NCBI GenBank assembly: GCA_017993835.1
Contig: JAGOLX010000008.1
Span: 48,340 to 112,339, forward strand
Length of the DNA stretch: 64,000 nt
DNA from: Phycisphaerae bacterium
GTDB lineage: Bacteria > Planctomycetota > Phycisphaerae > Sedimentisphaerales > Anaerobacaceae
Reading direction: 5' to 3'
In this document: positions 1 to 64,000 of the stretch, in pieces
Layout: each line of letters opens with the position of its first letter
How positions within the stretch are numbered: position 1 is the stretch's first letter
Translations under genes and position numbers: made by a program
The notes under the pieces: generated by a model
The model's input: only the letters and a program-made list of their open reading frames with translations
Database searches by the model: none
What the model was told of the DNA's origin: nothing

Positions 1-502
1 TTGATGCTCGAGGACCCCCTCATGCCCAGCCATGTCGATGATCAGGGATGGCACTACTGTTTCCTGGCCGATCTTGTCTACCCAACATACGTCGATCCGC
101 TCATCGCGATAGGGGTACGACTACTTCGTGGATTCGGGTGCGAACTTCGCATCCGTGCTTCTGCCCTCCGAGGGCGACAACCTCTACAACCTTTGGCTCT
201 GGGACACGATCTTGGCGGATTGGTACGATTCAGGCAATCTGCTCACCGGCGATTCGCAGTACTTCTCTGGCGGTGAGGGCGTGGATCGATTCCGCATCCT
301 GGGCATCGAAGTATCGGCGGGTCTGGACCCACACGACACGACCGCTTTCGTGACAGGATTGTGGTTCACGGATGAAGATGTGGTGTCGATGCGCCAAGTC
401 CCCATAAGTGTCGACACAGGCGTTGTCCCACTACCGGGGGCGGTTCTGCTCGGCATCCTTGGACTGGGTGCGGCAGGATGGAAATTACGCAACTATGCGT
501 GA
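1..502 (+). pseudogene. PEP-CTERM-type surface protein, 3' end, frameshifted
   Basis: The 3' part of a gene that enters from the left edge. Frame 1 is open from base 1 to about base 115 (reading ...YVDPLIAIG), and the reading then continues in frame 2 (YDYFVDSG...) to the stop at 500-502. The join falls at a run of four G at 112-115; with three G the two halves would be one frame. Either the gene is broken or the run carries a one-base assembly error. The C-terminus is a VPLPG motif, a hydrophobic stretch of about 15 residues and a short basic tail, which is the PEP-CTERM/VPxPG sorting signal processed by exosortase systems. The body looks like the choice-of-anchor proteins common in Phycisphaerae (GVDRFRILGIE, AFVTGLWF). 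The protein should be exported; its ligand is unknown. No exosortase is in the window. Confidence 0.7.
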
Positions 503-537
503 CCCCATTCGACAAACGTGCCCGCAGACGCCCGTCA

Positions 538-1719
538 TCACCACTCCCAGGGTAGTCCCGCCGCGTTCGAGTTAACCGCGCAGGCGGGCCGGGGATGCTG
601 TGCGTCGAAGACGTAGAGAGTGTCCTTGGGCTCGATGACGACGAAATCCTCGTTGATGCAACCGCTGGCGTCAATCACCTCGGCCAGGCACAGGCCCAGG
701 TGCTTCGAGAGGAACTTGTAGGCGCCGACGCGCTTCGACCAACCATAGTCGTGCCCTTCATCGGCCAAGTGCAGGGACTCGACCTTGTCTGCGGCGCCGA
801 ACAACTGGTAGACGTTGCGGATGTAGGGGTACTCGACGTTGGGCGTGTTCTTGGTCCAGTCTTGGCCGTCGGAGATGAGCATCTGCGGGCGCGGGGCCGC
901 GGCGGCGGCGATCTCCACATTGCTCGTCTCATAGCCCTTGGCCTTGTGGATGGGCATGCCGCTCTCGCAGACGCACCCGCCGAAGAAGTGCGCGGAGACC
1001 TGGACGACCGGGATCGAGACCGCGACGCGGTCGTCCACCGCGGTCAGCATGAAGCTCTGCGTCCCGCCGCCGGAGGCGCCGGTGATCGCGGTCCGCTTGG
1101 GATCGACTTCCTTCATCGACGTGAGGAAATCCACCGCGCGAATGCTGTTCCACAGTTGCAGCTTGAGTGCGTCGGGACGGTTGTGCTTCCAGCCGGCGTT
1201 GGCCCAGTCGCCATAGCCGACCATGTCGTACGCGAAGACCACCGCGCCCATGCGGGCGAACGTGGCGCACCGTTTCTGCATGTCCGGGCGGAACCGGCCG
1301 TAGTCGTTGGGGTCGCTCCAGTGGCCGTGGGGGCACAGCACGCCGGCAAAGGGTCCCTTGCCGTTCGTCGGGCTGTACAAGTTGCCAGTGACGAACACGC
1401 CGGGCAGGCTCTCGAAGGCGGCGTTCTCGACCGTGTAGCCGTCGTGCTCGCGTCTGCTGTGGATAATCGGATTCAGGGGGCACTTCTTCGGCAGCGGCAT
1501 CAGCTCGGCGCCCCGCAGGATGCCTTCGCGGATGCGCTGGGCTCGCTGCTGCCACTGGGCCTGTGTCGCATAGGTCGCGGCGAATCGTGCGAGCTGCTCT
1601 TTCGCCTGCTCCACTGTCTGGTAGTTCCCGACGCACAGTTGAGGTTCCTCGACGGCCGCCCACACAGACCACGACATCAACAGAGCAATCACCACCACAG
1701 ACTTCCGCACATTTTGCAT
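538..1719 (-). CDS. Exported alpha/beta-hydrolase, acetylxylan-esterase-like
   Basis: A 393-residue alpha/beta-hydrolase with an N-terminal signal peptide (hydrophobic residues about 8-22, ending SVWAA). The nucleophile elbow is GASGGG with Ser about 216, the acid is probably Asp in LISDGQD (about 284-287), and the histidine is in DEGHDYG (His about 323). An oxyanion-side motif CPHGHW lies at about 129-134. This arrangement fits the large planctomycete esterases related to acetylxylan esterase and glucuronoyl esterase; the exact ester is not decided by the sequence. GAGG sits about 7 bases before the ATG. It lies 27 bases downstream of the heparinase-like lyase on the same strand, so the two are probably co-transcribed and act on the same extracellular polysaccharide. 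Confidence 0.85.
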   Translation of the reverse strand: MQNVRKSVVVIALLMSWSVWAAVEEPQLCVGNYQTVEQAKEQLARFAATYATQAQWQQRAQRIREGILRGAELMPLPKKCPLNPIIHSRREHDGYTVENAAFESLPGVFVTGNLYSPTNGKGPFAGVLCPHGHWSDPNDYGRFRPDMQKRCATFARMGAVVFAYDMVGYGDWANAGWKHNRPDALKLQLWNSIRAVDFLTSMKEVDPKRTAITGASGGGTQSFMLTAVDDRVAVSIPVVQVSAHFFGGCVCESGMPIHKAKGYETSNVEIAAAAAPRPQMLISDGQDWTKNTPNVEYPYIRNVYQLFGAADKVESLHLADEGHDYGWSKRVGAYKFLSKHLGLCLAEVIDASGCINEDFVVIEPKDTLYVFDAQHPRPACAVNSNAAGLPWEW

Positions 1720-1746
1720 AGCAGACCTCTATTCCATGAACACCAA

Positions 1747-3597
1747 TCACCACGTCGCCAACGGCCTGACCTGGGCCGTCTCAACGACCTTGCCATCCTT
1801 CCATCGCGGCGAGAGAAGCACCGCAACGCACGTATTGCCGCTTGCCTGCGGCAGTCTGACCATGAGCCGCCTGACTCCATTGTTCCTGCGTTGCGGCGGC
1901 TCCTGTCCGGCCGACTCCACGGCAAACCCGCCACCGGACGGGCTCAGCAGACGAGCGACCAGTTCCTTGCCGTCGAGCCTGAGCACAGCGACCGTGGCCT
2001 CCTGGATATCGATCTGGGCGTCAGTGGTCGTGCCCCACGCCAGTTCGCAAGGCGTCTTGATGTCGAACTCGTCCTGGACAAGGACCGCCCGCCTGCCCTC
2101 GATCATCGTCAGCCCCCGGCGGGCGGAAGTCGCGAAGTCATCATACGCGTCGGTCAACTCGACCACAACCACCGGCTGCGAACCGTTGATCTCGGCCTTC
2201 GCGATAGATGACTTCGCGAGGGCATCCTGGCTGCGGCCCGCCAGCGTCACGACGTTGTGACTGGTTGAGTTGAGTCGGTAGTAGGACCACCTCTGCCCCC
2301 CACGCCCCCCTGCCCAGTAGCCCGGCAGGTTGTAGTTCTCCGAGCCCAGGTCCCTCGCCCAGCGGACGCCGAGAGCATCCAGCTCGAAGTTGCCCAGGTC
2401 CAGGTGCCCGTGATTGACCTGGTTGTAGCCCGCTTTGATGCCGGCAAACAGGGCATCCGGATCGTCCCATGCACTTCGCAGGGTCACCACCTCGACCGGC
2501 CCTCGGAAACAGGCGTCGAGCTGTCTGCGGATCGCTCGCTCCGGCGGCTTGGCAGTATACCAGACCAGATGGGCCGCACTGGCGGGGCGCTTGGCGATCT
2601 GCTCGTGCTCCGACCAGGCGTAGAGCGGATTGTGAAAGGTGCGGGCCAACCAGAACATGCAGGGCATCGGCCTGCGGGCACTTCGCTCGCCCACATCCGC
2701 GAAATTCAAGTACAGGCCCGTCGGCCCGGCGGTGTGGACCGGGAACGACCCCGCCTTCCAGAGGCCATCCACCTCAATCAGGTCAAAGGTGCTGCCCAGT
2801 GCCGTGTCGAGCGCCGCCAGGCCATAGGCGGTGTAGTGCGTCGCGTAGCTCCAGTAGCCCGGCCCTTCACCCCAGGCGCCGTCCGGCCCGTAGCTCTTGA
2901 GCGCCAAGGGCAGAGACTTGATCGCCGCGGGAACAATCCGCTCGGCGTAGTTCGGGTCGGTTTCCGCAATCGCCAGTGCCCCGATGAGCATGCCGCTGTT
3001 GCAGACCTGGTTCCAGTTGAACTCGCTCTGCACCCACCAACCGCCCTTGGCATAGACCTCCAGGCCTGGCTTGAGGCCTTTCTCGATCAGGGCCGCTCGA
3101 ATCCGGTCGCGCGCCTGCGAATCGAGGTACTGGTAAAGCCAGTCGTATCCGATCGCCACCGCGTGGGACATCTCCGCGGTGTCGAGGAAGTGCGACGGAT
3201 TCCAGTCCGGGAACGCACAGACCTGGAGCAGGTTCTCCCTTGCCTTGGCGGCATACCGCTCATCGCCCGTCCACCGGTAGGCCATGGCCAGCGAGTAGAT
3301 CCGCCGGAGGCAGTCCCGGCTGACACTCAGCAATCGTGGCCCCTCCAGCTTGTGGACCAGCAGCGGCCTGGCGAGGCACTCGTTGGCGTCGTTGCGGACA
3401 TCCAGCACGCATTTCTGCAGGACCGGATCCTCCGGATAGGACGCCCGCAACCAGCCCAGATCCGTCTCCTTGAGCATCAGTCGCGGGTGCTTCGCTTCGA
3501 GCGACGACAGGATGGAGGATGCCTGCGAGGCGTGCGCAGGCTCGCAGGTCCACAGCACGGCAACGGAAAGAAAGGTCAGCGGGGTCAAAAACCTCAT
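1747..3597 (-). CDS. Heparinase II/III-like polysaccharide lyase, exported
   Basis: A protein of about 616 residues with a signal peptide (MRFLTPLTFL... to EPAHA). An N-terminal alpha/alpha barrel region (about 30-330, with HFLDTAEMSHAVAIGYDW and EFNWNQVCNSG) precedes a beta-rich heparinase II/III domain (about 370-600, with NHGHLDLGNFELDALG and TSHNVV). The His and Tyr residues in these motifs match the catalytic region of this lyase family, whose members cleave uronic-acid-containing polysaccharides by beta-elimination; the substrate is not predictable here. An in-frame start 8 codons upstream (3621) exists, but GGAGG lies 4 bases before the ATG at 3595-3597, so that start is chosen. It is followed by an esterase and lies divergent to nagBA. 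Confidence 0.88.
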   Translation of the reverse strand: MRFLTPLTFLSVAVLWTCEPAHASQASSILSSLEAKHPRLMLKETDLGWLRASYPEDPVLQKCVLDVRNDANECLARPLLVHKLEGPRLLSVSRDCLRRIYSLAMAYRWTGDERYAAKARENLLQVCAFPDWNPSHFLDTAEMSHAVAIGYDWLYQYLDSQARDRIRAALIEKGLKPGLEVYAKGGWWVQSEFNWNQVCNSGMLIGALAIAETDPNYAERIVPAAIKSLPLALKSYGPDGAWGEGPGYWSYATHYTAYGLAALDTALGSTFDLIEVDGLWKAGSFPVHTAGPTGLYLNFADVGERSARRPMPCMFWLARTFHNPLYAWSEHEQIAKRPASAAHLVWYTAKPPERAIRRQLDACFRGPVEVVTLRSAWDDPDALFAGIKAGYNQVNHGHLDLGNFELDALGVRWARDLGSENYNLPGYWAGGRGGQRWSYYRLNSTSHNVVTLAGRSQDALAKSSIAKAEINGSQPVVVVELTDAYDDFATSARRGLTMIEGRRAVLVQDEFDIKTPCELAWGTTTDAQIDIQEATVAVLRLDGKELVARLLSPSGGGFAVESAGQEPPQRRNNGVRRLMVRLPQASGNTCVAVLLSPRWKDGKVVETAQVRPLATW

Positions 3598-3609
3598 GGC
3601 ACCTCCCGA

Positions 3610-3712
3610 TTTACTATTCACAACCTACCGTTTACTATGTAGCGTGTCGGTCGAGCCGGGTCACAGCCAGGCATCTGAGAATGGTAAATAGTCAATGGGA
3701 AATAGTAAATGG
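3610..3712. repeat. Degenerate TTTACTATT/AATAGTAAA repeat between divergent genes
   Basis: The 110-base gap between the lyase and nagB contains several copies of one motif. TTTACTATT is at 3610-3618 and TTTACTATG at 3631-3639; the reverse form is at 3683-3692 (GGTAAATAGT) and 3701-3709 (AATAGTAAA). The first and last copies are a perfect 9-bp inverted repeat. The nagB start codon lies at the edge of the last copy. Function unknown: it may be an operator between the divergent genes, or a dispersed intergenic repeat. Confidence 0.6.
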
Positions 3713-4464
3713 CAAAGGTGAACAAGTACATCTATCAGACCAAGAGAGAAGTCGGTATCGCGGCGGCCAACTGCGCCGCGCAGGCGATCCGCGCTGCGAT
3801 TCGCAACAACGGCCAGGCCAACATCATCCTGGCGACCGGCGCCAGCCAGTTCGAGATGCTCGAACAGCTCGTCGCGAGCCAGGGAATTGACTGGCTGAAG
3901 GTCGTCATGTTCCATCTGGATGAATATATCGGCCTCGGCCCCGATCACCCAGCCAGCTTCCGGCGATACCTCAAGGAGCGATTCGTGGATCACGTCGCAC
4001 CGCTGCGGGCCACGTATCTGGTCAGGGGCGACGCGGAGGACCCCGCCGAGGAGTGCCGGAGGCTGGGAGTCCTGATCAAGGCCCACCCGATCGACGTCGC
4101 CTGCATCGGCATCGGCGAGAACGGCCATCTCGCGTTCAACGACCCCCCCGCCGATTTCGAGACGGAGGAGCCATACCTCACCGTGCAGCTCGACGAACAG
4201 TGCCGCAAGCAGCAGCTCGGCGAAGGCTGGTTCAAGTCGATGAACGACATCCCCACCCGGGCGATCTCCATGAGCATCCGACAGATCGTCAAGAGCAAGC
4301 TGCTCGTGGTCACGGTGCCGGACATGCGGAAGGCCCGGGCGGTGAAGATGGCCCTCGAAGGGCCGGTGACGTCCCAGTGCCCTGCTTCGATCCTGCGAGA
4401 GCATGAGAACTGCTCCCTCTTCCTCGACGAACGTTCGGCCTCGCTCCTGACCAACAGATCGTGA
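3709..4464 (+). CDS. nagB: Glucosamine-6-phosphate deaminase
   Basis: A 251-residue cytoplasmic enzyme that converts glucosamine-6-phosphate to fructose-6-phosphate and ammonia, the entry of amino sugars into glycolysis. Family hallmarks are visible: the phosphate-binding LATGAS loop (about 40-46), the catalytic region [10 protein letters not shown] (about 68-77) and the signature [13 protein letters not shown] (about 140-152). Length is near the usual 240-266. There is no strong ribosome-binding site before the ATG, only GGGA about 10 bases upstream inside the intergenic repeat. nagA follows directly, so the pair forms a short catabolic operon for N-acetylglucosamine-6-phosphate. Confidence 0.96.
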
Positions 4465-4484
4465 ATCCCAAGGGTGTCCGCATC

Positions 4485-5453
4485 ATGGAATCGACTTGCG
4501 ACGAACCGGCCGGCATGACGGGGATACCGGGACTGGTCGATCTCCAGGTCAACGGCTACAAGGGCGTCGACTTCTCCGGCAGCGACCTGACGGACGAGAG
4601 TTTCGTCTGGGCCTGCCGACAGATGCTGGCGGCGGGCACCACCGCCTTCCTGCCCACCGTCATCACGAGTCCCGCCGACGTGTATGCGCGGAATCTGCCG
4701 ATCATCGCAAGACGGATCGACACCGAAGAGCTTCGCAAACGGGTTCTCGGCATCCACCTGGAGGGCCCTTTCATCTCGCGACAGGACGGCGCTCGGGGGG
4801 CACACACGGCGCAGTGGGTCAGAGCCCCCGATCCCGCCTATCTCGAAGAGTTGATCCGCCTGGCCAACCGCCACATCCGGCTCCTGACCATCGCCGCCGA
4901 TCAGGAAGGGGCCGATGACCTCGCTCGTTGTGCGGTGTCGCATGGGATCGCCGTGGCCCTCGGACACCACATGGCAACCGACCGAGACCTGGAGCGTCTC
5001 GTCCAGGCGGGCGCCACCGCTCTCACCCATCTCGGGAATGCCGTGCCCGCCATGCTGGAAAGGCACCACAATCCCGTCTGGGCGGGTTTGGCGAACGATG
5101 ACCTCTCAGCCACGCTGATCACCGACGGCCATCACCTGCCGGAGACTCTGATCAAGACAATCCTCCGGGTCAAAGGTCCGCAGCGGTGTGTCGTGGTTAG
5201 TGACGCCTCTCCGCTCGCGGGGATGCCACCAGGCAGGTACCACTCGATGGGAGCCGACGTCGTCCTGGAAGAGAGCGGACGGCTCTACAATCCCGCCACC
5301 GGCTACCTCGCCGGCTCTTCGGCAACAATGCGGCAGTGCGTGAATCACCTGTGCGGGCTCGGGCTTCTGGATCACGACGACCTCGCACAGGTGTGTTTCG
5401 TCAATCCTCTGCGTCTGATCGGATGCACGCCCGAGGACATTGCGCTGGATTGA
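4485..5453 (+). CDS. nagA: N-acetylglucosamine-6-phosphate deacetylase, short form
   Basis: A metal-dependent amidohydrolase that removes acetate from GlcNAc-6-phosphate to give the substrate of NagB. It begins almost at the TIM barrel: PGLVDLQVNGYKGVDF is near residues 14-29. Metal and active-site motifs follow: HLEGPF (Glu ligand), ALGHH (His), LTHLGNA (His) and VVSDASPLAG (catalytic Asp). At about 322 residues it is shorter than typical NagA (about 380) because the N-terminal beta-sandwich strand is nearly absent. The start is taken as ATG 4485, with AAGGG 10 bases upstream. An in-frame GTG at 4461 overlaps the nagB stop as GTGA and would add 8 residues. Confidence 0.93.
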   Translation: MESTCDEPAGMTGIPGLVDLQVNGYKGVDFSGSDLTDESFVWACRQMLAAGTTAFLPTVITSPADVYARNLPIIARRIDTEELRKRVLGIHLEGPFISRQDGARGAHTAQWVRAPDPAYLEELIRLANRHIRLLTIAADQEGADDLARCAVSHGIAVALGHHMATDRDLERLVQAGATALTHLGNAVPAMLERHHNPVWAGLANDDLSATLITDGHHLPETLIKTILRVKGPQRCVVVSDASPLAGMPPGRYHSMGADVVLEESGRLYNPATGYLAGSSATMRQCVNHLCGLGLLDHDDLAQVCFVNPLRLIGCTPEDIALD

Positions 5454-5495
5454 GAAACGAGTGCCGTCAACCTTCCGGGAGATAGGAGGATTCGT

Positions 5496-6404
5496 ATGGC
5501 TCGGATTCAGAATCGCAGCACCGCGAGAGTCGCTGTGGCGTTTGCTGTGCTGTTCCTCGCGGCTGGCGTCAGCCAAGGCCAGGAGAATGCCCTGACCTTC
5601 TTCGCCTGGTCCGATCAGCACATCCAGACGGATGGGAACGGCGAGCACCTGATCCCCGCCATCGACGCGATGAACGCGCTGCCAGGCACGCCGTATCCCG
5701 AGGCCCTTGGCGGCGTGGTTGCCAAGCCCGCCTTCGTTCTTGGGCTCGGGGACATCACCGAGTGGCCATCGCAGGCTGCCAAGAACACCTACGAGCGGTT
5801 CCTCAAGGAGCGATTGAAGTTCCCCAGCTTCGACATCGCAGGCAATCACGACATCGGCGGCCTGTCGCCCAGCGACACCGTCCTCAACTGGCTCATCCAG
5901 CGCCATGGGTCGCTCCGCTACACATTCGAGAAATCGGGCGTGACTTTCATCGCCCTGTTCTCCGAGTACGACGAGACCCTGAACAATCCTGCCCAGCCCA
6001 TCTCAAAGGCCGCTCTCGATTTCCTGCGCAAGACCCTCGCGAAGATCCCCAAGGATAAACCCGTGGTCGTGGCTACGCACCTGTGTTTCGACGCCATCAC
6101 CAACCGGGATGAATTCGTGGACGCCTTCGGCGATGCGAACGTGATTCTGGTTCTGGGCGGTCACTACCACAAGGCCGTGGTGAGCCGGTATCGTGGGGTG
6201 AGCTTCGTCCAGTGCCCCTCCCCCGAGCCGAAATCGGCAGGCGAGTTCACCGTCCTGCGGATCACCGAGAACCGCCTGACCGCGATCCCCTTCAACTACC
6301 GACAAGATCGCTGGGCACAGGAGAAAGGCAATGTCCTCGATGTCCCCATCAAGGGACCAGCGAAGTCGGCGCCACAGGAACGGTCGGCTGAGCCGACTCA
6401 ATAG
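5496..6404 (+). CDS. Exported calcineurin-like metallophosphoesterase
   Basis: A 302-residue protein with a signal peptide (hydrophobic about 12-24, then GVSQGQ). All metallophosphoesterase blocks are present in order: SDQH (D40, H42), GLGDITEW, AGNHDIGG, THLCF and GGHYHKA, so the dinuclear metal site looks complete. The substrate is unknown; exported members cleave phosphomono- or diesters outside the cytoplasm. AGGAGG lies about 7 bases before the ATG. It is 42 bases after nagA on the same strand and probably belongs to that operon, which would suggest a role with scavenged phosphorylated sugars, though that link is only positional. The C-terminal 25 residues are low-complexity. Confidence 0.85.
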   Translation: MARIQNRSTARVAVAFAVLFLAAGVSQGQENALTFFAWSDQHIQTDGNGEHLIPAIDAMNALPGTPYPEALGGVVAKPAFVLGLGDITEWPSQAAKNTYERFLKERLKFPSFDIAGNHDIGGLSPSDTVLNWLIQRHGSLRYTFEKSGVTFIALFSEYDETLNNPAQPISKAALDFLRKTLAKIPKDKPVVVATHLCFDAITNRDEFVDAFGDANVILVLGGHYHKAVVSRYRGVSFVQCPSPEPKSAGEFTVLRITENRLTAIPFNYRQDRWAQEKGNVLDVPIKGPAKSAPQERSAEPTQ

Positions 6405-6410
6405 CATCCG

Positions 6411-7667
6411 CTATCCTCGCCGGCCTGCCAGTCTCACCTCGTCCGCGATGGCTCGAATACCGGCCTCGACAACCTTGGCGTCCTGGGCGTAGCTGACTCG
6501 GATGCACTCGTTCGTGTGCGGCCAGGGTTCGGCCAGGCCGGGGAAGGAATAGTGGCCCGGGACCACCAGGACGTTCCGCTGCTTCAGTCGCTCGTAGAGT
6601 TGCTGGCAGGTAATCGGCAGGTTGGGGAACCACAGCCAGAGGAAAAATGCGCCCTCCGGCTTGTGGATGTGGTAGTCGAGCCCCGCGAAACACCGGTGGA
6701 CCTGGGCAACCGCGTCTTGCATCTTTCGCTCGTAGAATGGGCGGATCACGTCCCGACTCATGCGGAGAATGTCGCCCGAGCGGATCATGTCCGTAACGAG
6801 GGCAGTCCCGACGCCGCCGGGGGCCAGGCTCATCACCGCGTTGGCCCGCGCGACCATCTCGATGATCTCCTCGCGTGCGATCACGATGCCGGTCCGCACG
6901 CCGGGCAGGCCCAGCTTGGACAAGCTCATGCAGACGATCGTGTTCTCGTCCCAATGCGGCTCCGCGTCCGCATAGACGATGTTGGGGAACGGCACGCCAT
7001 AGGCGTTGTCGATGATGAGCGGGACGCCTCTGGCGCGTGCCAGATCACTGAGTTTCTCCAACTCGCAGTTCGTCAGCACGTTGCCCGTGGGGTTCGTCGG
7101 GCGTGAGACACAGATCGCGCCGACGTCGTCGCCGATCCGGAGGCTGTCGAAATCGACGTGATACTTGAAGGTGTGTTCGTCGAGGTGCTCGATCCGCGGC
7201 TTGCTCGCAGCGAACAGGCCGGGACTGAGTCCGACATCCGCATATCCGATGTACTCCGGAATCACAGGCAGAAGGATCTTCTTGCGAGTCCCGTCCTCGA
7301 AATCGCCCGCGAAGAGATTGAACAGGATGAAGAAGGCGGACTGACTGCCGTTGGTGACCGCGACGTTCCGCGGGCCGATGCGCCAGCCGAACTGGTGGGT
7401 CAACAGGCCGGAGATCGCCTCGACAAATTCGACGTTGCCCTGCGGCGGATCATATCTGCCCAACGCCCGGTCCAATCGGTCCCCCTCGTCGAGCATCCCA
7501 GCCACACTCCGGCGGAACAGCTCTTGGGCCGCGGGAATAGACGCGGGGTTGCCGCCGCCGAGCATCAGTGCCTCGTGGTTGCCGGACAGCGCAGCGCCGA
7601 GATCGTCCATGAGCTGCCCGATGCCCGATTGTACTGCAATCTTCTTGCCAAATCTCGAAACGTTCAT
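6411..7667 (-). CDS. avtA: Valine--pyruvate aminotransferase
   Basis: A 418-residue fold-type I PLP aminotransferase that closely tracks enterobacterial AvtA along its whole length, including LMLGGGNPA near residue 35, TNGSQSAFF, PEYIGYAD, SRPTNPTGN, IDNAYGVPFP and the PLP-lysine motif SLSKLGLPG. AvtA moves an amino group between valine/alanine and their 2-oxo acids in branched-chain amino acid and alanine metabolism. The C-terminus keeps KPEGAFFLWLWF and VVPGHYSFPG. It converges on the metallophosphoesterase with a 6-base gap. It lies downstream of addA on the same strand, about 95 bases away. No good ribosome-binding site is seen before the ATG. Confidence 0.95.
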   Translation of the reverse strand: MNVSRFGKKIAVQSGIGQLMDDLGAALSGNHEALMLGGGNPASIPAAQELFRRSVAGMLDEGDRLDRALGRYDPPQGNVEFVEAISGLLTHQFGWRIGPRNVAVTNGSQSAFFILFNLFAGDFEDGTRKKILLPVIPEYIGYADVGLSPGLFAASKPRIEHLDEHTFKYHVDFDSLRIGDDVGAICVSRPTNPTGNVLTNCELEKLSDLARARGVPLIIDNAYGVPFPNIVYADAEPHWDENTIVCMSLSKLGLPGVRTGIVIAREEIIEMVARANAVMSLAPGGVGTALVTDMIRSGDILRMSRDVIRPFYERKMQDAVAQVHRCFAGLDYHIHKPEGAFFLWLWFPNLPITCQQLYERLKQRNVLVVPGHYSFPGLAEPWPHTNECIRVSYAQDAKVVEAGIRAIADEVRLAGRRG

Positions 7668-7761
7668 AGCAGCAATGAGTAGTCACTTGATTGCGACAAG
7701 TCAACGGTTTTCGTGTGGCGATGTGCACCTCAACTCTGCGCCGGCGGGGAAACAGCGAGTA

Positions 7762-10700
7762 TCAGACCTGTACGGCCTGTTGCGGCGACAGGAAGTAGAG
7801 CCACTTTGCGAGGACCTTGCCGCCGCCAATGGCGGACGCCGCCTGGGCGTAGAGATCCAGTTGCCCTCGATAGACCTCGGCTCGTTCAGCCACCTGGGGC
7901 CCCGAGACGCGGTCCGTCTTGAAATCGACCATAATCAGTCCCTCGGGAGTCTGCACAAGCAGATCAATCACGCCTTGGACGACAATGGTTTCCCGCGCAC
8001 CCTGGAGCGTTTCGTCCCCCTCCTCGCCCGCGGGGACGCCGAACGTAAAGGGCCACTCTCGCCACACCGCGTTTCGCTGGTCGCACACGATCCTGCCGAG
8101 ATCGCCCTCGAAGAACGCCAGGATCGCGCGTGGATCGATCCCCCCGGCCACACCGTCCGGGATTGCCCCTTCGCCGACGAGCCGGTCTTGCGTCCGCTCG
8201 ATCCCCTCCAACGTCACGGGCTGCGCGAGGTCGAGCGACGCGATCACCAGATGGGTGGCGGTGCCGAGCACACGGGCGGGAACACGGCCCGCACTCTCGC
8301 TGCCGGACACCACGAGCGCGGCCGGCAACCGCTCCAGGGCGCCCGAGCTGTCGGGACGCGAGAACTCGTCGTTCGGATGTGTCAGACGGGTGACAGAGTC
8401 TTTCGCCCGCCGCTGCACGGCGTCGGGGAATCGATATCGCCAGCACAGTTCCCCCTTGATCTTCTCCAGCAGAGTCCGGTCCCCTTCGTCGGCCTGGCCT
8501 GCGTCACAGGACACCGGGACAGTCTTGGCCGCACGCAAGGCAAGAACACGCTGCGACAGGCGATTCAGATCGTCGCTCCCATAGAGGCGCAGGTCGAAAA
8601 GACCGTCCTCACCCGCTGGAGCGGCCAGATCGGTATGAAACGCCTCGTGGAGGACCCGCTGGTTGCTGAGCCCATAGAGGACCCATTCCAGGGAACTCCG
8701 ACACGACTTCAACAGCCAGGCAGGCAGGGTGTCCCCGCCGAGCAGAAGGCCCTTCGTCAGGACCCTGCCACACTGGGCTCTCTTCTGCGAAGCGGTCAGA
8801 ATCAACCGATCCCTCGCCCGCGTGGTGGCGACGTAGAGGATTCGCATCTCTTCGGCCAGGCCCGCGGCCAGTTTCTTCTCCGCAATGATCTGATGGCCCA
8901 GCGATTGCAGCTTGACGTTGGCCCGTGGATCGATGACCCGCAGTCCCAGCGTATCCCGCACGTCGAGGACCATGTCGGCCTGCACGTCCTGCAGATTGAA
9001 CCGCGTCTCCAGCTCGGCCAGGAAGACGACGGGGAATTCGAGTCCCTTGCTCTTATGGACGCTGAGGATCCGCACGGCGTTGTCCGCCACGACGCCCGGC
9101 TGAGCCGGCGTCCAGTCCTGCCCTGCCTCCTGGAGCTTCTCGATGAACGCGACAAAACGCGTCAGGGACGCGATTCCGGCGCTGCTCGCGAACCCCTCGA
9201 ACTCGATGGCCCGGTCGTGCAGCTTCAGCAGGTTCGCCCGACGGGCCTGCCCGTTCGGCATCGCCAAGACGAACGCGAGGTACCGAGTCTGATGGTAGAT
9301 GCGCCAGAGCAGGTCCGCCAGACTGCCGCGCCGGGCGGCGTTTCGCCACTGGTCAAGGGTCTCCATCGCTCGGGCGAGTCGCTCCTTCAGGTCCGTCACC
9401 CTTCCCTGGCGGCAGTAGAGCACGACGCAGGCGTGAAAACTCAAGGTCTTCGACGCCGCACGCCCTTCGAGGCGGATCCGGGCCAAGTCCGTGTCACTGA
9501 ACCCGAACAACGGGCTCCGCAGCGCGGCCGCCAGTTCGATGTCCCGCTGCGGATTGTCCAAGACCTTCAACAGGCACAGGATGTCGCTGATCTCGGTCGC
9601 CTCGAAGTAACCGGCGGTCGCGTCGCAGTTGACCGGAATGCCTGCCAGACGGAAGATCTCCACGTAGTCGTTCGCCTTCTTCGCCAGCGAGCGCATGAGG
9701 ACGACGATGTCGCCATACTGAACGTCGCGCGGGGCGCCCGTTTGAGGATCGCGGATCTGCATTGCCGGCCGGCCGGGACAGGTTCCCACCAGCTCGCCGA
9801 TCCGTCCGGCAACCCACATGGCCTGCCGCTGACGGGATGTAATGGAGTCCACGATCTCGTCGTCCCCGCCCTCCGGGCCGTTCTCGGCGTCCGCTCCATC
9901 GTCCGGGGCCGTCTCGTCGAAGATATGCAGTTCCACCACGGGCTCGGCCCGCGCGGACCTCGCCGGCGGGGAATCCTGCGGCGGCCTGAGGCGTGCAGAT
10001 TCGTCGTAGTCCATGTCGGCCACCGCCATGGTCATGATCCGACCGAACAGGCGGTTCACAAAGTCCAGGATCCCCGCGACCGAACGGAAATTGCAGTTCA
10101 GGTCGATCCGCCGCCCCTCCGACGGGTCCGTCGGCTCGACAGCCGCACAGGCCAGACGCTCCAGGAAGATCGCGGGCTCAGCCCCGCGCCAGCCGTAGAT
10201 GCTCTGCTTGACGTCGCCGACGCCGAAGACGTTGTCGCCCGAGCTGAGGGCGTCGAGAATCGCCTGCTGAACCGGGTTGACGTCCTGGTACTCGTCCACG
10301 AAGATGTATCTGTACCTGCCTCGCAGCGCCAGCGCCGTCTCCGACGGGACGACGGCCCGTTCCGCCGGCTCTCCTTCGACCAGCAGTCGCAGGGCCTCGT
10401 GCTCCAGGTCGGCGAAATCCAACCCGTTCAGCGTCCGCTTCCTGGCGGTGTACAGACTGTCGAACCGACGCACCAGCTCGATCAGGATGTTCGTCTGCGC
10501 GCCCGCCGAACGACCTACCAGGTCGAGATACCTCGGCTCCAGTACAGCCAGGTCCAGCAAGTCCTCGTACCCATCCAGAGCCTTCTTGCGAAGGTCCTTC
10601 ACGATCTCGCCCAGTTCCTTGGGAAACCCCTTGAGCATAGGCGCCCTGGGCTTCGCGAATCCGCGAATTATCCGAGCGCACGCGTCCCAATCGCCCGTCC

Positions 10701-11502
10701 GGCAGCGCTCCAGACAAGCCTCCAGCGGCTCGATGACCTCCGCGCGCAGCGCAGCGCCCCATTTGCCATCCGTGGGCTGCGACTCATAGACCCGCAGCGA
10801 GCCGCGAAGCTGGTCCAGAATGGCGTCGAGACGGTCTTCGACAATCCGCTTCTGCGCCCGACCCAACTCGCCGCTCGGCGGGTCGCCCTCGCTCGCCAGC
10901 GTGCAAGCTCGTTCGCACCAGCGGTCGCGCGACACCACCCCGTCCAGGAAGTCATCCAACCGAAGCAGGCCGGCGAGAAAACCGCCGTTCTCTCGGAGGT
11001 TGCGGCGACGAAGCAGCGAATGCAAGCCCTCGACCAGACGCGGCTGCTCCCACGCCCATTGAATCGTCTGCTGCAGGATTTCGGTCTTGAGGAGCATCGC
11101 CTCGTCCGCGTCGATCACGCGGAAAGACGGATCGAGCGAGAGCGTGTGAAAATGCTCAACGATGAGCCGCTTGCAGAACGCGTGGATCGTGCTGATATCG
11201 GCGCCTTGCAGCAGCATCACCTGGCGGCCCAAACGCGCGTCCCGCGTCTGGTGATGGGCCTCGCGAAGCCGCCTGGCGATTCGCGACCGCATCTCCTCCG
11301 CGGCCGCCTCCGTGAACGTCAGGACCAGCATGCTTCGGACATCGGGACAGGCCGAGGCGTCCGAGATCAGACTGACGCACCGTCCCGACAGGACCGCGGT
11401 CTTGCCCGTGCCGGCGGAAGCAGCGACGAAGACATTCCCGCCGCGGGCGGCAATCGCTCGCGACTGCTGATCGGTCCACTGGATGGTCTTTTCGGTCCTC
11501 AT
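7762..11502 (-). CDS. addA: ATP-dependent helicase/nuclease AddA
   Basis: About 1246 residues, the 3'-5' UvrD-family helicase and nuclease subunit of AddAB, which resects double-strand breaks for homologous recombination. Visible motifs: Walker A AASAGTGKT (28-35), LTFTEAAAEEM, STIHAFC, Walker B FVDEYQDVN, GDVKQSIYGWRG, RILSVHKSKGLEFPVVF, LYVATTRARD, and near the C-terminus the RecB-type nuclease core GVIDLL...MVDFKTD with its Asp and Lys. Upstream in-frame codons reach 11613, but ATG 11502 overlaps the addB stop as ATGA, the usual translational coupling, and starts just before the helicase domain. Both subunits carry nuclease motifs, as in the Bacillus-type complex. Confidence 0.95.
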   Translation of the reverse strand: MRTEKTIQWTDQQSRAIAARGGNVFVAASAGTGKTAVLSGRCVSLISDASACPDVRSMLVLTFTEAAAEEMRSRIARRLREAHHQTRDARLGRQVMLLQGADISTIHAFCKRLIVEHFHTLSLDPSFRVIDADEAMLLKTEILQQTIQWAWEQPRLVEGLHSLLRRRNLRENGGFLAGLLRLDDFLDGVVSRDRWCERACTLASEGDPPSGELGRAQKRIVEDRLDAILDQLRGSLRVYESQPTDGKWGAALRAEVIEPLEACLERCRTGDWDACARIIRGFAKPRAPMLKGFPKELGEIVKDLRKKALDGYEDLLDLAVLEPRYLDLVGRSAGAQTNILIELVRRFDSLYTARKRTLNGLDFADLEHEALRLLVEGEPAERAVVPSETALALRGRYRYIFVDEYQDVNPVQQAILDALSSGDNVFGVGDVKQSIYGWRGAEPAIFLERLACAAVEPTDPSEGRRIDLNCNFRSVAGILDFVNRLFGRIMTMAVADMDYDESARLRPPQDSPPARSARAEPVVELHIFDETAPDDGADAENGPEGGDDEIVDSITSRQRQAMWVAGRIGELVGTCPGRPAMQIRDPQTGAPRDVQYGDIVVLMRSLAKKANDYVEIFRLAGIPVNCDATAGYFEATEISDILCLLKVLDNPQRDIELAAALRSPLFGFSDTDLARIRLEGRAASKTLSFHACVVLYCRQGRVTDLKERLARAMETLDQWRNAARRGSLADLLWRIYHQTRYLAFVLAMPNGQARRANLLKLHDRAIEFEGFASSAGIASLTRFVAFIEKLQEAGQDWTPAQPGVVADNAVRILSVHKSKGLEFPVVFLAELETRFNLQDVQADMVLDVRDTLGLRVIDPRANVKLQSLGHQIIAEKKLAAGLAEEMRILYVATTRARDRLILTASQKRAQCGRVLTKGLLLGGDTLPAWLLKSCRSSLEWVLYGLSNQRVLHEAFHTDLAAPAGEDGLFDLRLYGSDDLNRLSQRVLALRAAKTVPVSCDAGQADEGDRTLLEKIKGELCWRYRFPDAVQRRAKDSVTRLTHPNDEFSRPDSSGALERLPAALVVSGSESAGRVPARVLGTATHLVIASLDLAQPVTLEGIERTQDRLVGEGAIPDGVAGGIDPRAILAFFEGDLGRIVCDQRNAVWREWPFTFGVPAGEEGDETLQGARETIVVQGVIDLLVQTPEGLIMVDFKTDRVSGPQVAERAEVYRGQLDLYAQAASAIGGGKVLAKWLYFLSPQQAVQV

Positions 11503-14500
11503 TCGCTGCCCACCGTGCCGACGAGATCGAGCTTGCCTCTCGACGTCAGAAAGTGGTAGTCGTTGATCTGCCAATCGAATCGGCAGAGGGCCTTGTAGTC
11601 GCAGTTGGCACAAGGCGACGTGGTCCCGATCCGATAGGGATGCACCTCAACTCGGCCTGCGACGATCTCTCCCGCCAGCGCCACGATCTTCTTCCGCGTA
11701 TGTTCCAGAACCGCGGCGAAATCGCCCGGCATGAGAGCCCCGCTGCTGGCGTAGTAGCCGTACGGGCCCTCCTGATTGGTGACGGCAAAGTTGTAGTAGA
11801 GGCTCCAGCGCGCACCGGCATCGGGGTCGAGATGCGCCGCGTATTCGCCGTTGAACAGGCCCTTGCCCTTGCGACCGAAGCGATCCGCCTTCTGATCCAA
11901 CTCCCGCAGCGAGGCGCTGCCCGGCGGAAGCTCGATCGGGATGCAGAACGCCCCCGCCACCGCGTCCGCCCACGGAGATCCGACCTCGCGAAGGGCCAGC
12001 AGGTAGATCGGAAGCTGCATATCCAGGCCGTGATGGAAGTCGGGCCAACGGAACCTCGCGCCGCCCGCACTGCTTTTGTAGTCGATCACGAGGGCCACCT
12101 TCCTGCCCTCGATCTCGGCAACATCCAATCGGTCGATCTTCCCTCGCAGCAGGAGCGTCCGGCCGTTCGGCAGCTCCAACGAGAAGCGGCCCAGACTCTG
12201 CTGGACATCGGCAGTGTCCCCGAACCCTGCCTCCGAGAAGACCGGACGAAACGACCCGGCCCGAGTCATTCGCGAGAACTCCACGACCGCGTCCTCCAGC
12301 ACCTCACCTGCGTGGTTGATGAGAAACGCATTGTGCCCGGAATGCCGCACGAAGTTCGCGATGAAGGGGTCCCGGCGAATGCGGTCCGCGACCTGCTCGC
12401 GCAGGACCTCGATCAGCCGGCGTTCCTCGACGGTCCCCAGGTTGAGCCCCTCATCGGCAAGACGCTTGTGCAGGGCGTCGAGGACGGCGTGGTAGAACTG
12501 GCCGAGGTCCAACGGCTCCAGGCGGAATTCCCGCCGGGGCTTCAGGGACAGCGAGTACCGGGCGAAGTGCTGGAACGGACAGGCCGCGAAGGTGGTCAGC
12601 CACGTCGTCGAGCCCTTCAACTCGCCGGCGAAGAGCTCCGCCACCACGTCATCACGCAGGTCGGCATGATTGTCGTATTCCAGGGCCTTCGTCACGGCGC
12701 GGGCACAGGGCCCGAGCGCGTCGTCGGATCGCATCGCGTGCAGCAGTCCGGCGGACCGATCATCCCTCTGCACCGCCGGCCCGAAGAGGTCACGACCCAG
12801 CGAAGCACAGAGCCGCTCGGAGAGTTCCGTCTCGGTGCGGACCTCCGCAATGTCCTCGCAGCCATCCGAGATCGACTCGGCCTCCAGATCGCTGAACAGC
12901 GTCTGAAGGTCGTCCACCAGGTCGGAGCGGACAACGGGCCCGCCCTTGGCATCGACGCACGGGTAGCTGATGTGCAGGAACGCGGAGGGACGCGTGAAGG
13001 CGATGTAGGCCAGGTAGCGACGTTCCACAAGCGATTGCGCCGATCCCGGCGCCAGACGAAAATCCTGGGCCTCGGCCGTCTCACGATCCGCATCCGTCAG
13101 CAGACCCGTGGGAGGCATGGGGATCGGGAAGTGCTTCTGCGTGGCGCCGAGGAGAAAGACCGCCTTGAGATTCGGATGCCGGCTTCGCTCGATCGAGCCG
13201 ACGAGGACCTGGTCCAAACTCGGCGGAATGAACGCCAGCGTCATCTGCGAGAACGCCGACTGCAGGATGCCCAGCGCCTCTGGAACGGTCAACTCGTCGC
13301 GTCCAAACACATGGACGAACTCGTCGAAGACATCCACCAGACGGTCGAAGAACTGCCGATGTTCGTCCGCTGCGGTCAGTTCGCCGCGGGAATGCGACTC
13401 CTCGATCCATCGAGCGACCGTCTCTCGGACCCGCAACGCGTCGAGAAGATCCCAGATCGCACGCACAATGGCACCGGGGGGCGTCTTGTGCCGGGCGTCG
13501 CCCTCGGGACACAGGGCAGCCCTGAGCGCAAGCAGAGGTCGGACGACCTCGTCACGCGTCACGTTCACCGCCTTCTCATCGAATGCCGCGTCGTCCGGAG
13601 CCTGATGCCGCCAGGGGTCCGCCCCCAGCCAATCGCGGCCGCCGACGCCGAACGCCAGGCAGTAGTTCTCCATCGCATCGATGCGGGCCGGTTCCGCGGG
13701 GACCAGACCCGTCTTGAGATAGGCGAGCACGTCGGCAGTGGGGAAACCGCCGATCACGACCTCCAGGGCAGTGCAGATCAGCTCCACCACCGGATGCCGA
13801 TTGAGCGCCTTGCGCCGGTCGATGAAGAACGGGATTCCATAGTCCTCGAAGCAGGCTCGAACATAGTGCTCATACTGGCCCAGATCCGACGCTACGATTG
13901 CGATGTCGCGATACCGGCAGTCCTTTGTCCGCACGAGACGGAGGATCTGACGGGCCACCCACTGAACCTCGCATCGCAGGTTCGGGGCAGCCACCAGACG
14001 GATGTCCCCTCCGGTCTTTGCCTTGCGGGCGCCGAGGCAGTAGAGATTCTGCTCCACATGCGCCAAGGCCGGACAGGTCGCGAAGCGTCCCACGTGGTTG
14101 AGCACAACCGTCTTGCCCAGCTTGATTCCCGCCTTGCCGAGCTGTTCGAGCAGTTCGCGATAGGTAGCCGCGGTCGGCTCGAAGAGCCCGGCCCGACTCG
14201 CCGCACCGGAGTCCGACGAACCCGGCCCTCCATCGGTCGGATCGAGACACAGAGCCACCCAGGTATGGTCGACCGCCTTGAGCAACTCGACCAGCAGAGC
14301 CATTTCGCCGCCCGTGAAGGAGGCAAAGCCATCCACCCACAGACGAGCCCCTTTTGCGATCGCGGAGCGGGCCACCGCTTGGCAAGCAGCCCTGACTTGG
14401 GCATCGGAATCGACGAACCTGCCAGCCAGCGCGTCCGCGTAGCTGCGGAAGACCAGGGCGATATCGGCGAACTTCAGCACCGACAACTCTGCGCCGTCGC

Positions 14501-14942
14501 TGTCCGGGCGCAGACACTCAACGAATCGGGCGGCGTCTTCCGGCGTTTTCGCGTACTTGTGGAGTTCCGTGATCGCATCGGCCATCTGACGAGCGAATCC
14601 CGGCTGTAGCGCCGACCCACCAAAAACCCGCAGCTTGTCCAGATTGTCCCGGAGGACCTTGTGGACCATCATCTGCCGGCCGATTCGCGAAATGGCGGGT
14701 CTCCCTGTGGTTCTGCCCAACAGGAGGAATTGCAGCCGGTCAAAGGACAGGATCTGCAGGCGGTGGTAACCTCGGACTCGCGGATCGCCCAGGATCGCCC
14801 GCTCCGCCTGGTAGGTCGCCTGTTCAGGCACCAGGAACAGCAACGGCTGCTCCGACGGTTCCAACAGCGCATCAACGATCGCACGAACGCAATGGCTCGT
14901 CTTGCCCGTCCCGCTGCGTCCCAAAACGAACTGCACCGCCAT
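11499..14942 (-). CDS. addB: ATP-dependent helicase/deoxyribonuclease AddB
   Basis: About 1147 residues, partner of AddA. The N-terminus has the P-loop LGRSGTGKT (residues 7-15) and a helicase-like fold with degenerate motifs. The C-terminal nuclease has VIDYKSS, and the cysteines that hold the AddB iron-sulfur cluster are present: one in FAACPFQ and three in CANCDYKALC. Such cysteine-bearing AddB proteins use the 4Fe-4S cluster to stabilise the nuclease domain. The start at 14942 is preceded by AAGGTG; the in-frame codons upstream (to 14990) lack a ribosome-binding site. A sigma70-like promoter lies 40-65 bases upstream. It is followed by addA with a 4-base overlap. Confidence 0.94.
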   Translation of the reverse strand: MAVQFVLGRSGTGKTSHCVRAIVDALLEPSEQPLLFLVPEQATYQAERAILGDPRVRGYHRLQILSFDRLQFLLLGRTTGRPAISRIGRQMMVHKVLRDNLDKLRVFGGSALQPGFARQMADAITELHKYAKTPEDAARFVECLRPDSDGAELSVLKFADIALVFRSYADALAGRFVDSDAQVRAACQAVARSAIAKGARLWVDGFASFTGGEMALLVELLKAVDHTWVALCLDPTDGGPGSSDSGAASRAGLFEPTAATYRELLEQLGKAGIKLGKTVVLNHVGRFATCPALAHVEQNLYCLGARKAKTGGDIRLVAAPNLRCEVQWVARQILRLVRTKDCRYRDIAIVASDLGQYEHYVRACFEDYGIPFFIDRRKALNRHPVVELICTALEVVIGGFPTADVLAYLKTGLVPAEPARIDAMENYCLAFGVGGRDWLGADPWRHQAPDDAAFDEKAVNVTRDEVVRPLLALRAALCPEGDARHKTPPGAIVRAIWDLLDALRVRETVARWIEESHSRGELTAADEHRQFFDRLVDVFDEFVHVFGRDELTVPEALGILQSAFSQMTLAFIPPSLDQVLVGSIERSRHPNLKAVFLLGATQKHFPIPMPPTGLLTDADRETAEAQDFRLAPGSAQSLVERRYLAYIAFTRPSAFLHISYPCVDAKGGPVVRSDLVDDLQTLFSDLEAESISDGCEDIAEVRTETELSERLCASLGRDLFGPAVQRDDRSAGLLHAMRSDDALGPCARAVTKALEYDNHADLRDDVVAELFAGELKGSTTWLTTFAACPFQHFARYSLSLKPRREFRLEPLDLGQFYHAVLDALHKRLADEGLNLGTVEERRLIEVLREQVADRIRRDPFIANFVRHSGHNAFLINHAGEVLEDAVVEFSRMTRAGSFRPVFSEAGFGDTADVQQSLGRFSLELPNGRTLLLRGKIDRLDVAEIEGRKVALVIDYKSSAGGARFRWPDFHHGLDMQLPIYLLALREVGSPWADAVAGAFCIPIELPPGSASLRELDQKADRFGRKGKGLFNGEYAAHLDPDAGARWSLYYNFAVTNQEGPYGYYASSGALMPGDFAAVLEHTRKKIVALAGEIVAGRVEVHPYRIGTTSPCANCDYKALCRFDWQINDYHFLTSRGKLDLVGTVGSE

Positions 14943-14978
14943 CGTCACCTTCCATGTGGACAACAGATATCCACGCGC

Positions 14979-15007
14979 AGCATACCGCATCCAGGGCCAT
15001 CCGGCAA
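14979..15007 (-). promoter_or_regulatory. Sigma70-type promoter of addBA
   Basis: Reading the minus strand: -35 TTGCCG, 17-base spacer, -10 TATGCT, about 37 bases upstream of the addB ATG. Spacing is ideal and both boxes keep the key T/A positions. Confidence 0.5.
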
Positions 15008-15070
15008 GTCTCAGAGTCGTGCCGGAGAGTCAGGAATCGGGAGAGACAGTCAGAAGGGTCGTGCAGCAGA

Positions 15071-16132
15071 CTACGCTACGCCGATCAGGCGAAGGCTGGG
15101 CGGCGGGTCTTTGACGGTGATGGTCTCGACGTCTGCGAGTCGCCGCGTGTAGAGATGGTCGGGGTCACCAATGGTCTGGAGCACCCTTTCGTCGGCGGCC
15201 TCCTCGCGGAGCCTGCGGATTGCCGCGTTCACGAGGAGAATCAACGGATTGTAGAAATACAGCACCTGGAGGACATTCTGTGCGAGGTTCACCCACAGGT
15301 CGTTCCGTTTGACGTGCGCCAGCTCGTGGAACAGCACGTCGCGAAGGTGTCGCGATCCGAGCTTGGGCGCCAAGTTGCGCGGCACGATGATGACGGGATG
15401 GAACAGGCCGCAGACCGCCGGCCGCGTGCCCTCAGGACCGACTTTCAGACGAACCTTGGCCTGGACGCCCATGCGACTGCGGCAATACAGAAGAATGTCG
15501 TTCATCAGGGCATTGGCGGCAGGGACGCGATCCAGCCGCCTCCAGGCAGCCATTGCACGACCCAGCAGCACGCCGCCCAGGACGATCACACCGATGAGCC
15601 AGAGCAGAAAAATGCCGCTCTGCCAGGAAAGAGTGCCCCCGTCGTCTCGATCCCCGGCGCCAGTGGACGCCGGGAGAGTCGCGATGGGGGACTCGGAAGT
15701 ACGTGGCCGCTCCCCTATCCCGCCCAAAGTGGTCTGGGAGGACCTGGGCTCGCCGTCAGTGGCGGGCAGATCCTCGGTCTGTCCGGTGGCGGGCGAAGAT
15801 AGGGGAGCGTGTGTGTGGCCCGCTGGCGTAGAGGACGTCGGGACTGCATAGGCAGTTTGGGGCCCCCAGAATCGCAGGCTTGCGACGTGGGAACCCCCGC
15901 CAGTCGGCCAATGGGTAGAAGGAGGATTGAGTGAAAGCAAAGGCATCAGGACGAGATACGCCAGGACACACGCAACCAGCATGTATCGCAGGTCGGCGCG
16001 GACCCGTCTTCGCAGCACAGACTCGGCCAGCAGCACGATGCCAATCAGGATCGCTGAGGTGACCAGCATGGGAAAAGCGAGCCCCACGAAGGCTCTACCC
16101 ATCATATTCACTTGTGTCAGTATCCATTCCAT
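15071..16132 (-). CDS. BlaR1/MecR1-like M56 membrane metallopeptidase, C-terminally short
   Basis: About 353 residues. Membrane segments lie at about 18-38, 48-68 and 172-192; between the second and third is a roughly 100-residue Pro/Ser/Thr-rich loop. The zinc peptidase motif HELAH is at 269-273, with the distal ligand region REEAADE at 309-315. In M56 sensor-transducers this domain cleaves a BlaI-type repressor or itself in response to a ligand. Two oddities: no BlaI/MecI repressor gene is adjacent, and the protein stops right after LRLIGVA, where family members normally continue into a further segment. It is therefore either a minimal form or truncated. GAAGAG precedes ATG 16132; a codon at 16150 is less well placed. 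Confidence 0.82.
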   Translation of the reverse strand: MEWILTQVNMMGRAFVGLAFPMLVTSAILIGIVLLAESVLRRRVRADLRYMLVACVLAYLVLMPLLSLNPPSTHWPTGGGSHVASLRFWGPQTAYAVPTSSTPAGHTHAPLSSPATGQTEDLPATDGEPRSSQTTLGGIGERPRTSESPIATLPASTGAGDRDDGGTLSWQSGIFLLWLIGVIVLGGVLLGRAMAAWRRLDRVPAANALMNDILLYCRSRMGVQAKVRLKVGPEGTRPAVCGLFHPVIIVPRNLAPKLGSRHLRDVLFHELAHVKRNDLWVNLAQNVLQVLYFYNPLILLVNAAIRRLREEAADERVLQTIGDPDHLYTRRLADVETITVKDPPPSLRLIGVA

Positions 16133-16346
16133 ATCACGCTCTTCACCCATTAAGACGCCCGAAATCGGACAGTATTACACCCCTGCGCAAAAATATTTGC
16201 GTGTGGACCAGCAAGGGACAGCCCGCTTCTCCGCAGGGGGCTCTCCCTGTGGCCTTGTGTTCTGAGGTGGTTTGTGGTAGATCAGGATTCAGCGAAATCA
16301 ATGAACAGCCTGCCACGGCGGGCATCTGGCAAGGAGATACAGTGGA

Positions 16347-16448
16347 ATGCTGGCTACCGTTCTGATGGGTCCGGGCGAAGTGCTCGTGCTCGTCGTCCTC
16401 ACGGCGATCATCGTGTTCGTCGCCATATGCAGGCGAAGGATCAAGTAA
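16347..16448 (+). CDS. 33-residue single-pass membrane peptide
   Basis: A short open frame, ATG at 16347 to TAA at 16446-16448. It encodes MLATVLMGPGEVLVLVV followed by more hydrophobic residues and ends CRRRIK: one transmembrane helix with a basic cytoplasmic end. AAGGAG lies 11 bases upstream. The GPGE plus hydrophobic helix resembles the beginning of TatA-family proteins, but the amphipathic helix that follows in TatA is missing. It could be a small membrane regulator or chance. It sits in the gap between the M56 peptidase and arfB, on the opposite strand. Confidence 0.4.
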   Translation: MLATVLMGPGEVLVLVVLTAIIVFVAICRRRIK

Positions 16449-16472
16449 AGCCCGCCGCAACGTATATCGCGA

Positions 16473-16898
16473 TTACGTCCAGTCGTCGGGGTCAACCTGC
16501 CTTCGCTGCTTGACCTGGCTTCGGTGCTTCTTGCTCCTCAGACGGTTCTCCCTCGCGGCCGCAGGCGTCTTGGTCTTCCTTCGAATCGGTCGCGGCTTTA
16601 ACGCCTCGCACAGGAGCACCTGTAACCGCTCCACCGCCGCCTGACGATTGGCTTCCTGGCTTCGATGTTTCTGCGAGATGATGCGGAGAACGCCATGCTT
16701 GTCCAACCGGTTCGACAGGGCGCTGCGAATCCGCTGCTTGTGTTCGTCGCACAGGCTGGGCGAATTGCCGACATCGAACAAGACCGTAACGCGCGTGTTC
16801 AGCTTGTTGACGTTTTGGCCGCCCGGCCCGCTGCTGCGAGAGGTCTTGAACGTCAACTCCTCTTCGCCGATGAACACGTTGTCTGCGATCTCGATCAT
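16473..16898 (-). CDS. arfB: Peptidyl-tRNA hydrolase ArfB (YaeJ), ribosome rescue
   Basis: About 141 residues, a codon-independent release factor that frees ribosomes stalled on mRNAs without a stop codon. The catalytic loop SSGPGGQNVNK with GGQ is at about 23-33. The C-terminal basic tail rich in Lys/Arg (RRKTKTPAAAREN...KKHRSQVKQRR), which enters the empty mRNA channel, is intact. The decoding domain of ordinary release factors is absent, as expected. ATG 16898 is preceded by AGGT; an ATG 10 codons upstream (16928) has no ribosome-binding site. It stands alone, with a long gene-free region upstream. Confidence 0.93.
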   Translation of the reverse strand: MIEIADNVFIGEEELTFKTSRSSGPGGQNVNKLNTRVTVLFDVGNSPSLCDEHKQRIRSALSNRLDKHGVLRIISQKHRSQEANRQAAVERLQVLLCEALKPRPIRRKTKTPAAARENRLRSKKHRSQVKQRRQVDPDDWT

Positions 16899-16928
16899 GT
16901 GCCAACCTGCCTTATGAAATCCCTGCAT

Positions 16929-17444
16929 GAACCAGGAGAATATCCTACCCCCTGCGGACTGGAATCACAAGGCGGGCGATGCGAAACCGCGAGGCCGTTC
17001 GAAAGACAGTTTTTCACAAGTTCGCGAGAGAATTTCCTCGCCCCGCCCCGCGGGTTATCGGGGCTAAACCAGGCAAACCGATCAAATCAGAAGAGACCAC
17101 CTGAGCAGCCGCCCGGTGAGGGCAGGCAGACTGGGCATCCGCGGCCGGGCTCCTCCGGAGGCCTGTTCTCTCCTACAGACAACCCCCTTGGGACGCCTGT
17201 CGGCGAACCGGCAAAAACCCTAAAGAGGTCGAACACGGATCGCCGATACGTAACCCCAGGGTCAACGAAAAAGGAATTAACGGAATTATCAGTATCAATA
17301 GTCCTGTTTTACTGTGGAGGTGCCGAGAACCGAGAGAGGGTAAGAGAAAAGAGGAGAATACTAGACCGTCGCCCCTGGCTGAGCATTGAGCGGGTATTTC
17401 AAACAACGCATCCTTATACTGGCTTACGGGAATGTCCTCGCTTC
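16929..17444. other. Gene-free stretch of about 0.5 kb
   Basis: No convincing coding frame, tRNA or known riboswitch was recognised here on either strand. It contains several GC-rich short inverted repeats (for example around 17142-17165, CTCCTCCGGAG) and ends at an intrinsic terminator read on the plus strand. It is the longest non-coding interval in the window and may hold the arfB promoter, a non-coding RNA, or the leader of the RraA-like gene. Confidence 0.4.
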
Positions 17445-17464
17445 AGCTCCGCAGGGGCTTTTTT
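17445..17464 (+). terminator. Intrinsic terminator upstream of the RraA-like gene
   Basis: AGCTCC at 17445-17450, loop GCA, GGGGCT at 17454-17459 (six pairs, one G-T), then a run of six T to 17464. It lies 100 bases before the start of the next gene and downstream of no plus-strand gene, so it ends either a non-coding transcript or acts as an attenuator. Confidence 0.6.
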
Positions 17465-17563
17465 CTGCGCACTTCGCGCCTCCGGGAAAAACGTCTATAG
17501 TAGTTGGCTGGACCGCAGGCCGCTTACCGAATACGGGGTTCTTCCACTCACAGGAGGCAACAC

Positions 17564-18454
17564 ATGGCAAGGCCAAACCGAATCACTGCACGAGCGATAT
17601 CCGTGATCGTGGCGTCCGCCCTCGTGGGCATCGCGGCAGTCGGCGCCATTGCGACTTCTCTCCCAGCCGCCCAGCAGACAACCAGGCCAGACCCGGACGA
17701 GCTGCGGGCGGGCCGGGGTTTCATCGAGACGAAGACCTACTCTCACCAGGAGGACCTGGACGTTCTCCAGCTTTTCGATGGGCTGCGAGTAGCGGATGTC
17801 TCGGACGGAATGGACAAAGTCGGGCTGGCCAATGTCGGCCTGATGTCGCCGGAGATCCATGCGGCGTGGAAGGACACGAAACACTACAAGCACCGTTTCA
17901 TCGGCATCGCCGTAACGGTGCGGTACGTTCCGACGAACCATGCCCCTGCCGGCCCTATGGAGACCGCGGTGTTCGATGCATGGGTCGCCAGGACGTACAA
18001 CGAGATAACGCCCGAGCCGTTCGTTCCACTGATCCGCCAGGGAACCGTCGTGGTGTTCGACGATGCCCCGGACTCCGACGTCGGCTCCATCGGGTCAAAC
18101 AACATCATGGGCTGGAAGCTGCGCGGCTGCGTAGGGGTGGTCACCGATGCCACCGCACGCGACACGGATGAGATCGCAACCGAGGAGATGCCTCTGTACT
18201 TCCGCACGGTGGGTCGAGGCATCCGCCCGGGTCGCAACCAGATCGAGTCGGTAAACCGGCCCATCGAGTGCGGGGGCGTCCTCGTCAGACCGGGCGACGT
18301 GATCGTCGCCGACGGCGACGGCGTCATCGTCGTCCCGCGAGAGAAGGCCAGGGAGGTCACCGAATACGCCCAGGCCACGATGAAGGGCGACAAAGCCGGC
18401 CGCCGCAACCTCTACAAGCAACTCGGCCTACCCGAGGACGATTCAGTGAGATAG
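17564..18454 (+). CDS. RraA-family protein with signal peptide
   Basis: About 296 residues. An N-terminal hydrophobic segment (about 11-33, then LPAAQQ) is a signal peptide or anchor. The rest is the RraA / HMG-aldolase fold: VADVSDGMDKVG near residues 76-87, the ligand region GWKLRGCVGVVTDATARDTDEI and RPGDVIVADGDGVIVVP. Members are class II aldolases/oxaloacetate decarboxylases of aromatic or C1-branched acids, or in E. coli the RNase E inhibitor RraA. The Arg-Asp pair of the active site (TARD) is kept, favouring a lyase. Export is unusual for the family. AGGAGG lies 6 bases before the ATG. It converges with the large redox fusion gene (3-base gap). Confidence 0.8.
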   Translation: MARPNRITARAISVIVASALVGIAAVGAIATSLPAAQQTTRPDPDELRAGRGFIETKTYSHQEDLDVLQLFDGLRVADVSDGMDKVGLANVGLMSPEIHAAWKDTKHYKHRFIGIAVTVRYVPTNHAPAGPMETAVFDAWVARTYNEITPEPFVPLIRQGTVVVFDDAPDSDVGSIGSNNIMGWKLRGCVGVVTDATARDTDEIATEEMPLYFRTVGRGIRPGRNQIESVNRPIECGGVLVRPGDVIVADGDGVIVVPREKAREVTEYAQATMKGDKAGRRNLYKQLGLPEDDSVR

Positions 18455-18457
18455 TCG

Positions 18458-21400
18458 CTATTCGAATCTCGCCCGAGCGGGGGCCGGATTCCGCGCTGGG
18501 TTCTGCCGGCTCTCTGCCAGGGCAGCAGACGGGGGCGTTTTCACTGTTGGCGGCCTGCGAAACACGGGCGCCAGCGTCCACGCGGCCAGACACAAGACGA
18601 CCGACAGGAATGCCCACGAGCCGAGATTCGGGCGAGTTCGCGCCACGACGTCGCCGTGGGCAGGGATGAGCCGGCTCTCGTAGCGGCAGCGGTCGCAGTG
18701 GATGCAATCCAGACGGTCCCGGCCGCTCAGGCCGAACTCGCACCGCCCGAACTTCTTGGCGGGCAGGAACCGCCCGAGCCAGCCTCCGGCGTTGAACAGC
18801 GACAAGAAGGCGCCCGTCGGGCACAGGTATCGACACCACATCCGCGTCACGATCAGGGCGCCGAACAAGACGACCACCGCCGTGATCAGGCCTGGCGAGG
18901 CGAGGAACCCTTCCGACCAGAACTGTCGGTTGAACACGAGCGTCAGCGGGTCCATTTCAAGGAAGTGCGTGCTGCCTGTCCAGAAGAAGGCGACGACAAG
19001 CACAAACAACACGCTGTACTTGAGGAACCGCGCCGCCGTCATCGTGGCAAGGCACGGACGCGCCTTGAACCGTTTCGGCAGGACGATGCCAAGCAGCTCC
19101 TGAACCGCTCCGAACGGACAAAGGTATCCGCAGTAGACATTCCCCAGCAGCAGCACGACCAGGGGTACACCCAGCAACAAACAGACGGCCGCAATCGGGC
19201 TGTCCAGCAATCCTTGTCCGCTCAGCAGGCGGATCACATGGTCGGTGGAGTACTGGCGGTTGAGCCAGACGCCGCCGACGCCCGCCGTGAACGCCAGCAC
19301 CGCCAGGCGGCTCCACAGCCGACCGTGGCAGATCGCGACCAGCGCCAACAAGATGCCTGCCGCCCAATAGACAACTAGCCAGTTCACCCGCTGCAGCCAA
19401 CCCTGGTCTACAGCGTCGGCAACGCGGGCGCCGCTGAGCGCCGAGGCGTCGAACTGAGGGCCCGAGGTCCGCAGCAATCGCAGGATCGCGTTGCAGCTCA
19501 GCGTCGCGCCACTGACCGCGTTAACACCCTGCACAGGCGTCGGCCCGAACACTCTTCTTCCCTTGAGCGAGGCCATCCAGTCGCGGATGCGGCTGATGTA
19601 TCGCGGCGTCTCGCGGGATCGCGTGATCCGAAAGTCGATCAGCGTCCCGCAGGGATCGGCGAATACGATCACGGACATGGCCCCTCCGTAGCCATAGACA
19701 GTGTTGGAGAAATCCTCAGACCGGAAGATGTAGCCTCTGAGTTGCGAGTTCTCGCGGACCTCGTGATACGTCGCTTCCTTCGACGTGACTGTGGAGACGA
19801 CCTTCCTGGTGGACAGGCGACGCCCTTGAATCCAGTCCTGGATGGCCACCGTCGCCTGCGATCTCGTTTCGGCGCGTTCCCTGTAACCCAGGACATGCGA
19901 ACCAACGATAAGAGACAAGGCCGCCGCGAGCAGACAATACCCGACCGGGGTGAGTACCGGATGGGCAACCACGCGCTTGCCGGGACGCATCAAGTCCTGG
20001 CGGGCACCTCCCACGAGGAAGACCTCACCCAGTGCAAAGGCAGCCGCAACCCACAACGCTGCGTGGAAACCCGTCAGCGGGATCAAGAACAGGCCCGCCA
20101 GACCGCCCCAAACCCCTCCCAGATAGTCCGCACCCGCCAGACAGGCCGCGAACGGGGCCGCCTCCTCGCCGCATTCCTCCAAGACTTTCCCCCCGAGAAC
20201 CACGGTCGCGCCGCTGAAGAACCCGTACACGAACAACAGCACGGCGAGAACCGCCCACGGCGCCGGATGGTCGAGGACGAGACCGGAAGCCGCAAGACAT
20301 ACTACTTGGATCGCCAGCAGAGCCCCCAGCGCGAGCAGCACGGATCGCAGATGGGTAGGCCCCTTCGGATGCAAGCGTGAGACCGCCCATTGTGCACACA
20401 GAGCACCAAAGGCCGATCCGCCTAGAAACAGGGAGAAGGCCAATCCCACGCACTGGGACGGCGCGCCGCAGCCCAACAGCCACGCTTGCATCAGCAGAAC
20501 CAGAACGATGGCACCCACTGCGCCGGCGCAGCCACACAGAAGCAGCGAATCGGATCGCAACGTTTCGCTGCTTTGCAGATCGGTTCGTCCTCTGGCCCGC
20601 GGCGCGGTACGGACGATGTAGACGAGGCGCATGACAGCGAATAGCAGGATCGGGACGATCACGACCGTCAGCCCGCCGCGAAAGAGGAGCCGAACGGGTT
20701 GCACAAGTGGTAGGCCTGATCGATCCATCGCCTGAAGAAGGCTGCACAAGCCGTAACTTGGCTTGGCGTCGGAATTGACAAGCCTTGCGGCCGGAAGCTC
20801 CACAGCATCGTAGCGATTCAGCATCTTGAGCGATCGTTCCGGTCGATACACGCCGGACAACAGTTCAACCGGGAAGATCTCGCCCGCGTTCTCCACGAGA
20901 CCAAACCGGGTCTCCAGACCGATGGGCGAAACCTCGACGGAGCCGCCGGCCGAACAGATGAAGAAGGTCCGTCCCGCGAGGGGCACGAGCAGCGACTGAG
21001 AGAACACAGAGTCCAGGGTGCGTTCTGCCCAGGCGCCCTGGTACGCCGGCTCGCCGCCGGCCAGATTCCAGTCGCCTGCGATTCCCATGACCAGCACGCC
21101 AAGGGGACGCAGGGACGGCTTGACCTGCTCGAAGAACTCCGTAGACGCAAGATGGTGAAGCGAGGCATCCACCACGGACGGCAGATTGACGACCACCACA
21201 TCGTACGTCCGGGGCGACGCAGCCAGTGTCGCTCGAATATCATCCGTCACGTAGTGCAGGCGCGGATCGGATACGCGAAATCGCTCGGGCAGACGGGCCG
21301 TCATCGCCTGGATGTACTCGCGATCCGGGCAGAACCAATCTACTCCCCTGATGCTCGTTGACAGCAGGAATCGCTCGCAGACAGCCAGTCCGTCGCCAAT

Positions 21401-22288
21401 CACCAGGACCCGCTCAGCGCTGAAGTTCTGAGAGAGGGCAAGAGCTGCAACCTTGCCGGGCTGCATCGTTTCCCCGACGACCTCGCACATCCCGCCGGGA
21501 CCGACGACACCCCACCGCTGGCCGTCGGCGCCGCAGAGATACACACCTCGTTGCGTGCGAAAGCTGCCGTCGAGGGTCCCGCTCGACAGGCTCCGGCTCC
21601 AGCGTTGTTCCTGCAAGGCTCTCGTCAGAGGGATGTCCGCACGCAGAACCGCGACGGCAAGGACAACGAGCAGACACGCGCCCGCGGCGACGCGAATCCA
21701 CTTCGCCTCCGACGGGTGACCGACGCATGTGCGCCACGCGAGAACGCCGCAGAGGGGGACCGCCAGGATCATCAGGATCTGGATCGTGCTCATCCCCACA
21801 AAGGGAAGGAATGCCGCAGCCAAACCACCGAACACCCCGCCGGCCACTCCCCAGACCCAGACGACACTGAGAGACGAGTGTTCCTTCTCGGCCCGTCGGG
21901 CACAGAGGGTCGGGAAGAACAGACCGGTCGCAGCTCCGCCCGGCGAGAAGATCAGCAGGGACCACGCCAGGACCTCCTGCAACGAAGGGACCGAACCCGG
22001 TTCCGGGCCTACCCTGACCAGCAGGATAACGGCAAGGTACTGAAGGTATGAAACAGGAATCGGCGCGAGGAGGAACAGTCCGGTCGCCGGTCCCAGACGC
22101 ACGAGTCCATCGCGGATTCTGCGGAAGAGGAAGGCACCCAGAGCCCCGCCGAGGAACCACGTTCCCAGGAGCGCGCCGGCCCACAGATCGCCGCCTGCGA
22201 GGACCATGCCGACCTCGCGCATGAGCAACACCTGGATCGCAACGACCAGCAGACCCCAATAGAACGCCAGACTTGCATGAAGCTGCAT
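18458..22288 (-). CDS. Giant membrane fusion: spermidine-synthase-like, FMN-binding and polyferredoxin domains
   Basis: About 1276 residues in three blocks. (1) About 1-215 hydrophobic helices, then a Rossmann domain (about 285-480; VLVIGDG, DPRLHYVTDD, YDVVVVNLP) and another bundle of helices (about 540-800): the layout of membrane-embedded spermidine-synthase-like proteins, but with a degenerate glycine loop. (2) About 805-940 an extracytoplasmic FMN-binding domain with the covalent flavin motif SGATLS (Thr about 929), as in RnfG, NqrC and NosR. (3) About 965-1245 a NapH/NosR-like domain with helices, two CxxxCP motifs (about 1053 and 1152) and a C-terminal CxxCxxC cluster site (about 1195-1201). 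Blocks 2 and 3 should carry electrons across the membrane. The substrate is unknown. ATG 22288 follows GGGG; a GTG directly precedes it. Confidence 0.8.
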   Translation of the reverse strand: MQLHASLAFYWGLLVVAIQVLLMREVGMVLAGGDLWAGALLGTWFLGGALGAFLFRRIRDGLVRLGPATGLFLLAPIPVSYLQYLAVILLVRVGPEPGSVPSLQEVLAWSLLIFSPGGAATGLFFPTLCARRAEKEHSSLSVVWVWGVAGGVFGGLAAAFLPFVGMSTIQILMILAVPLCGVLAWRTCVGHPSEAKWIRVAAGACLLVVLAVAVLRADIPLTRALQEQRWSRSLSSGTLDGSFRTQRGVYLCGADGQRWGVVGPGGMCEVVGETMQPGKVAALALSQNFSAERVLVIGDGLAVCERFLLSTSIRGVDWFCPDREYIQAMTARLPERFRVSDPRLHYVTDDIRATLAASPRTYDVVVVNLPSVVDASLHHLASTEFFEQVKPSLRPLGVLVMGIAGDWNLAGGEPAYQGAWAERTLDSVFSQSLLVPLAGRTFFICSAGGSVEVSPIGLETRFGLVENAGEIFPVELLSGVYRPERSLKMLNRYDAVELPAARLVNSDAKPSYGLCSLLQAMDRSGLPLVQPVRLLFRGGLTVVIVPILLFAVMRLVYIVRTAPRARGRTDLQSSETLRSDSLLLCGCAGAVGAIVLVLLMQAWLLGCGAPSQCVGLAFSLFLGGSAFGALCAQWAVSRLHPKGPTHLRSVLLALGALLAIQVVCLAASGLVLDHPAPWAVLAVLLFVYGFFSGATVVLGGKVLEECGEEAAPFAACLAGADYLGGVWGGLAGLFLIPLTGFHAALWVAAAFALGEVFLVGGARQDLMRPGKRVVAHPVLTPVGYCLLAAALSLIVGSHVLGYRERAETRSQATVAIQDWIQGRRLSTRKVVSTVTSKEATYHEVRENSQLRGYIFRSEDFSNTVYGYGGAMSVIVFADPCGTLIDFRITRSRETPRYISRIRDWMASLKGRRVFGPTPVQGVNAVSGATLSCNAILRLLRTSGPQFDASALSGARVADAVDQGWLQRVNWLVVYWAAGILLALVAICHGRLWSRLAVLAFTAGVGGVWLNRQYSTDHVIRLLSGQGLLDSPIAAVCLLLGVPLVVLLLGNVYCGYLCPFGAVQELLGIVLPKRFKARPCLATMTAARFLKYSVLFVLVVAFFWTGSTHFLEMDPLTLVFNRQFWSEGFLASPGLITAVVVLFGALIVTRMWCRYLCPTGAFLSLFNAGGWLGRFLPAKKFGRCEFGLSGRDRLDCIHCDRCRYESRLIPAHGDVVARTRPNLGSWAFLSVVLCLAAWTLAPVFRRPPTVKTPPSAALAESRQNPARNPAPARARFE

Positions 22289-22404
22289 CACGTCGTCCCC
22301 ACCACATCAGGCACACTTTCACCCAGATAGTGGTGAGATCTCGACGTGGGTGACAAGAGAAGCAGCTTCTTTTGGAAGTGCAAGGAAGGCGTGGTCTCCC
22401 ACAG

Positions 22405-22440
22405 GGATATCCCGGCGCTTCCATGCACGCCGGGGTATCC
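22405..22440 (-). terminator. Strong hairpin just after pheS
   Basis: Arms at 22405-22417 and 22428-22440 pair at 12 of 13 positions around a 10-base loop, 8 bases beyond the pheS stop. No T-run follows on the minus strand, so it may be a weak or Rho-assisted terminator or an mRNA 3'-end protector rather than a classical intrinsic terminator. Confidence 0.45.
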
Positions 22441-22447
22441 GCGGGGA

Positions 22448-23437
22448 TCAGAACTGCTTGAGGAATCGCAGATCGTTCTCGGTGAGCCAGCGAATGTCTG
22501 AGATCTCGTACTTCCGCATGGCCAGACGCTCGATGCCAAAGCCGAAGGCCCAGCCGGTATACTTCTCGCTGTCGATTCCGACGGCGTCGAAGACGTTCGG
22601 GTCCACCATGCCGCACCCGCCCATCTCGACCCATCTTTCCTGCCCTGCCTTGTCCACCAGGAGCAGATCCACCTCGGCGCTGGGCTCGGTGAAGGGGAAG
22701 AAGCTCGGGCGGAACCGCCACTTGGTGTCCGGCCCGAAGAAGACGTGAATGAACTGCTCGATCGTGGTCTTCATATCGACCATGGTGACCCCCTCATCGA
22801 CGACGAGGGCCTCGAGCTGATGGAACATGTACATGTGCGTTGCGTCAACCGTGTCGGGGCGATAGACCCGACCCGGCGCAACCACGCGGATCGGTGGTTT
22901 GGTCTTCTCCATCACGCGGATCTGGATGGTCGAGGTCTGGCTGCGCAGCAGGACGCTGTCCTCGACGTAGAAGTTGTCCAGCGGATCCCTGGCCGGATGC
23001 TCCGGCGGGATGTTCAGCGCGACGAAGTTGTGCCACTCGTCTTCGACCTCGGGGCCGTAGGCGACGCCGAAACCCATTCGGCCGAAGATGTCCAGCAGTT
23101 CCGAGATCGTCTGCATGATCACATGACGCTTGCCGATGGCAAATGACGCCCCAGGCAGCGTCACGTCAACCAGTTCCCGCTGCGGCCTCTGCGACGCTTC
23201 CAGGGCCTTTCTACGCTCCTCGAAAGCCGCGGTGACGTCGTTCTTCGCCTTGTTGGCGAGCTGCCCACCACGCGGCTTCTCCTCCCGGGAGAGCTTGCCC
23301 ACCTCACTGAGCAGGCCCATGATCAGACCTTTGCGCCCCAGGTACTTGATGCGGAAATCCTCAAGGGCCTTCAAGTCCCGGACGTTCTCCAGCTCCGCGA
23401 GAGCCTGTGCACCGATCTGTTCGAACTGATCGAGCAT
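22448..23437 (-). CDS. pheS: Phenylalanine--tRNA ligase alpha subunit
   Basis: 329 residues; the catalytic alpha subunit of the heterotetrameric class II enzyme that charges tRNA-Phe. An N-terminal coiled coil (about 1-85) binds tRNA. The core has GKRHVIMQ, the motif 2 region (GRVYRPDTVDATHMYMFHQLE) and motif 3 (GWAFGFGIERLAM). Length matches the family (about 330-345). It is the last gene of thrS-infC-rpmI-rplT-pheS, with only 2 bases after rplT. The beta subunit gene pheT, normally next, is not present; a hairpin and the large redox gene follow instead. The beta subunit must be encoded elsewhere. Confidence 0.97.
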   Translation of the reverse strand: MLDQFEQIGAQALAELENVRDLKALEDFRIKYLGRKGLIMGLLSEVGKLSREEKPRGGQLANKAKNDVTAAFEERRKALEASQRPQRELVDVTLPGASFAIGKRHVIMQTISELLDIFGRMGFGVAYGPEVEDEWHNFVALNIPPEHPARDPLDNFYVEDSVLLRSQTSTIQIRVMEKTKPPIRVVAPGRVYRPDTVDATHMYMFHQLEALVVDEGVTMVDMKTTIEQFIHVFFGPDTKWRFRPSFFPFTEPSAEVDLLLVDKAGQERWVEMGGCGMVDPNVFDAVGIDSEKYTGWAFGFGIERLAMRKYEISDIRWLTENDLRFLKQF

Positions 23438-23439
23438 CG

Positions 23440-23796
23440 TCAGGCCAGGGCAGCCTTGGCCTCCTGGAGGATCGCATCGAAGCCCTGTGGGTCGCCGATG
23501 GCGATCTCACTGAGCATCTTGCGGTTGACGGCGATCTTGGCCTTCTTGAGGCCGTTGATGAACTCGCTGTAACGGACGCCCCGTTCACGACAGGCGGCGT
23601 TCAGACGCACGATCCACAAACCCCGGAAATCCCGTTTCTTGGCCCGGCGGTCGCGATGAGCGTAGACTTCGGCGCGTCGCACGGCCTCCGTCGCCAATCG
23701 CCAAGTGTTCCGCGGCATCCCGCGATGCCCTCTCGCGCGCTTGAGTTCCCGCTTCTTGGCCTTGCGGACGGCATGGCCCTTCGTTGTTCTCGGCAT
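23440..23796 (-). CDS. rplT: 50S ribosomal protein L20
   Basis: 118 residues, very basic, matching L20 in length and sequence (RGHRGMPRNTWRLA, RDFRGLWIVRLNAACR, YSEFINGLKKAKI, NRKMLSEIA). L20 is needed for early 50S assembly and in several bacteria represses its own operon by binding leader RNA. Here it lies between rpmI and pheS; the gap to rpmI is about 100 bases, the gap to pheS is 2 bases. Confidence 0.98.
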   Translation of the reverse strand: MPRTTKGHAVRKAKKRELKRARGHRGMPRNTWRLATEAVRRAEVYAHRDRRAKKRDFRGLWIVRLNAACRERGVRYSEFINGLKKAKIAVNRKMLSEIAIGDPQGFDAILQEAKAALA

Positions 23797-23897
23797 GTCA
23801 GCTTTCCCCTAATGCATGAAAATCCCGCTTGCTACGGCAGCTGAGACGCCGGGAAGCAAGCAATCATTGTTCTGCCAGTCTGCAACGGAGCGAATGC

Positions 23898-24101
23898 TCA
23901 ACTGTGCAGTGCGGCAACCATCTTCTTCGTCAAGGCCTTGCTGGTAACGACGCCCGGATTCCGGAGCCGCCGCAAGTGCTTGGCGCTCTTCACACTCATC
24001 AAGTGACCGGTGCCGGCCCTGCGATGCTTGATCTTGCCGCGGGCCGTCAATTTGACCCGCTTGGCCAACCCCTTGTGAGTCTTCAGTTTCTGTTTCGGCA
24101 T
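23898..24101 (-). CDS. rpmI: 50S ribosomal protein L35
   Basis: 67 residues, basic, with the L35 pattern (MPKQKLKTHKGLAKR, KHRRAGTGHLMSVKS, LRRLRNP). The start at 24101 has GAGGAA 5 bases upstream; an in-frame codon 4 residues earlier is not needed. A good sigma70-like promoter lies about 50 bases upstream, so rpmI-rplT-pheS can be transcribed apart from thrS-infC. Confidence 0.97.
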   Translation of the reverse strand: MPKQKLKTHKGLAKRVKLTARGKIKHRRAGTGHLMSVKSAKHLRRLRNPGVVTSKALTKKMVAALHS

Positions 24102-24151
24102 ATAGTTCCTCAAACAGCCTGTACACCTTGCCTGCTATGGACAAAAGAAGA

Positions 24152-24180
24152 AGTATACTCTCCGCACCCGGTGTGGTCAA
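24152..24180 (-). promoter_or_regulatory. Internal promoter for rpmI-rplT-pheS
   Basis: On the minus strand: -35 TTGACC, 17-base spacer, -10 TATACT, placed in the roughly 190-base infC-rpmI gap. Predicted start near 24145 leaves a leader of about 45 bases before the L35 ATG. Confidence 0.7.
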
Positions 24181-24294
24181 CCGGTATTGAAAAAATTCGC
24201 GAAACCGTCGACGCCATTTTCCGAGGACCGTTGGAGATCCCCGGTCTGTCCCAGCCCCCAGAGACCATGCCGCCCCGGGGCGTTCGTCGAACCA

Positions 24295-24807
24295 CTATTT
24301 GGGAACGAGCAACAGGGTCATTCGCCGCCCGGTCAGCATGGAAGGCCGCTCCACCTTGGCGAGATCCCCCAGAGTCCCCATAATCTGGTTGAGCATCTCA
24401 TACCCATGTTCCTTGTGCAGCATCTGACGCCCACGGAACAAAAGCGAGAGCTGGACCCTGTGTCCTTTTTGCAGGAACTCGCGGGCATGGCCCACCTTGA
24501 TCTCCAGATCGTGCTTGTCGGTCTCCGGGCGAAGCCGGATCTCCTTGAGCGTCGCCACGGGATGCGCCGTCTTCTTGTGGGCATCACGGACGCGGCGCTT
24601 CTGTTGGTAGAGCCACTTGCCGTAGTCCATGATGCGACACACCGGCGGCTCGCTGTTCGGAGCGACTTCGACAAGGTCCAGACCAGCCTCTTGGGCCTTG
24701 CTCATCGCCTCCTCTTTCGAGACGATCCCGACCTGGTTGTTTTCTGCATCGACCAGCCGAATCTTGTCGGCCCTGATCCCCCCGTTTACACGCAAACCTC
24801 GTTTCAC
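24295..24807 (-). CDS. infC: Translation initiation factor IF-3
   Basis: About 170 residues. IF-3 keeps the 30S subunit free and proofreads the start codon. The N-domain begins RVNGGIRADKIRLVDAENNQ, the linker has CRIMDYGKWLYQQ, and the C-domain has KEIRLRPETDKHDLEIK and RGRQMLHKEHG. The frame is open to a TTG at 24891, but homologous sequence begins only near GTG 24807 (VKRGLRVN), preceded by AAGGTGG about 9 bases upstream. A non-AUG start is a known feature of infC in many bacteria, where it lets IF-3 limit its own synthesis. It lies between thrS and rpmI, on the same strand. Confidence 0.93.
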   Translation of the reverse strand: MKRGLRVNGGIRADKIRLVDAENNQVGIVSKEEAMSKAQEAGLDLVEVAPNSEPPVCRIMDYGKWLYQQKRRVRDAHKKTAHPVATLKEIRLRPETDKHDLEIKVGHAREFLQKGHRVQLSLLFRGRQMLHKEHGYEMLNQIMGTLGDLAKVERPSMLTGRRMTLLLVPK

Positions 24808-24949
24808 TGTTGTCGACCACCTTGCCTTCCTCAGAACAGCCTGATCCGTCGGCCCTCGCGAGCCGATCCGGTCACGGAACTCGAGTTCCAAGTTCCGTCA
24901 CATCCGATACATGTGCCAGTCTACCATATCCACCAGCGGTTTGGGCATA

Positions 24950-26869
24950 TCAAAACGCCACATCCACCGCTTTCTCGGCTATTTTCTGCTTCGCTACCGC
25001 CAGGAACTGATCGGCGGAAACGGTCCGCGTCTCCTGGCTGCCGCGGATTCTCACGTTGACCATGTTCGCCTCGGCCTCCTTCGGCCCGACCACGAGCATG
25101 TAGGGGATCTTCTCACCGTGGGCTTTGGCGATCTTGGCCCCGATCTTCTCGTCGGACAGATCGGCACCGCAGCGGAGATCGGCTCCGCAGAGCCTCTCCT
25201 GGACCTTCGCGGCGTACTCGTTGCTCTTCTCGCTGATCGTCATGACGCGGACCTGCTCAGGAGACAGCCACAGCGGCAGCGCGCCCGCGTACTGCTCGAT
25301 CACGATCCCCATGAACCGCTCCAGCGAGCCCAGGACGGCCCGATGGATCATGACCGGGGTCTTTTCCGTGTTGTCCTCATCCACGTAGGTCAGCCCGAAC
25401 CGTTGCGGCATCGAGAAGTCGAGCTGGATCGTGCCGACCTGCCACGACCGGCCGATGCAGTCCTTGACGTGGAAATCGATCTTCGGGCCATAGAAGGCGC
25501 CGTCGCCCTCGTTGATCCGGAAGCTGATTTTCTTGTGGTCCAGGGCCGCCTTCAGGGCGCTGGTCGCGGTTTCCCAGATCTCGTCGGAGCCGATGTGCTT
25601 CTCGGGCTTGGTCGAGAGTTCGATCGCGAAATCGCTGAATCCGAAGGATTTGTACGTCTCGAAGATCAGGTCGATGACCCCGATGATCTCCGACTCGATT
25701 TGCGACGGCATGCAGTAGATATGCGCGTCGTCCTGGGTGAACTGGCGGACGCGGAACAGGCCGTGCAAGACGCCGCTGGCTTCGTGTCGATGCACCATGC
25801 CGAACTCGGCCACCCGAAGCGGAAGCTCGCGGTAGGAGTGCCGGGTCGTGTTGAACAGCAGGCAGCCGCCGGGGCAGTTCATCGGCTTGACCGCGTAGGT
25901 GATCTCATCGATCTTCGTGAAGTACATGTTCTGCTTGTAGTTGTCCCAGTGCCCGCTGCGATGCCAGAGCTCCTCGTTCAGGATGATCGGGGTGCGGACC
26001 TCCTTGTAGCCGTACTTGCGATTCATCTGCCGCATGAAGTCCAGCATCTCGTTCCAGACGAGCATCCCCTTCGGGTGCATGAAGGCGAACCCCGGCCCCA
26101 TCTCGCTGAAGCTGAACAGCTCGAGCTGCTTGCCCAGCACACGATGGTCCCGCTTCTTGGCCTCCTCCAAGCGGTTGAGGTGCTCGTCGAGGTCCTTCTT
26201 CGTGGGCCAGGAGGTGCCGTAGACGCGTTGGAGCATCTTCTGGGTGGCGTCGCCATGCCAGTATGCGCCGGCGACCGACATGATCTTGAAGCTGCCGATT
26301 CTGCCCGTGCTGGGCACGTGCGGCCCCCGGCACAGATCCTGGAAACCGTTGTCGCCGTGCGAGTAGAAACTGATGACCTGGCTGTCGACCCTCTGGATGT
26401 TGTCCGTCTTGTACCTGTCGCCCTGGAGCTTGTCCAGGGCCTCCTGACGCGACATCTCCCTGCGGGTGAACGGCTTGTCCGCCTGCACGATCTCCTGCAT
26501 CCGCGCCTCGATCCGCGAGAAATCGTCCGGCCGGATCGGCTCATCGAGATCGATGTCGTAATAGAACCCGTCTTGCACGGTCGGGCCGTAGACGAGTTTC
26601 GTCTGCGGCCAGAGGCTGCAGATGGCCTCTGCCATGACGTGAGCGCAACTGTGGCGCATCACCTCGACGCCTTCTTTGTCCTTTGGTGTGATGATCTGGA
26701 CGCGCGGACTACCCGCGATCGGCGTGTTCAAATCCACCAGCTTCCCATCGATCTTCGCAGCCACGGCGGCCTTGGCCAACCCCGGGCCGATCTTCTCGGC
26801 GACTTGCTTTGCCGTGGCGCCCTCGGCAACTTCGAGAGCACTGCCGTCCGGTAGTGTAATCCTTGCCAT
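24950..26869 (-). CDS. thrS: Threonine--tRNA ligase
   Basis: About 639 residues. Domains in order: TGS (about 1-60, ITLPDGSALEVAEG), the N2 editing domain with HxxxH at 73-77 (HSCAHVM), the class II catalytic core (about 240-530, motif 2 FRVRQFTQDDAHIYC, zinc-ligand region MNCPGG, motif 3 near GSLERFMGI) and the C-terminal anticodon-binding domain (about 535-639, VMTISEKSNEYA). It charges tRNA-Thr and edits Ser-tRNA-Thr. ATG 26869 is preceded by GGAAGG. A TTG four codons upstream is in frame but overlaps that site. It is the first gene of the translation cluster, with its own promoter. Confidence 0.97.
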   Translation of the reverse strand: MARITLPDGSALEVAEGATAKQVAEKIGPGLAKAAVAAKIDGKLVDLNTPIAGSPRVQIITPKDKEGVEVMRHSCAHVMAEAICSLWPQTKLVYGPTVQDGFYYDIDLDEPIRPDDFSRIEARMQEIVQADKPFTRREMSRQEALDKLQGDRYKTDNIQRVDSQVISFYSHGDNGFQDLCRGPHVPSTGRIGSFKIMSVAGAYWHGDATQKMLQRVYGTSWPTKKDLDEHLNRLEEAKKRDHRVLGKQLELFSFSEMGPGFAFMHPKGMLVWNEMLDFMRQMNRKYGYKEVRTPIILNEELWHRSGHWDNYKQNMYFTKIDEITYAVKPMNCPGGCLLFNTTRHSYRELPLRVAEFGMVHRHEASGVLHGLFRVRQFTQDDAHIYCMPSQIESEIIGVIDLIFETYKSFGFSDFAIELSTKPEKHIGSDEIWETATSALKAALDHKKISFRINEGDGAFYGPKIDFHVKDCIGRSWQVGTIQLDFSMPQRFGLTYVDEDNTEKTPVMIHRAVLGSLERFMGIVIEQYAGALPLWLSPEQVRVMTISEKSNEYAAKVQERLCGADLRCGADLSDEKIGAKIAKAHGEKIPYMLVVGPKEAEANMVNVRIRGSQETRTVSADQFLAVAKQKIAEKAVDVAF

Positions 26870-26908
26870 ACGTCCTTCCAAAAACTGCGTCAGTCTTACG
26901 CTTGTCCG

Positions 26909-26936
26909 AATATACTGGACCCGCCTCCAAAGTCAA
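26909..26936 (-). promoter_or_regulatory. Sigma70-type promoter of thrS
   Basis: Minus strand: -35 TTGACT, 16-base spacer, -10 TATATT, about 40 bases upstream of the thrS ATG. No T-box or obvious long leader structure is seen. Confidence 0.65.
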
Positions 26937-27102
26937 GTATCGTCCGAATCGCAGATCGATGCTACATTTCATGGAAGCCGCCGCTGCGGGCTCCAGGCAG
27001 GATCAGATGACGAACGAATACTCTAACCAGTTGTCTCCAAGGCACTTACGACGCCACAGCAACCGGGGACCACTGCGGGAGTCACTTTGTCCGCCTCGGC
27101 TA

Positions 27103-27131
27103 TTGTTATGGGACGGGTTTAATGGTATGAT
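27103..27131 (+). promoter_or_regulatory. Promoter of the FHA gene, extended -10
   Basis: -35 TTGTTA, 17-base spacer, -10 TATGAT, with TGG directly before the -10 (extended -10 TGn). It lies 46 bases before the FHA start codon. Confidence 0.65.
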
Positions 27132-27176
27132 ATAGAGGTTGGAGTGCGTGTGCATCGTACGCGTGAAGGGAAGCCA

Positions 27177-27728
27177 ATGAACGCAAATTTGGTGCTTCTC
27201 AGCGACAACGGATCGTACAAGACTTTCGCCCTGTCGAAACCGGTGACGGTTCTCGGCCGAAGGCATGACTGCAATCTGCGGATACCGCTGCCCGTGGTGT
27301 CGCGACGGCACTGTCAACTGACCCAGAACAGCGACTCGATCAAACTCCGCGATCTCGGCTCGCGCGGCGGCACCTTCATCAACGGCAAGAAAGTGGACGC
27401 GGAGAAGGATGTCCCCATCAAGCCGGGCGACTACCTCCGCATCGGCCCACTGACCTTCGTCTGCCAGATCGACGGCCAGCCCGCCAAGATCACACCGCCT
27501 GCCAAGGCCAAGAAGTCCGCCCCTCACGGAGCCAAGCCCAAGAGCCAAAAGCCTGCCGGTCCGTCCGCAGAGGAACTGGGCCAAGAACTCGACAAGGAAC
27601 TGGACGGAAAGGCAGTCGATGATCTGGATGAGAGGTTGAGCGACGAGTTGGACGACCTCGACGTGTCCGACAGCTTCATCAACCTCGATGATCTGGACGG
27701 CGACGCAGAGGACCTCAAGAACCCCTGA
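27177..27728 (+). CDS. FHA-domain protein with acidic tail
   Basis: About 183 residues. The N-terminal 100 residues are an FHA domain with the phosphothreonine-binding marks GRRH (27-30), VSRRH (41-45) and GGTFING (64-70). A Lys/Pro-rich linker (about 105-135) leads to a strongly acidic tail rich in Asp, Glu and Leu (about 136-183). FHA domains bind phosphothreonine peptides, usually from Ser/Thr kinases; none is encoded nearby. The tail may be a protein-interaction or localisation segment. The start at 27177 has GAAGGG upstream; an in-frame GTG 11 codons earlier lacks one. It is monocistronic and convergent with the next gene (18-base gap). Confidence 0.88.
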   Translation: MNANLVLLSDNGSYKTFALSKPVTVLGRRHDCNLRIPLPVVSRRHCQLTQNSDSIKLRDLGSRGGTFINGKKVDAEKDVPIKPGDYLRIGPLTFVCQIDGQPAKITPPAKAKKSAPHGAKPKSQKPAGPSAEELGQELDKELDGKAVDDLDERLSDELDDLDVSDSFINLDDLDGDAEDLKNP

Positions 27729-27746
27729 CCGATGCCGGTCGCTCAA

Positions 27747-28019
27747 TCATGGCACACCCCCCTTCCCCTTCTGGCGTCTCGCCCGTCCCAGAGCCTCGCG
27801 CCTCCGCAGGCACAGGATTCTGCGAATTGCACGTCGCGGCCGACTGGTCGGCTTGGCCGCGGTCCAGGCCCAGAGCCGATTCTCCAGGAGGATTCGCAGC
27901 CCCAGGAACTCCAGACCGATCAGGATCAGCCACGACCCCGGCGAGAACGGAGTGACCAGCGCCAGGAACCCCAGGACAATCAGAATCACGCCAACAATCG
28001 TCCGCGTGACCTTGTTCAT
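27747..28019 (-). CDS. Small PGPGW-like membrane protein
   Basis: 90 residues, with two hydrophobic segments (about 6-24 and 29-45) joined by TPFSPGSWL, which resembles the PGPGW signature of a family of small bacterial membrane proteins of unknown function. The C-terminal half is highly basic (RPRRAIRRILCLRRREALGRARRQKGKG) and should face the cytoplasm. Downstream of pepF on the same strand, 75 bases away. Confidence 0.7.
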   Translation of the reverse strand: MNKVTRTIVGVILIVLGFLALVTPFSPGSWLILIGLEFLGLRILLENRLWAWTAAKPTSRPRRAIRRILCLRRREALGRARRQKGKGGVP

Positions 28020-28094
28020 TCAATCCCCCTGGTCATGCTGTCGCCCCAGCCTTCGGCCTTGCGGATGCCACCGCCGCCGACCCCTTCCGCAGGA

Positions 28095-29978
28095 TCACTT
28101 GCGACGAGCCAGGGTTTCTTCGATCTGGTCCATGGTCCGGTTCATCACCGCCATGGTCTTCTGGAACGGCTCCGGCGTCGTCATGTCCACCCCGGCCTCC
28201 TTCAGGATCGCGATGGGATAATCCGAACCACCGGCCGAGATCAAACGCAGGTATCTCCTGGCCGCGTCCGCGTTTCCGCTGAGCGTCTCCTCGGCCAGAG
28301 CAGTTGCGGCGGTAAACGACGTCGAGTACTGGTAGACGTAGAAGTTGTAGTAGAAGTGCGGGATGTACGCCCACTCCACCGTGTACAGGTCGTCGACGAG
28401 ACAGACCCCTTTTTCGTGACCGTAGTAGTCGCGAACGATCTCGGCGTAGAGCTTCGTGAAAGCGTCGCCCGTGAGGGGCTCGCCCCGCTCGGCCGCCTCG
28501 TGCATCCTCAACTCGAACTCCGCGAACTGCGTCTGGCGAAACACCGTTCCGCGGATCTCGTCGAGGTGGCTCATCAGCAGGGACAGCCGGACCTCGTCGT
28601 TGTCAATCTCCCTGAGCATCTTGTGGATCAGCAGCGTCTCGTTGAACGTCGAGGCCACCTCCGCCACGAACGTCGCGTAGTTCGCCAGCGGGAACGGCTG
28701 GCTCTTGTTCGAGTAGTAGCTGTGCAGAGCATGGCCCATCTCGTGGGCCAGCGTGCTGACATCGTCGTACTGGCCGTTGAAGTTCAGCAGGACATACGGA
28801 TGCACGTCGTAGGCGCTGCCGTTGGAGTAGGCGCCGGACCGCTTGCCCGGCGTGGGATAGACGTCGATCCACCGCTGACTGAAGGCCGCCTGGGCCGCCT
28901 TGTGGTAGTCCTCGCCGAGCGGGCCGAGGCAATCGAGGTACAGGTCCCGACCCTGGTCGAACGTGTACTTCAGGTCGATCCCCTTGACCACCGGCGCGTA
29001 CAGGTCCGAGTACTTCAGCACATCCACGCCGAGCATCTGGCGACGGAGACGAAGATACCGATGGAACGTATCGAGATTGCCGCGGACGTTCCGAATCAGG
29101 CTGTGATAGACCTCGACCGGGATGTTGTTGCGGTCCAGGGCGAGGTGCAGGCACGACTCGTAGTTCCGCGACCGTGCGTAGAAGATGTGCGTCTGGAGGT
29201 GCGAGTAGAGCTGGACGCCGAAGGTCTGGCGGAACTGGTTGACCGCCGACCAGAACGCCTGGAACACTGCCTCGCGGTCCTGGCGATTGGTCGATGCCCG
29301 GTGCAGCGCGTAGCCGGACTTGTTCAGCGTCGCGACCGTCCCGTCGCTCAGCGTAATCTCGGGATAGGGCATCTCCGCGTTGCTGAAGACCGTGTAGGTC
29401 GAGCCGGGACCGTCGGCGATCTGCCCGGCGCGGGCGAGGATCTTCTCCTCCTGCTGGGAGAGGGTGTGCGGCTTGCCGCGAAGCACGTCGAGCAGGTACA
29501 TCCGATAGACCTTCAAGCCCAGCTCGGCGACCATGAACTTCTCGATGGTCTGGGCGTCCAGCGCCACCAGCTCGGGCTCGATGAACGACGCTCGCGTGCT
29601 GTACTCCGTCGCCAGTTGCTCGATCTGCTGCTTCATGGCCAGGTAGGTTGCATCTCGCGTGTCCTGGTCGGACTTCATGTGCGCGTAGCTGTTCAGACGC
29701 CCGAAGGTCTTGGCCATCTCGCTATTGAGCGTCAGGCACGCCAGCAACTGCGCAGGCGAATCGGTGAGCTTGCCCCTGTACTCCAAGACCTCGTCCAGTC
29801 GGCTCGCCAGGTCCATCTTCGCCTGCTTCCATGCGTCATCGGAGGGATACAGGTCTTCGAGTCTCCACTGATGCGCGGCGGGAAGATCCGCCCGCTGCTG
29901 CATCTGCCCCCGTCCCCCCACAGCCGCCCAGGAAATCACCATCATCATCAAACCACCCAACAACTCAAATCGTTTCAT
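28095..29978 (-). CDS. pepF: Exported oligoendopeptidase F (M3 family)
   Basis: 627 residues. An N-terminal signal peptide (hydrophobic about 7-20) precedes the full M3B fold. The zinc motif HEMGH is at 412-416 with the second ligand Glu in ATFVAEVASTFNE (about 440). PepF normally degrades peptides of about 7-17 residues in the cytoplasm; here the leader suggests action in the periplasm, perhaps to trim peptides for uptake. Length and C-terminal helices match the family. Neighbours are small membrane or lipoprotein genes and do not define a pathway. Confidence 0.92.
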   Translation of the reverse strand: MKRFELLGGLMMMVISWAAVGGRGQMQQRADLPAAHQWRLEDLYPSDDAWKQAKMDLASRLDEVLEYRGKLTDSPAQLLACLTLNSEMAKTFGRLNSYAHMKSDQDTRDATYLAMKQQIEQLATEYSTRASFIEPELVALDAQTIEKFMVAELGLKVYRMYLLDVLRGKPHTLSQQEEKILARAGQIADGPGSTYTVFSNAEMPYPEITLSDGTVATLNKSGYALHRASTNRQDREAVFQAFWSAVNQFRQTFGVQLYSHLQTHIFYARSRNYESCLHLALDRNNIPVEVYHSLIRNVRGNLDTFHRYLRLRRQMLGVDVLKYSDLYAPVVKGIDLKYTFDQGRDLYLDCLGPLGEDYHKAAQAAFSQRWIDVYPTPGKRSGAYSNGSAYDVHPYVLLNFNGQYDDVSTLAHEMGHALHSYYSNKSQPFPLANYATFVAEVASTFNETLLIHKMLREIDNDEVRLSLLMSHLDEIRGTVFRQTQFAEFELRMHEAAERGEPLTGDAFTKLYAEIVRDYYGHEKGVCLVDDLYTVEWAYIPHFYYNFYVYQYSTSFTAATALAEETLSGNADAARRYLRLISAGGSDYPIAILKEAGVDMTTPEPFQKTMAVMNRTMDQIEETLARRK

Positions 29979-30100
29979 GTCTATTCCTTATCAATGTTCG
30001 AGCCGCAGGCATGGTAAACGACCCATCCGCTGCCTGCAAGACCGTGCCCGCAGGCAATCCCAAGTCGTGAAGAAGACGTTGCGATGTGCACAAGGCTCGC

Positions 30101-30604
30101 TTAAGGGGTGCCGCCTGATGCCCCCTCCGGACGGAGATGCAACGCCGGCACGTCGATCTTGCGTTCTCCCTTTGATACGCAAGGCCGATCCTGCCATATC
30201 AGACTGTAGCCTTCTTCGAGCACGACGAAACCCTTGAGGTCGTGCAGCGACTTGCCGTGCAGGCGCAAGGCGAACAAATCGACAGGCAAGAGAACGGTGT
30301 CCACTGTAAAGGTCAGGGGAAAGTCAACAATCAGGAAAAGCGTGACGCAAGCCCAGTCCACCGCCGTGAGATCGTCATCACCTAGCGTCTCCATGGCGGA
30401 ATATACCCCCAGCTTCACCCCTGAGCAAGGAGGATCCTCGTGCCATTTCTCGCCACAACAGCACATGCCGCGAGAACCGAGCGCGAAGCATCCGGACAGA
30501 CACAACGTGGACACCACAGTCAGGGTCGTCGCCACAACCCGCACGAAGAAACCGGGAAGGCACGTCCGAATACCTGGCGGCTGGCTGCTCTGGAAAGGCG
30601 TCAA
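30101..30604 (-). CDS. YceK/YidQ-like lipoprotein
   Basis: 167 residues. A signal peptide with lipobox LSGC (Cys about 39) is followed by a Cys-rich patch (MCCCGEKW, PPC). Later the motif DFPLTFTVDTVLLPVDL appears, the family's characteristic hydrophobic segment (usually IDLPxSxxxDTxxLPxD). Family function is unknown; members are small outer-membrane or periplasmic lipoproteins. The chosen start at 30604 gives a long pre-lipobox stretch, so the true start may be one of the later in-frame codons. Confidence 0.75.
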   Translation of the reverse strand: MTPFQSSQPPGIRTCLPGFFVRVVATTLTVVSTLCLSGCFALGSRGMCCCGEKWHEDPPCSGVKLGVYSAMETLGDDDLTAVDWACVTLFLIVDFPLTFTVDTVLLPVDLFALRLHGKSLHDLKGFVVLEEGYSLIWQDRPCVSKGERKIDVPALHLRPEGASGGTP

Positions 30605-30856
30605 CAGGGCAGCCGTGCAGGCCGCCGTATGCTTGTTGCGGCTTTTATCTGTGTGCCGTGAGATTCGACGGCCTTGTCGCTAAACCGCCCTCCGCCATCC
30701 GTCGATAAAGGACACAGGTTCAAGGTGTGGCGTACACACCAATACCGATCTGGAGATGGCGTGTGGCGCACCTCAGGGTGATGACCGACAAGCAATGACG
30801 ACATAGCCCGAGTAGCTGCGGCCGAGAGGCTCGCGGTCGGGCGGGAGGAGCATATC

Positions 30857-31678
30857 ATAGTATTCGATGTCACACTCAAAGACTATCTCAAGGAAATCGA
30901 CGAGGCATCCCTGCTCACTGCCGCAGAGGAATACGAGTTTGGGAAGCGGATCGCGGAGGCGAACGACCCAGAGGCCCGCGAGAAGCTCGTGCGGAGCAAC
31001 CTGAGATTGGTTGTGAACATCGCGAAGAAGTACGGCGGACGGGGCATGAGCCTGGGCGACCTGATCGAGGAGGGCAACCTCGGCCTGATCAAGGCGGTCG
31101 ATTACTTCGACCCCGACCGCGGGACGCGATTCAGCACATACGCCGCCTGGTGGATCAAGCAGAGCATCAAGCGGGCCCTGCTGGAGAACATCCAGCCCGT
31201 GCACGTCCCGACGTACATGGTGGCGCTGATCAACCAGTGGCGCCACACGGCCTCCGAGGTCGAGGGCCGCGTCGGGAGGAAGCTGACGCTCGATGAGATG
31301 GCGGACCTGATGCACCTGCCCGTGCGAAAGGCCAAGGTAATCAACCGGATCGTCGAGGTCCTGGGCAGCACGAGCGAGAACCTGTGCTCGGACGACCAGG
31401 ACGACACCGTGGCCCTGGAATCGACGCTCGAAGACAACAACGCCGGCCTACCGGAGGATTGCCTGGTCGAGAGCGAGGAGAAGGCCAAGGCGGTCCGGCT
31501 ACTCGAAGAGCTGGACCCGCGAGAGGCCCAGGTGCTCCGCTTGCACTATGGCCTGGGCGAGAAGCGACCTCTCAGTCTCAAGGAGATCGGCAAGAAACTG
31601 GGCCTGACGCGGGAGCGAATCCGCCAGATCCGACGCGACGCGCTCACCAACCTGTACCAGGAGATGGAGGGCGAGTAG
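30857..31678 (+). CDS. Primary-type sigma-70 factor with non-standard start
   Basis: About 273 residues if begun at ATA 30857. Region 1.2 (LKDYLKEIDEASLLTAAEE), region 2 (NLRLVVNIAKKYGGRG, DLIEEGNLGLIKAVDYFDP, RFSTYAAWWIKQSIKRAL), region 3 and region 4 (LDPREAQVLRLHYGLGE, LSLKEIGKKLGLTRERIRQIRRDAL) are all present, so it should recognise -35/-10 promoters. No ATG, GTG or TTG exists in frame between the stop TGA at 30782 and GTG 30989; starting at that GTG would delete region 1.2. GGAGGAG at 30844-30850 sits directly before ATC 30854 and ATA 30857. Alternatives are a one-base assembly error, or a +1 shift from the short frame starting ATG 30781. Group (RpoD or RpoS-like) cannot be fixed. Confidence 0.85.
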   Translation: MVFDVTLKDYLKEIDEASLLTAAEEYEFGKRIAEANDPEAREKLVRSNLRLVVNIAKKYGGRGMSLGDLIEEGNLGLIKAVDYFDPDRGTRFSTYAAWWIKQSIKRALLENIQPVHVPTYMVALINQWRHTASEVEGRVGRKLTLDEMADLMHLPVRKAKVINRIVEVLGSTSENLCSDDQDDTVALESTLEDNNAGLPEDCLVESEEKAKAVRLLEELDPREAQVLRLHYGLGEKRPLSLKEIGKKLGLTRERIRQIRRDALTNLYQEMEGE

Positions 31679-31744
31679 GGCTGTGCGTGGCAAGACGCCG
31701 GGAGGGCCTCGACACCCTGTCGTCGGACGAATCGCGACGGCTCT

Positions 31745-32191
31745 TCACGCGACGGGCGCGTTTGGCTCGGTGACCGGCTCCGAAGCAGGACGACGGCCCG
31801 TCCTCAGACCCACGATCACAAGAAAGAGCCCGAGTGCACCCAGAGCGATTCCCATCAGGGGATTCGTCTCCGCCGCTCCGTTGAGGAAAGGGGCGGCCGG
31901 GAGGTACCGAACCGCGATGGTAGAACCCACAGCGGGGAGCGTCGTGGCGTTGTACACTTTCTTGCGATCCAGGTTGCCCGCGTAGTCCTTGCCGTTGACC
32001 GCGAACCGATAGCTGATCCGGTAGTTGTGGTCCATCTTGTCGGAAGTGTCGCTCACAATCTGCTTGACGTCCGTGACGGCGCCCTGGGTGAGAGTCCCCG
32101 CGACGCGGACCACGACCCCCCGCAGACCCAGGAACACCAGAAGAGCACCAACCCCGACCAACACAAGACGAGAGGACCCGCGTTTCTTCAC
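31745..32191 (-). CDS. DUF3592-type membrane protein
   Basis: About 148 residues. A hydrophobic segment near the N-terminus (about 8-30) and one near the C-terminus (about 110-130) enclose an extracytoplasmic beta-rich domain (ITDV-like opening AVTDVKQIVSD, ISYRFAVNGKDYAG, VGSTIAVRYLPAAP), the DUF3592 pattern. Function unknown. GTG 32191 has AAGGAG 5 bases upstream and overlaps the stop of the CYTH gene as GTGA, suggesting coupled translation. An in-frame GTG at 32197 is also possible. Confidence 0.75.
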   Translation of the reverse strand: MKKRGSSRLVLVGVGALLVFLGLRGVVVRVAGTLTQGAVTDVKQIVSDTSDKMDHNYRISYRFAVNGKDYAGNLDRKKVYNATTLPAVGSTIAVRYLPAAPFLNGAAETNPLMGIALGALGLFLVIVGLRTGRRPASEPVTEPNAPVA

Positions 32192-32727
32192 ATGCACTCC
32201 TTTCTTCGCTGCTCGATCATGTCAATGTAGGCCATCTGCAGGAGGTTGTCCTCAAGGATGCCGATCCTGTGCATCAACTGGCGGGCAATCGCGACTCCCT
32301 CCTGGGCGTCTTGTCCCTCGTCCAAGACGACCTCCAGCTCGACGAATTCGCCCAGGCCTTCCACGCGGTCCAGGTGTATCCTCGTTCGGCCGACGAGGTA
32401 GAGCGTCCGGCGCTTTCGGACGACGCCGCGAAGGCCCAAGGCCCGGGCCAGCGCCTCGCGGAGTCCGTCGGGATCGCTCGTTCGATGCACGACGTACTGA
32501 GACTCCTTTGGACCCGCGGCATCGGGGCGGTCGTAGGCGATCAGTTCGCCCTGCCTGGCATCGGCGAACCGCCGGAGTTTCAAACGACCGTGAAGGCAAT
32601 GAAAGAAGGCGTCCTCCTGCTCGAGGACGATGGGACCATCCTGAGCCAAAGGCGCCACGCGTTTCTCGACTGCGGTCAGATCGGCCACTCGGGCCTTGAT
32701 CTCCACGTTCCGACTCATCGGGGGCAT
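32188..32727 (-). CDS. CYTH-domain protein (class IV adenylate cyclase-like)
   Basis: About 179 residues. It opens MPPMSRNVEIKARV, the substrate-binding strand of the CYTH triphosphate tunnel, and continues with alternating charged strands (GRLKLRRF, ELIAYDRPD, RRTLYLVGRTRIHLDRVEGLGEFVELEVVL). Members hydrolyse or cyclise triphosphates in the cytoplasm; the closest type by opening motif is the CyaB/class IV adenylate cyclase group, but thiamine- or polyphosphate activity is not excluded. GGGAGAG lies 4 bases before ATG 32727; a second ATG three codons later is also possible. Confidence 0.8.
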   Translation of the reverse strand: MPPMSRNVEIKARVADLTAVEKRVAPLAQDGPIVLEQEDAFFHCLHGRLKLRRFADARQGELIAYDRPDAAGPKESQYVVHRTSDPDGLREALARALGLRGVVRKRRTLYLVGRTRIHLDRVEGLGEFVELEVVLDEGQDAQEGVAIARQLMHRIGILEDNLLQMAYIDMIEQRRKECM

Positions 32728-32749
32728 CCATCTCTCCCGGCTCGAACGG

Positions 32750-33232
32750 CTAACGCTGCGCCCTGCGACACAGGCGGTCAATATCCTTGGCTACGATCTC
32801 CGCGACGATTCGCTGGAGTTCGGGCAGATCCTCAGCAAGCTCCTCGTCCACAGAGGTCGTCGGCTCGCGCGACGCGGGCACGGCAACGGGTCCCTCCTGT
32901 AGCTGACCGGGCGAGCGTCGTCGTCTCGACGCGACCCGCCTCTGCTCGGCCAGGATATTCTCCGCCAAGTCGTACTTGGGTATCTCCCCGCCCGCGGCCG
33001 GGGAGAGTCCCATATCCGGGGCGGATGGGGAGCGGGCGAACGGCTTGGCCGCAGCATCCTGTTCCGCGTGGCTGTCGCTACCCCCTGGTTTCCGGACCGC
33101 TCGCTCCGACGGCCCACCCTCGGTCCCCTCGGCAGCCGTCGCCTCGGGTAGTCTGTCGAACGGCGGCATCACATCGGCCGCACGCAGTACCCTCGTGCGT
33201 TTGGGCCTTGTACTGTTGTCCTTCTCGTCCAC
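32750..33232 (-). CDS. Hypothetical protein, largely disordered
   Basis: About 160 residues from GTG 33232 (VDEKDNSTRPKRT). I do not recognise it. The first 80 residues are polar and low-complexity; a better-defined core IPKYDLAENILAEQRR with a run of arginines follows at about 83-105; the last 35 residues form an acidic helix (VDEELAEDLPELQRIVAEIV). GAGGAGG lies about 11 bases upstream. It precedes the CYTH gene by 22 bases, on the same strand. The frame could in part be a GC-driven shadow, but codon pattern and context favour a real gene. Confidence 0.5.
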   Translation of the reverse strand: MDEKDNSTRPKRTRVLRAADVMPPFDRLPEATAAEGTEGGPSERAVRKPGGSDSHAEQDAAAKPFARSPSAPDMGLSPAAGGEIPKYDLAENILAEQRRVASRRRRSPGQLQEGPVAVPASREPTTSVDEELAEDLPELQRIVAEIVAKDIDRLCRRAQR

Positions 33233-33344
33233 GATGAAACCAACCTCCTCTGAATACCCGCACGCGAACGCGGACGACCACAACTCTCTGCCGTTCGCGT
33301 GCCCTGGCATGATACCTTATGTCGCACGACTTCGCCAGAGATTC

Positions 33345-35111
33345 CTATCGGCCTGCGCGGGCCACATACAGGTAGTATGCTCCTCGCGAGGCGCCGTCCT
33401 CCGCGGTCAACCAAGTCTGCACTCTGACCTTGCCCGGCTCCAGCGGGATGCGGAAGACCACCTCCCTCGCCCCCTCGGGGATATCCTTCTCCAGGTCAAC
33501 ACCGCCGACCAGGATACGGGCCTTCGTCGCCCGAATCGCCTCGCCGCCGGGAATGGCGCCCTCGATGGGCTCATCCACCTCCCTCGGCCACCTCCGGAGC
33601 GCAAACTCGTACTCGCCCGCACGGGCAATCTCAATGGCCCAGAAACCGTTGCTCGCGATGCCCTGCCGGATGTGCGCCTGATTCCAGGGGAGCGGATCGG
33701 CCTCGTGCCAATCGTGGCAGGTCAATCTGGACGGATTCTCCAGGTCCGAGCCGACGACGATCTCGCAGCATTCGTCAAATCGCGAGGAGATATCTGCCCA
33801 CCATCTCTCGTAGGCCCCGCGCAGCTCATGCACGGTCTCTGCGCAGGTCTCGCTCACATCGTTCCTCTGTCCAGGGTCTGCGCCGATGTCGTAGAGTTCC
33901 TTGCCATTGACGAGCCGCCAACGGTCGGTCATGACGGCACTGCGGCGCCACTTCTGCGGGTGCTCGATGCGCTGCGAATCCGTAACGAGGACGCGATCCG
34001 GCCAGCCGGCCTCCCGCCCCCGGAGCAACGGGAGAATGCTCGCACCGTCGAACGCCACACCGACCGGGCTGGGCAGGCCGCACAGGTCGATCAGCGTTGG
34101 AAGCAGGTCGATGTGGGCCGTCAGTCGGTTCACATCCCTGCCCCCGCCCAGCTCCCCTGCCGGCCAGCGAATGAAGCACGGCACACGGTGGCCGCCGTCG
34201 TATTCGCTGCCCTTGGTCCCGCGCATGGCGGCGTTGAAGCCCTTGCCGCCCTGCAATCCGGCGGCGGTACCGTTGTCCGTCATGAAGACCACGATCGTGT
34301 TTGCTTCGAGATCCAGCGACTTGAGCCTCTCCATGAGCCGGCCCATGTTCTCGTCGAGGTTGGCAATCATGCCGTAGAACGCAGCGTTCGGGACCTCCGG
34401 CCCCCCGTACGGTGCACTGTATGCTGTGGGGACATTGTATGGGCTGTGCGGCGCATTGGGTGCGAGGTACACGAAGAACGGGCGGTCTCGATTGGCCTCG
34501 ACGAACCGCATCGCAGCGTCGAACCAGACATCGGTGCAGTAACCGCTATGCTTCTCAGGTACGCCGTTATGCCAATACGTGTCGTCGAAGTAGTCGTTGC
34601 CCCAGAAGTCGGGAGTCTGGCCGACCCCGCCGCCGCCGTGGACGAGGACTTCGTGGAAACCTCGATCATGCGGACGGAACGGGAAGTTGTCGCCGAGGTG
34701 CCACTTGCCGAAGATGCCGGTGCGGTAGTCCCGCGCCGCGAAGATGTCTGCCATGGTCACCTCATCCCGGCGCAACAGGGACCGACCCATGATCGTGTGC
34801 CAGACGCCCGTGCGGTTGCAGTAGCGTCCGGTCATGAGCGATGCCCGCGTCGGGGCGCACGTCGGCGACGCGTGGAAGTCGGTCAGGCGGGCGCTCTGCC
34901 GGCGGAGCGCATCGAGGTTCGGAGTGCGGAGAATCGGATTACCGTGACAACTCAGGTCGCCGTACCCCTGGTCATCCGTGACGACCAGGATGACGTTGGG
35001 CGGCCTGGTCTTCTCTATAGACCGAGCCGTCGTGGAACTCTGCCCAACGGAGCCGACCAGAGTCCAGCCCCCTGCTGTGCCAAGCACTTTGAGGAATTGC
35101 CTTCTGTACAC
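33345..35111 (-). CDS. Tat-exported type I sulfatase
   Basis: 588 residues. A twin-arginine leader (RRQFLKVLGTAGG) suggests folded export. The sulfatase domain has the metal aspartates TDDQGYGD (about 45-52), the formylglycine motif CAPTRASLMTG with Cys 85, GKWHLGD and FMTDNGT. The Cys must be oxidised by a formylglycine-generating or anaerobic maturase, not seen in the window. The last 150 residues form an extra beta-rich module after the sulfatase fold. Likely removes sulfate esters from polysaccharides; the exact sugar is unknown. GTG start at 35111 has AAGGAGGAG upstream. Confidence 0.92.
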   Translation of the reverse strand: MYRRQFLKVLGTAGGWTLVGSVGQSSTTARSIEKTRPPNVILVVTDDQGYGDLSCHGNPILRTPNLDALRRQSARLTDFHASPTCAPTRASLMTGRYCNRTGVWHTIMGRSLLRRDEVTMADIFAARDYRTGIFGKWHLGDNFPFRPHDRGFHEVLVHGGGGVGQTPDFWGNDYFDDTYWHNGVPEKHSGYCTDVWFDAAMRFVEANRDRPFFVYLAPNAPHSPYNVPTAYSAPYGGPEVPNAAFYGMIANLDENMGRLMERLKSLDLEANTIVVFMTDNGTAAGLQGGKGFNAAMRGTKGSEYDGGHRVPCFIRWPAGELGGGRDVNRLTAHIDLLPTLIDLCGLPSPVGVAFDGASILPLLRGREAGWPDRVLVTDSQRIEHPQKWRRSAVMTDRWRLVNGKELYDIGADPGQRNDVSETCAETVHELRGAYERWWADISSRFDECCEIVVGSDLENPSRLTCHDWHEADPLPWNQAHIRQGIASNGFWAIEIARAGEYEFALRRWPREVDEPIEGAIPGGEAIRATKARILVGGVDLEKDIPEGAREVVFRIPLEPGKVRVQTWLTAEDGASRGAYYLYVARAGR

Positions 35112-35147
35112 GCGGCTCCTCCTTGTGTTATCCTCCCATCTTCGCGG

Positions 35148-36374
35148 TCAGGCGGCGGCTACCGGACCGAGGACGCACTGCGTGTGACTGCGAAGATCGA
35201 TCTCCCCAATGAGACGATTGACGTCCTCGACGCGGACGGCCTTGATCGCCTCGACATCCTGCTCGATGGGACGGTACTCGCCCAGGTACATCCAGTTGAA
35301 GCCCAGGTCCACCAACCGGCCCATCGGCAGCTCGTTCTTGAGCACCAGGGCGCTGAGGACCTTGTTTCGGGCCTTCACCAGCTCCTCCTCGCGCACACCG
35401 TGGGAGACCACATCGCTGAAAATGCCCTCCACAATGCCCAGGATCTTCCCAACGTTGGGCGTGCCGCAGCGGAAGTAGCTGCAAAACGCGCCGGTCCCAT
35501 CCATCGGGCTGAAGTGCATCGATGCCTCTTCCGTGAGGGCCTTGTCGACCAGGTCCCAATAGAACCGAGACCCATAGTCGTCGCCGATGATCACGCTCAG
35601 CAGTGATGCCGCGAAGCGACGCGGATCCTGGGCGGAAACGCCCGCGTGCATCAGGCAGATGTGCTCGCGTTTGAGGTTCGCCTTCTCGACGCGCGTCGAT
35701 TGCCTGGTGCCCTCGAAGTGGGCCAGCGGGCGTTCCGCCGGCTGGGTTGTCCATCCGCGGGAGGCTGTTTCCACGGTCTCGCAAAAGCGGTCCCAGTCCA
35801 AATTGCCCGTGCAGGCCACGACCATGTTGTTCGGCACATAGCGACGGGCGAAATACTCGCGCATCTGCCCGGCCGTCAGAGCTTCCACGCTCTCGACCAC
35901 CCCCAGAACACTGTAGCCGCACGGGTGATCCCCGAAGTGCAGGCTCCGACAGCGGTCCATCACGTCGAACGTCGGCGTATCCTGGTACATTGCGATCTCT
36001 TCTTTGATGACGTTCTTCTCAATCGCGAAATCGTCATCGCGCAGGGCCGGACGCATCAGCTCACCCCAGAGCCCCGTGATCTCGATCAGGTACTCCGGAA
36101 GCACCGCGGCATAGAAGACCGTCTGCTCCTCGCTGGTGAAGGCGTTGAACTGTGCCCCGCGCCGGTCGAAGGCTTCGTTCACCTCCAACGCGCTGAGCCG
36201 GCCGGTGCCCTTGAACAGCATGTGCTCGAGGAAGTGGGATACGCCGTTGATCTGCGGCGTCTCGTCTCTCGCCCCCGTCCGGACGAAGTATCCGACCGCC
36301 GCGGATTTGGCCGAGGGGTTGATCTCGCCGATCAGGACCAAACCGTTCGATAGTATCTTCTGCTTGAATTGCAT
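35148..36374 (-). CDS. M16 zinc protease, catalytic subunit
   Basis: About 408 residues, an inverzincin. The inverted zinc motif HFLEH is at 47-51, with the third ligand Glu in NVIKEEIAMYQD. The C-terminal half has a typical M16 second fold (KREHICLMHAGV). M16 enzymes work as two-domain clamshells; a partner M16 protein lies directly upstream with a 4-base gap, so the two should form a heterodimer like mitochondrial processing peptidase. The frame opens far upstream inside the partner gene, but ATG 36374 begins the conserved sequence. Confidence 0.92.
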   Translation of the reverse strand: MQFKQKILSNGLVLIGEINPSAKSAAVGYFVRTGARDETPQINGVSHFLEHMLFKGTGRLSALEVNEAFDRRGAQFNAFTSEEQTVFYAAVLPEYLIEITGLWGELMRPALRDDDFAIEKNVIKEEIAMYQDTPTFDVMDRCRSLHFGDHPCGYSVLGVVESVEALTAGQMREYFARRYVPNNMVVACTGNLDWDRFCETVETASRGWTTQPAERPLAHFEGTRQSTRVEKANLKREHICLMHAGVSAQDPRRFAASLLSVIIGDDYGSRFYWDLVDKALTEEASMHFSPMDGTGAFCSYFRCGTPNVGKILGIVEGIFSDVVSHGVREEELVKARNKVLSALVLKNELPMGRLVDLGFNWMYLGEYRPIEQDVEAIKAVRVEDVNRLIGEIDLRSHTQCVLGPVAAA

Positions 36375-36378
36375 GGCG

Positions 36379-37611
36379 TTATCCGACACGAACCTCTTTG
36401 GGACCGATGGTGACGACCGTGTACTCTTCGAAGGGCCGGCTCCGGAGGAACCCCAGCACGGACTCGACCGACGTGGCTTCGATGCGCTCCTTGATCTCAT
36501 CCAGCGGACGGACCCGGCCGAGCATGTAGTAGTCACCGCCGATCGAGCCGGCCCGGCTGCCTGACGATTCGCTCTGGAGAATCACGCTGGACTTCAGGCC
36601 GATCTTGGCCCGGACCAGTTCCTCCTCGCCGATCCCCTCGGCAAGCCGCTGGAACTCGCCGACGATCACGTCGAGCGTTTCCTGGGCCTTATCGGGCGTC
36701 GTGCCCGCATAGCAGAGGATTCCCGCGGCCTCCTTGAGCGAATGGTACTTGGCACCGATCGCGTAGCACAGGCCGCGTTTCTCGCGGACCTCGGTGAACA
36801 GGCGGGAGCTCATACTGCCCGAGAGCACGGAGACCGCCATGCGGGCGTTGTAGTAATCGTCATCGACGAACCGGGCCGTGTCGGTCATCAGGCCGATGTG
36901 GACCTGCGCTCCGTCGTGCGGAATGTGCGTGTAACGAGGCCCCCGCGACTTGGTTCTGCGAGGCCCCAGCTTCTTGCCGTCGCTGGCGCCGAAGGCCCCT
37001 TCGAGCTGCCGACAGACGGAGTCGAAATCGTACTTGCCCGCGACGCTGAAGATGGTCCTCGGGACATTCAGGTAGTCCTTCGCGATGCGCCGGCCTTTCT
37101 GGGCGGTCAGCTTCTCCAAGTCTTCGACCTCCCCCATCGTGCTGCGTCCAAACGGATCGCCGTAGAATCGCTTCCGCAGCTCGATCGTGACCCGCTGGCG
37201 GGGCTCGTCGTCCAGCGAAGCCAGCTCCTCCGCGATCAGTTGTCGGGCCGGCTCGAACTGCTCGTCGCTCAGATGGGGATTGAGTATGACGTCCGCATAG
37301 ATCGCCAGGGCCTCCGCCAGGTTGCTCGCCTCCAAGGCGCCGCCGAGATAGAGGTGCGAACTGCCGATGGAGGTGGACCGCTGCACGCCGAGCCCGTCCA
37401 GGGCGTCGCCCAGCGCTCGACTGTCCCGCGATCCGGCCCCGCGAAAGATCCACTCCGATAGGACGTTGGACGCGCCGCAGCAGCCCGACGGCATCCAGAC
37501 CACTCCCGCGGGCAGCATGAAGTCGAACGACACCGACTCCACCCCCGCCATCGGCTCGCCCAACAGGACCATGCCGTTGGACATCATATAGGTATCGATC
37601 CGTTGCTGCAT
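36379..37611 (-). CDS. M16-family protein without zinc site, partner subunit
   Basis: About 410 residues with the M16 fold throughout, but where the zinc motif should stand it reads VLSEWIFRGAG, so both histidines are gone and it cannot hydrolyse alone. It keeps the C-terminal SSRLFTEVREKRGLCYAIGA, whose Arg/Tyr pair completes the active site of the partner subunit in heterodimeric M16 proteases. It is therefore predicted to be the non-catalytic half of the pair with the downstream gene. AGGA lies 5 bases before ATG 37611; a start two codons upstream is possible. Confidence 0.88.
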   Translation of the reverse strand: MQQRIDTYMMSNGMVLLGEPMAGVESVSFDFMLPAGVVWMPSGCCGASNVLSEWIFRGAGSRDSRALGDALDGLGVQRSTSIGSSHLYLGGALEASNLAEALAIYADVILNPHLSDEQFEPARQLIAEELASLDDEPRQRVTIELRKRFYGDPFGRSTMGEVEDLEKLTAQKGRRIAKDYLNVPRTIFSVAGKYDFDSVCRQLEGAFGASDGKKLGPRRTKSRGPRYTHIPHDGAQVHIGLMTDTARFVDDDYYNARMAVSVLSGSMSSRLFTEVREKRGLCYAIGAKYHSLKEAAGILCYAGTTPDKAQETLDVIVGEFQRLAEGIGEEELVRAKIGLKSSVILQSESSGSRAGSIGGDYYMLGRVRPLDEIKERIEATSVESVLGFLRSRPFEEYTVVTIGPKEVRVG

Positions 37612-37679
37612 AAACATCCTGCACAGAGTAGAAGGGGCTCCCGCCCACGCTTTTTTCGTGGATGCTCCCCGCGTCAGTC

Positions 37680-40600
37680 CTACGCCGCCGCGGTTTCGCT
37701 GCTGTACTCGTCGAAACGGACCGCGATCTTCTTGCTGACGCCCTGCTGCTGCATCGTGACCCCGAAGAGCGTCTGCGCGACGCTCATCGTCCGTTTGGAG
37801 TGCGTAACCACGATGAACTGGCTGTCGATGCCGAAGTCCCGCAGGAGCATGGTGAATCGCTCGTTGTTCGCCTCGTCCAGGGCCGCATCCACCTCGTCGA
37901 GGAACAGGAACGGCGAAGGTTTGGCCCGGAAGACCGCGAACAACAGGGCCATCGCAGTCATTGATTTCTCGCCTCCACTGAGCAACGAGATGCTCCTCGT
38001 CTCCTTGCCCGGCGGCTTGGCAATCACTTCGATGCCCGCTTCCAGCACGTCGTCGGACTCCTCCAGGACGATATCGGCCTTGCCGCCACCGAAAAGCTTG
38101 CGGAAGATCTGTTGAAAGTTCGTCCGGATCTGCTCGAAGGTCTCGACGAACCGCTCGCGGCTCTGCTTGTTGAGCTTCGCGATGAGCTGCTGGAGCTGGT
38201 CCTTGCTCTCGGTGAGATCCTGGACCTGATTGGCCAGGAAGTTGTGACGTTCCTCCAGGGTGTCCTGCTCGGCGATCGCGTCGAGGTTCACGTTGCCCAG
38301 GCGCTCGATCTTGCCGCGAAGCTCGGCGATCTCGTTCTTGACCTGTTCCCAGTTCACGTCGCCGACCGTATGGGTTCCAAACGTCTGGGCGAGGTCGATC
38401 TGAAGCTCCTCCTTCACGCGGTCGATCAGATCCTGCTGGCGGACCTGCAGTTGCCCGAGCTCGACTCGCAGTTCGTTGATCTTGTTCTCGACCTCGGCCC
38501 TGCGGACCCGCGTCGCGCGCACGACGTCCTCCTTGCGCTTCTGCTCGGCCACCAGCGTCTCCAGTTGCTCGCGCAGCGTCCGATTGCTCTGCTGGGCGGC
38601 TTCCTTCTCGACGTACGCTTCGGACACGGCGGCTTCACAGCTCAGGATATCCCTCTGGGCCTCGATGAACTGGTCGGCGCCGACACGAACCGCCTCCTCG
38701 ACGCCCGCCAGACTCCGGAGACTTGCCTGCATCTGACTCTGGAGACGTTCCATGATCTGGCGCAGACCCTTCTGCTGCTCGAGCGCCTGGCCGAGCTGCA
38801 CCTTCAGGTCGGTCAGATCCTGCATCCGGTCCTGTTGCTGGCCGCGAAGCTCCCCGTAGCGGTCCTCCAGAACGGCAATCCTCGCCTTTCGCTCGTTATT
38901 GACGGTCTCCAGCTCCGTGAGACGCTGTTTGGAGTCATACTCCCTCTGCACCGACTGGGCGATCTGGGCCTCGAGCGAATCGATCTCGCCGGCGATGAGC
39001 GGTTCCTCCTCTTTGAGGCGTTTGATGTCCCGCTCGTACACGCCCAGCTTCGAGTGGACCTGCGTCTTCTCCGTGCTGGCCTCGTAGATCGCGGTGCGCA
39101 GCTCCTTGCACAGCTTCTCGAGATGGGTCTTGTTCTGGCTGTTGTGCCGGATTTGCTCTTCCTGGCGGGCGATCTGGTCGTTGAGAGTCGCGATGCTCGC
39201 CTCCAACTGCTCGATCCGGCTTCGGCGGGAGATCAGACCGGTCGCCTTGCCCAGGGGTCCGAGGCGAAGCACACCGTCGGCGCCGAGGCATTCGCCGTTG
39301 AGCGTCACGAAGCTGTAGCCGTCCCGCGCCAGACACGAAAGCTGCAGGGCCGCATCCAGCGAATCCACGAGAAGGGTCTTGCCCAGCAGGCTCCAGGCCA
39401 GTCTCGCGTAACGACTGTCACATCGGATGAACTCGACGAGCCGCCCTCGAACGGATGGGTACTTCGCCAGATCCAGGTCATCCACGAACGGCTCGACCCG
39501 GTCCAGACCGCGGAAATGGACGCGACCTTCGAGGCTCGACAGATCGGGCCATTCGCCCAGCAGTCTGGCCGTGTCCTTGACCAGCAGGACATCCGTGAGT
39601 CCTTCCAGCGCCGCCTCGACGGCGGCTGCATACTGGACATCGGTGCCGATCTTCTCCGCGAGGATCCCGTCGATATCGTCCCGCCGAGTGCTCTCATCCT
39701 TCTGAGACCGGACGATGTTCTTGACCGCGTTGCCCAACCCCTCGTAGCGGCGTTCCATATCCGCCAGCACCGCCAGCTCACTGCTCAGCGCGCTGCGGGC
39801 CTCCTTGTCGGCGGACAGACGCCTGCCGCCTTCCGAAATCTCTTTTTCGGTTTCCTCGGTGTTCTGCCGCTTGGCTTCCAGATTGCGTTCCAGTTCTTCG
39901 AGAACCCGCACGATGTCGGCAAGACGGGCGTTGTGCTGCGCCTTCTCGGTCAGCAGCCGCTCGACCTCCGCCTTGGCGGTCTGGGCCCGCCCGGCCAGAC
40001 GTTCCCGCTGATTCGACAGGTTGCTCCGGTAGTTCGAGAGGCTCTGAATCTCGTTGTGAAGCTGTGCCGTCCGGCGGACGATGTCGATGATACCTGACTT
40101 CTCATCCTCCAATTCCGCCTGCAACGATCGCAACTGGATCTCCACCTCCTGCACGATCTTCTGGATGCCAGCGATGGCGTCGTTCTTCTGCGCGACCGTT
40201 CGGTCGCTGGCGGCCAGACCATCCCGGTGGCTCTCCAGGTCTCGCTTTAAAGCGTCGCCCTGGGCCCGAAGCCTCTCGATTTCCTGCGAGGCGGTGTTCT
40301 TGCGTTGCTCCAGCTCGACGATGCGAGATCGCAGGAACTCGATCCGTTGGAGTTTCTGATCGATCCTGCTCTGGATGGCCACGAGCGAGTTGCCGGTTTC
40401 GCTGAGACGGTGCTCGCGGTCCAGGATCTCGTTGCCGAGCCGGCTCAGTTCGGCCTCGGCGCCCGCCTCCTGGGCCACCGCGGCGGACAGCAGTTCCTCC
40501 TGCTCGCACAGAGTCGCCGACCTCGCATCGAGCTGCTCCTTGTTCTTGCCGTACTCGACGAGCGAGAAGTTCACCTGAAGCTCTTTGAGACGCTGGCTGT

Positions 40601-41264
40601 ACTCCAGATAGTTGCGCGCCTTGCCCGCCTGGAGCTTGACGCTGCGGAGCCGCTTGCCCACTTCGGACAGGATGTCCGCCAGGCGAAGCAGGTTCTGCTC
40701 GGTCCGTTCGAGCTTGCGGAGTGCCTCCTTCTTGTGGGCCTTGTACTTGCTGATGCCCGCTGCTTCCTCGAAGACGAGCCGGCGGTCCTGCTTGGAGGCG
40801 CTGACCAGTTGATCGACCTGTCCCTGCTCAATGATCGAGTAGGCCCGCGTGGCGACGCCGGTGTCCATGAACAGCTCGCGGACGTCCTTGAGACGGGACA
40901 GCTTGCCGTTGATGCGGTACTCACAGTCGCCGCTGCGGTAGATCCGCCGGGAGATCTGGACCTGCTCGGTGTCGATGGGCAGTCGGCCGCCGGCACTGCC
41001 CTGCGGATTCGAAAGCACCAGTGTCACCTCGGCGGAGCCCATGGGCTTCCGACTGCCGCTGCCGCTGAAGATCACATCGGCCATCTGGTCGCTGCGGAGG
41101 CTCTTGAGCTTCTGCTCGCCGAGCACCCATTTGACCGCATCGACCACGTTGCTCTTGCCGCAACCGTTGGGCCCCACAATCCCGGTGATCCTGGCATCAA
41201 AATCGAACTCCGTCTTATCCGCAAAACTCTTGAATCCGTCGAGTATGATCTTCTCAAGTCGCAT
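37680..41264 (-). CDS. smc: Chromosome segregation protein SMC
   Basis: 1194 residues. Walker A GPNGCGKSN at 31-39, a long coiled coil (about 165-510), a hinge (about 515-650, TDVQYAAAVEAALEGL and FVTLNGECLGADG), a second coiled coil, then the signature SLLSGGEKSMTAMALLFA and Walker B PSPFLFLDEVDAALD at the C-terminus. SMC dimers organise and segregate the chromosome, usually with ScpA and ScpB, which are not here. Length matches bacterial SMC. Between smc and the next gene downstream there is a GC-rich hairpin (about 37630-37670) without a clean T-run. Confidence 0.97.
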   Translation of the reverse strand: MRLEKIILDGFKSFADKTEFDFDARITGIVGPNGCGKSNVVDAVKWVLGEQKLKSLRSDQMADVIFSGSGSRKPMGSAEVTLVLSNPQGSAGGRLPIDTEQVQISRRIYRSGDCEYRINGKLSRLKDVRELFMDTGVATRAYSIIEQGQVDQLVSASKQDRRLVFEEAAGISKYKAHKKEALRKLERTEQNLLRLADILSEVGKRLRSVKLQAGKARNYLEYSQRLKELQVNFSLVEYGKNKEQLDARSATLCEQEELLSAAVAQEAGAEAELSRLGNEILDREHRLSETGNSLVAIQSRIDQKLQRIEFLRSRIVELEQRKNTASQEIERLRAQGDALKRDLESHRDGLAASDRTVAQKNDAIAGIQKIVQEVEIQLRSLQAELEDEKSGIIDIVRRTAQLHNEIQSLSNYRSNLSNQRERLAGRAQTAKAEVERLLTEKAQHNARLADIVRVLEELERNLEAKRQNTEETEKEISEGGRRLSADKEARSALSSELAVLADMERRYEGLGNAVKNIVRSQKDESTRRDDIDGILAEKIGTDVQYAAAVEAALEGLTDVLLVKDTARLLGEWPDLSSLEGRVHFRGLDRVEPFVDDLDLAKYPSVRGRLVEFIRCDSRYARLAWSLLGKTLLVDSLDAALQLSCLARDGYSFVTLNGECLGADGVLRLGPLGKATGLISRRSRIEQLEASIATLNDQIARQEEQIRHNSQNKTHLEKLCKELRTAIYEASTEKTQVHSKLGVYERDIKRLKEEEPLIAGEIDSLEAQIAQSVQREYDSKQRLTELETVNNERKARIAVLEDRYGELRGQQQDRMQDLTDLKVQLGQALEQQKGLRQIMERLQSQMQASLRSLAGVEEAVRVGADQFIEAQRDILSCEAAVSEAYVEKEAAQQSNRTLREQLETLVAEQKRKEDVVRATRVRRAEVENKINELRVELGQLQVRQQDLIDRVKEELQIDLAQTFGTHTVGDVNWEQVKNEIAELRGKIERLGNVNLDAIAEQDTLEERHNFLANQVQDLTESKDQLQQLIAKLNKQSRERFVETFEQIRTNFQQIFRKLFGGGKADIVLEESDDVLEAGIEVIAKPPGKETRSISLLSGGEKSMTAMALLFAVFRAKPSPFLFLDEVDAALDEANNERFTMLLRDFGIDSQFIVVTHSKRTMSVAQTLFGVTMQQQGVSKKIAVRFDEYSSETAAA

Positions 41265-41357
41265 GGCCTACCCAAATCATCCTGACTACCACGTGGACAC
41301 CCATCCTTCGCGCCGCCGGCTCAGCACGGCATGTCTTTATTATCGGCCTTACCGCCG

Positions 41358-42986
41358 TCATTTCTTCACAGGAAGACCCATTTTCCCAGGGGGTCCCGGC
41401 CAGAACTCGGCGGCCACGCCTCCCTTGGCCACCAGTCGTTCCAGAATCACCATAATCTCCTCGTAAGAGGCCCCCACGCCGCGAAGTCCGCCGCCACCTC
41501 CGGCGGTTATCTCCCCCCCGAGCGCACGGACGATCTCGCCGACGTCGAAGCCGGCCCGGACCGGACCCACAATGCCGGGACGAGTCGGATGCGTGCGCGC
41601 AATGGACACGTGGTCCTGCTCCTGGCGGGCATTGACCACGATCGATTGATCCTGGGATTCCACAAAAAGGCTGTTACTACATTTCAAGGGAGCGCCGAAC
41701 AGAACGATCCGCGGATCGCCGCTGCGCGACACGAAGATCGCTCGCCGATCCGTCTGGACAACCTGTTCGAGATGGAAACTGCGACCCACGACTTCCTTGC
41801 TGACCGCGGGATCATCGAGGCGGCGAAGGTGCTCGTAGGCAGCCAGCACCATGGCCGCATCCCCGTCTCGCAGCAGTCGCCTCGCGAGAGCCAAAGCATC
41901 GTTTCGTTTGGCCGAAGCCATGATCGCATCGAACGCCTCTACGCGGAACGGGGACTTCGAGTCCACCGCCAGTTCCCGGAGCGTCGCGTACCCGCGGTCA
42001 TCCCCCAGCCCGAGGACACACCGTCCGGCCCGCAGACGGACCTCCGCCTCGGGCGAGGTCAGAAGCGTCCCGAACTTGTCCAGGCCCTCCCGCCCGAGCG
42101 CTTCGAGAGCGATCTCGGCATTCTCGCTGTCTCCACCTACGGCCAGCAGACGAACGAGCGCGTCGATTCTGGCGTTGGACAGTTCCTGCGTGACTTCCAC
42201 ATAAGTCGCGCGAACCATCGCGAGGAATCGCTCCTTGCGCCACAGGTACTCCGGTGGAATCTGCAGGTGGATGTCCCGATTCGACATCGCCCTGGCGACG
42301 TTGGGGCCATAGCGTTCGCTCAGGCGATTGCGAATCGCGCTGGCCACACGATAGTCGGCACGACGCAGCCGCAGCAGCGTGCTGTACTCATAGAGGGTCC
42401 GACCACCGCCCAGAATATTGCCGCGTCTGGGATCGACGTCGCCGGAGGAGAGGGGATCGATGAACACGGCCCCGCTGACGGTCGCCAACGGTTTCGTGTC
42501 CGCGCCGAACGTGCCCTCGGACACGAGTTCGGCGCGGTTCAGCCAGCCGCCGCGAATCGAAGTCGCCTCCGAACCCTCGATCAGAGAGACCTGGACGTCG
42601 AAATGGTCGCTGACCGAGGGAACCGCCGGAAGCACCCCGCGAAGAAGGACGACCGCCGTGTTCTTGCTCTCCAGCAGCTTGTCCAGATCCGCCTTCTCCG
42701 TGGGCAATTGCGTCAGGATGTACTGCTTGAGGTAAGCCCGGAGTCGCGGCGGGCAATACGCCGAGCCCGTGCCTCGCAGCCCGACCACGAGGCCGACTCC
42801 CTCAATCGCCATCGCATCGCTCTTAGGCATGTCGGCCAGAGAACCCACGGTAGCCCCCAGATCGAGGGAAGCCACCGATGCGGCCTCCGCGCCACCGGCC
42901 GTCTTCCGTTCTCTGTGGCAGCCGACCATCGCCAGAGTTGCGATCAGGCCCGACCAGAACAGGATCTTCCAACCAAGATCTCTCAT
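41358..42986 (-). CDS. FlgI-like lipoprotein with HEAT-like insert
   Basis: About 542 residues. The signal peptide ends in lipobox MVGC (Cys about 23). The N-terminal part resembles flagellar P-ring protein FlgI (GVGLVVGLRGTGS, SKNTAVVLLRGVLPAV, HFDVQVSLIEGSEATSIRGG). About 260-390 is built of helical pairs typical of HEAT repeats (EIALEALGREGLDKFG, EVRLRAGRCVLGLGD, RVEAFDAIMASAKRND). The C-terminus returns to a FlgI-like end (GASYEEIMVILERLVAKGGVAAEF). No flagellar gene is nearby, so this is probably a repurposed ring-forming envelope protein. An upstream GTG (43028) would add 14 residues before the signal peptide. Confidence 0.75.
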   Translation of the reverse strand: MRDLGWKILFWSGLIATLAMVGCHRERKTAGGAEAASVASLDLGATVGSLADMPKSDAMAIEGVGLVVGLRGTGSAYCPPRLRAYLKQYILTQLPTEKADLDKLLESKNTAVVLLRGVLPAVPSVSDHFDVQVSLIEGSEATSIRGGWLNRAELVSEGTFGADTKPLATVSGAVFIDPLSSGDVDPRRGNILGGGRTLYEYSTLLRLRRADYRVASAIRNRLSERYGPNVARAMSNRDIHLQIPPEYLWRKERFLAMVRATYVEVTQELSNARIDALVRLLAVGGDSENAEIALEALGREGLDKFGTLLTSPEAEVRLRAGRCVLGLGDDRGYATLRELAVDSKSPFRVEAFDAIMASAKRNDALALARRLLRDGDAAMVLAAYEHLRRLDDPAVSKEVVGRSFHLEQVVQTDRRAIFVSRSGDPRIVLFGAPLKCSNSLFVESQDQSIVVNARQEQDHVSIARTHPTRPGIVGPVRAGFDVGEIVRALGGEITAGGGGGLRGVGASYEEIMVILERLVAKGGVAAEFWPGPPGKMGLPVKK

Positions 42987-43036
42987 AGCAGGATACCGCC
43001 AAACAGACAGGATACAGATCCAATACACGTGCAGTA

Positions 43037-43065
43037 ATCATAGGCCCTTATGGGACTATCGTCAA
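43037..43065 (-). promoter_or_regulatory. Sigma70-type promoter of the FlgI-like gene
   Basis: Minus strand: -35 TTGACG, 17-base spacer, -10 TATGAT, ending about 50 bases before the ATG at 42986. Both boxes are strong. Confidence 0.7.
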
Positions 43066-43147
43066 GGCCGGTTCTTCAACAACCCCCTGCGAAATCAAAG
43101 TCGCCGCGTTCGCCTCCTGGAAGCAGGGGCAATTGCGCGATATAAGC

Positions 43148-43176
43148 TTGATTTGTGGCTCCCTTTGGCGTACTCT
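43148..43176 (+). promoter_or_regulatory. Promoter of the small lipoprotein gene
   Basis: -35 TTGATT, 17-base spacer, -10 TACTCT, 56 bases upstream of the ATG at 43232. With the divergent promoter at 43037-43065 it makes a compact back-to-back pair. Confidence 0.5.
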
Positions 43177-43231
43177 GGCCGGCTCATCAAGAATGAAATC
43201 CTGTCATGGTCTTTGGGAAAGGGGTTCAGAT

Positions 43232-43939
43232 ATGAGGTACGGAAGACAGACAGTGCTCGCGGTCGCTGTTACGATGGCTATAGTGATCTGCGGATGCGGG
43301 AAAAAGGGTCCAGAGGACAAGCAACCTTCGGCGCCGGGCCAGAGTTCCCCGTCGCAGAGCGCGCAACAGGCCACGCCGGCGCCGCAGGCCCCCACAGGCG
43401 GCACAGTGCCCTCCGCTACCGAGATGACCGCCATGGCGGAGAAGAACCGGGAGACTCTGACCCAGTTGAACCAGGGCAAGCAGATCGCGGCCGTCACGGC
43501 CGACACCCTCAAGGGCCTGCTGCCCGAGACGCTGGCCAGCATGAAGAGGACCGACGCATCCGCCGAGCGGAATCAGACCATGGGCGTGGACATGACGATT
43601 GCCGAGTCCCAATACCAGGGAGAGGACGATACGTCGATCGACCTGACGATCACGGACATCGGCAACATGACCGGCGCGATGCGAATGGGCATGACGGCCT
43701 GGACCCTGGCCCAATATGACCGCCAGAAGGACTCGGGCTACGAGAAGACCACCACCTTCGGCAGCTTCAAGGGCGTGGAGGAATTCGAAAACGAGGGCCA
43801 GCACGGCACGATCCGGGTCTTCGTCGCGGATCGGTTCGTCGTCGAGCTGAACGGCGACGGCATCCCGATGGATACCCTCAAGAAGGCCCTCGATCAAATT
43901 GACCTCAAGAAAATGGCCGCCCTAGCGTCGGGCTCCTGA
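43232..43939 (+). CDS. Hypothetical lipoprotein
   Basis: About 235 residues. Signal peptide with lipobox VICGC (Cys about 21) followed by a Ser/Pro/Gln/Ala-rich linker (about 25-60). The mature part begins with a helix (MTAMAEKNRETLTQLNQG) and ends in a domain with IDLTITDIGNMTG, YEKTTTFGSFKGVEEF and RFVVELNGDG. I do not recognise a family. It should be anchored in a membrane by its lipid. The frame extends 33 codons upstream, but the lipobox fixes the start at 43232, with AAAGGGG about 10 bases upstream. Confidence 0.8.
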   Translation: MRYGRQTVLAVAVTMAIVICGCGKKGPEDKQPSAPGQSSPSQSAQQATPAPQAPTGGTVPSATEMTAMAEKNRETLTQLNQGKQIAAVTADTLKGLLPETLASMKRTDASAERNQTMGVDMTIAESQYQGEDDTSIDLTITDIGNMTGAMRMGMTAWTLAQYDRQKDSGYEKTTTFGSFKGVEEFENEGQHGTIRVFVADRFVVELNGDGIPMDTLKKALDQIDLKKMAALASGS

Positions 43940-44109
43940 CCCAGCCAGGAATTGGACTCATCGTCGCGCCGGACGCGGTGTTCGGGAAGATAGAGACAAG
44001 GCGGCGTCCCTGTGGTAATCTGAGTACGGTGTCCGTCGCCGCTGGGCGCTGCGTCCAACCGGCGTGCCCGTTGGGCTTCCGTGCGGCATTCTAGCTGAGG
44101 AAACGGGGA

Positions 44110-46356
44110 GTGAAGTCGGCCCGGCATATAGGTCTGCTTTTTGCGATCGTGCTTCTGGGAGCGGTGGGCTGCGAACGGCATACGAAGCCCGGTGCGCCGC
44201 CGCTGCATGAGGCCGCCAAAAACGGCGATCTCGAGCGGATTCGTTCGCTCCTGGCGCGGGGCATCGACATCAATCAGAAAGACACGAACGGTCGCAGCGC
44301 GCTGTTCTGGGCAATCGATCGAAACCACGCCCAGGCGGTGGAGGTCCTCCTGGCCGCGGGGGCAGACGTCAACCTCAGAACATCCAGCAACGACATCCCC
44401 TTGATGTATGCCGTCGCGAATAAACGCGCGGAAATCATCCCCCTGCTCGTGCGCTACGGCGCGAACGTCAACGCGCGGAACATGGTTTCCGCGACGCCGC
44501 TGCATCTGGCCGCATCCCGGATGAACAGAGCCATGGTGCAGTTCCTCGTTGACAGCGGCGCCGATGTCGGCGCTCGGGACACACACGGTGCCACCCCGTT
44601 GCACAACGCCGCAGCCCTCGGCGACCCGGCGTCCGTAGAGTTTCTGATCGCGCACGGCGCGAATGTCAACGCTCAGACCCGCGAAGGCCATACGCCGTTG
44701 TCGGGCGCCGTCGCCCAGGGACGTGCTCCCGTGGTCGACCTCCTCCTGAAAAAGGGGACCGACCTGGGCAAGATGGATCGCATCGGCGTGCAGGCGCTGT
44801 TGTGCTATGCCATCGAGCAGCGTCAGAGCGGTATCACCAAAGCCCTGCTGGACCACGGCGCCGACCCCAACGCCCGCGGCAACTCGTCTTTGACGCCATT
44901 GCACGTCGCCGCTCGCACGGGCAGCGCCGAAGCAGTCGAGATGCTCCTGGCGCGAGGCGCCGAGGTCAACTCAAGAGACGAGCACCGGGCCACCCCGCTG
45001 CACGAAACGATCGCCAGCGGACAGCACATCGAGGTCGTGCAGGTCCTCGTCAAAGGGGGCGCCGACGTGGACGCACAGAACGATTCCGGCTGGACCCCCC
45101 TGCACGAGGCAGTGTCCGGGGTGCGTCCCCGCGATGTGTTCACGCCGGGCGATATCCGTATTGTAGACCTGCTCCTCGTCAAAGGGGCCAATGTCAATGC
45201 GAAGACTGACGAGGGGGATACCCCGCTGCACCTGGCGGCACCGCGGGGCAATCTGGACGTTGTCCAACGCCTGATCGCGGGCGGCGCCAACCTGGACACG
45301 ACGAATCGATCCGGCGCAACCCCCCTGCTGGAGGCTTTCCAGTACTACCAGCAAGAGACAGCCGCCTTGCTGCTGTCGTCGGGCGCGCGGGGCATGGGCC
45401 AGACCGTCACCGGTTCGACGCCGCTTCACCACGCGGTCCGACTGGGCGACGCGAACCTCGTGAGAATGCTGATCGCCAGCGGCGCCGACGTCAATGCTAC
45501 CATCAAGACGGGAGAACGAGGCAGGCCCGACACCGAATGGCAAGGCCAGAGTCCGCTGCAAATCGCCGCCGCGGGCGGAGTGTACGAGATCGTCGAGATC
45601 CTCGTCTCCGCAGGCGCCAATGTAAACTGCGCGGACGCCTACGGCACCAGGCCGCTTCATGAGGCGGCGAACCGGGGTCGTCGGGAATTGCCGAAGGGGA
45701 GATTCAAGGACGTGGTCGAGCTGCTCCTGGCCAACGGCGCCGACGCGAATGCCAGGGACGAAGAGGGCCAGACCCCCTTGCACCGCGCAGTGGCCAACGG
45801 CGAGGAGGAAACGGTAATCCTGCTCATCGGCGCGGGTGCAGACTCCAATATCAAGAGCACCGAGGGCGCCACGGCTCTCCACGGGGCGGCGTTGGAGGGG
45901 CGTCGCGGCGTGGTAGAGCTGCTCCTCAACGCCAAGGCTGACGTGTCGGTGCGGGACAACGATGGAGACGACCCCATCCACGAGGCGGCACGGCGGGGTC
46001 ACAGGGATGTGGTCGAGTATCTCGTCGCCCACGGCGCCTCCTCGGACGACACGATCGAGTCCCTTCTCAAGACTGGGGCGACCGCGCTGCACCAGGCCGC
46101 CGCCGCAGGGGACAGCAAACACATCAGAGCCCTGCTGGGCCAGGGCGCCAACATCAATGCCAAGGACCGGGCCGACGCGAGGCCGCTCTACTACGCAGCG
46201 GAGAAAGGACGCAAGGAAGCGGTGGAACTGCTCGTAGCCCGCGGCGCAAAAGTCCGCGCGAGGAACACGCGACGCAACGAGACCGCACAGGAAGCCGCCG
46301 CCCAGGCAGGCCACGCAGCCATCGCCGCGTTCCTGGCGGCACAGCCGGTGAACTGA
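44110..46356 (+). CDS. Lipoprotein with 21 ankyrin repeats
   Basis: 748 residues. Signal peptide ending in lipobox GAVGC (Cys about 21), then 21 consecutive ankyrin-type units of about 33 residues (TPLHxAAxxG...VxxLLxxGAxVNxxD), several with short insertions of 8-14 residues (units 10, 13 and 15). Such solenoids bind other proteins; here the array should face the periplasm or the cell surface. No enzyme domain is attached. GTG start at 44110, AGGA 8 bases upstream. The partner is not evident from neighbours. It is convergent with the next gene, 3 bases apart. Confidence 0.9.
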   Translation: MKSARHIGLLFAIVLLGAVGCERHTKPGAPPLHEAAKNGDLERIRSLLARGIDINQKDTNGRSALFWAIDRNHAQAVEVLLAAGADVNLRTSSNDIPLMYAVANKRAEIIPLLVRYGANVNARNMVSATPLHLAASRMNRAMVQFLVDSGADVGARDTHGATPLHNAAALGDPASVEFLIAHGANVNAQTREGHTPLSGAVAQGRAPVVDLLLKKGTDLGKMDRIGVQALLCYAIEQRQSGITKALLDHGADPNARGNSSLTPLHVAARTGSAEAVEMLLARGAEVNSRDEHRATPLHETIASGQHIEVVQVLVKGGADVDAQNDSGWTPLHEAVSGVRPRDVFTPGDIRIVDLLLVKGANVNAKTDEGDTPLHLAAPRGNLDVVQRLIAGGANLDTTNRSGATPLLEAFQYYQQETAALLLSSGARGMGQTVTGSTPLHHAVRLGDANLVRMLIASGADVNATIKTGERGRPDTEWQGQSPLQIAAAGGVYEIVEILVSAGANVNCADAYGTRPLHEAANRGRRELPKGRFKDVVELLLANGADANARDEEGQTPLHRAVANGEEETVILLIGAGADSNIKSTEGATALHGAALEGRRGVVELLLNAKADVSVRDNDGDDPIHEAARRGHRDVVEYLVAHGASSDDTIESLLKTGATALHQAAAAGDSKHIRALLGQGANINAKDRADARPLYYAAEKGRKEAVELLVARGAKVRARNTRRNETAQEAAAQAGHAAIAAFLAAQPVN

Positions 46357-46359
46357 CCT

Positions 46360-46974
46360 TCACGCCTGCAGGAGCCGCTCGAACCGACGAATCGAGCGTC
46401 GGTCGCGAATGCGCAGGACGAGAAGTCTGCACGCGAGAACCAGCACCATGGCGGCGAGCGCCGGGAATACGATGATCTCCATGACGAAAGCGGCCCGTGT
46501 GGTCGGTGACGACCCGGGGACGCGATCGAGTTCATCGAGACTCACAGGTTGAACACCCCGCCCGACGCCGGCAAGACCGGGGCCGGAGGACTTCGCGGGA
46601 TCGACCCTCCAGCAACGGTCATATCTCCAGCCTGCGTTGGGATCAGAACCAGCGATCAGATCGGCAACCCTGTTTGCCGGAGCGTCCTGGACCGCCGCGC
46701 TCCCGGAGGGGGTGGCCTCGCCGACTCCGGCAGCCCAATTGTCCGGACCGAAATCCGACGCCGAGTGCATCAGGGTTTCCTCGAGTTGATCGAGAGTTCG
46801 GAGGGCTTCATCCGGCGCGACGGCCCGATTCACGTCCCGCGATTCCAAGGGATGGACCAAGCCTTCTTGACTCTCGGCCACCTCTTTGTCCGTCAGCATA
46901 GAGACCGTGTTGACCGCCTGGGCGACTCCCGCAAGCAGCAAAAGCACGATCCCTGTGACTTCATACGTCTTCAT
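46360..46974 (-). CDS. Hypothetical protein with two membrane segments
   Basis: About 204 residues of unknown family. The N-terminus is a signal peptide or anchor (ILLLLAGVAQAV region, residues about 8-22). The middle, about 25-150, is polar. A second hydrophobic helix (about 160-185, IIVFPALAAMVLVLACRLLVL) is followed by a basic cytoplasmic end (RIRDRRSIRRFERLLQA). The topology N-out, C-in with a basic tail resembles exosortase-sorted proteins, but no PEP/VPxP motif is present. GGAGG precedes ATG 46974. Confidence 0.65.
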   Translation of the reverse strand: MKTYEVTGIVLLLLAGVAQAVNTVSMLTDKEVAESQEGLVHPLESRDVNRAVAPDEALRTLDQLEETLMHSASDFGPDNWAAGVGEATPSGSAAVQDAPANRVADLIAGSDPNAGWRYDRCWRVDPAKSSGPGLAGVGRGVQPVSLDELDRVPGSSPTTRAAFVMEIIVFPALAAMVLVLACRLLVLRIRDRRSIRRFERLLQA

Positions 46975-47188
46975 GATATCGCCTCCGAGCACGATTCCCG
47001 TGGACGTGCGGCAACACAGTCCGATAACTCGGCCGCACCGTGGGCTCTCCTGCGCCAGCGAGTCCTGCCGAGAGGCCTCGCGATGTCCTCCCTGACATCC
47101 CGTAGTCTATCACACACGCGGGTCCGGAGCAAGAGCAAAGACGGATCATCCAGCCCTCATCATCCGTCAGCTCGGAGGCGTATCCGGC

Positions 47189-47998
47189 CTACGTCTCGGG
47201 TTCTTCTTCCGTCTCGTCCGTCTTGGCGTGCCAGCTCGTGCGCTCGTTCCTCTTGATCGCGGCATTGATGCGTTTGTAGGACTCCTCGACCGACGCCAGA
47301 ATCTCCAGCAACTGATCCTGATCGGCGACGGAGACAGAACCCCACTTCTGGCCGGAGTTCTTCCGACCGATCGGCTCGACGCCCTCCAGCACATCGCCGC
47401 CCGTGAAGAGCACCAAGCGGAGCTTGTTCTGACGGGGTTGCACGTGGATGAACGTCCGCTCCGGGCTGTAGAAGGTGATGGCTGTCTTGCCAACCCGGTA
47501 GAAGCACTGCTCGTCGACGGACTTGACGTGGTCGGCCAGCGACTGAAACAGACCCCTGACACGATCCTGCACGCCGTGCTCATCGAACCAGACATCCAGG
47601 TCCTCGCCCTCTTCTCCGCCGACCGGCTCGTCCGGCCTGCGAATGGGCCAGTTCTCCATCTCCTTGATTCGATCGCGCAGCTCAATCACTTCCACCGGAC
47701 AGCCCGCCCAGTCGTGGTCCCAGCAGATGATCAAGTCGCAGCGATCCGCATCGCCGCTGTGTTGCTTGAAATCGCTGGAGCGATACTCGAATTCCACGCG
47801 GAGTCGTTCCCACCCTTTGCCCGTGAAGCGCCGCGCGATCCCGTCCGGAGCCTCCGGGCGAATCTCCTCGATGTACATGTTCAGATCCTCGGCCATCTTC
47901 GCGAAGAGGAAGACCACGCCGCTCTCGTTCAGCGGAGCGTACACCATCCCACGGAAATTGATCAAATCGCCGACGATGCTTCGTTCGATATTCGCCAT
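47189..47998 (-). CDS. Putative nuclease-like protein with DUF5655-like C-terminus
   Basis: 269 residues. The N-terminal half (about 10-105) has VEFEYRSSDF and CDLIICWDHDW...VEVIELRDRI. This pattern, an acidic strand, an Asp-containing strand and a Glu-containing strand, occurs in uncharacterised proteins suspected to have a PD-(D/E)XK-type nuclease fold. The C-terminal half (about 145-250) resembles the DUF5655 domain (FYRVGKTAITFYSPERTF, QPRQNKLRLVLF), often found attached to nucleases. Function is inferred only. AAGGGA lies 8 bases before the ATG. It is flanked by a histidine kinase gene (same strand, upstream) and the two-membrane-segment hypothetical protein. Confidence 0.6.
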   Translation of the reverse strand: MANIERSIVGDLINFRGMVYAPLNESGVVFLFAKMAEDLNMYIEEIRPEAPDGIARRFTGKGWERLRVEFEYRSSDFKQHSGDADRCDLIICWDHDWAGCPVEVIELRDRIKEMENWPIRRPDEPVGGEEGEDLDVWFDEHGVQDRVRGLFQSLADHVKSVDEQCFYRVGKTAITFYSPERTFIHVQPRQNKLRLVLFTGGDVLEGVEPIGRKNSGQKWGSVSVADQDQLLEILASVEESYKRINAAIKRNERTSWHAKTDETEEEPET

Positions 47999-48127
47999 TG
48001 CTCGTTCCCTTCCTTGCCGTGAGTAATCATCCAGCCAACAACCCGCGTGTCACCCGTAACCGACACGTCCCGTCATCGTATCGCAGCCCCGGCATTCCGC
48101 AAGCCATTTATTCTCGGACTATCCGAT

Positions 48128-49006
48128 TCATTCCGTAGACGACCCATCGACCTGCGCCAGGGGCAGCGAGATCGTGAACGAGGTCCCTTTGCCCAACTCG
48201 CTGTGAACTTGAATGCGCCCCTCGTGTGCCTCAATGATCTTCTTGGCGGTGGCCAGGCCCAGTCCCATCCCGCCCGAGCGGGACGATTGATACGGTTGAA
48301 ACAGGGTCGCCACGCGTTCCGGAGCAATGCCACGACCTGTGTCGTTCACCACAACAACCGCAAGCTTCCTCTGCCGGGAGGTGTGAATCATCAGCTCGCC
48401 GCCGGGGCTCATCGCCTGTTGCGCGTTGATGAACAGATTCAGCAGCACCTGCTTCAACGCCCCCGCGTCCACTCGACACACCAGCGGCTCGTTGATCAGG
48501 CTCTGGCGAACAGTCAGCGAGTAGCTGTATGCCTGGGGCGAGTAGAAGTCGATCATGTCCCCGACCAGCTCGTTCAGGTCCACCGTCTCCAGTTGCAGAT
48601 CGGGACGACGGACATACTTCAGAAAGCCCTCCAGAATCTGTTCGAGTCGGTCCGTTTCCTTCTGAACGATGCCGATCTTGTGCGCCGCCCCGGTGAGATT
48701 GCGCCGGCACGAGTCCCAGAGCACGCGTCCCGGATCGCTCAGGTCGACGTCGCGCAAAGCCTCCTCTGCAAGCTTGAGATTGACCTTGATCGTGGACAGC
48801 GGGTTCTTGATCTCATGGGCGAGCTCCCCGGTCAGTCTCGTCAACTCTTCGGTGTGATCGGCAGCCTTCTCAGAGGCCGCTCCTTGCCCGCGTCCCGGCC
48901 TGGAGACCTTCGCCGCAACGGCGGCGCCCGCCGCGTGCAGCGATGAACGCACTGTGCGGAAGAACCCCTTGCACACTCCGCGCACTCCCCTGGTATCGGC
49001 ATCCAT
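48128..49006 (-). CDS. Soluble sensor histidine kinase
   Basis: About 292 residues. H-box ELAHEIKNPLSTIK with His 64, N-box NLFINAQQAM, G1 NDTGRGI and G2 GGMGLGLATAKK, so the dimerisation and ATP-binding domains are complete. No transmembrane helix or sensing domain precedes them; about 60 residues of basic sequence do. It resembles NtrB-type cytoplasmic kinases. No response regulator is adjacent. A frame is open to an ATG at 49081, but a strong terminator hairpin at 49026-49064 falls within that extension, so ATG 49006 is preferred. Confidence 0.85.
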   Translation of the reverse strand: MDADTRGVRGVCKGFFRTVRSSLHAAGAAVAAKVSRPGRGQGAASEKAADHTEELTRLTGELAHEIKNPLSTIKVNLKLAEEALRDVDLSDPGRVLWDSCRRNLTGAAHKIGIVQKETDRLEQILEGFLKYVRRPDLQLETVDLNELVGDMIDFYSPQAYSYSLTVRQSLINEPLVCRVDAGALKQVLLNLFINAQQAMSPGGELMIHTSRQRKLAVVVVNDTGRGIAPERVATLFQPYQSSRSGGMGLGLATAKKIIEAHEGRIQVHSELGKGTSFTISLPLAQVDGSSTE

Positions 49007-49021
49007 CAAAACACAGAGCCG

Positions 49022-49064
49022 AAAACACAAGTCATGGCCGCGTGTCGCCGAGCCATGACTTGTG
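49022..49064 (-). terminator. Intrinsic terminator after pnp
   Basis: Perfect 13-bp inverted repeat, arms at 49026-49038 and 49052-49064, with a 13-base loop; on the minus strand the second arm is followed by TTTT. It lies about 30 bases beyond the pnp stop and separates pnp from the histidine kinase. Confidence 0.75.
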
Positions 49065-49091
49065 CGTTTCGGCTTCGTCATTCTCGTAGTG

Positions 49092-51329
49092 TTATCGATC
49101 GGGCCGATCCCGGCGATCTCCTCGCCGATCCCTGCCCGATGGCTTCGGTCTTCTGTCCCGGTCCCGGTCCCTGCCCCGCTCTTCTCCTTCCGGCCTGGGC
49201 TTGATCTCTTCTTTGATGCCCAGTTCCGCCAGAGCGGCCTTGCGGGAAAGCTTCAAACGACCCTGATCGTCGATCAGGATCAGCTTGACCGGGATCACAT
49301 CCCCGACCTTGCAGACCTCTTCGACGTGCTTGATGTACCCTTCGCTCAGCTCGCTGACATGGCAGAGGCCCTCGACCCCGGGGACGATCTCCACGAAGCA
49401 GCCGAAATCCTTCACCGAGACGACCTTGGCCTCTTTGTAGAGTCGGCCCACCTCGGGCGGCTGGGTCATGGCTTCGATCATCTCCTTGGCCTTGAGGTGG
49501 CCGTCGCCGTCGAGGCAACTGATGTAGATGGTGCCGTCCTCTTCGATCTCGATGGTCGTGTCGGTCTGCTCCTGAAGGCTCTTGATCATCTTGCCCGCCG
49601 GTCCGATGACCTTGCCGATGAATTCCGGATCGATCTCCATCGTGATCAGCTTGGGTGCGTACTTGCTCAGCGTCTCCCGCGGCGAACTGATGACCTTGTT
49701 CATCGTGTCGAGGATTTGCGACCGCGCGACGCGGGCTCGCTCCAGCGCCTCGACCATGATCTGGTGCGGAAGGCCCATCGCCTTGATGTCCAGTTGGATG
49801 CCCGTGATCCCCTTCGTCGTGCCGGCGATCTTGAAATCCATGTCGCCGAAGTGGTCTTCTTCGCCGATGATATCGGTGATCAGTTTGTACTGCCCGTTCT
49901 CTCCAGTCACCAGGCCGACCGAGATGCCGGCCGTCGCTCCGAGGATGGGGACGCCCGCATCCATCAGGGCCAGCGAGCCGCCGCACACGGAGGCCATCGA
50001 GCTGGAGCCGTTCGATTCCGTGATGTCGGACACGATGCGAATCGTATAGGCGAAATTCTCTTCCGCCGGTCGGACATTCTCCAGAGATCGCTCGGCCAGG
50101 GCCCCGTGTCCGATCTCCCTTCGGCCCGGACCGCGAATCGGCTTGACCTCGCCCACCGCGTACGGCGGGAAGTTGTAGTGATACGTGAAGCTCTGAGCGT
50201 ATTCGTCGAGCAGGCCGTCGATGATCTGGGCATCACGGATCGTGCCCAGCGTGACCGTGACGAGGGCCTGCGTCTCGCCGCGAGTGAACAGGGCCGAACC
50301 ATGCGTCCGGGGAAGGACGCCAACCTCGCAGGAGATCGGGCGGACCTCCGTCTCGGTCCGACCGTCCGGACGCGACCCTTCGAGAATCATCTTGCGCACC
50401 ACCTGCTCTTCCAGCGTCATCAGGATGCGGTTGAGCATCGTCATGTCCGCCTTCGGCCCGTTCGGACCGGCGGCCTCGGCCGCCTCTTTGTATTGCGTGC
50501 GGACCTCGTCGAAGAGTGCGTTGACGCTGTTGTTGCGCTCCTGCTTGCCGTGAATCCTCTTCAGCTCGATCAGCTTGTCGAGGATCTGGGCCTTGACCTT
50601 GGCGTAGAGATCCACATCGAGCTCGACGATCGGGGCTTCTTTCTCCACCCCCACAGCGGCCTGGAGTTCCGCGATCATCGCGATGACCTCTTGGATGGTC
50701 TCGTGCGCCTTCTTGACGCCTTCGGCGATGACGTCCTCGGACAGTTCCTTGGCGCCGACTTCGATCATGTTGATGGCTTCCTTTCGGCCGCCGATCAGCA
50801 TGTTCAGATCACTGGTTTCGAGCTGCTTGCAGGTCGGATTGACCACGAACTGGCCATCGACCCGCCCGATCCGACACGCGCCGAGCGGACCTTGGAACGG
50901 GATCCTGCTGATGCACAGCGCTGCGCTGGCGCCGATCATCGCCGGGACGTCGGGATCGTTCTCCCGGTCGGCGCTGAGCACGGTGGCCATGATCTGGACT
51001 TCGTTGAAATACCCATCCGGAAACAGCGGGCGCAACGGCCTGTCGATGTTGCGCGCGGTCAGAATCTCCTTCGTGCTGGGCCTGCCCTCGCGTTTGATGA
51101 ATCCGCCGGGGAACTTGCCCGCGGCGCTGGTCCTCTCGCGGTAATCGACGCTCAGCGGGAAGAAGTCCACGTCGTCCCCCCTGGGCGGCGCGACGACGGC
51201 CGCGACGAGCACCATGGTCTCCCCGTAGGTGACCAAAACGGCGCCGTCGGCCTGTTTGGCCACCTTGCCGGTTTCAATCTTGAGCGTTCGGCCGCCGATA
51301 TCCCTGGATACGGTATACACACCTGCCAT
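49092..51329 (-). CDS. pnp: Polyribonucleotide nucleotidyltransferase
   Basis: 745 residues. PNPase degrades mRNA from the 3' end by phosphorolysis. Two RNase PH domains (first about 1-230, second about 320-540, with [16 protein letters not shown] and [20 protein letters not shown]), then a KH domain ([18 protein letters not shown]) and an S1 domain ([22 protein letters not shown]). The C-terminus has an extra Arg/Asp-rich tail ([10 protein letters not shown]...) of about 35 residues that may bind RNA or protein. It follows rpsO on the same strand, the classic pairing. AAGGAA precedes the ATG. Confidence 0.97.
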
Positions 51330-51451
51330 AACTTCAATTCCTTCAATGGCTTAGAAACAAATGCGTCCTGAGGTGCGGTTGGGGTCCCCACACCCGCGGG
51401 CGCACCGCCGCAATAGAGCCCCGGCGCCAGTGCCGGCGAAACGACACTGGG

Positions 51452-51718
51452 TCACTTGCGAAGTCCGAGACGCGAAATGATCGCCTGATAACGCTTGAGA
51501 TCCCGATCCCGGACATACTTGAGCAGTGCCGAGCGGGTGCCGACCATCTTGAGCAGACCGCGACGGGAGGAATGATCCTTGGGATGCTCCTTCAGGTGCT
51601 CGGTGAGATCGTTGACCCGCTTGGTCAACAAGGCAATCTGCACCTCCGGCGATCCCGTATCCCCTTCATGCACCTTGTAGTCTGCTACAATGGTCCCTTT
51701 TTCCTCTTGTGTCAGCAT
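51452..51718 (-). CDS. rpsO: 30S ribosomal protein S15
   Basis: About 88 residues. S15 binds the central domain of 16S rRNA early in 30S assembly. Conserved [36 protein letters not shown] and LLKYV are present. ATG 51718 begins MLTQEEKG as in homologues; a TTG four codons upstream is in frame. About 120 bases separate it from pnp. An inverted repeat lies in its leader. Confidence 0.97.
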
Positions 51719-51764
51719 ACTGTCGATCAACCCTTCTTGTCTTGGCCCTACTTGAGCTTGTCAA

Positions 51765-51787
51765 TACACAAATTTAAGAATTGTGTA
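51765..51787 (-). promoter_or_regulatory. Inverted repeat in the rpsO leader
   Basis: Arms TACACAA (51765-51771) and TTGTGTA (51781-51787), 9-base AT-rich spacer, about 50 bases upstream of the S15 start codon. It is placed where S15 autoregulatory RNA structures occur in other bacteria, but the sequence itself does not prove that role; it could also be a DNA operator. Confidence 0.35.
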
Positions 51788-51835
51788 CTCTAAACGATTC
51801 TCGGTGGCGTTGGCAAGTTTTTTCCGCCCAGAGGG

Positions 51836-51864
51836 AAAAAAAGGACGCCGGACACGGTCCCGTC
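51836..51864 (-). terminator. Intrinsic terminator after ruvX
   Basis: On the minus strand an interrupted hairpin (outer GACG/CGTC, inner GGAC/GTCC, two-base bulge) is followed by a run of seven T, about 30 bases beyond the ruvX stop. Confidence 0.65.
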
Positions 51865-51893
51865 GGCAACAGCAGCCCCCTGGATCTCTGCAC

Positions 51894-52328
51894 TCAGAGA
51901 ACGCCGGGCTCACCACCGGGCTCGATGTTCTTCCGATCCAGGAAGGTCTGCAGGATGTCGGCGGCGGCCAACGCGTCCAGCCGCTCGCGTTTCTTGCCCC
52001 TGGTCAGGCCGATCTCGTCCAGTCTCTGCTCTGCCTCGAAACTGCTGAGACGCTCGTCCTGGAGGTGTATCGGAACGGGAATCTGCCGGCCAAGCTCCTT
52101 GGCGAAGGCAAGAACCAGCTTGGCCTGAGGCCCCTCCGTTCCATCCATATTCAGAGGCAGGCCCACCACGATCGCGCCGATCTCCTCGGCCGCCACGATC
52201 CGCTTGACCCTGGCGATCAGATCCTTGCGTCCCTGGACCACGGTCAAGGGGGAGGCAATGGTCTCGCGAGCATCGCACACGGCCAGTCCCGTCCTCTTCG
52301 TCCCGTAGTCAACAGCCAGATACCTCAT
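51894..52328 (-). CDS. ruvX: YqgF/RuvX-family Holliday junction resolvase-like nuclease
   Basis: 144 residues with the RNase H-like fold. Acidic residues are in AVDYGTKRTGLAV (Asp 7), IHLQDERLSS and LDALAAADIL. The family acts on pre-16S rRNA 5' ends in E. coli and has been assigned as a Holliday junction resolvase. GAGGG lies before the ATG. It lies 12 bases after manC on the same strand, probably in one transcript, ending at the terminator. Confidence 0.92.
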   Translation of the reverse strand: MRYLAVDYGTKRTGLAVCDARETIASPLTVVQGRKDLIARVKRIVAAEEIGAIVVGLPLNMDGTEGPQAKLVLAFAKELGRQIPVPIHLQDERLSSFEAEQRLDEIGLTRGKKRERLDALAAADILQTFLDRKNIEPGGEPGVL

Positions 52329-52340
52329 CGTGCCCTCGAA

Positions 52341-53429
52341 CTACAGGAACTTGGTGCGACCATGCTGCTCGATCCGGTCGAGCAGGCTCTTGAGCTGCTC
52401 AGTCCGACCGACATGGCAGATGAGCGTCGCATCCGGCGTATGAGCGATAACGACGTTCTCCAGTCCAATGGCGGCGATGAGGTGGTTCTTGTCCTCCGTT
52501 ACAACAATGTTGTCCCGGCAGTCCACCAACTCGCTGATCTCGGCGACGACGATGTTGTTATTCTCGTCCGATTCGACGATATCCGCGAGGGCGGCAAAGG
52601 AACCCATGTCGAGCCATTTGCAGTCGAGCTGAATGGCGTAGACATGCTCGGCCTTCTCCATGACCGCATAGTCAATGCTGATCTTGGGCAGCTTGGGGAA
52701 CCACTCCATGAGGACCTTGTCCTGGGCTGGCGTGTCCCAGGCGGCCGCGATCCGGCGCAACGGCTCGACCGACGCGGGAAGGAATCGCTCCAGGTTCGCC
52801 AGAATGGTCCCGGCCCTCCAGACGAACATGCCCGAGTTCCAGGAGTACTCCCCGCTCTCGACGTACTGGGCCGCAGTCTCTACGTCAGGTTTCTCTCTGA
52901 AGGCCTCCACCGAGTAGATGGTGTTCCTGCACCGCGGGCACTCCCGCGGATCGGAGCATTTGATGTACCCCAGTTGGGTGCTGGCAAAGGCGGGCTTGAT
53001 CCCGAACGTAATCAGGGCATCGGGCTTTGCCGCGAGAAACTCGAATGCATCGGTCATCGCCTGTTGCAGCTTCTCCGGCGGCTCCAGGAGCTGGTCGGCG
53101 GTCACGACCGCCATTGTCGCTTGCGGATCGTACTTGGCCAGCACCGCGGCCGCCAGACCGATCGCACCGGCCGTGTCGCGGACCACCGGTTCGGCGATCA
53201 CGTTGTTGCCGGGCAGGCCGTGCAGATTCTCGCGGACCACATCGACGTACCCGGCATTCGTCAGCACGAGGATGTTGCGCATATCGAAGAGAGGGCAGAG
53301 CCGCTCGAAGCACCGGCTCAGGAGCGTCTGCCCATCCAACAGCTTCAGAACCTGCTTCGGACGTTTCTGGCGACTCAAAGGCCAGAGCCGCTTGCCGGTC
53401 CCCCCTGCCATGATCACGGCGTAGTTCAT
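52341..53429 (-). CDS. manC: Mannose-1-phosphate guanylyltransferase
   Basis: About 362 residues. Makes GDP-mannose from mannose-1-phosphate and GTP for surface polysaccharides and glycoproteins. The nucleotide-binding start MAGGTGKRLWPLSR is at about 7-20, with RPKQVLKL following, then PVVRDTAGAIGLAA and SWNSGMFVW. It lacks the C-terminal isomerase domain of bifunctional enzymes. ATG 53429 follows AAGGGA; an ATG six codons upstream is in frame. Lies between the xylanase and ruvX. Confidence 0.94.
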   Translation of the reverse strand: MNYAVIMAGGTGKRLWPLSRQKRPKQVLKLLDGQTLLSRCFERLCPLFDMRNILVLTNAGYVDVVRENLHGLPGNNVIAEPVVRDTAGAIGLAAAVLAKYDPQATMAVVTADQLLEPPEKLQQAMTDAFEFLAAKPDALITFGIKPAFASTQLGYIKCSDPRECPRCRNTIYSVEAFREKPDVETAAQYVESGEYSWNSGMFVWRAGTILANLERFLPASVEPLRRIAAAWDTPAQDKVLMEWFPKLPKISIDYAVMEKAEHVYAIQLDCKWLDMGSFAALADIVESDENNNIVVAEISELVDCRDNIVVTEDKNHLIAAIGLENVVIAHTPDATLICHVGRTEQLKSLLDRIEQHGRTKFL

Positions 53430-53443
53430 TGTCGGTTCCCTTA

Positions 53444-54781
53444 TCAAGCCAAACGCACATCTACGGTCGTCTCGGGCCCTCTGTCAAGGACGAACCTGCC
53501 GGCGAGCCGCTGGTCCCCCAGGCTGGCTTGAACGTCGTAGTGTCCCAGGAATCCCTGGAATCGGAGCGCCGCCTGCTCTCCCGTCCGCACCTCGACGTCC
53601 GTCCACCACTTGCCTTTGATCAGCTCGCAGAGCCGTTCGTAGGCGGGTTTCGGGCTCATATCGCTGCGGACCAGACCCGCCGGTGCCTGCTGCCACGCAT
53701 CCTGGTCGCTGAAATCCCACCATGTGATGGCCTCGACCGCCGGATGGGAGAACAACACCGTGTAGAACTCGGCCACCTGCCGTGCCTGCTGCTGCTCGCC
53801 CTCGGGCGTCGTCGGCCAGTCGCGACCCTTCTTCTGCCCTGAAATGACCGTGGTCTCGGTGAAATGGAGCGGCCTGCCGAACCGGGCGAAACGCTCGCAG
53901 ACGCTCCACGCTCTCGCAGCACCCCAATACCCGCCGTGCATGTGCGACTGGATGCCGATGATGTCGTAGAGCGGCTTGCCTTCGGCGTCCACGAGCTGCG
54001 AGATCACGTTGTCCGCGAACGCGGCGTCCGTGCGGTAGTCGTTGATGATGAGCTGAGCCTTGGGATTGGCTTGGCGGGCCGTTCTGAAGGCGGTGCGGAC
54101 GTACTCGCCAACCCCCACGCGGGCGATGGCTTCCGTCAGCTTCGGTGCATCGCGTTTGAGCTGCTCGCGGTCGTAGTGCGTCGCTTCATTGACCACATCC
54201 CAAATCCCGATATCGCCCTTGAACCGCTCCACACAGCGAGCGATCCGATCGATCTGGAGACGCATGACTTCCTCCGGCGTCCCGCTCAGCCATGGCGGAT
54301 CGACGTAATTCCAGGCCAGCGGGTGTCCCTTCGTCGTCACGTCGTGGTCCTTGCACCAGCGGACGATCTCCTCCGTGCGGTCGTCCATCGGGCGGCCTTT
54401 TTGACGCTCGTAGGACCACCAGTAGAACGGCAGGGTCGCGAAATTCAGCAGCCTGGCGAATCCGTCGGCATAGGCGCCGCTGTCCGCCGGCGTGCGACAC
54501 CGGCTGAGCTTGAAGATGTTGCAGCCGAAGAGGAACTTGTGCTTGGTCTGGCGAATCCGCAGATCCACCCCGGCCGGCAGCGGTCGCCCGTCGGGAGTAA
54601 GCAGCCGCAGCGAGATTGCGCCCTTTCTGTGCTTCTCGATCCGCTCTTCGGCCCGTCCGAGAACCTCGTCGCTGCCCGGCGCCGAGGGAGGCCACTGGCC
54701 AAACGCGACATGGGGGGCGTTCGCCGCCCACGCCGCTCCGACACCGACGACCTTGAGGAGATCTCGTCTGTTCACGTCCAT
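53444..54781 (-). CDS. Tat-exported GH10 endo-beta-1,4-xylanase
   Basis: About 445 residues. Tat leader NRRDLLKVVGVGAAWA. A GH10 barrel follows with the acid/base Glu in IWDVVNEATH (Glu 199) and the nucleophile Glu in LHFTETTV (Glu 309), plus GHPLAW and WWDFSD. It should hydrolyse xylan or a similar polymer outside the cytoplasm. Before the barrel there is a small beta-strand segment (about 55-90), and after it about 60 residues of beta-rich sequence that may be an accessory domain. AAGGAGG lies before ATG 54781; an upstream in-frame codon (54820) is not needed. Confidence 0.93.
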   Translation of the reverse strand: MDVNRRDLLKVVGVGAAWAANAPHVAFGQWPPSAPGSDEVLGRAEERIEKHRKGAISLRLLTPDGRPLPAGVDLRIRQTKHKFLFGCNIFKLSRCRTPADSGAYADGFARLLNFATLPFYWWSYERQKGRPMDDRTEEIVRWCKDHDVTTKGHPLAWNYVDPPWLSGTPEEVMRLQIDRIARCVERFKGDIGIWDVVNEATHYDREQLKRDAPKLTEAIARVGVGEYVRTAFRTARQANPKAQLIINDYRTDAAFADNVISQLVDAEGKPLYDIIGIQSHMHGGYWGAARAWSVCERFARFGRPLHFTETTVISGQKKGRDWPTTPEGEQQQARQVAEFYTVLFSHPAVEAITWWDFSDQDAWQQAPAGLVRSDMSPKPAYERLCELIKGKWWTDVEVRTGEQAALRFQGFLGHYDVQASLGDQRLAGRFVLDRGPETTVDVRLA

Positions 54782-54895
54782 GTTTCCTCCTTCGGAGCTG
54801 CGAAGCTGTTTGCAGTGCACCCGTGAGGGCAGGTTTTCAGAGACCTGGAAGGCAACGCCTTACGGCGTCACTACAAACCGTCCACGAAGGGCCAC

Positions 54896-56353
54896 TCAGG
54901 CCTGCGCCGGGGCCGCCTCGTCGATCAGCTTGATCCCGGTGTATCGACAGAACTGGCCCAGTTCCTTGCGGATATGGCCGTAGACGGTCTGGCGGTGCAG
55001 ACCCTGCGACCAGTTCTTCCAGAGCGTGGTGACATCGCCATCCACCTTTACGGTGATCTTGGTCCGACAGCCCCTGTCATGCTCGACCCCGACCGGAGCG
55101 TCGATGATCTGACCGGTGAAGTGAAGCATCGTATCGGCGCCGACGAGAATCGCCTGCGTAACCGGCTGGCCGACCCGCATCTGGACCTGCGGCGTGACAC
55201 CCTCCTGACGCTCCATAACCGTGCGGATCTTGTACGGTGCCTGCGGCCCGTTGGGCCCGTCCATCCTGCTCGAACCCAGGCAGTGCGCCAGGATGATGCT
55301 GCCCTTCGATTCATCGACGGTCGGATCGCTGATGAAGCCCGGCCGGCCCGTCAGACCCTGCAAGATGATGTGCGTCATGGCCGATCGCAGGTCCGATTCG
55401 CAGATTCCGCCAAGGCCCATGTCGTTGAGCCGGCAGAAACCCAGACACGGATAGGCCGGCAGCTTGATCGTTTTGTCCCACATCGTGCCGTAACAATCGA
55501 TCGTCAGCACCGTGGCGTTCTCCTCGGCCAGCATGTTCTCGAGGGCCAGCGCCAGCTTGCACGATTTGAACACGTCCTTGCGGGACGGCTCGATCACCTC
55601 CTGGGCGCCCTTCATCCACCGCTCGGTCTCCGCTTCCGCGTCCTTGTTGTCGATGGCCTCGTACGCTTTGACCACGGTATCCAGATCGACCTGTTTCATC
55701 TCCGTGCCAAACTTGGCCTTCATCAGGTCCGCGTAGTCCTGGAAGGACCGTGTGGTCACGTTGAGGATCTTGGCCTCCCGAGCATGGTGAATCGCCCGGA
55801 ACGGGCGGATCGCGGCAGCAAGCTGGGAGTAGTCGCTCGTCAGAAAGCACTCGAGCTTCGCTCCAATCGGTTGCTTCTGAAGGCCCCCGAAGCCCACCCA
55901 CTCGTGCCCCGAATAGGGCAGCGCAAACACCGCAGTCGGCTTGCCGACGCCCAGGATCTCGCTGAGGATGGCGCCGGTCCCCATGCTCAGGTGAATGACG
56001 AGAATCCCGTCCACATCCTGGAGTCTCGCCTTGATCCGGCCGACCGCCTCCGCGGAGGTCACGATCTCATCGACGACGAAATCGACGTCCGCCATTTCGA
56101 CGCCGAACTTGGCGAACTGGGCCTCGTAGACGCGGATCTCGTCCTGGAAGCTCAGCTTGGGCGTGGGCCACAGTCCCTGGCTCGTGCCCATGTAGACCCG
56201 GGCAACCTTGACTTTGCTCCTCCTGCAGCCGGGACTGACGAGGGGGGACCCTGCCGCCCGCGCGCCGGCCGCAAATGCTGCTGCGCCCGCAAAATACGCG
56301 ACGCCGCCTGTTGTGATCTGCAAGAACTCCCTGCGATTGACCTGTCCGGACAT
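54896..56353 (-). CDS. Tat-exported L-fucose-isomerase-like sugar protein
   Basis: About 485 residues. Tat leader NRREFLQITTGG and a hydrophobic stretch to about 35. The body resembles the L-fucose/L-arabinose isomerase fold (VHLSMGT-like LVIHLSMGTGAI, CLGFCRLNDMGLGGICESDL, LAHCLGSSRMDGP). Cytoplasmic isomerases of this fold interconvert aldoses and ketoses. Exported, leader-bearing members are typical of planctomycetes and uncharacterised; whether this one keeps activity is unknown. It lies upstream of the GH10 gene (114-base gap), same strand. AAGGGG precedes ATG 56353. Confidence 0.8.
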   Translation of the reverse strand: MSGQVNRREFLQITTGGVAYFAGAAAFAAGARAAGSPLVSPGCRRSKVKVARVYMGTSQGLWPTPKLSFQDEIRVYEAQFAKFGVEMADVDFVVDEIVTSAEAVGRIKARLQDVDGILVIHLSMGTGAILSEILGVGKPTAVFALPYSGHEWVGFGGLQKQPIGAKLECFLTSDYSQLAAAIRPFRAIHHAREAKILNVTTRSFQDYADLMKAKFGTEMKQVDLDTVVKAYEAIDNKDAEAETERWMKGAQEVIEPSRKDVFKSCKLALALENMLAEENATVLTIDCYGTMWDKTIKLPAYPCLGFCRLNDMGLGGICESDLRSAMTHIILQGLTGRPGFISDPTVDESKGSIILAHCLGSSRMDGPNGPQAPYKIRTVMERQEGVTPQVQMRVGQPVTQAILVGADTMLHFTGQIIDAPVGVEHDRGCRTKITVKVDGDVTTLWKNWSQGLHRQTVYGHIRKELGQFCRYTGIKLIDEAAPAQA

Positions 56354-56393
56354 GACCATCCCCTTCAATAGTGGCCCAGATATAGACCTCGAT

Positions 56394-58547
56394 CTACATC
56401 TTCGTGAGGTCGGCGTATTGTAGCAGCAGCGACTTCGTCTGTCCACTATTGAAGTTGATCGTCACGACGCTGTTGGCGCCCATGTCCACGAACTTCTTGA
56501 CGCGGCCGAGGCCAAAGGTCTTGTGCTTGACGAGTTCGCCCGGGGCATAGGGGGCCAGCTTGCTTTCGATCTGCGGCGTCGGCGCGGCACGGCGGACCAA
56601 CTCCGGCTGCCGTTGGGGCAGCGGCTCATCCAAGTCGAGCGGCTCGGGAATCAGGCCCGCGCCCAACTCGTAGAGGAACTTGGAAGGGATCGTCCGGAGA
56701 AACTGGCCTCGGAACGTGCGGTACTGGGCGTAGCTGACGTAGAGATTCGTCTTGGCCCTCGTCATACCCACGAAGAAGAGCCGGCGTTCCTCCTCCAGGT
56801 CCTCGTGGCTGCCGTTGGCCCGCTCGTGGGGGAGGATGCCGTGTTCGAGGGCGATGATGAAGACGTGCTCGAATTCCAACCCCTTGGCCGCGTGCATCGT
56901 CATCAGGGCGACCCGCTCGCCGGAGCTGTCATACGCGTCGGCATCACTGAACAGGGCGATCTGCTGAAGGTAGTCCACCAGGGAGGGGTTCTCGGTCTGC
57001 TTATCGTAGGCCGCCGCGGTGTTGATCAGTTCCTCGACGTTCTCCAGCGAGGTCTCGCCCTCGGCGCCGGCGGCCTTGAACGACCGCTCCAGACCCGACT
57101 TGTCGAAGACCGCCTCGACCACCGGAGCCACCTGGCCATCCGCCTGCGCCGCGAGGCCTTCCATCATCCGCACGAAATCGAGCAGCTTGGTCTTGACGGC
57201 ATCGCCCAGGCCGTCGATCCCACCGGCGTTTCTGAGGGCGTCGAACAGCGGGATTCCGTTGCGAGTCGCGTAGTCCTGTGCCTTCTCGACGGTGACCTTG
57301 CCGATCCCGCGAGCGGGCGTATTGATGATCCGCAGCAGCGAGATCTCGTCGGCCGGGTTCACCAGGACCTTCAGGTAGGCGAGCACGTCGCGGATTTCCT
57401 TGCGATTGTAGAACTCGACTCCCCGAACGACCTGGTACGGCGTCTTATGGCGGATGAATGCCTCCTCCAGGGCCCGGCTCAGCGAGTTGACGCGGTAGAA
57501 GACCGCAATGTCGCGCCCGGAGACGCCGGAGGCGAGAAGTTGCCGGACCTTGCGCCCCACTGCGTCCGCCTCGGCCGCTTCGTCCGGATGACACTGGACG
57601 GAGAACTCGCCCTTGTGCGTGCGGGTCGGGATCAGACTCTTCTGTTTGCGGTTCCTGTTACAGGCGATGAGTCGGTCGGCGGCTTGCAGAATGCACGCCG
57701 CACTGCGGAAGTTCTCCTCCAGGCGGATGGTCACCGCCTCCGGCCAGTCCTTCTCGAACGCGAGGATGTTGCGGATGTCTGCGCCCCGCCAGCGATAGAT
57801 CGACTGATCCGGATCGCCCGTGGCGCAGATGTTCCGATGGTGTACGGCGATCGCTTTGGCAAGTCGATACTGAGCGTGGTTCGTGTCCTGGTACTCGTCG
57901 ATCAACAGGTACCGGAAGCGGTCCGCCAGCTCCCCGCACACCGTCGCATTCCCCTCCAGCAACAGGGCCACCCTCATCAGCAGGTCGTCGAAATCGAGCC
58001 CGTTGCGTTCGGCCAGGAGCTTCTGATAGCGGGTATACACCTTCAGCAGCGCCTGCGTGAAGTAATCGACCGCCTGCTCCTTGAAGGTCTCGGGATCGAT
58101 GAGCTTGTTCTTGAGCGTCGAGATCGCTTCAAGCATCCGCCCGGCGGGGAACGCGGTCGTATCGAGACTGCAGTCAGCGAGGGCCTGCTTGACGCAGCGA
58201 GTCTGGTCGGCGTCGTCGTAGATGCTGAAGTTGCGTCCGATGCCCGCCGCATCGGCATACCGATGCAAAATCCGCACGCACAGGGAGTGGAACGTGCTGA
58301 TGCAGGCACCGCCGGAAGCGCCGAGCGAGACAGCTCGTTGACGCATCTCTTCGGCCGCCTTGTTCGTGAAGGTGATCGCGCAGATGTTGTACGGCCTGAC
58401 GCCCGAGTCGATCAGGGCCGCGATCCGATGGGTAATGACGCGGGTCTTGCCGCTGCCGGGACCGGCGAGGACCAACAGGGGTCCCTCCCGATGGCATACG
58501 GCCTGCCTCTGCGACGGCGTCAAAGACTGCAAAAGTGCCTCATCCAT
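56394..58547 (-). CDS. pcrA: UvrD/PcrA-type DNA helicase
   Basis: About 717 residues, a 3'-5' superfamily 1 helicase of replication and repair. Walker A AGPGSGKTR at 28-36, ITFTNKAAEEM, STFHSLCVRIL, Walker B LLIDEYQDTN, GDPDQSIYRWRGAD, MTMHAAKGLEFEHVF and FVGMTRAK. The C-terminus has the PcrA Tudor-like module (PGELVKHKTFGLGRV), which contacts RNA polymerase in other bacteria. The frame extends 29 codons upstream into repeat-rich sequence; ATG 58547 begins the conserved protein. Confidence 0.96.
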   Translation of the reverse strand: MDEALLQSLTPSQRQAVCHREGPLLVLAGPGSGKTRVITHRIAALIDSGVRPYNICAITFTNKAAEEMRQRAVSLGASGGACISTFHSLCVRILHRYADAAGIGRNFSIYDDADQTRCVKQALADCSLDTTAFPAGRMLEAISTLKNKLIDPETFKEQAVDYFTQALLKVYTRYQKLLAERNGLDFDDLLMRVALLLEGNATVCGELADRFRYLLIDEYQDTNHAQYRLAKAIAVHHRNICATGDPDQSIYRWRGADIRNILAFEKDWPEAVTIRLEENFRSAACILQAADRLIACNRNRKQKSLIPTRTHKGEFSVQCHPDEAAEADAVGRKVRQLLASGVSGRDIAVFYRVNSLSRALEEAFIRHKTPYQVVRGVEFYNRKEIRDVLAYLKVLVNPADEISLLRIINTPARGIGKVTVEKAQDYATRNGIPLFDALRNAGGIDGLGDAVKTKLLDFVRMMEGLAAQADGQVAPVVEAVFDKSGLERSFKAAGAEGETSLENVEELINTAAAYDKQTENPSLVDYLQQIALFSDADAYDSSGERVALMTMHAAKGLEFEHVFIIALEHGILPHERANGSHEDLEEERRLFFVGMTRAKTNLYVSYAQYRTFRGQFLRTIPSKFLYELGAGLIPEPLDLDEPLPQRQPELVRRAAPTPQIESKLAPYAPGELVKHKTFGLGRVKKFVDMGANSVVTINFNSGQTKSLLLQYADLTKM

Positions 58548-58690
58548 GCTCGAAGAAACTCGAAATCGAAATCCCGAAATACGAAACAAGCACGAACGAC
58601 CGAAATGGAGGGATCCGAAACCACCCTGCTCCACGATGCCTCGACCGACTCGGATTCTCGAATGGGCTTCGAGCTTCGGTGTTCGTGCTC
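58548..58690. repeat. CGAAA-rich degenerate repeat region
   Basis: The gap between pcrA and the next gene contains at least seven close variants of CGAAA(T/C), with an inverted pair AGCACGAAC (58589-58597) and GTTCGTGCT (58681-58689) facing each other. The copies are spaced irregularly by 7-12 bases. The right arm overlaps the stop of the upstream gene. Function unknown; the pattern looks like a dispersed intergenic repeat rather than a promoter. Confidence 0.5.
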
Positions 58691-60485
58691 ACTTTCCCGT
58701 CTTTGTCTTCTGCTGTTGTTCCAGTTCCTGCTGCAACTGCTTCGCGGCCTGCTCCAGTTGTCGCACAAGATCCGGCTGCTCCCTCTGGATGCGTTCCCAG
58801 AGGGCCTCTCGGATGTACAGCGGATACGCATTGCTCTGAAGGAACTGGCCCAGCGCGATGTATCTTAACCTCTCCATGGACGGCAACGCAATCCTGTCCG
58901 TGTCGCCGAACTCTCTGTAGTACATCTGCCAGACTCCTTCGGCCAGTTGCTCGTTGCCGGCCGCCCCGTCGTCATCGTGCAGGGCCAACAGACGATAAGC
59001 ATTGGCCAGGAGCGTCATGACCTGCTCGCTAGCGTCGTGGACACCGATGCTCTCGAGCTCCTCCTTGATCCGATTCATGGCAAACTGATCGAGCGGGACC
59101 TGGAACTCCGGGTAGTCGGGGTAGCCCGCCCTCAGTTGCTCCAGGATGTTCTCAGCCTTGGCCCTCAGACCCGCCTGATAGAAGGACAGCGCGGCGTTCT
59201 TGAGCATGTTCCGATGCCCGTTCCTCCGTGCCTCGAGCCGCCCACGGTCATCCGTGTACTTCTCCAGCACCGCCAGGGTCGTTCTGTTGTAGGAATCGAA
59301 GAACCTCAGGTCCGGACTCACGAAGAGGTCCTTGCCGACCGGCGCTCCTGTGTTCGGGTCTGGGGGACGCTGCGTAATCAGAATCCTGCCATAGCGAAAG
59401 AGGTTCTGGAGACTGTGCAGCACGATCATGTCCGTGTTGGCCTCGTGCGTCGAGATCTCGCGGTCTTTCTCCTGGATCGCCACGTCCAGCGCCTTGACGG
59501 CCCAGTAGATGGCATGGCTGTCGGGATGACGCCAATCCATGGGGAAATGCACGTTCGGATCGCTGTAATCGACCGGGCCGTGCAGGAGGCCAACCCGGAG
59601 CATCAGCGCCGGGTCCATCTTCCACACGTGCCGCAACTGGTAGGCCTTGGCGAACAGATCGAACTTCCTGAGAGCGATGGTATCGCGATACGCTTCGATG
59701 GCCTCCCCGGCCGCCGGCTTGAACCGCGATGGATTCTGGCGCAGTGAGAGGTAGCTCGACACAAAGGCAGCCTCGGTGGCAAAACCCTCATCGGCCCCCT
59801 GCAACGCCTGGAGGAGCGGCGCCAGGTTCGGATCGCTGCGGATCTGGGCCCACTCTTTCGGCGCCGCGATCAGGGCTTCCAGATACTTGTTGTCGTTCGC
59901 GCCCAGACCGTTGTCCGCGGAGTCCAGCACAGGTCCGATTTCCTCGGCGAACTGGAGTTTGTAGTACTCTTGCGCATCGTCAGAGACGCCGCCGAGCTTA
60001 TGCTGGAAGATCCGACCCAACTCGCGGTACAATCGAATGGACTTGGGATTGAGCGGGATGCCCTCGTCCCGCAACAGCTCATACCCGTTCTTGACCCACC
60101 GCCAGCGCTGCTCGGGCTGCGTCGCCGGGATCGTCACGGAGATGTTGTAGGCCATGTTCCAGGCGTGGAACTCCCACACGGCCCCGAATCGCGGCTGTAG
60201 CGTCGTGATCCATTTGGCGAGCTGGAGGGCATCGAAGAACTGCCCTTCCTCCTTGAGTTTGTCGGCCCGCATCCAGAGGATGTCGACAATCAGGCCGCGG
60301 AAGGCCCCCATCGCCACCGTGGCGAACGCCAGGGACGGCGGCGCATTCTCCAGCGCGGGGTTGATGGTGAGCTTCATCTTCTCCCGCTGGCCGTTGATGA
60401 AGTCGAGCTGCGACCCCGCCGCAAACAGCGAAACCGCCGCTACCAGGGCACAAACCAACAAGATGACGAGATCACGCGTACGCAT
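58689..60485 (-). CDS. Membrane-anchored helical protein of an ABC-2 cluster
   Basis: About 598 residues, family not recognised. One N-terminal transmembrane helix (about 7-23) and a very long mostly helical soluble part outside the membrane, with paired helices resembling TPR repeats (FDALQLAKWITTLQP, GYELLRDEGIPLNPKS, EYYKLQFAEEIG). The C-terminal 50 residues are a Gln-rich helix. No cofactor motif seen. It is the third gene of a set with the ABC-2 permease and ATPase on the same strand (47-base gap), so it probably belongs to that transporter. The frame is open to 60647, but ATG 60485 begins with the anchor. Confidence 0.7.
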   Translation of the reverse strand: MRTRDLVILLVCALVAAVSLFAAGSQLDFINGQREKMKLTINPALENAPPSLAFATVAMGAFRGLIVDILWMRADKLKEEGQFFDALQLAKWITTLQPRFGAVWEFHAWNMAYNISVTIPATQPEQRWRWVKNGYELLRDEGIPLNPKSIRLYRELGRIFQHKLGGVSDDAQEYYKLQFAEEIGPVLDSADNGLGANDNKYLEALIAAPKEWAQIRSDPNLAPLLQALQGADEGFATEAAFVSSYLSLRQNPSRFKPAAGEAIEAYRDTIALRKFDLFAKAYQLRHVWKMDPALMLRVGLLHGPVDYSDPNVHFPMDWRHPDSHAIYWAVKALDVAIQEKDREISTHEANTDMIVLHSLQNLFRYGRILITQRPPDPNTGAPVGKDLFVSPDLRFFDSYNRTTLAVLEKYTDDRGRLEARRNGHRNMLKNAALSFYQAGLRAKAENILEQLRAGYPDYPEFQVPLDQFAMNRIKEELESIGVHDASEQVMTLLANAYRLLALHDDDGAAGNEQLAEGVWQMYYREFGDTDRIALPSMERLRYIALGQFLQSNAYPLYIREALWERIQREQPDLVRQLEQAAKQLQQELEQQQKTKTGK

Positions 60486-60532
60486 TATCCGTTGTCGAGC
60501 CCCGCCAGAGGCCGGGCTCCCATCTGTCCTTC

Positions 60533-61909
60533 TTATACCACGACCTTCGCCAATTCCCGGAAGCTGAAGATGATCAGGCCCAGGACCAGCACCAGGGCCG
60601 CCTTCAGACACAGCAGTCCGAGCGCCACCCGCCCGAGGAGCCCCCACGAGATCAGACGGGCGGGGACCAGGAACTGCGCCGGGTTCATCTTATCAAACTG
60701 CGGCAGAAGCTGAATCACCGCTTGGATCGAGTACTGATAGACCAACCCGACGCCCTTGCTCATATACCCGAATGACTCAATGATTCCGCCGCTCGTGGCG
60801 CCCGTGACGAAGATCGCCAGACAGAAGAGAACCGCCACGGGGAACGACAGGAAGCTGGCCGCCATCACACCCAGACAGGCTAGGAACACAAGTCGAAACA
60901 AGATCAACAAGGTCGCCCGGACGTAGTTGGCAAGGAACGAGTCGGCCTTGTACAGCACCTCCAGGCCGTCATCGACAGGGAACAGGACCACCGTGTTGTT
61001 CAGAGTGGGGTTCATAAAGCCGACCGCCAGATACCCGTCCTTGGCAACGGCGGTGGCGGGCACTTCGATCTCGCGGAATTTCCGCACAGGGTCCTTGCGA
61101 GGCGCCCGCCAGATCGGCGTATCGGGCGCCGTCCCATCCTCTCGGGTCCGCAAGTCACCGATCCACCAGTCGCCATACACTTGCTCATCGGGTGGCGTTA
61201 CGGACACGTCGTACTTGAAGCGGATGAACAGACTCTGGTGGTTCGGATCGCTTGGGTGAACATTCGTGAACTCCCAGGTCAGTCTCCCACCGATCGTCGC
61301 GGCCCGCTTTTCGAGGCGGAGCCGCTGCGTCAGGTACTTCAGGATCTCCTCACGACTGCTCCTGGGATACGCGGCCTCCAGTTGATCGTTGGCCTCGAGC
61401 TTCGCGTAGAGTTCCTTCACTTCCCTGCTCACATCGATCTGGGGCGGCACGAGACTTGCCCGCGCGGTGAAGAACTCGTTGTCGATCTGGACCCGTTCCT
61501 CCGCGGACGCGCCGGTGAATCGCGGAAGGAGGACGACGACGCCATAGATGATCCCCGAGAAAAGCGTCAACAAGGCGACGTTGAGCACGATCACGCCCAG
61601 GAGCTTGCCCAGGATCAACTGGTATCGACGGATCGGCTTGGTCACAACGGTGTAGATCTGATGGTGCTCGATGTCGCTCGTGACCGAGTAGATCGACGCG
61701 ATGATCGTCAGCAGGCTCAGCAGCAGGCCTGTGAGAGACAGGCCGTAACTGATGAAGGTCTGGAGCCGGCCCTTGAGCGTGCCGTCGCCCGAGGCGGTAT
61801 ACCCCATGACCGGCAGCAACACCAGCAGCAGCACGATGAAGATGGCCGCCACCTTCATGCGCAACGCCTGCCGGATCGTGTTGGTCGCAACGGCCCAGAC
61901 ACTACGCAT
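60533..61909 (-). CDS. ABC-2 transporter permease with large external domain
   Basis: 458 residues. Three membrane helices near the N-terminus (about 20-38, 55-80, 100-130), a large loop of about 200 residues (about 135-325), and about four more helices (about 335-455). The layout is the ABC-2/NatB-like permease with an unusually big extracytoplasmic domain, rich in beta strands (ITWEFTNVHPSDP-like, YGDWWIGDL). It starts 8 bases inside the ATPase gene, so translation is coupled. The exported substrate is unknown; lipids, proteins, or Na+/drug export are possible. Confidence 0.85.
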   Translation of the reverse strand: MRSVWAVATNTIRQALRMKVAAIFIVLLLVLLPVMGYTASGDGTLKGRLQTFISYGLSLTGLLLSLLTIIASIYSVTSDIEHHQIYTVVTKPIRRYQLILGKLLGVIVLNVALLTLFSGIIYGVVVLLPRFTGASAEERVQIDNEFFTARASLVPPQIDVSREVKELYAKLEANDQLEAAYPRSSREEILKYLTQRLRLEKRAATIGGRLTWEFTNVHPSDPNHQSLFIRFKYDVSVTPPDEQVYGDWWIGDLRTREDGTAPDTPIWRAPRKDPVRKFREIEVPATAVAKDGYLAVGFMNPTLNNTVVLFPVDDGLEVLYKADSFLANYVRATLLILFRLVFLACLGVMAASFLSFPVAVLFCLAIFVTGATSGGIIESFGYMSKGVGLVYQYSIQAVIQLLPQFDKMNPAQFLVPARLISWGLLGRVALGLLCLKAALVLVLGLIIFSFRELAKVVV

Positions 61910-63146
61910 GGCCGCCGTCCTCCCTGGACCCCTCGGACGGTTTGACGGTCGAGCCGTCGGGGTGTTTCTTGCCGGTCAGTTCGTCGAGGATGTTCTTCCT
62001 GACCTGTTCCTGGTGGACCGTCGTTTCGGGCGTCGTCACGGCCGGCTGCGTCCTACCCGGCCCAACGGGCTCGACCTTCGAAATGGACGCGGCCTGCGCC
62101 AACTTGCTGAGCAAGCCCTTGTTGGGTTCGGGCACCACGGCTTCGCGAGGCTCCGGCCTCTCCGTCCGAACCGGACCGGCTTCCGCCTTCTCCGTGACGG
62201 GAGCCGCGACCAGCTTGTCCAGAATGTCGCCCTGGCGCGCCCCGGCGGTGAGGAACTCGCCGATCTGCGTCGTGCTGACCGCCCCGCTCGTGGGCGTCGC
62301 CTGTTGCTGCGCCTCCACGACCGTGTTGATGAAGAACGTCTCGAGCCTCTCCATGGGTGAAGAGATCTCACAGTCCGCGTGCTCCTCCTGGAGAATCTTG
62401 CGGATGCGATCGGCGGCGCCGTCGCTGATGGCGCTGGTGAGGATCTGTCGCTTGTTCGTCTTCTGCAGCAGGTCCTTGACGCAGCCGTGTGCCTGGACCT
62501 TGCCGCCGTAGAGGATCGCGATCCGGTCGCAGACGTCCTCGACGTCAGCCAGCAGGTGGCTGCACAGCAGGACGGTCTTGCCCCGCTCGGCCAGCTTCAT
62601 GATCAGGTCCTTGATCTGCCGCGTGCCGATGGGGTCGAGACCCGTCGTGGGCTCGTCGAGGATCAGCAGGTCGGGATCGTTGATGAGCGCCTGCGCCAGC
62701 CCGATCCGACGGGCCATGCCCTTGGAATACGTCCCGACCGGCCGGCTCGCCACCGCCTTGAGGCCGACCATCTCCAGCAGGGCCTCCGTCCGCATTTCCC
62801 GCGTCTTGGAATCGAGTCCGAAGAGCCGGCCGTAGAAGTCCAGCGTCTCGCGGGCGTTCAGAAAGCGGTACAGATACGACTCCTCGGGCAGAAAGCCGAC
62901 GCGGGCGCTGATCTTCGGGTGGGTCCCATCCCCGCCCAGGATCAGGGCGTGCCCCCTCGTCGGGTGCAGCAGGCCCAGGAGCATCTTGATCGTGGTGGTC
63001 TTGCCGGACCCGTTGGGGCCCAGCAGACCGAAGACCTCGTTGGGACGGATCTGCAGATTCAGGTCATCCACCGCGTAGACCTTGGCCCGTCCCCACCAGT
63101 CAGAGAAGACTTTCGTCAGTGCAACGGTCTCTATGGCGTAATCCAT
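61902..63146 (-). CDS. ABC transporter ATP-binding protein with extended tail
   Basis: 414 residues. Walker A GPNGSGKT at 43-50, Q-loop region, signature YSKGMARRIGLAQAL (SKGM in place of the LSGGQ form, common in ABC-2 ATPases), Walker B LLILDEPTTGLDP and the switch His in CSHLLADVEDV. The first about 240 residues are a standard nucleotide-binding domain; the other 170, rich in Pro, Thr, Glu and Lys, form an unusual extension. It follows the P-type ATPase gene by 9 bases and overlaps the permease gene, so this is one operon. Confidence 0.93.
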   Translation of the reverse strand: MDYAIETVALTKVFSDWWGRAKVYAVDDLNLQIRPNEVFGLLGPNGSGKTTTIKMLLGLLHPTRGHALILGGDGTHPKISARVGFLPEESYLYRFLNARETLDFYGRLFGLDSKTREMRTEALLEMVGLKAVASRPVGTYSKGMARRIGLAQALINDPDLLILDEPTTGLDPIGTRQIKDLIMKLAERGKTVLLCSHLLADVEDVCDRIAILYGGKVQAHGCVKDLLQKTNKRQILTSAISDGAADRIRKILQEEHADCEISSPMERLETFFINTVVEAQQQATPTSGAVSTTQIGEFLTAGARQGDILDKLVAAPVTEKAEAGPVRTERPEPREAVVPEPNKGLLSKLAQAASISKVEPVGPGRTQPAVTTPETTVHQEQVRKNILDELTGKKHPDGSTVKPSEGSREDGGHA

Positions 63147-63155
63147 GTCACAACC

Positions 63156-64000
63156 TTATGCCGTCTGCGGTTCGTATTGCGGTTCCCCTTCGCGATGCAC
63201 CGCGACCGGCGGCCCGTCCAGTTGTTCGCCCTGGCGGAACAGGCGGGCGCTGTTGAACACGACAACCAGCGAACTGGCGAAATGCAGGAAGGCGGCCACC
63301 GCCGGTGGCACGAACTTCGACAGGGAAATGCCCAGGACGATGAACGCGATTCCGAAGATCAGGTTCTGGGCGATCACCCGACGGGTCTTGCGGGACACAT
63401 CGACGAGGAACGGAATCCGCCGCAGATCGTTGTTCATCAGGGCGATGGACGCGGAGTTGATCGCGACGTCGCTGCCGGCGGCCCCCATCGCGATACCCAG
63501 ATCGCCGGCCGCCAGAGCCGGAGCGTCGTTGATCCCGTCGCCGACCACGACGACCGTATGTCCCTCTTTCTTGATCTGCTCGACGACGGCCAGCTTGTCC
63601 TGCGGCAGGCACTGGGCCTTGTAGTCCGTGCAGCCCAGTTCGCCCGCGACACGGTTGGCAACCTCGTTGCGGTCGCCCGTGAGCATGGTGACGCGTTTGA
63701 CGCCCATGTCCACCAGCTCCGCGATGGCTCGTTGTGCCTCGGGTCGGGTCTTGTCCTGCAGGCCGATCCAGCCGATGCATCGGTTGTCCTTGGCGACGTA
63801 CAGCGTGCTAAACCCCTGTTCCTCGTGCAGCCTGGGGTCCGTCACCCCCTTCGTGTCGATCCCGTTCTCGGCCAGGAACGTATCGCGCCCCACCAGAATG
63901 CGGGCCGAATTGATCTTCGCGGAGACGCCCTTGCCCGGCGTTTCTCGGAAACCCTCGGATGCAGGCAACGTCAGACCCGCCTCCTTGGCCACTTCCTGCA
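63156..64000 (-). CDS. Heavy-metal P1B-type ATPase, C-terminal part
   Basis: The window edge cuts this gene; only the last about 280 residues are seen. They hold the end of the nucleotide-binding domain (ESGFRETPGKG-like GFRETPGKGV), MLTGDRNEVAN, the hinge GDGINDAPALAAGDLGIAMG and the last two membrane helices (about 45 residues before a short tail). The phosphorylated Asp and the metal-specifying CPC-type motif are outside the window, so copper or zinc/cadmium cannot be chosen. It precedes the ABC genes in the same direction. Confidence 0.9.
   Translation of the reverse strand, partial: QEVAKEAGLTLPASEGFRETPGKGVSAKINSARILVGRDTFLAENGIDTKGVTDPRLHEEQGFSTLYVAKDNRCIGWIGLQDKTRPEAQRAIAELVDMGVKRVTMLTGDRNEVANRVAGELGCTDYKAQCLPQDKLAVVEQIKKEGHTVVVVGDGINDAPALAAGDLGIAMGAAGSDVAINSASIALMNNDLRRIPFLVDVSRKTRRVIAQNLIFGIAFIVLGISLSKFVPPAVAAFLHFASSLVVVFNSARLFRQGEQLDGPPVAVHREGEPQYEPQTA

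Follow-up and report, generated by a model that had tools for sequence, protein, structure and literature searches.

What does a single chain do that joins a spermidine-synthase-like membrane protein to a flavin and iron-sulphur electron-transfer module? The gene in question lies on the minus strand at 18458..22291 of the window, the whole 64,000-nucleotide stretch of planctomycete DNA that was analysed, and all features given below are on this strand. Its extent of 1277 aa was defined by the open frame, by Pfam and NCBIfam matches and by full-length orthologues. The frame starts with a GTG at 22291, an alternative ATG at 22288 gives 1276 codons, and the plus strand over the same coordinates has many stops. 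The upstream neighbour is pheS (22448..23437), an order that is the same in the orthologous loci L128, L129 and L160, and a scan of the interval between pheS and the fusion gene for promoters and terminators found none.

The frame is far beyond chance, because a further full-length copy in this genome (G000:C68, locus L040) shares 35% identity over aa 9–1212 and full-length orthologues in other genomes share 49–56%. Open frames above 1100 aa were found in 33 of the 89 genomes of the same family, several of them single-contig genomes, and a match of any kind at E ≤ 1e-10 in 48 of the 89. The survey added five other genomes of the phylum that carry the same fusion. In the phylum sample (294 genomes), other long fusions occur in G192, G019, G139 and G169, those of G124 and G050 are cut by contig ends, and elsewhere two separate genes encode the N-terminal half, of about 800 aa, and the FMN-NapH half. 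An assembly join was ruled out by the same long frame in 33 of 89 family genomes, single-contig ones included. In a tree of N-terminal halves, those that stand alone group together (support 0.999), which fits a single fusion or fission. Two frames of about 1010–1030 aa (L161 and L162, from G322 and G321) stop after FMN_bind, as a variant or by a frameshift, with no NapH-like match within the region retrieved, and the stand-alone FMN-NapH proteins of L055, L056 and L058 have about 200–390 additional residues before the region that matches the fusion.

The N-terminal half consists of a first membrane bundle of about seven helices (21644..22291, aa 1–216), a Rossmann domain with its linker (20669..21643, aa 217–541, core 282–402) and a second bundle (19889..20668, aa 542–801); the bundles were placed by family hydropathy, the domain by Pfam and a family profile. 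Against Pfam Spermine_synth, aa 282–402 gave E = 9.3e-4 and 19.2 bits, below the gathering score of 22.9. In NCBIfam, the polyamine aminopropyltransferase family PRK03612 was matched at 4.6e-11, far under its curated cut-off, and speE and NF037959 (fused MFS/spermidine synthase) at 21.4 and 21.2 bits, below cut-offs of 249 and 40; a stand-alone relative, in L053, reaches NF037959 with 73 bits against the cut-off of 40. A profile of 30 relatives matched solved spermidine synthases at 2.5e-34, indicating a homologous Rossmann fold, and the window protein alone matched the aminopropyltransferase of T. thermophilus at 2.7e-6. The catalytic DxxDP reads NLPSV in the window protein, where both acidic positions are gone, and NxPD in most cassette-type members; the glycine motif and catalytic acids are degenerate across the aligned fusions. 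A true aminopropyltransferase was ruled out by the lost motif and by the family cut-offs that were not reached. The Rossmann half probably has a structural or ligand-binding role instead.

The C-terminal half begins with an FMN_bind domain (19469..19693, aa 867–941; Pfam, 4.2e-7) that includes SGATLS (19496..19513, motif at aa 927), the predicted site of covalent FMN attachment at Thr930, which fits the flavinylation consensus [S/T]G[A/S]TX[S/T] (PMC5928378). A NapH/NosR-like membrane module follows (18626..19387, aa 969–1222), defined by Pfam, NCBIfam and hydropathy. It holds two CxxxCP motifs, CGYLCP (19115..19132, aa 1054) and CRYLCP (18818..18835, aa 1153), both kept in every fusion shown in the alignment, and a C-x11-CxxCxxC arrangement (18686..18742), with CIHCDRC at aa 1196 and a conserved Cys1184 upstream, which is probably a single 4Fe-4S site. 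Fer4_5 was matched at E = 1.5e-13 over two stretches, NapH at 9e-13 (48.3 bits, curated cut-off 213), NosR at 2.5e-12 (45.9 bits, curated cut-off 1000) and RnfG at 7.5e-6, far under its curated cut-off; the profile of 30 relatives matched RnfG/FMN domains at 1e-12. An FMN_bind domain with the consensus motif thus precedes the membrane module, which carries the two Fer4_5 CxxxCP motifs, as in flavinylated NapH-like proteins. The host genome has two ApbE genes. A plasmid search gave partial matches, mostly NosR-type. AlphaFold models of the two halves, made without an alignment, reached pLDDT values of 46 and 42 and were not used.

What the earlier note had seen in this gene is confirmed, and its interpretation holds in part: one open frame of 1276 codons (counted from the ATG at 22288, on the minus strand, where the note gave no strand), a true single-gene fusion, with the same long frame in other genomes and a full-length paralogue in its own, and an N-terminal stretch of about 800 residues that does have a domain match. 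The aminopropyltransferase-like domain is degenerate, as it had proposed, and the transmembrane flavin/Fe-S module is borne out by Fer4_5, FMN_bind and the cysteine motifs; the domain search returned the sub-threshold spermidine-synthase domain, FMN_bind/RnfG and Fer4_5/NapH/NosR in the order it gave.

Family-averaged hydropathy shows seven helices ahead of the Rossmann domain; the loops with positive charge alternate in a way that puts the Rossmann and FMN domains outside and both CxxxCP motifs and the Fe-S site inside. From this pattern we infer that topology, in which the extra last helix (18461..18625, with the tail) would bring the C-terminal tail outside. The predicted position of the FMN domain agrees with that of PceC, whose FMN domain was shown by experiment to lie outside (PMC5928378).

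The partners of the fusion were found at the paralogue's locus, L040, where a radical SAM gene, a Memo-AMMECR1 gene and the fusion form a same-strand run; Memo-AMMECR1 ends 0–4 bp from where the fusion begins, and the radical SAM gene lies 1.7 kb upstream of the fusion start. The partners scored 352.6 bits for AmmeMemoSam_rS (cut-off 220), 240.8 for AmmeMemoSam_B (cut-off 26) and 172.4 for AmmeMemoSam_A (cut-off 99), and the cassette partner families passed at NCBIfam cut-offs are TIGR04336, TIGR04335 and TIGR04337. Among fusion loci with at least 600 bp of upstream sequence, 32 of 40 have a same-strand AMMECR1 whose end lies between −7 and +72 bp relative to the start of the fusion, and a radical SAM gene also precedes in 29 of the 37 with at least 3 kb. 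The eight exceptions to AMMECR1 adjacency are the window gene, L128, L129 and L160, all window-type and behind pheS; L130 (G331), a sister of the window type; L141, with AMMECR1 2.7 kb upstream; L159; and L162. L159 (G345) is a cassette member whose 805-aa frame starts about 18 bp after AMMECR1 and has a window-like C-terminal half; it apparently lacks the first membrane bundle and is a possible intermediate toward the orphan type. The halves keep similar company when separate. Stand-alone N-terminal halves lie beside a radical SAM gene in seven loci (L049, L052, L053, L057, L061, L062 and L064; four convergent) and behind Memo-AMMECR1 in L085 and L104, and stand-alone FMN-NapH genes lie beside both partners in L056 and L058. 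Of the 27 genomes that hold a relative, 25 have AMMECR1, compared with 153 of all 294 (Fisher 3e-6); the radical SAM family is present in each of the 27 (1e-7). Both values are uncorrected for kinship. In another set of loci (L079-L084, L087-L089, L091, L094 and L106-L108) a Memo-AMMECR1 fusion gene is followed in tandem by a second, stand-alone AMMECR1 match.

The Memo-AMMECR1 proteins that adjoin an N-terminal half or a fusion have a strongly hydrophobic N-terminal segment before the Memo domain in 30 of 35 distinct loci; of the remaining five, contig ends truncate two, and a lipobox-like sequence is present in two more. The stand-alone Memo of the host genome (L074) has no room for a leader. 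In human MEMO1 a dioxygenase-like site takes up iron or copper, and the iron ligands are H49, H81 and C244 (PMC11081632). The equivalents of these residues, mapped by motif (HAGY, GPTH and CG), are invariant in 67–68 sequences, as is the RGC of AMMECR1. Tat-like leaders (RRxFL...) were seen on AmmeMemoRadiSam radical SAM proteins near stand-alone N-terminal halves or exported Memo-AMMECR1 (L049, L052, L057, L061, L062, L064, L086, L090, L092 and L095), which suggests that these enzymes are exported from the cytoplasm. No leader was found on the radical SAM proteins of fusion cassettes, and the system there is therefore not wholly outside. A tail of the form GQPRDVD...LSxREAxFYKKLE is kept in 32 of 40 fusions (e.g. 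L040:7622-7720). It resembles EAxxYxKL, a peptide directly ahead of CxLCP in the ordinary AmmeMemoSam radical SAM proteins (E = 0.011 for the best match of a tail profile). Cassette radical SAM proteins do not have this peptide, and the two may be a shared docking peptide.

We consider it probable, with some reserve, that the fusions are a fourth component of an extracytoplasmic AmmeMemoRadiSam cassette and feed electrons to the exported Memo, the window copy being a relocated duplicate. The cassette would consist of a cytosolic radical SAM enzyme, a membrane-anchored exported Memo-AMMECR1 and the fusion. Electrons from a cytosolic donor or quinol would enter at the cytosolic 4Fe-4S site and the CxxxCP motifs, and traverse the membrane to an FMN that ApbE attaches on the outer side. 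NapH-like and NosR proteins make such a transfer: their flavin is extracytosolic, and its electrons come from quinol or a cytosolic donor (PMC8238504). The FMN would then reduce the metal centre of the exported Memo, or keep the metal ferrous, and the spermidine-synthase-like domain with its two bundles would serve as a platform, altered in its catalysis, through which the wire is held to the cassette. A wider picture, to which we give slightly less than an even chance, places the AmmeMemoRadiSam chemistry of planctomycetes outside the cytoplasmic membrane, on its surface. There an anchored Memo-AMMECR1 enzyme would draw on a transmembrane flavin/Fe-S electron source of its own, fused to a spermidine-synthase-like membrane protein put to a new use; in related systems without the fusion, even the radical SAM enzyme appears to leave by the Tat route.

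The redox half has the full NapH-like plan, NapH-like flavinylation clusters (2465) serve many oxidoreductases modularly (PMC8238504), and the window copy exists without a cassette. The protein might accordingly be an ordinary NapH/NosR/PceC-type flavinylated conduit for a respiratory or detoxifying enzyme elsewhere, with the N-terminal half a mere anchor and Memo-AMMECR1 sharing the operon without direct electron transfer. We regard this as unlikely, since a casual operon would not keep the adjacency seen in 32 of 40 loci and again for each half alone. Two membrane bundles that flank a SAM/dcSAM-type Rossmann fold, and stand-alone N-terminal halves that adjoin radical SAM genes, several for apparently exported enzymes with Tat-like leaders, would also suit a half that carries or supplies a nucleoside-type substrate (e.g. 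S-adenosylmethionine or a derivative) for cassette chemistry outside the membrane, the redox half being the electron source. However, the degenerate glycine motif and catalytic acids, and the leaderless radical SAM protein of fusion cassettes, make such a role doubtful. The earlier note had the protein as a new transmembrane redox enzyme whose aminopropyltransferase-like domain senses or uses a substrate; as a self-contained enzyme, it would bind in this domain a substrate that the flavin oxidises or reduces. Every part is indeed in one chain, and the charge pattern places the FMN domain on the Rossmann domain's side of the membrane, but the catalytic motif is lost, the N-terminal half evolves faster in window-type genes, and the paralogue, like nearly every relative, belongs as a subunit to a larger cassette, so that we hold this proposal to be improbable. 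The cassette link is invisible from the window alone because the window copy has left the cassette.

The window locus has no TIGR04335, TIGR04336 or TIGR04337 gene near the fusion. In the N-half tree its clade (G367w, G369w and G331) has support 1.0 and a long branch. The Rossmann domain has lost the NR(Y/F)xT and DP residues and the conserved cassette-type tail (GQPRDVD...LSxREAxFY) is gone; every flavin and cysteine motif is kept. Between window-type pairs, dN/dS was 0.43–0.53 in bundle 1, 0.23–0.40 in the Rossmann domain and bundle 2, and 0.12–0.21 in the FMN and NapH modules, against an even level of about 0.18–0.33 between cassette-type pairs, all values being rough because dS is near 1. 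The redox half of the window gene is thus under tight purifying selection and its N-terminal half is relaxed. A pseudogene was ruled out by these ratios and the intact motifs. A decaying duplicate without function would fit the faster N-terminal bundles and the lost tail, but is very improbable given the full-length frame retained in several species at 49–56% identity and a constrained redox half with all cofactor motifs. In a contig scan, a fragment of a close relative from an uncultured Phycisphaerales (L011; 80% identity in the C-terminal part) keeps the downstream neighbours of the window gene, RF-1-like, M56 peptidase and AddB. The window gene is best read as a paralogue that has diverged, moved out of the cassette and come to stand behind pheS. 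After the duplicate moved there, its redox half would have stayed constrained while the cassette-facing half drifted; on this evidence it probably still moves electrons, feeding Memo-AMMECR1 in trans or another acceptor.

The conservation of Memo and AMMECR1 extends from archaea to humans, both have been linked to disease, and we know of no established chemistry for either. The fused electron-transfer subunit and the export signal of Memo-AMMECR1 point to a Memo reaction that is here probably of redox type and located outside the cytosol, which would narrow the search for its substrate to the envelope. Our literature search, in which published Memo gene contexts were partly covered, found no description of the fusion or of a redox subunit of the Memo-AMMECR1 system. 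The 2019 JBC article of Burroughs et al., to which PMC7159879 refers, reportedly deals with how Memo domains evolved and may list related contexts. Spermidine, spermine, Memo and radical SAM are not mentioned in PMC8238504.

With NapH-like, NosR and PceC (RdhC) proteins the fusion has in common an extracytosolic FMN_bind domain with SGAT, membrane helices, two CxxxCP motifs and an Fe-S site (PMC8238504, PMC5928378). Unlike them, it has an 800-residue spermidine-synthase-like membrane half in front, a single C...CxxCxxC site and an added C-terminal helix, and it falls far under their family cut-offs. The membrane-bound spermidine-synthase-like proteins of PRK03612 and NF037959 resemble it in the succession of bundle, Rossmann domain and bundle and in profile homology, whereas the window protein reaches none of the family cut-offs and no longer has the acidic residues of DxxDP. 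All three parts of AmmeMemoRadiSam (TIGR04335, TIGR04336 and TIGR04337) are encoded with the paralogue and most relatives; in contrast to that system, Memo and AMMECR1 form here a single protein that is exported and anchored, and the set gains a transmembrane redox subunit of its own.
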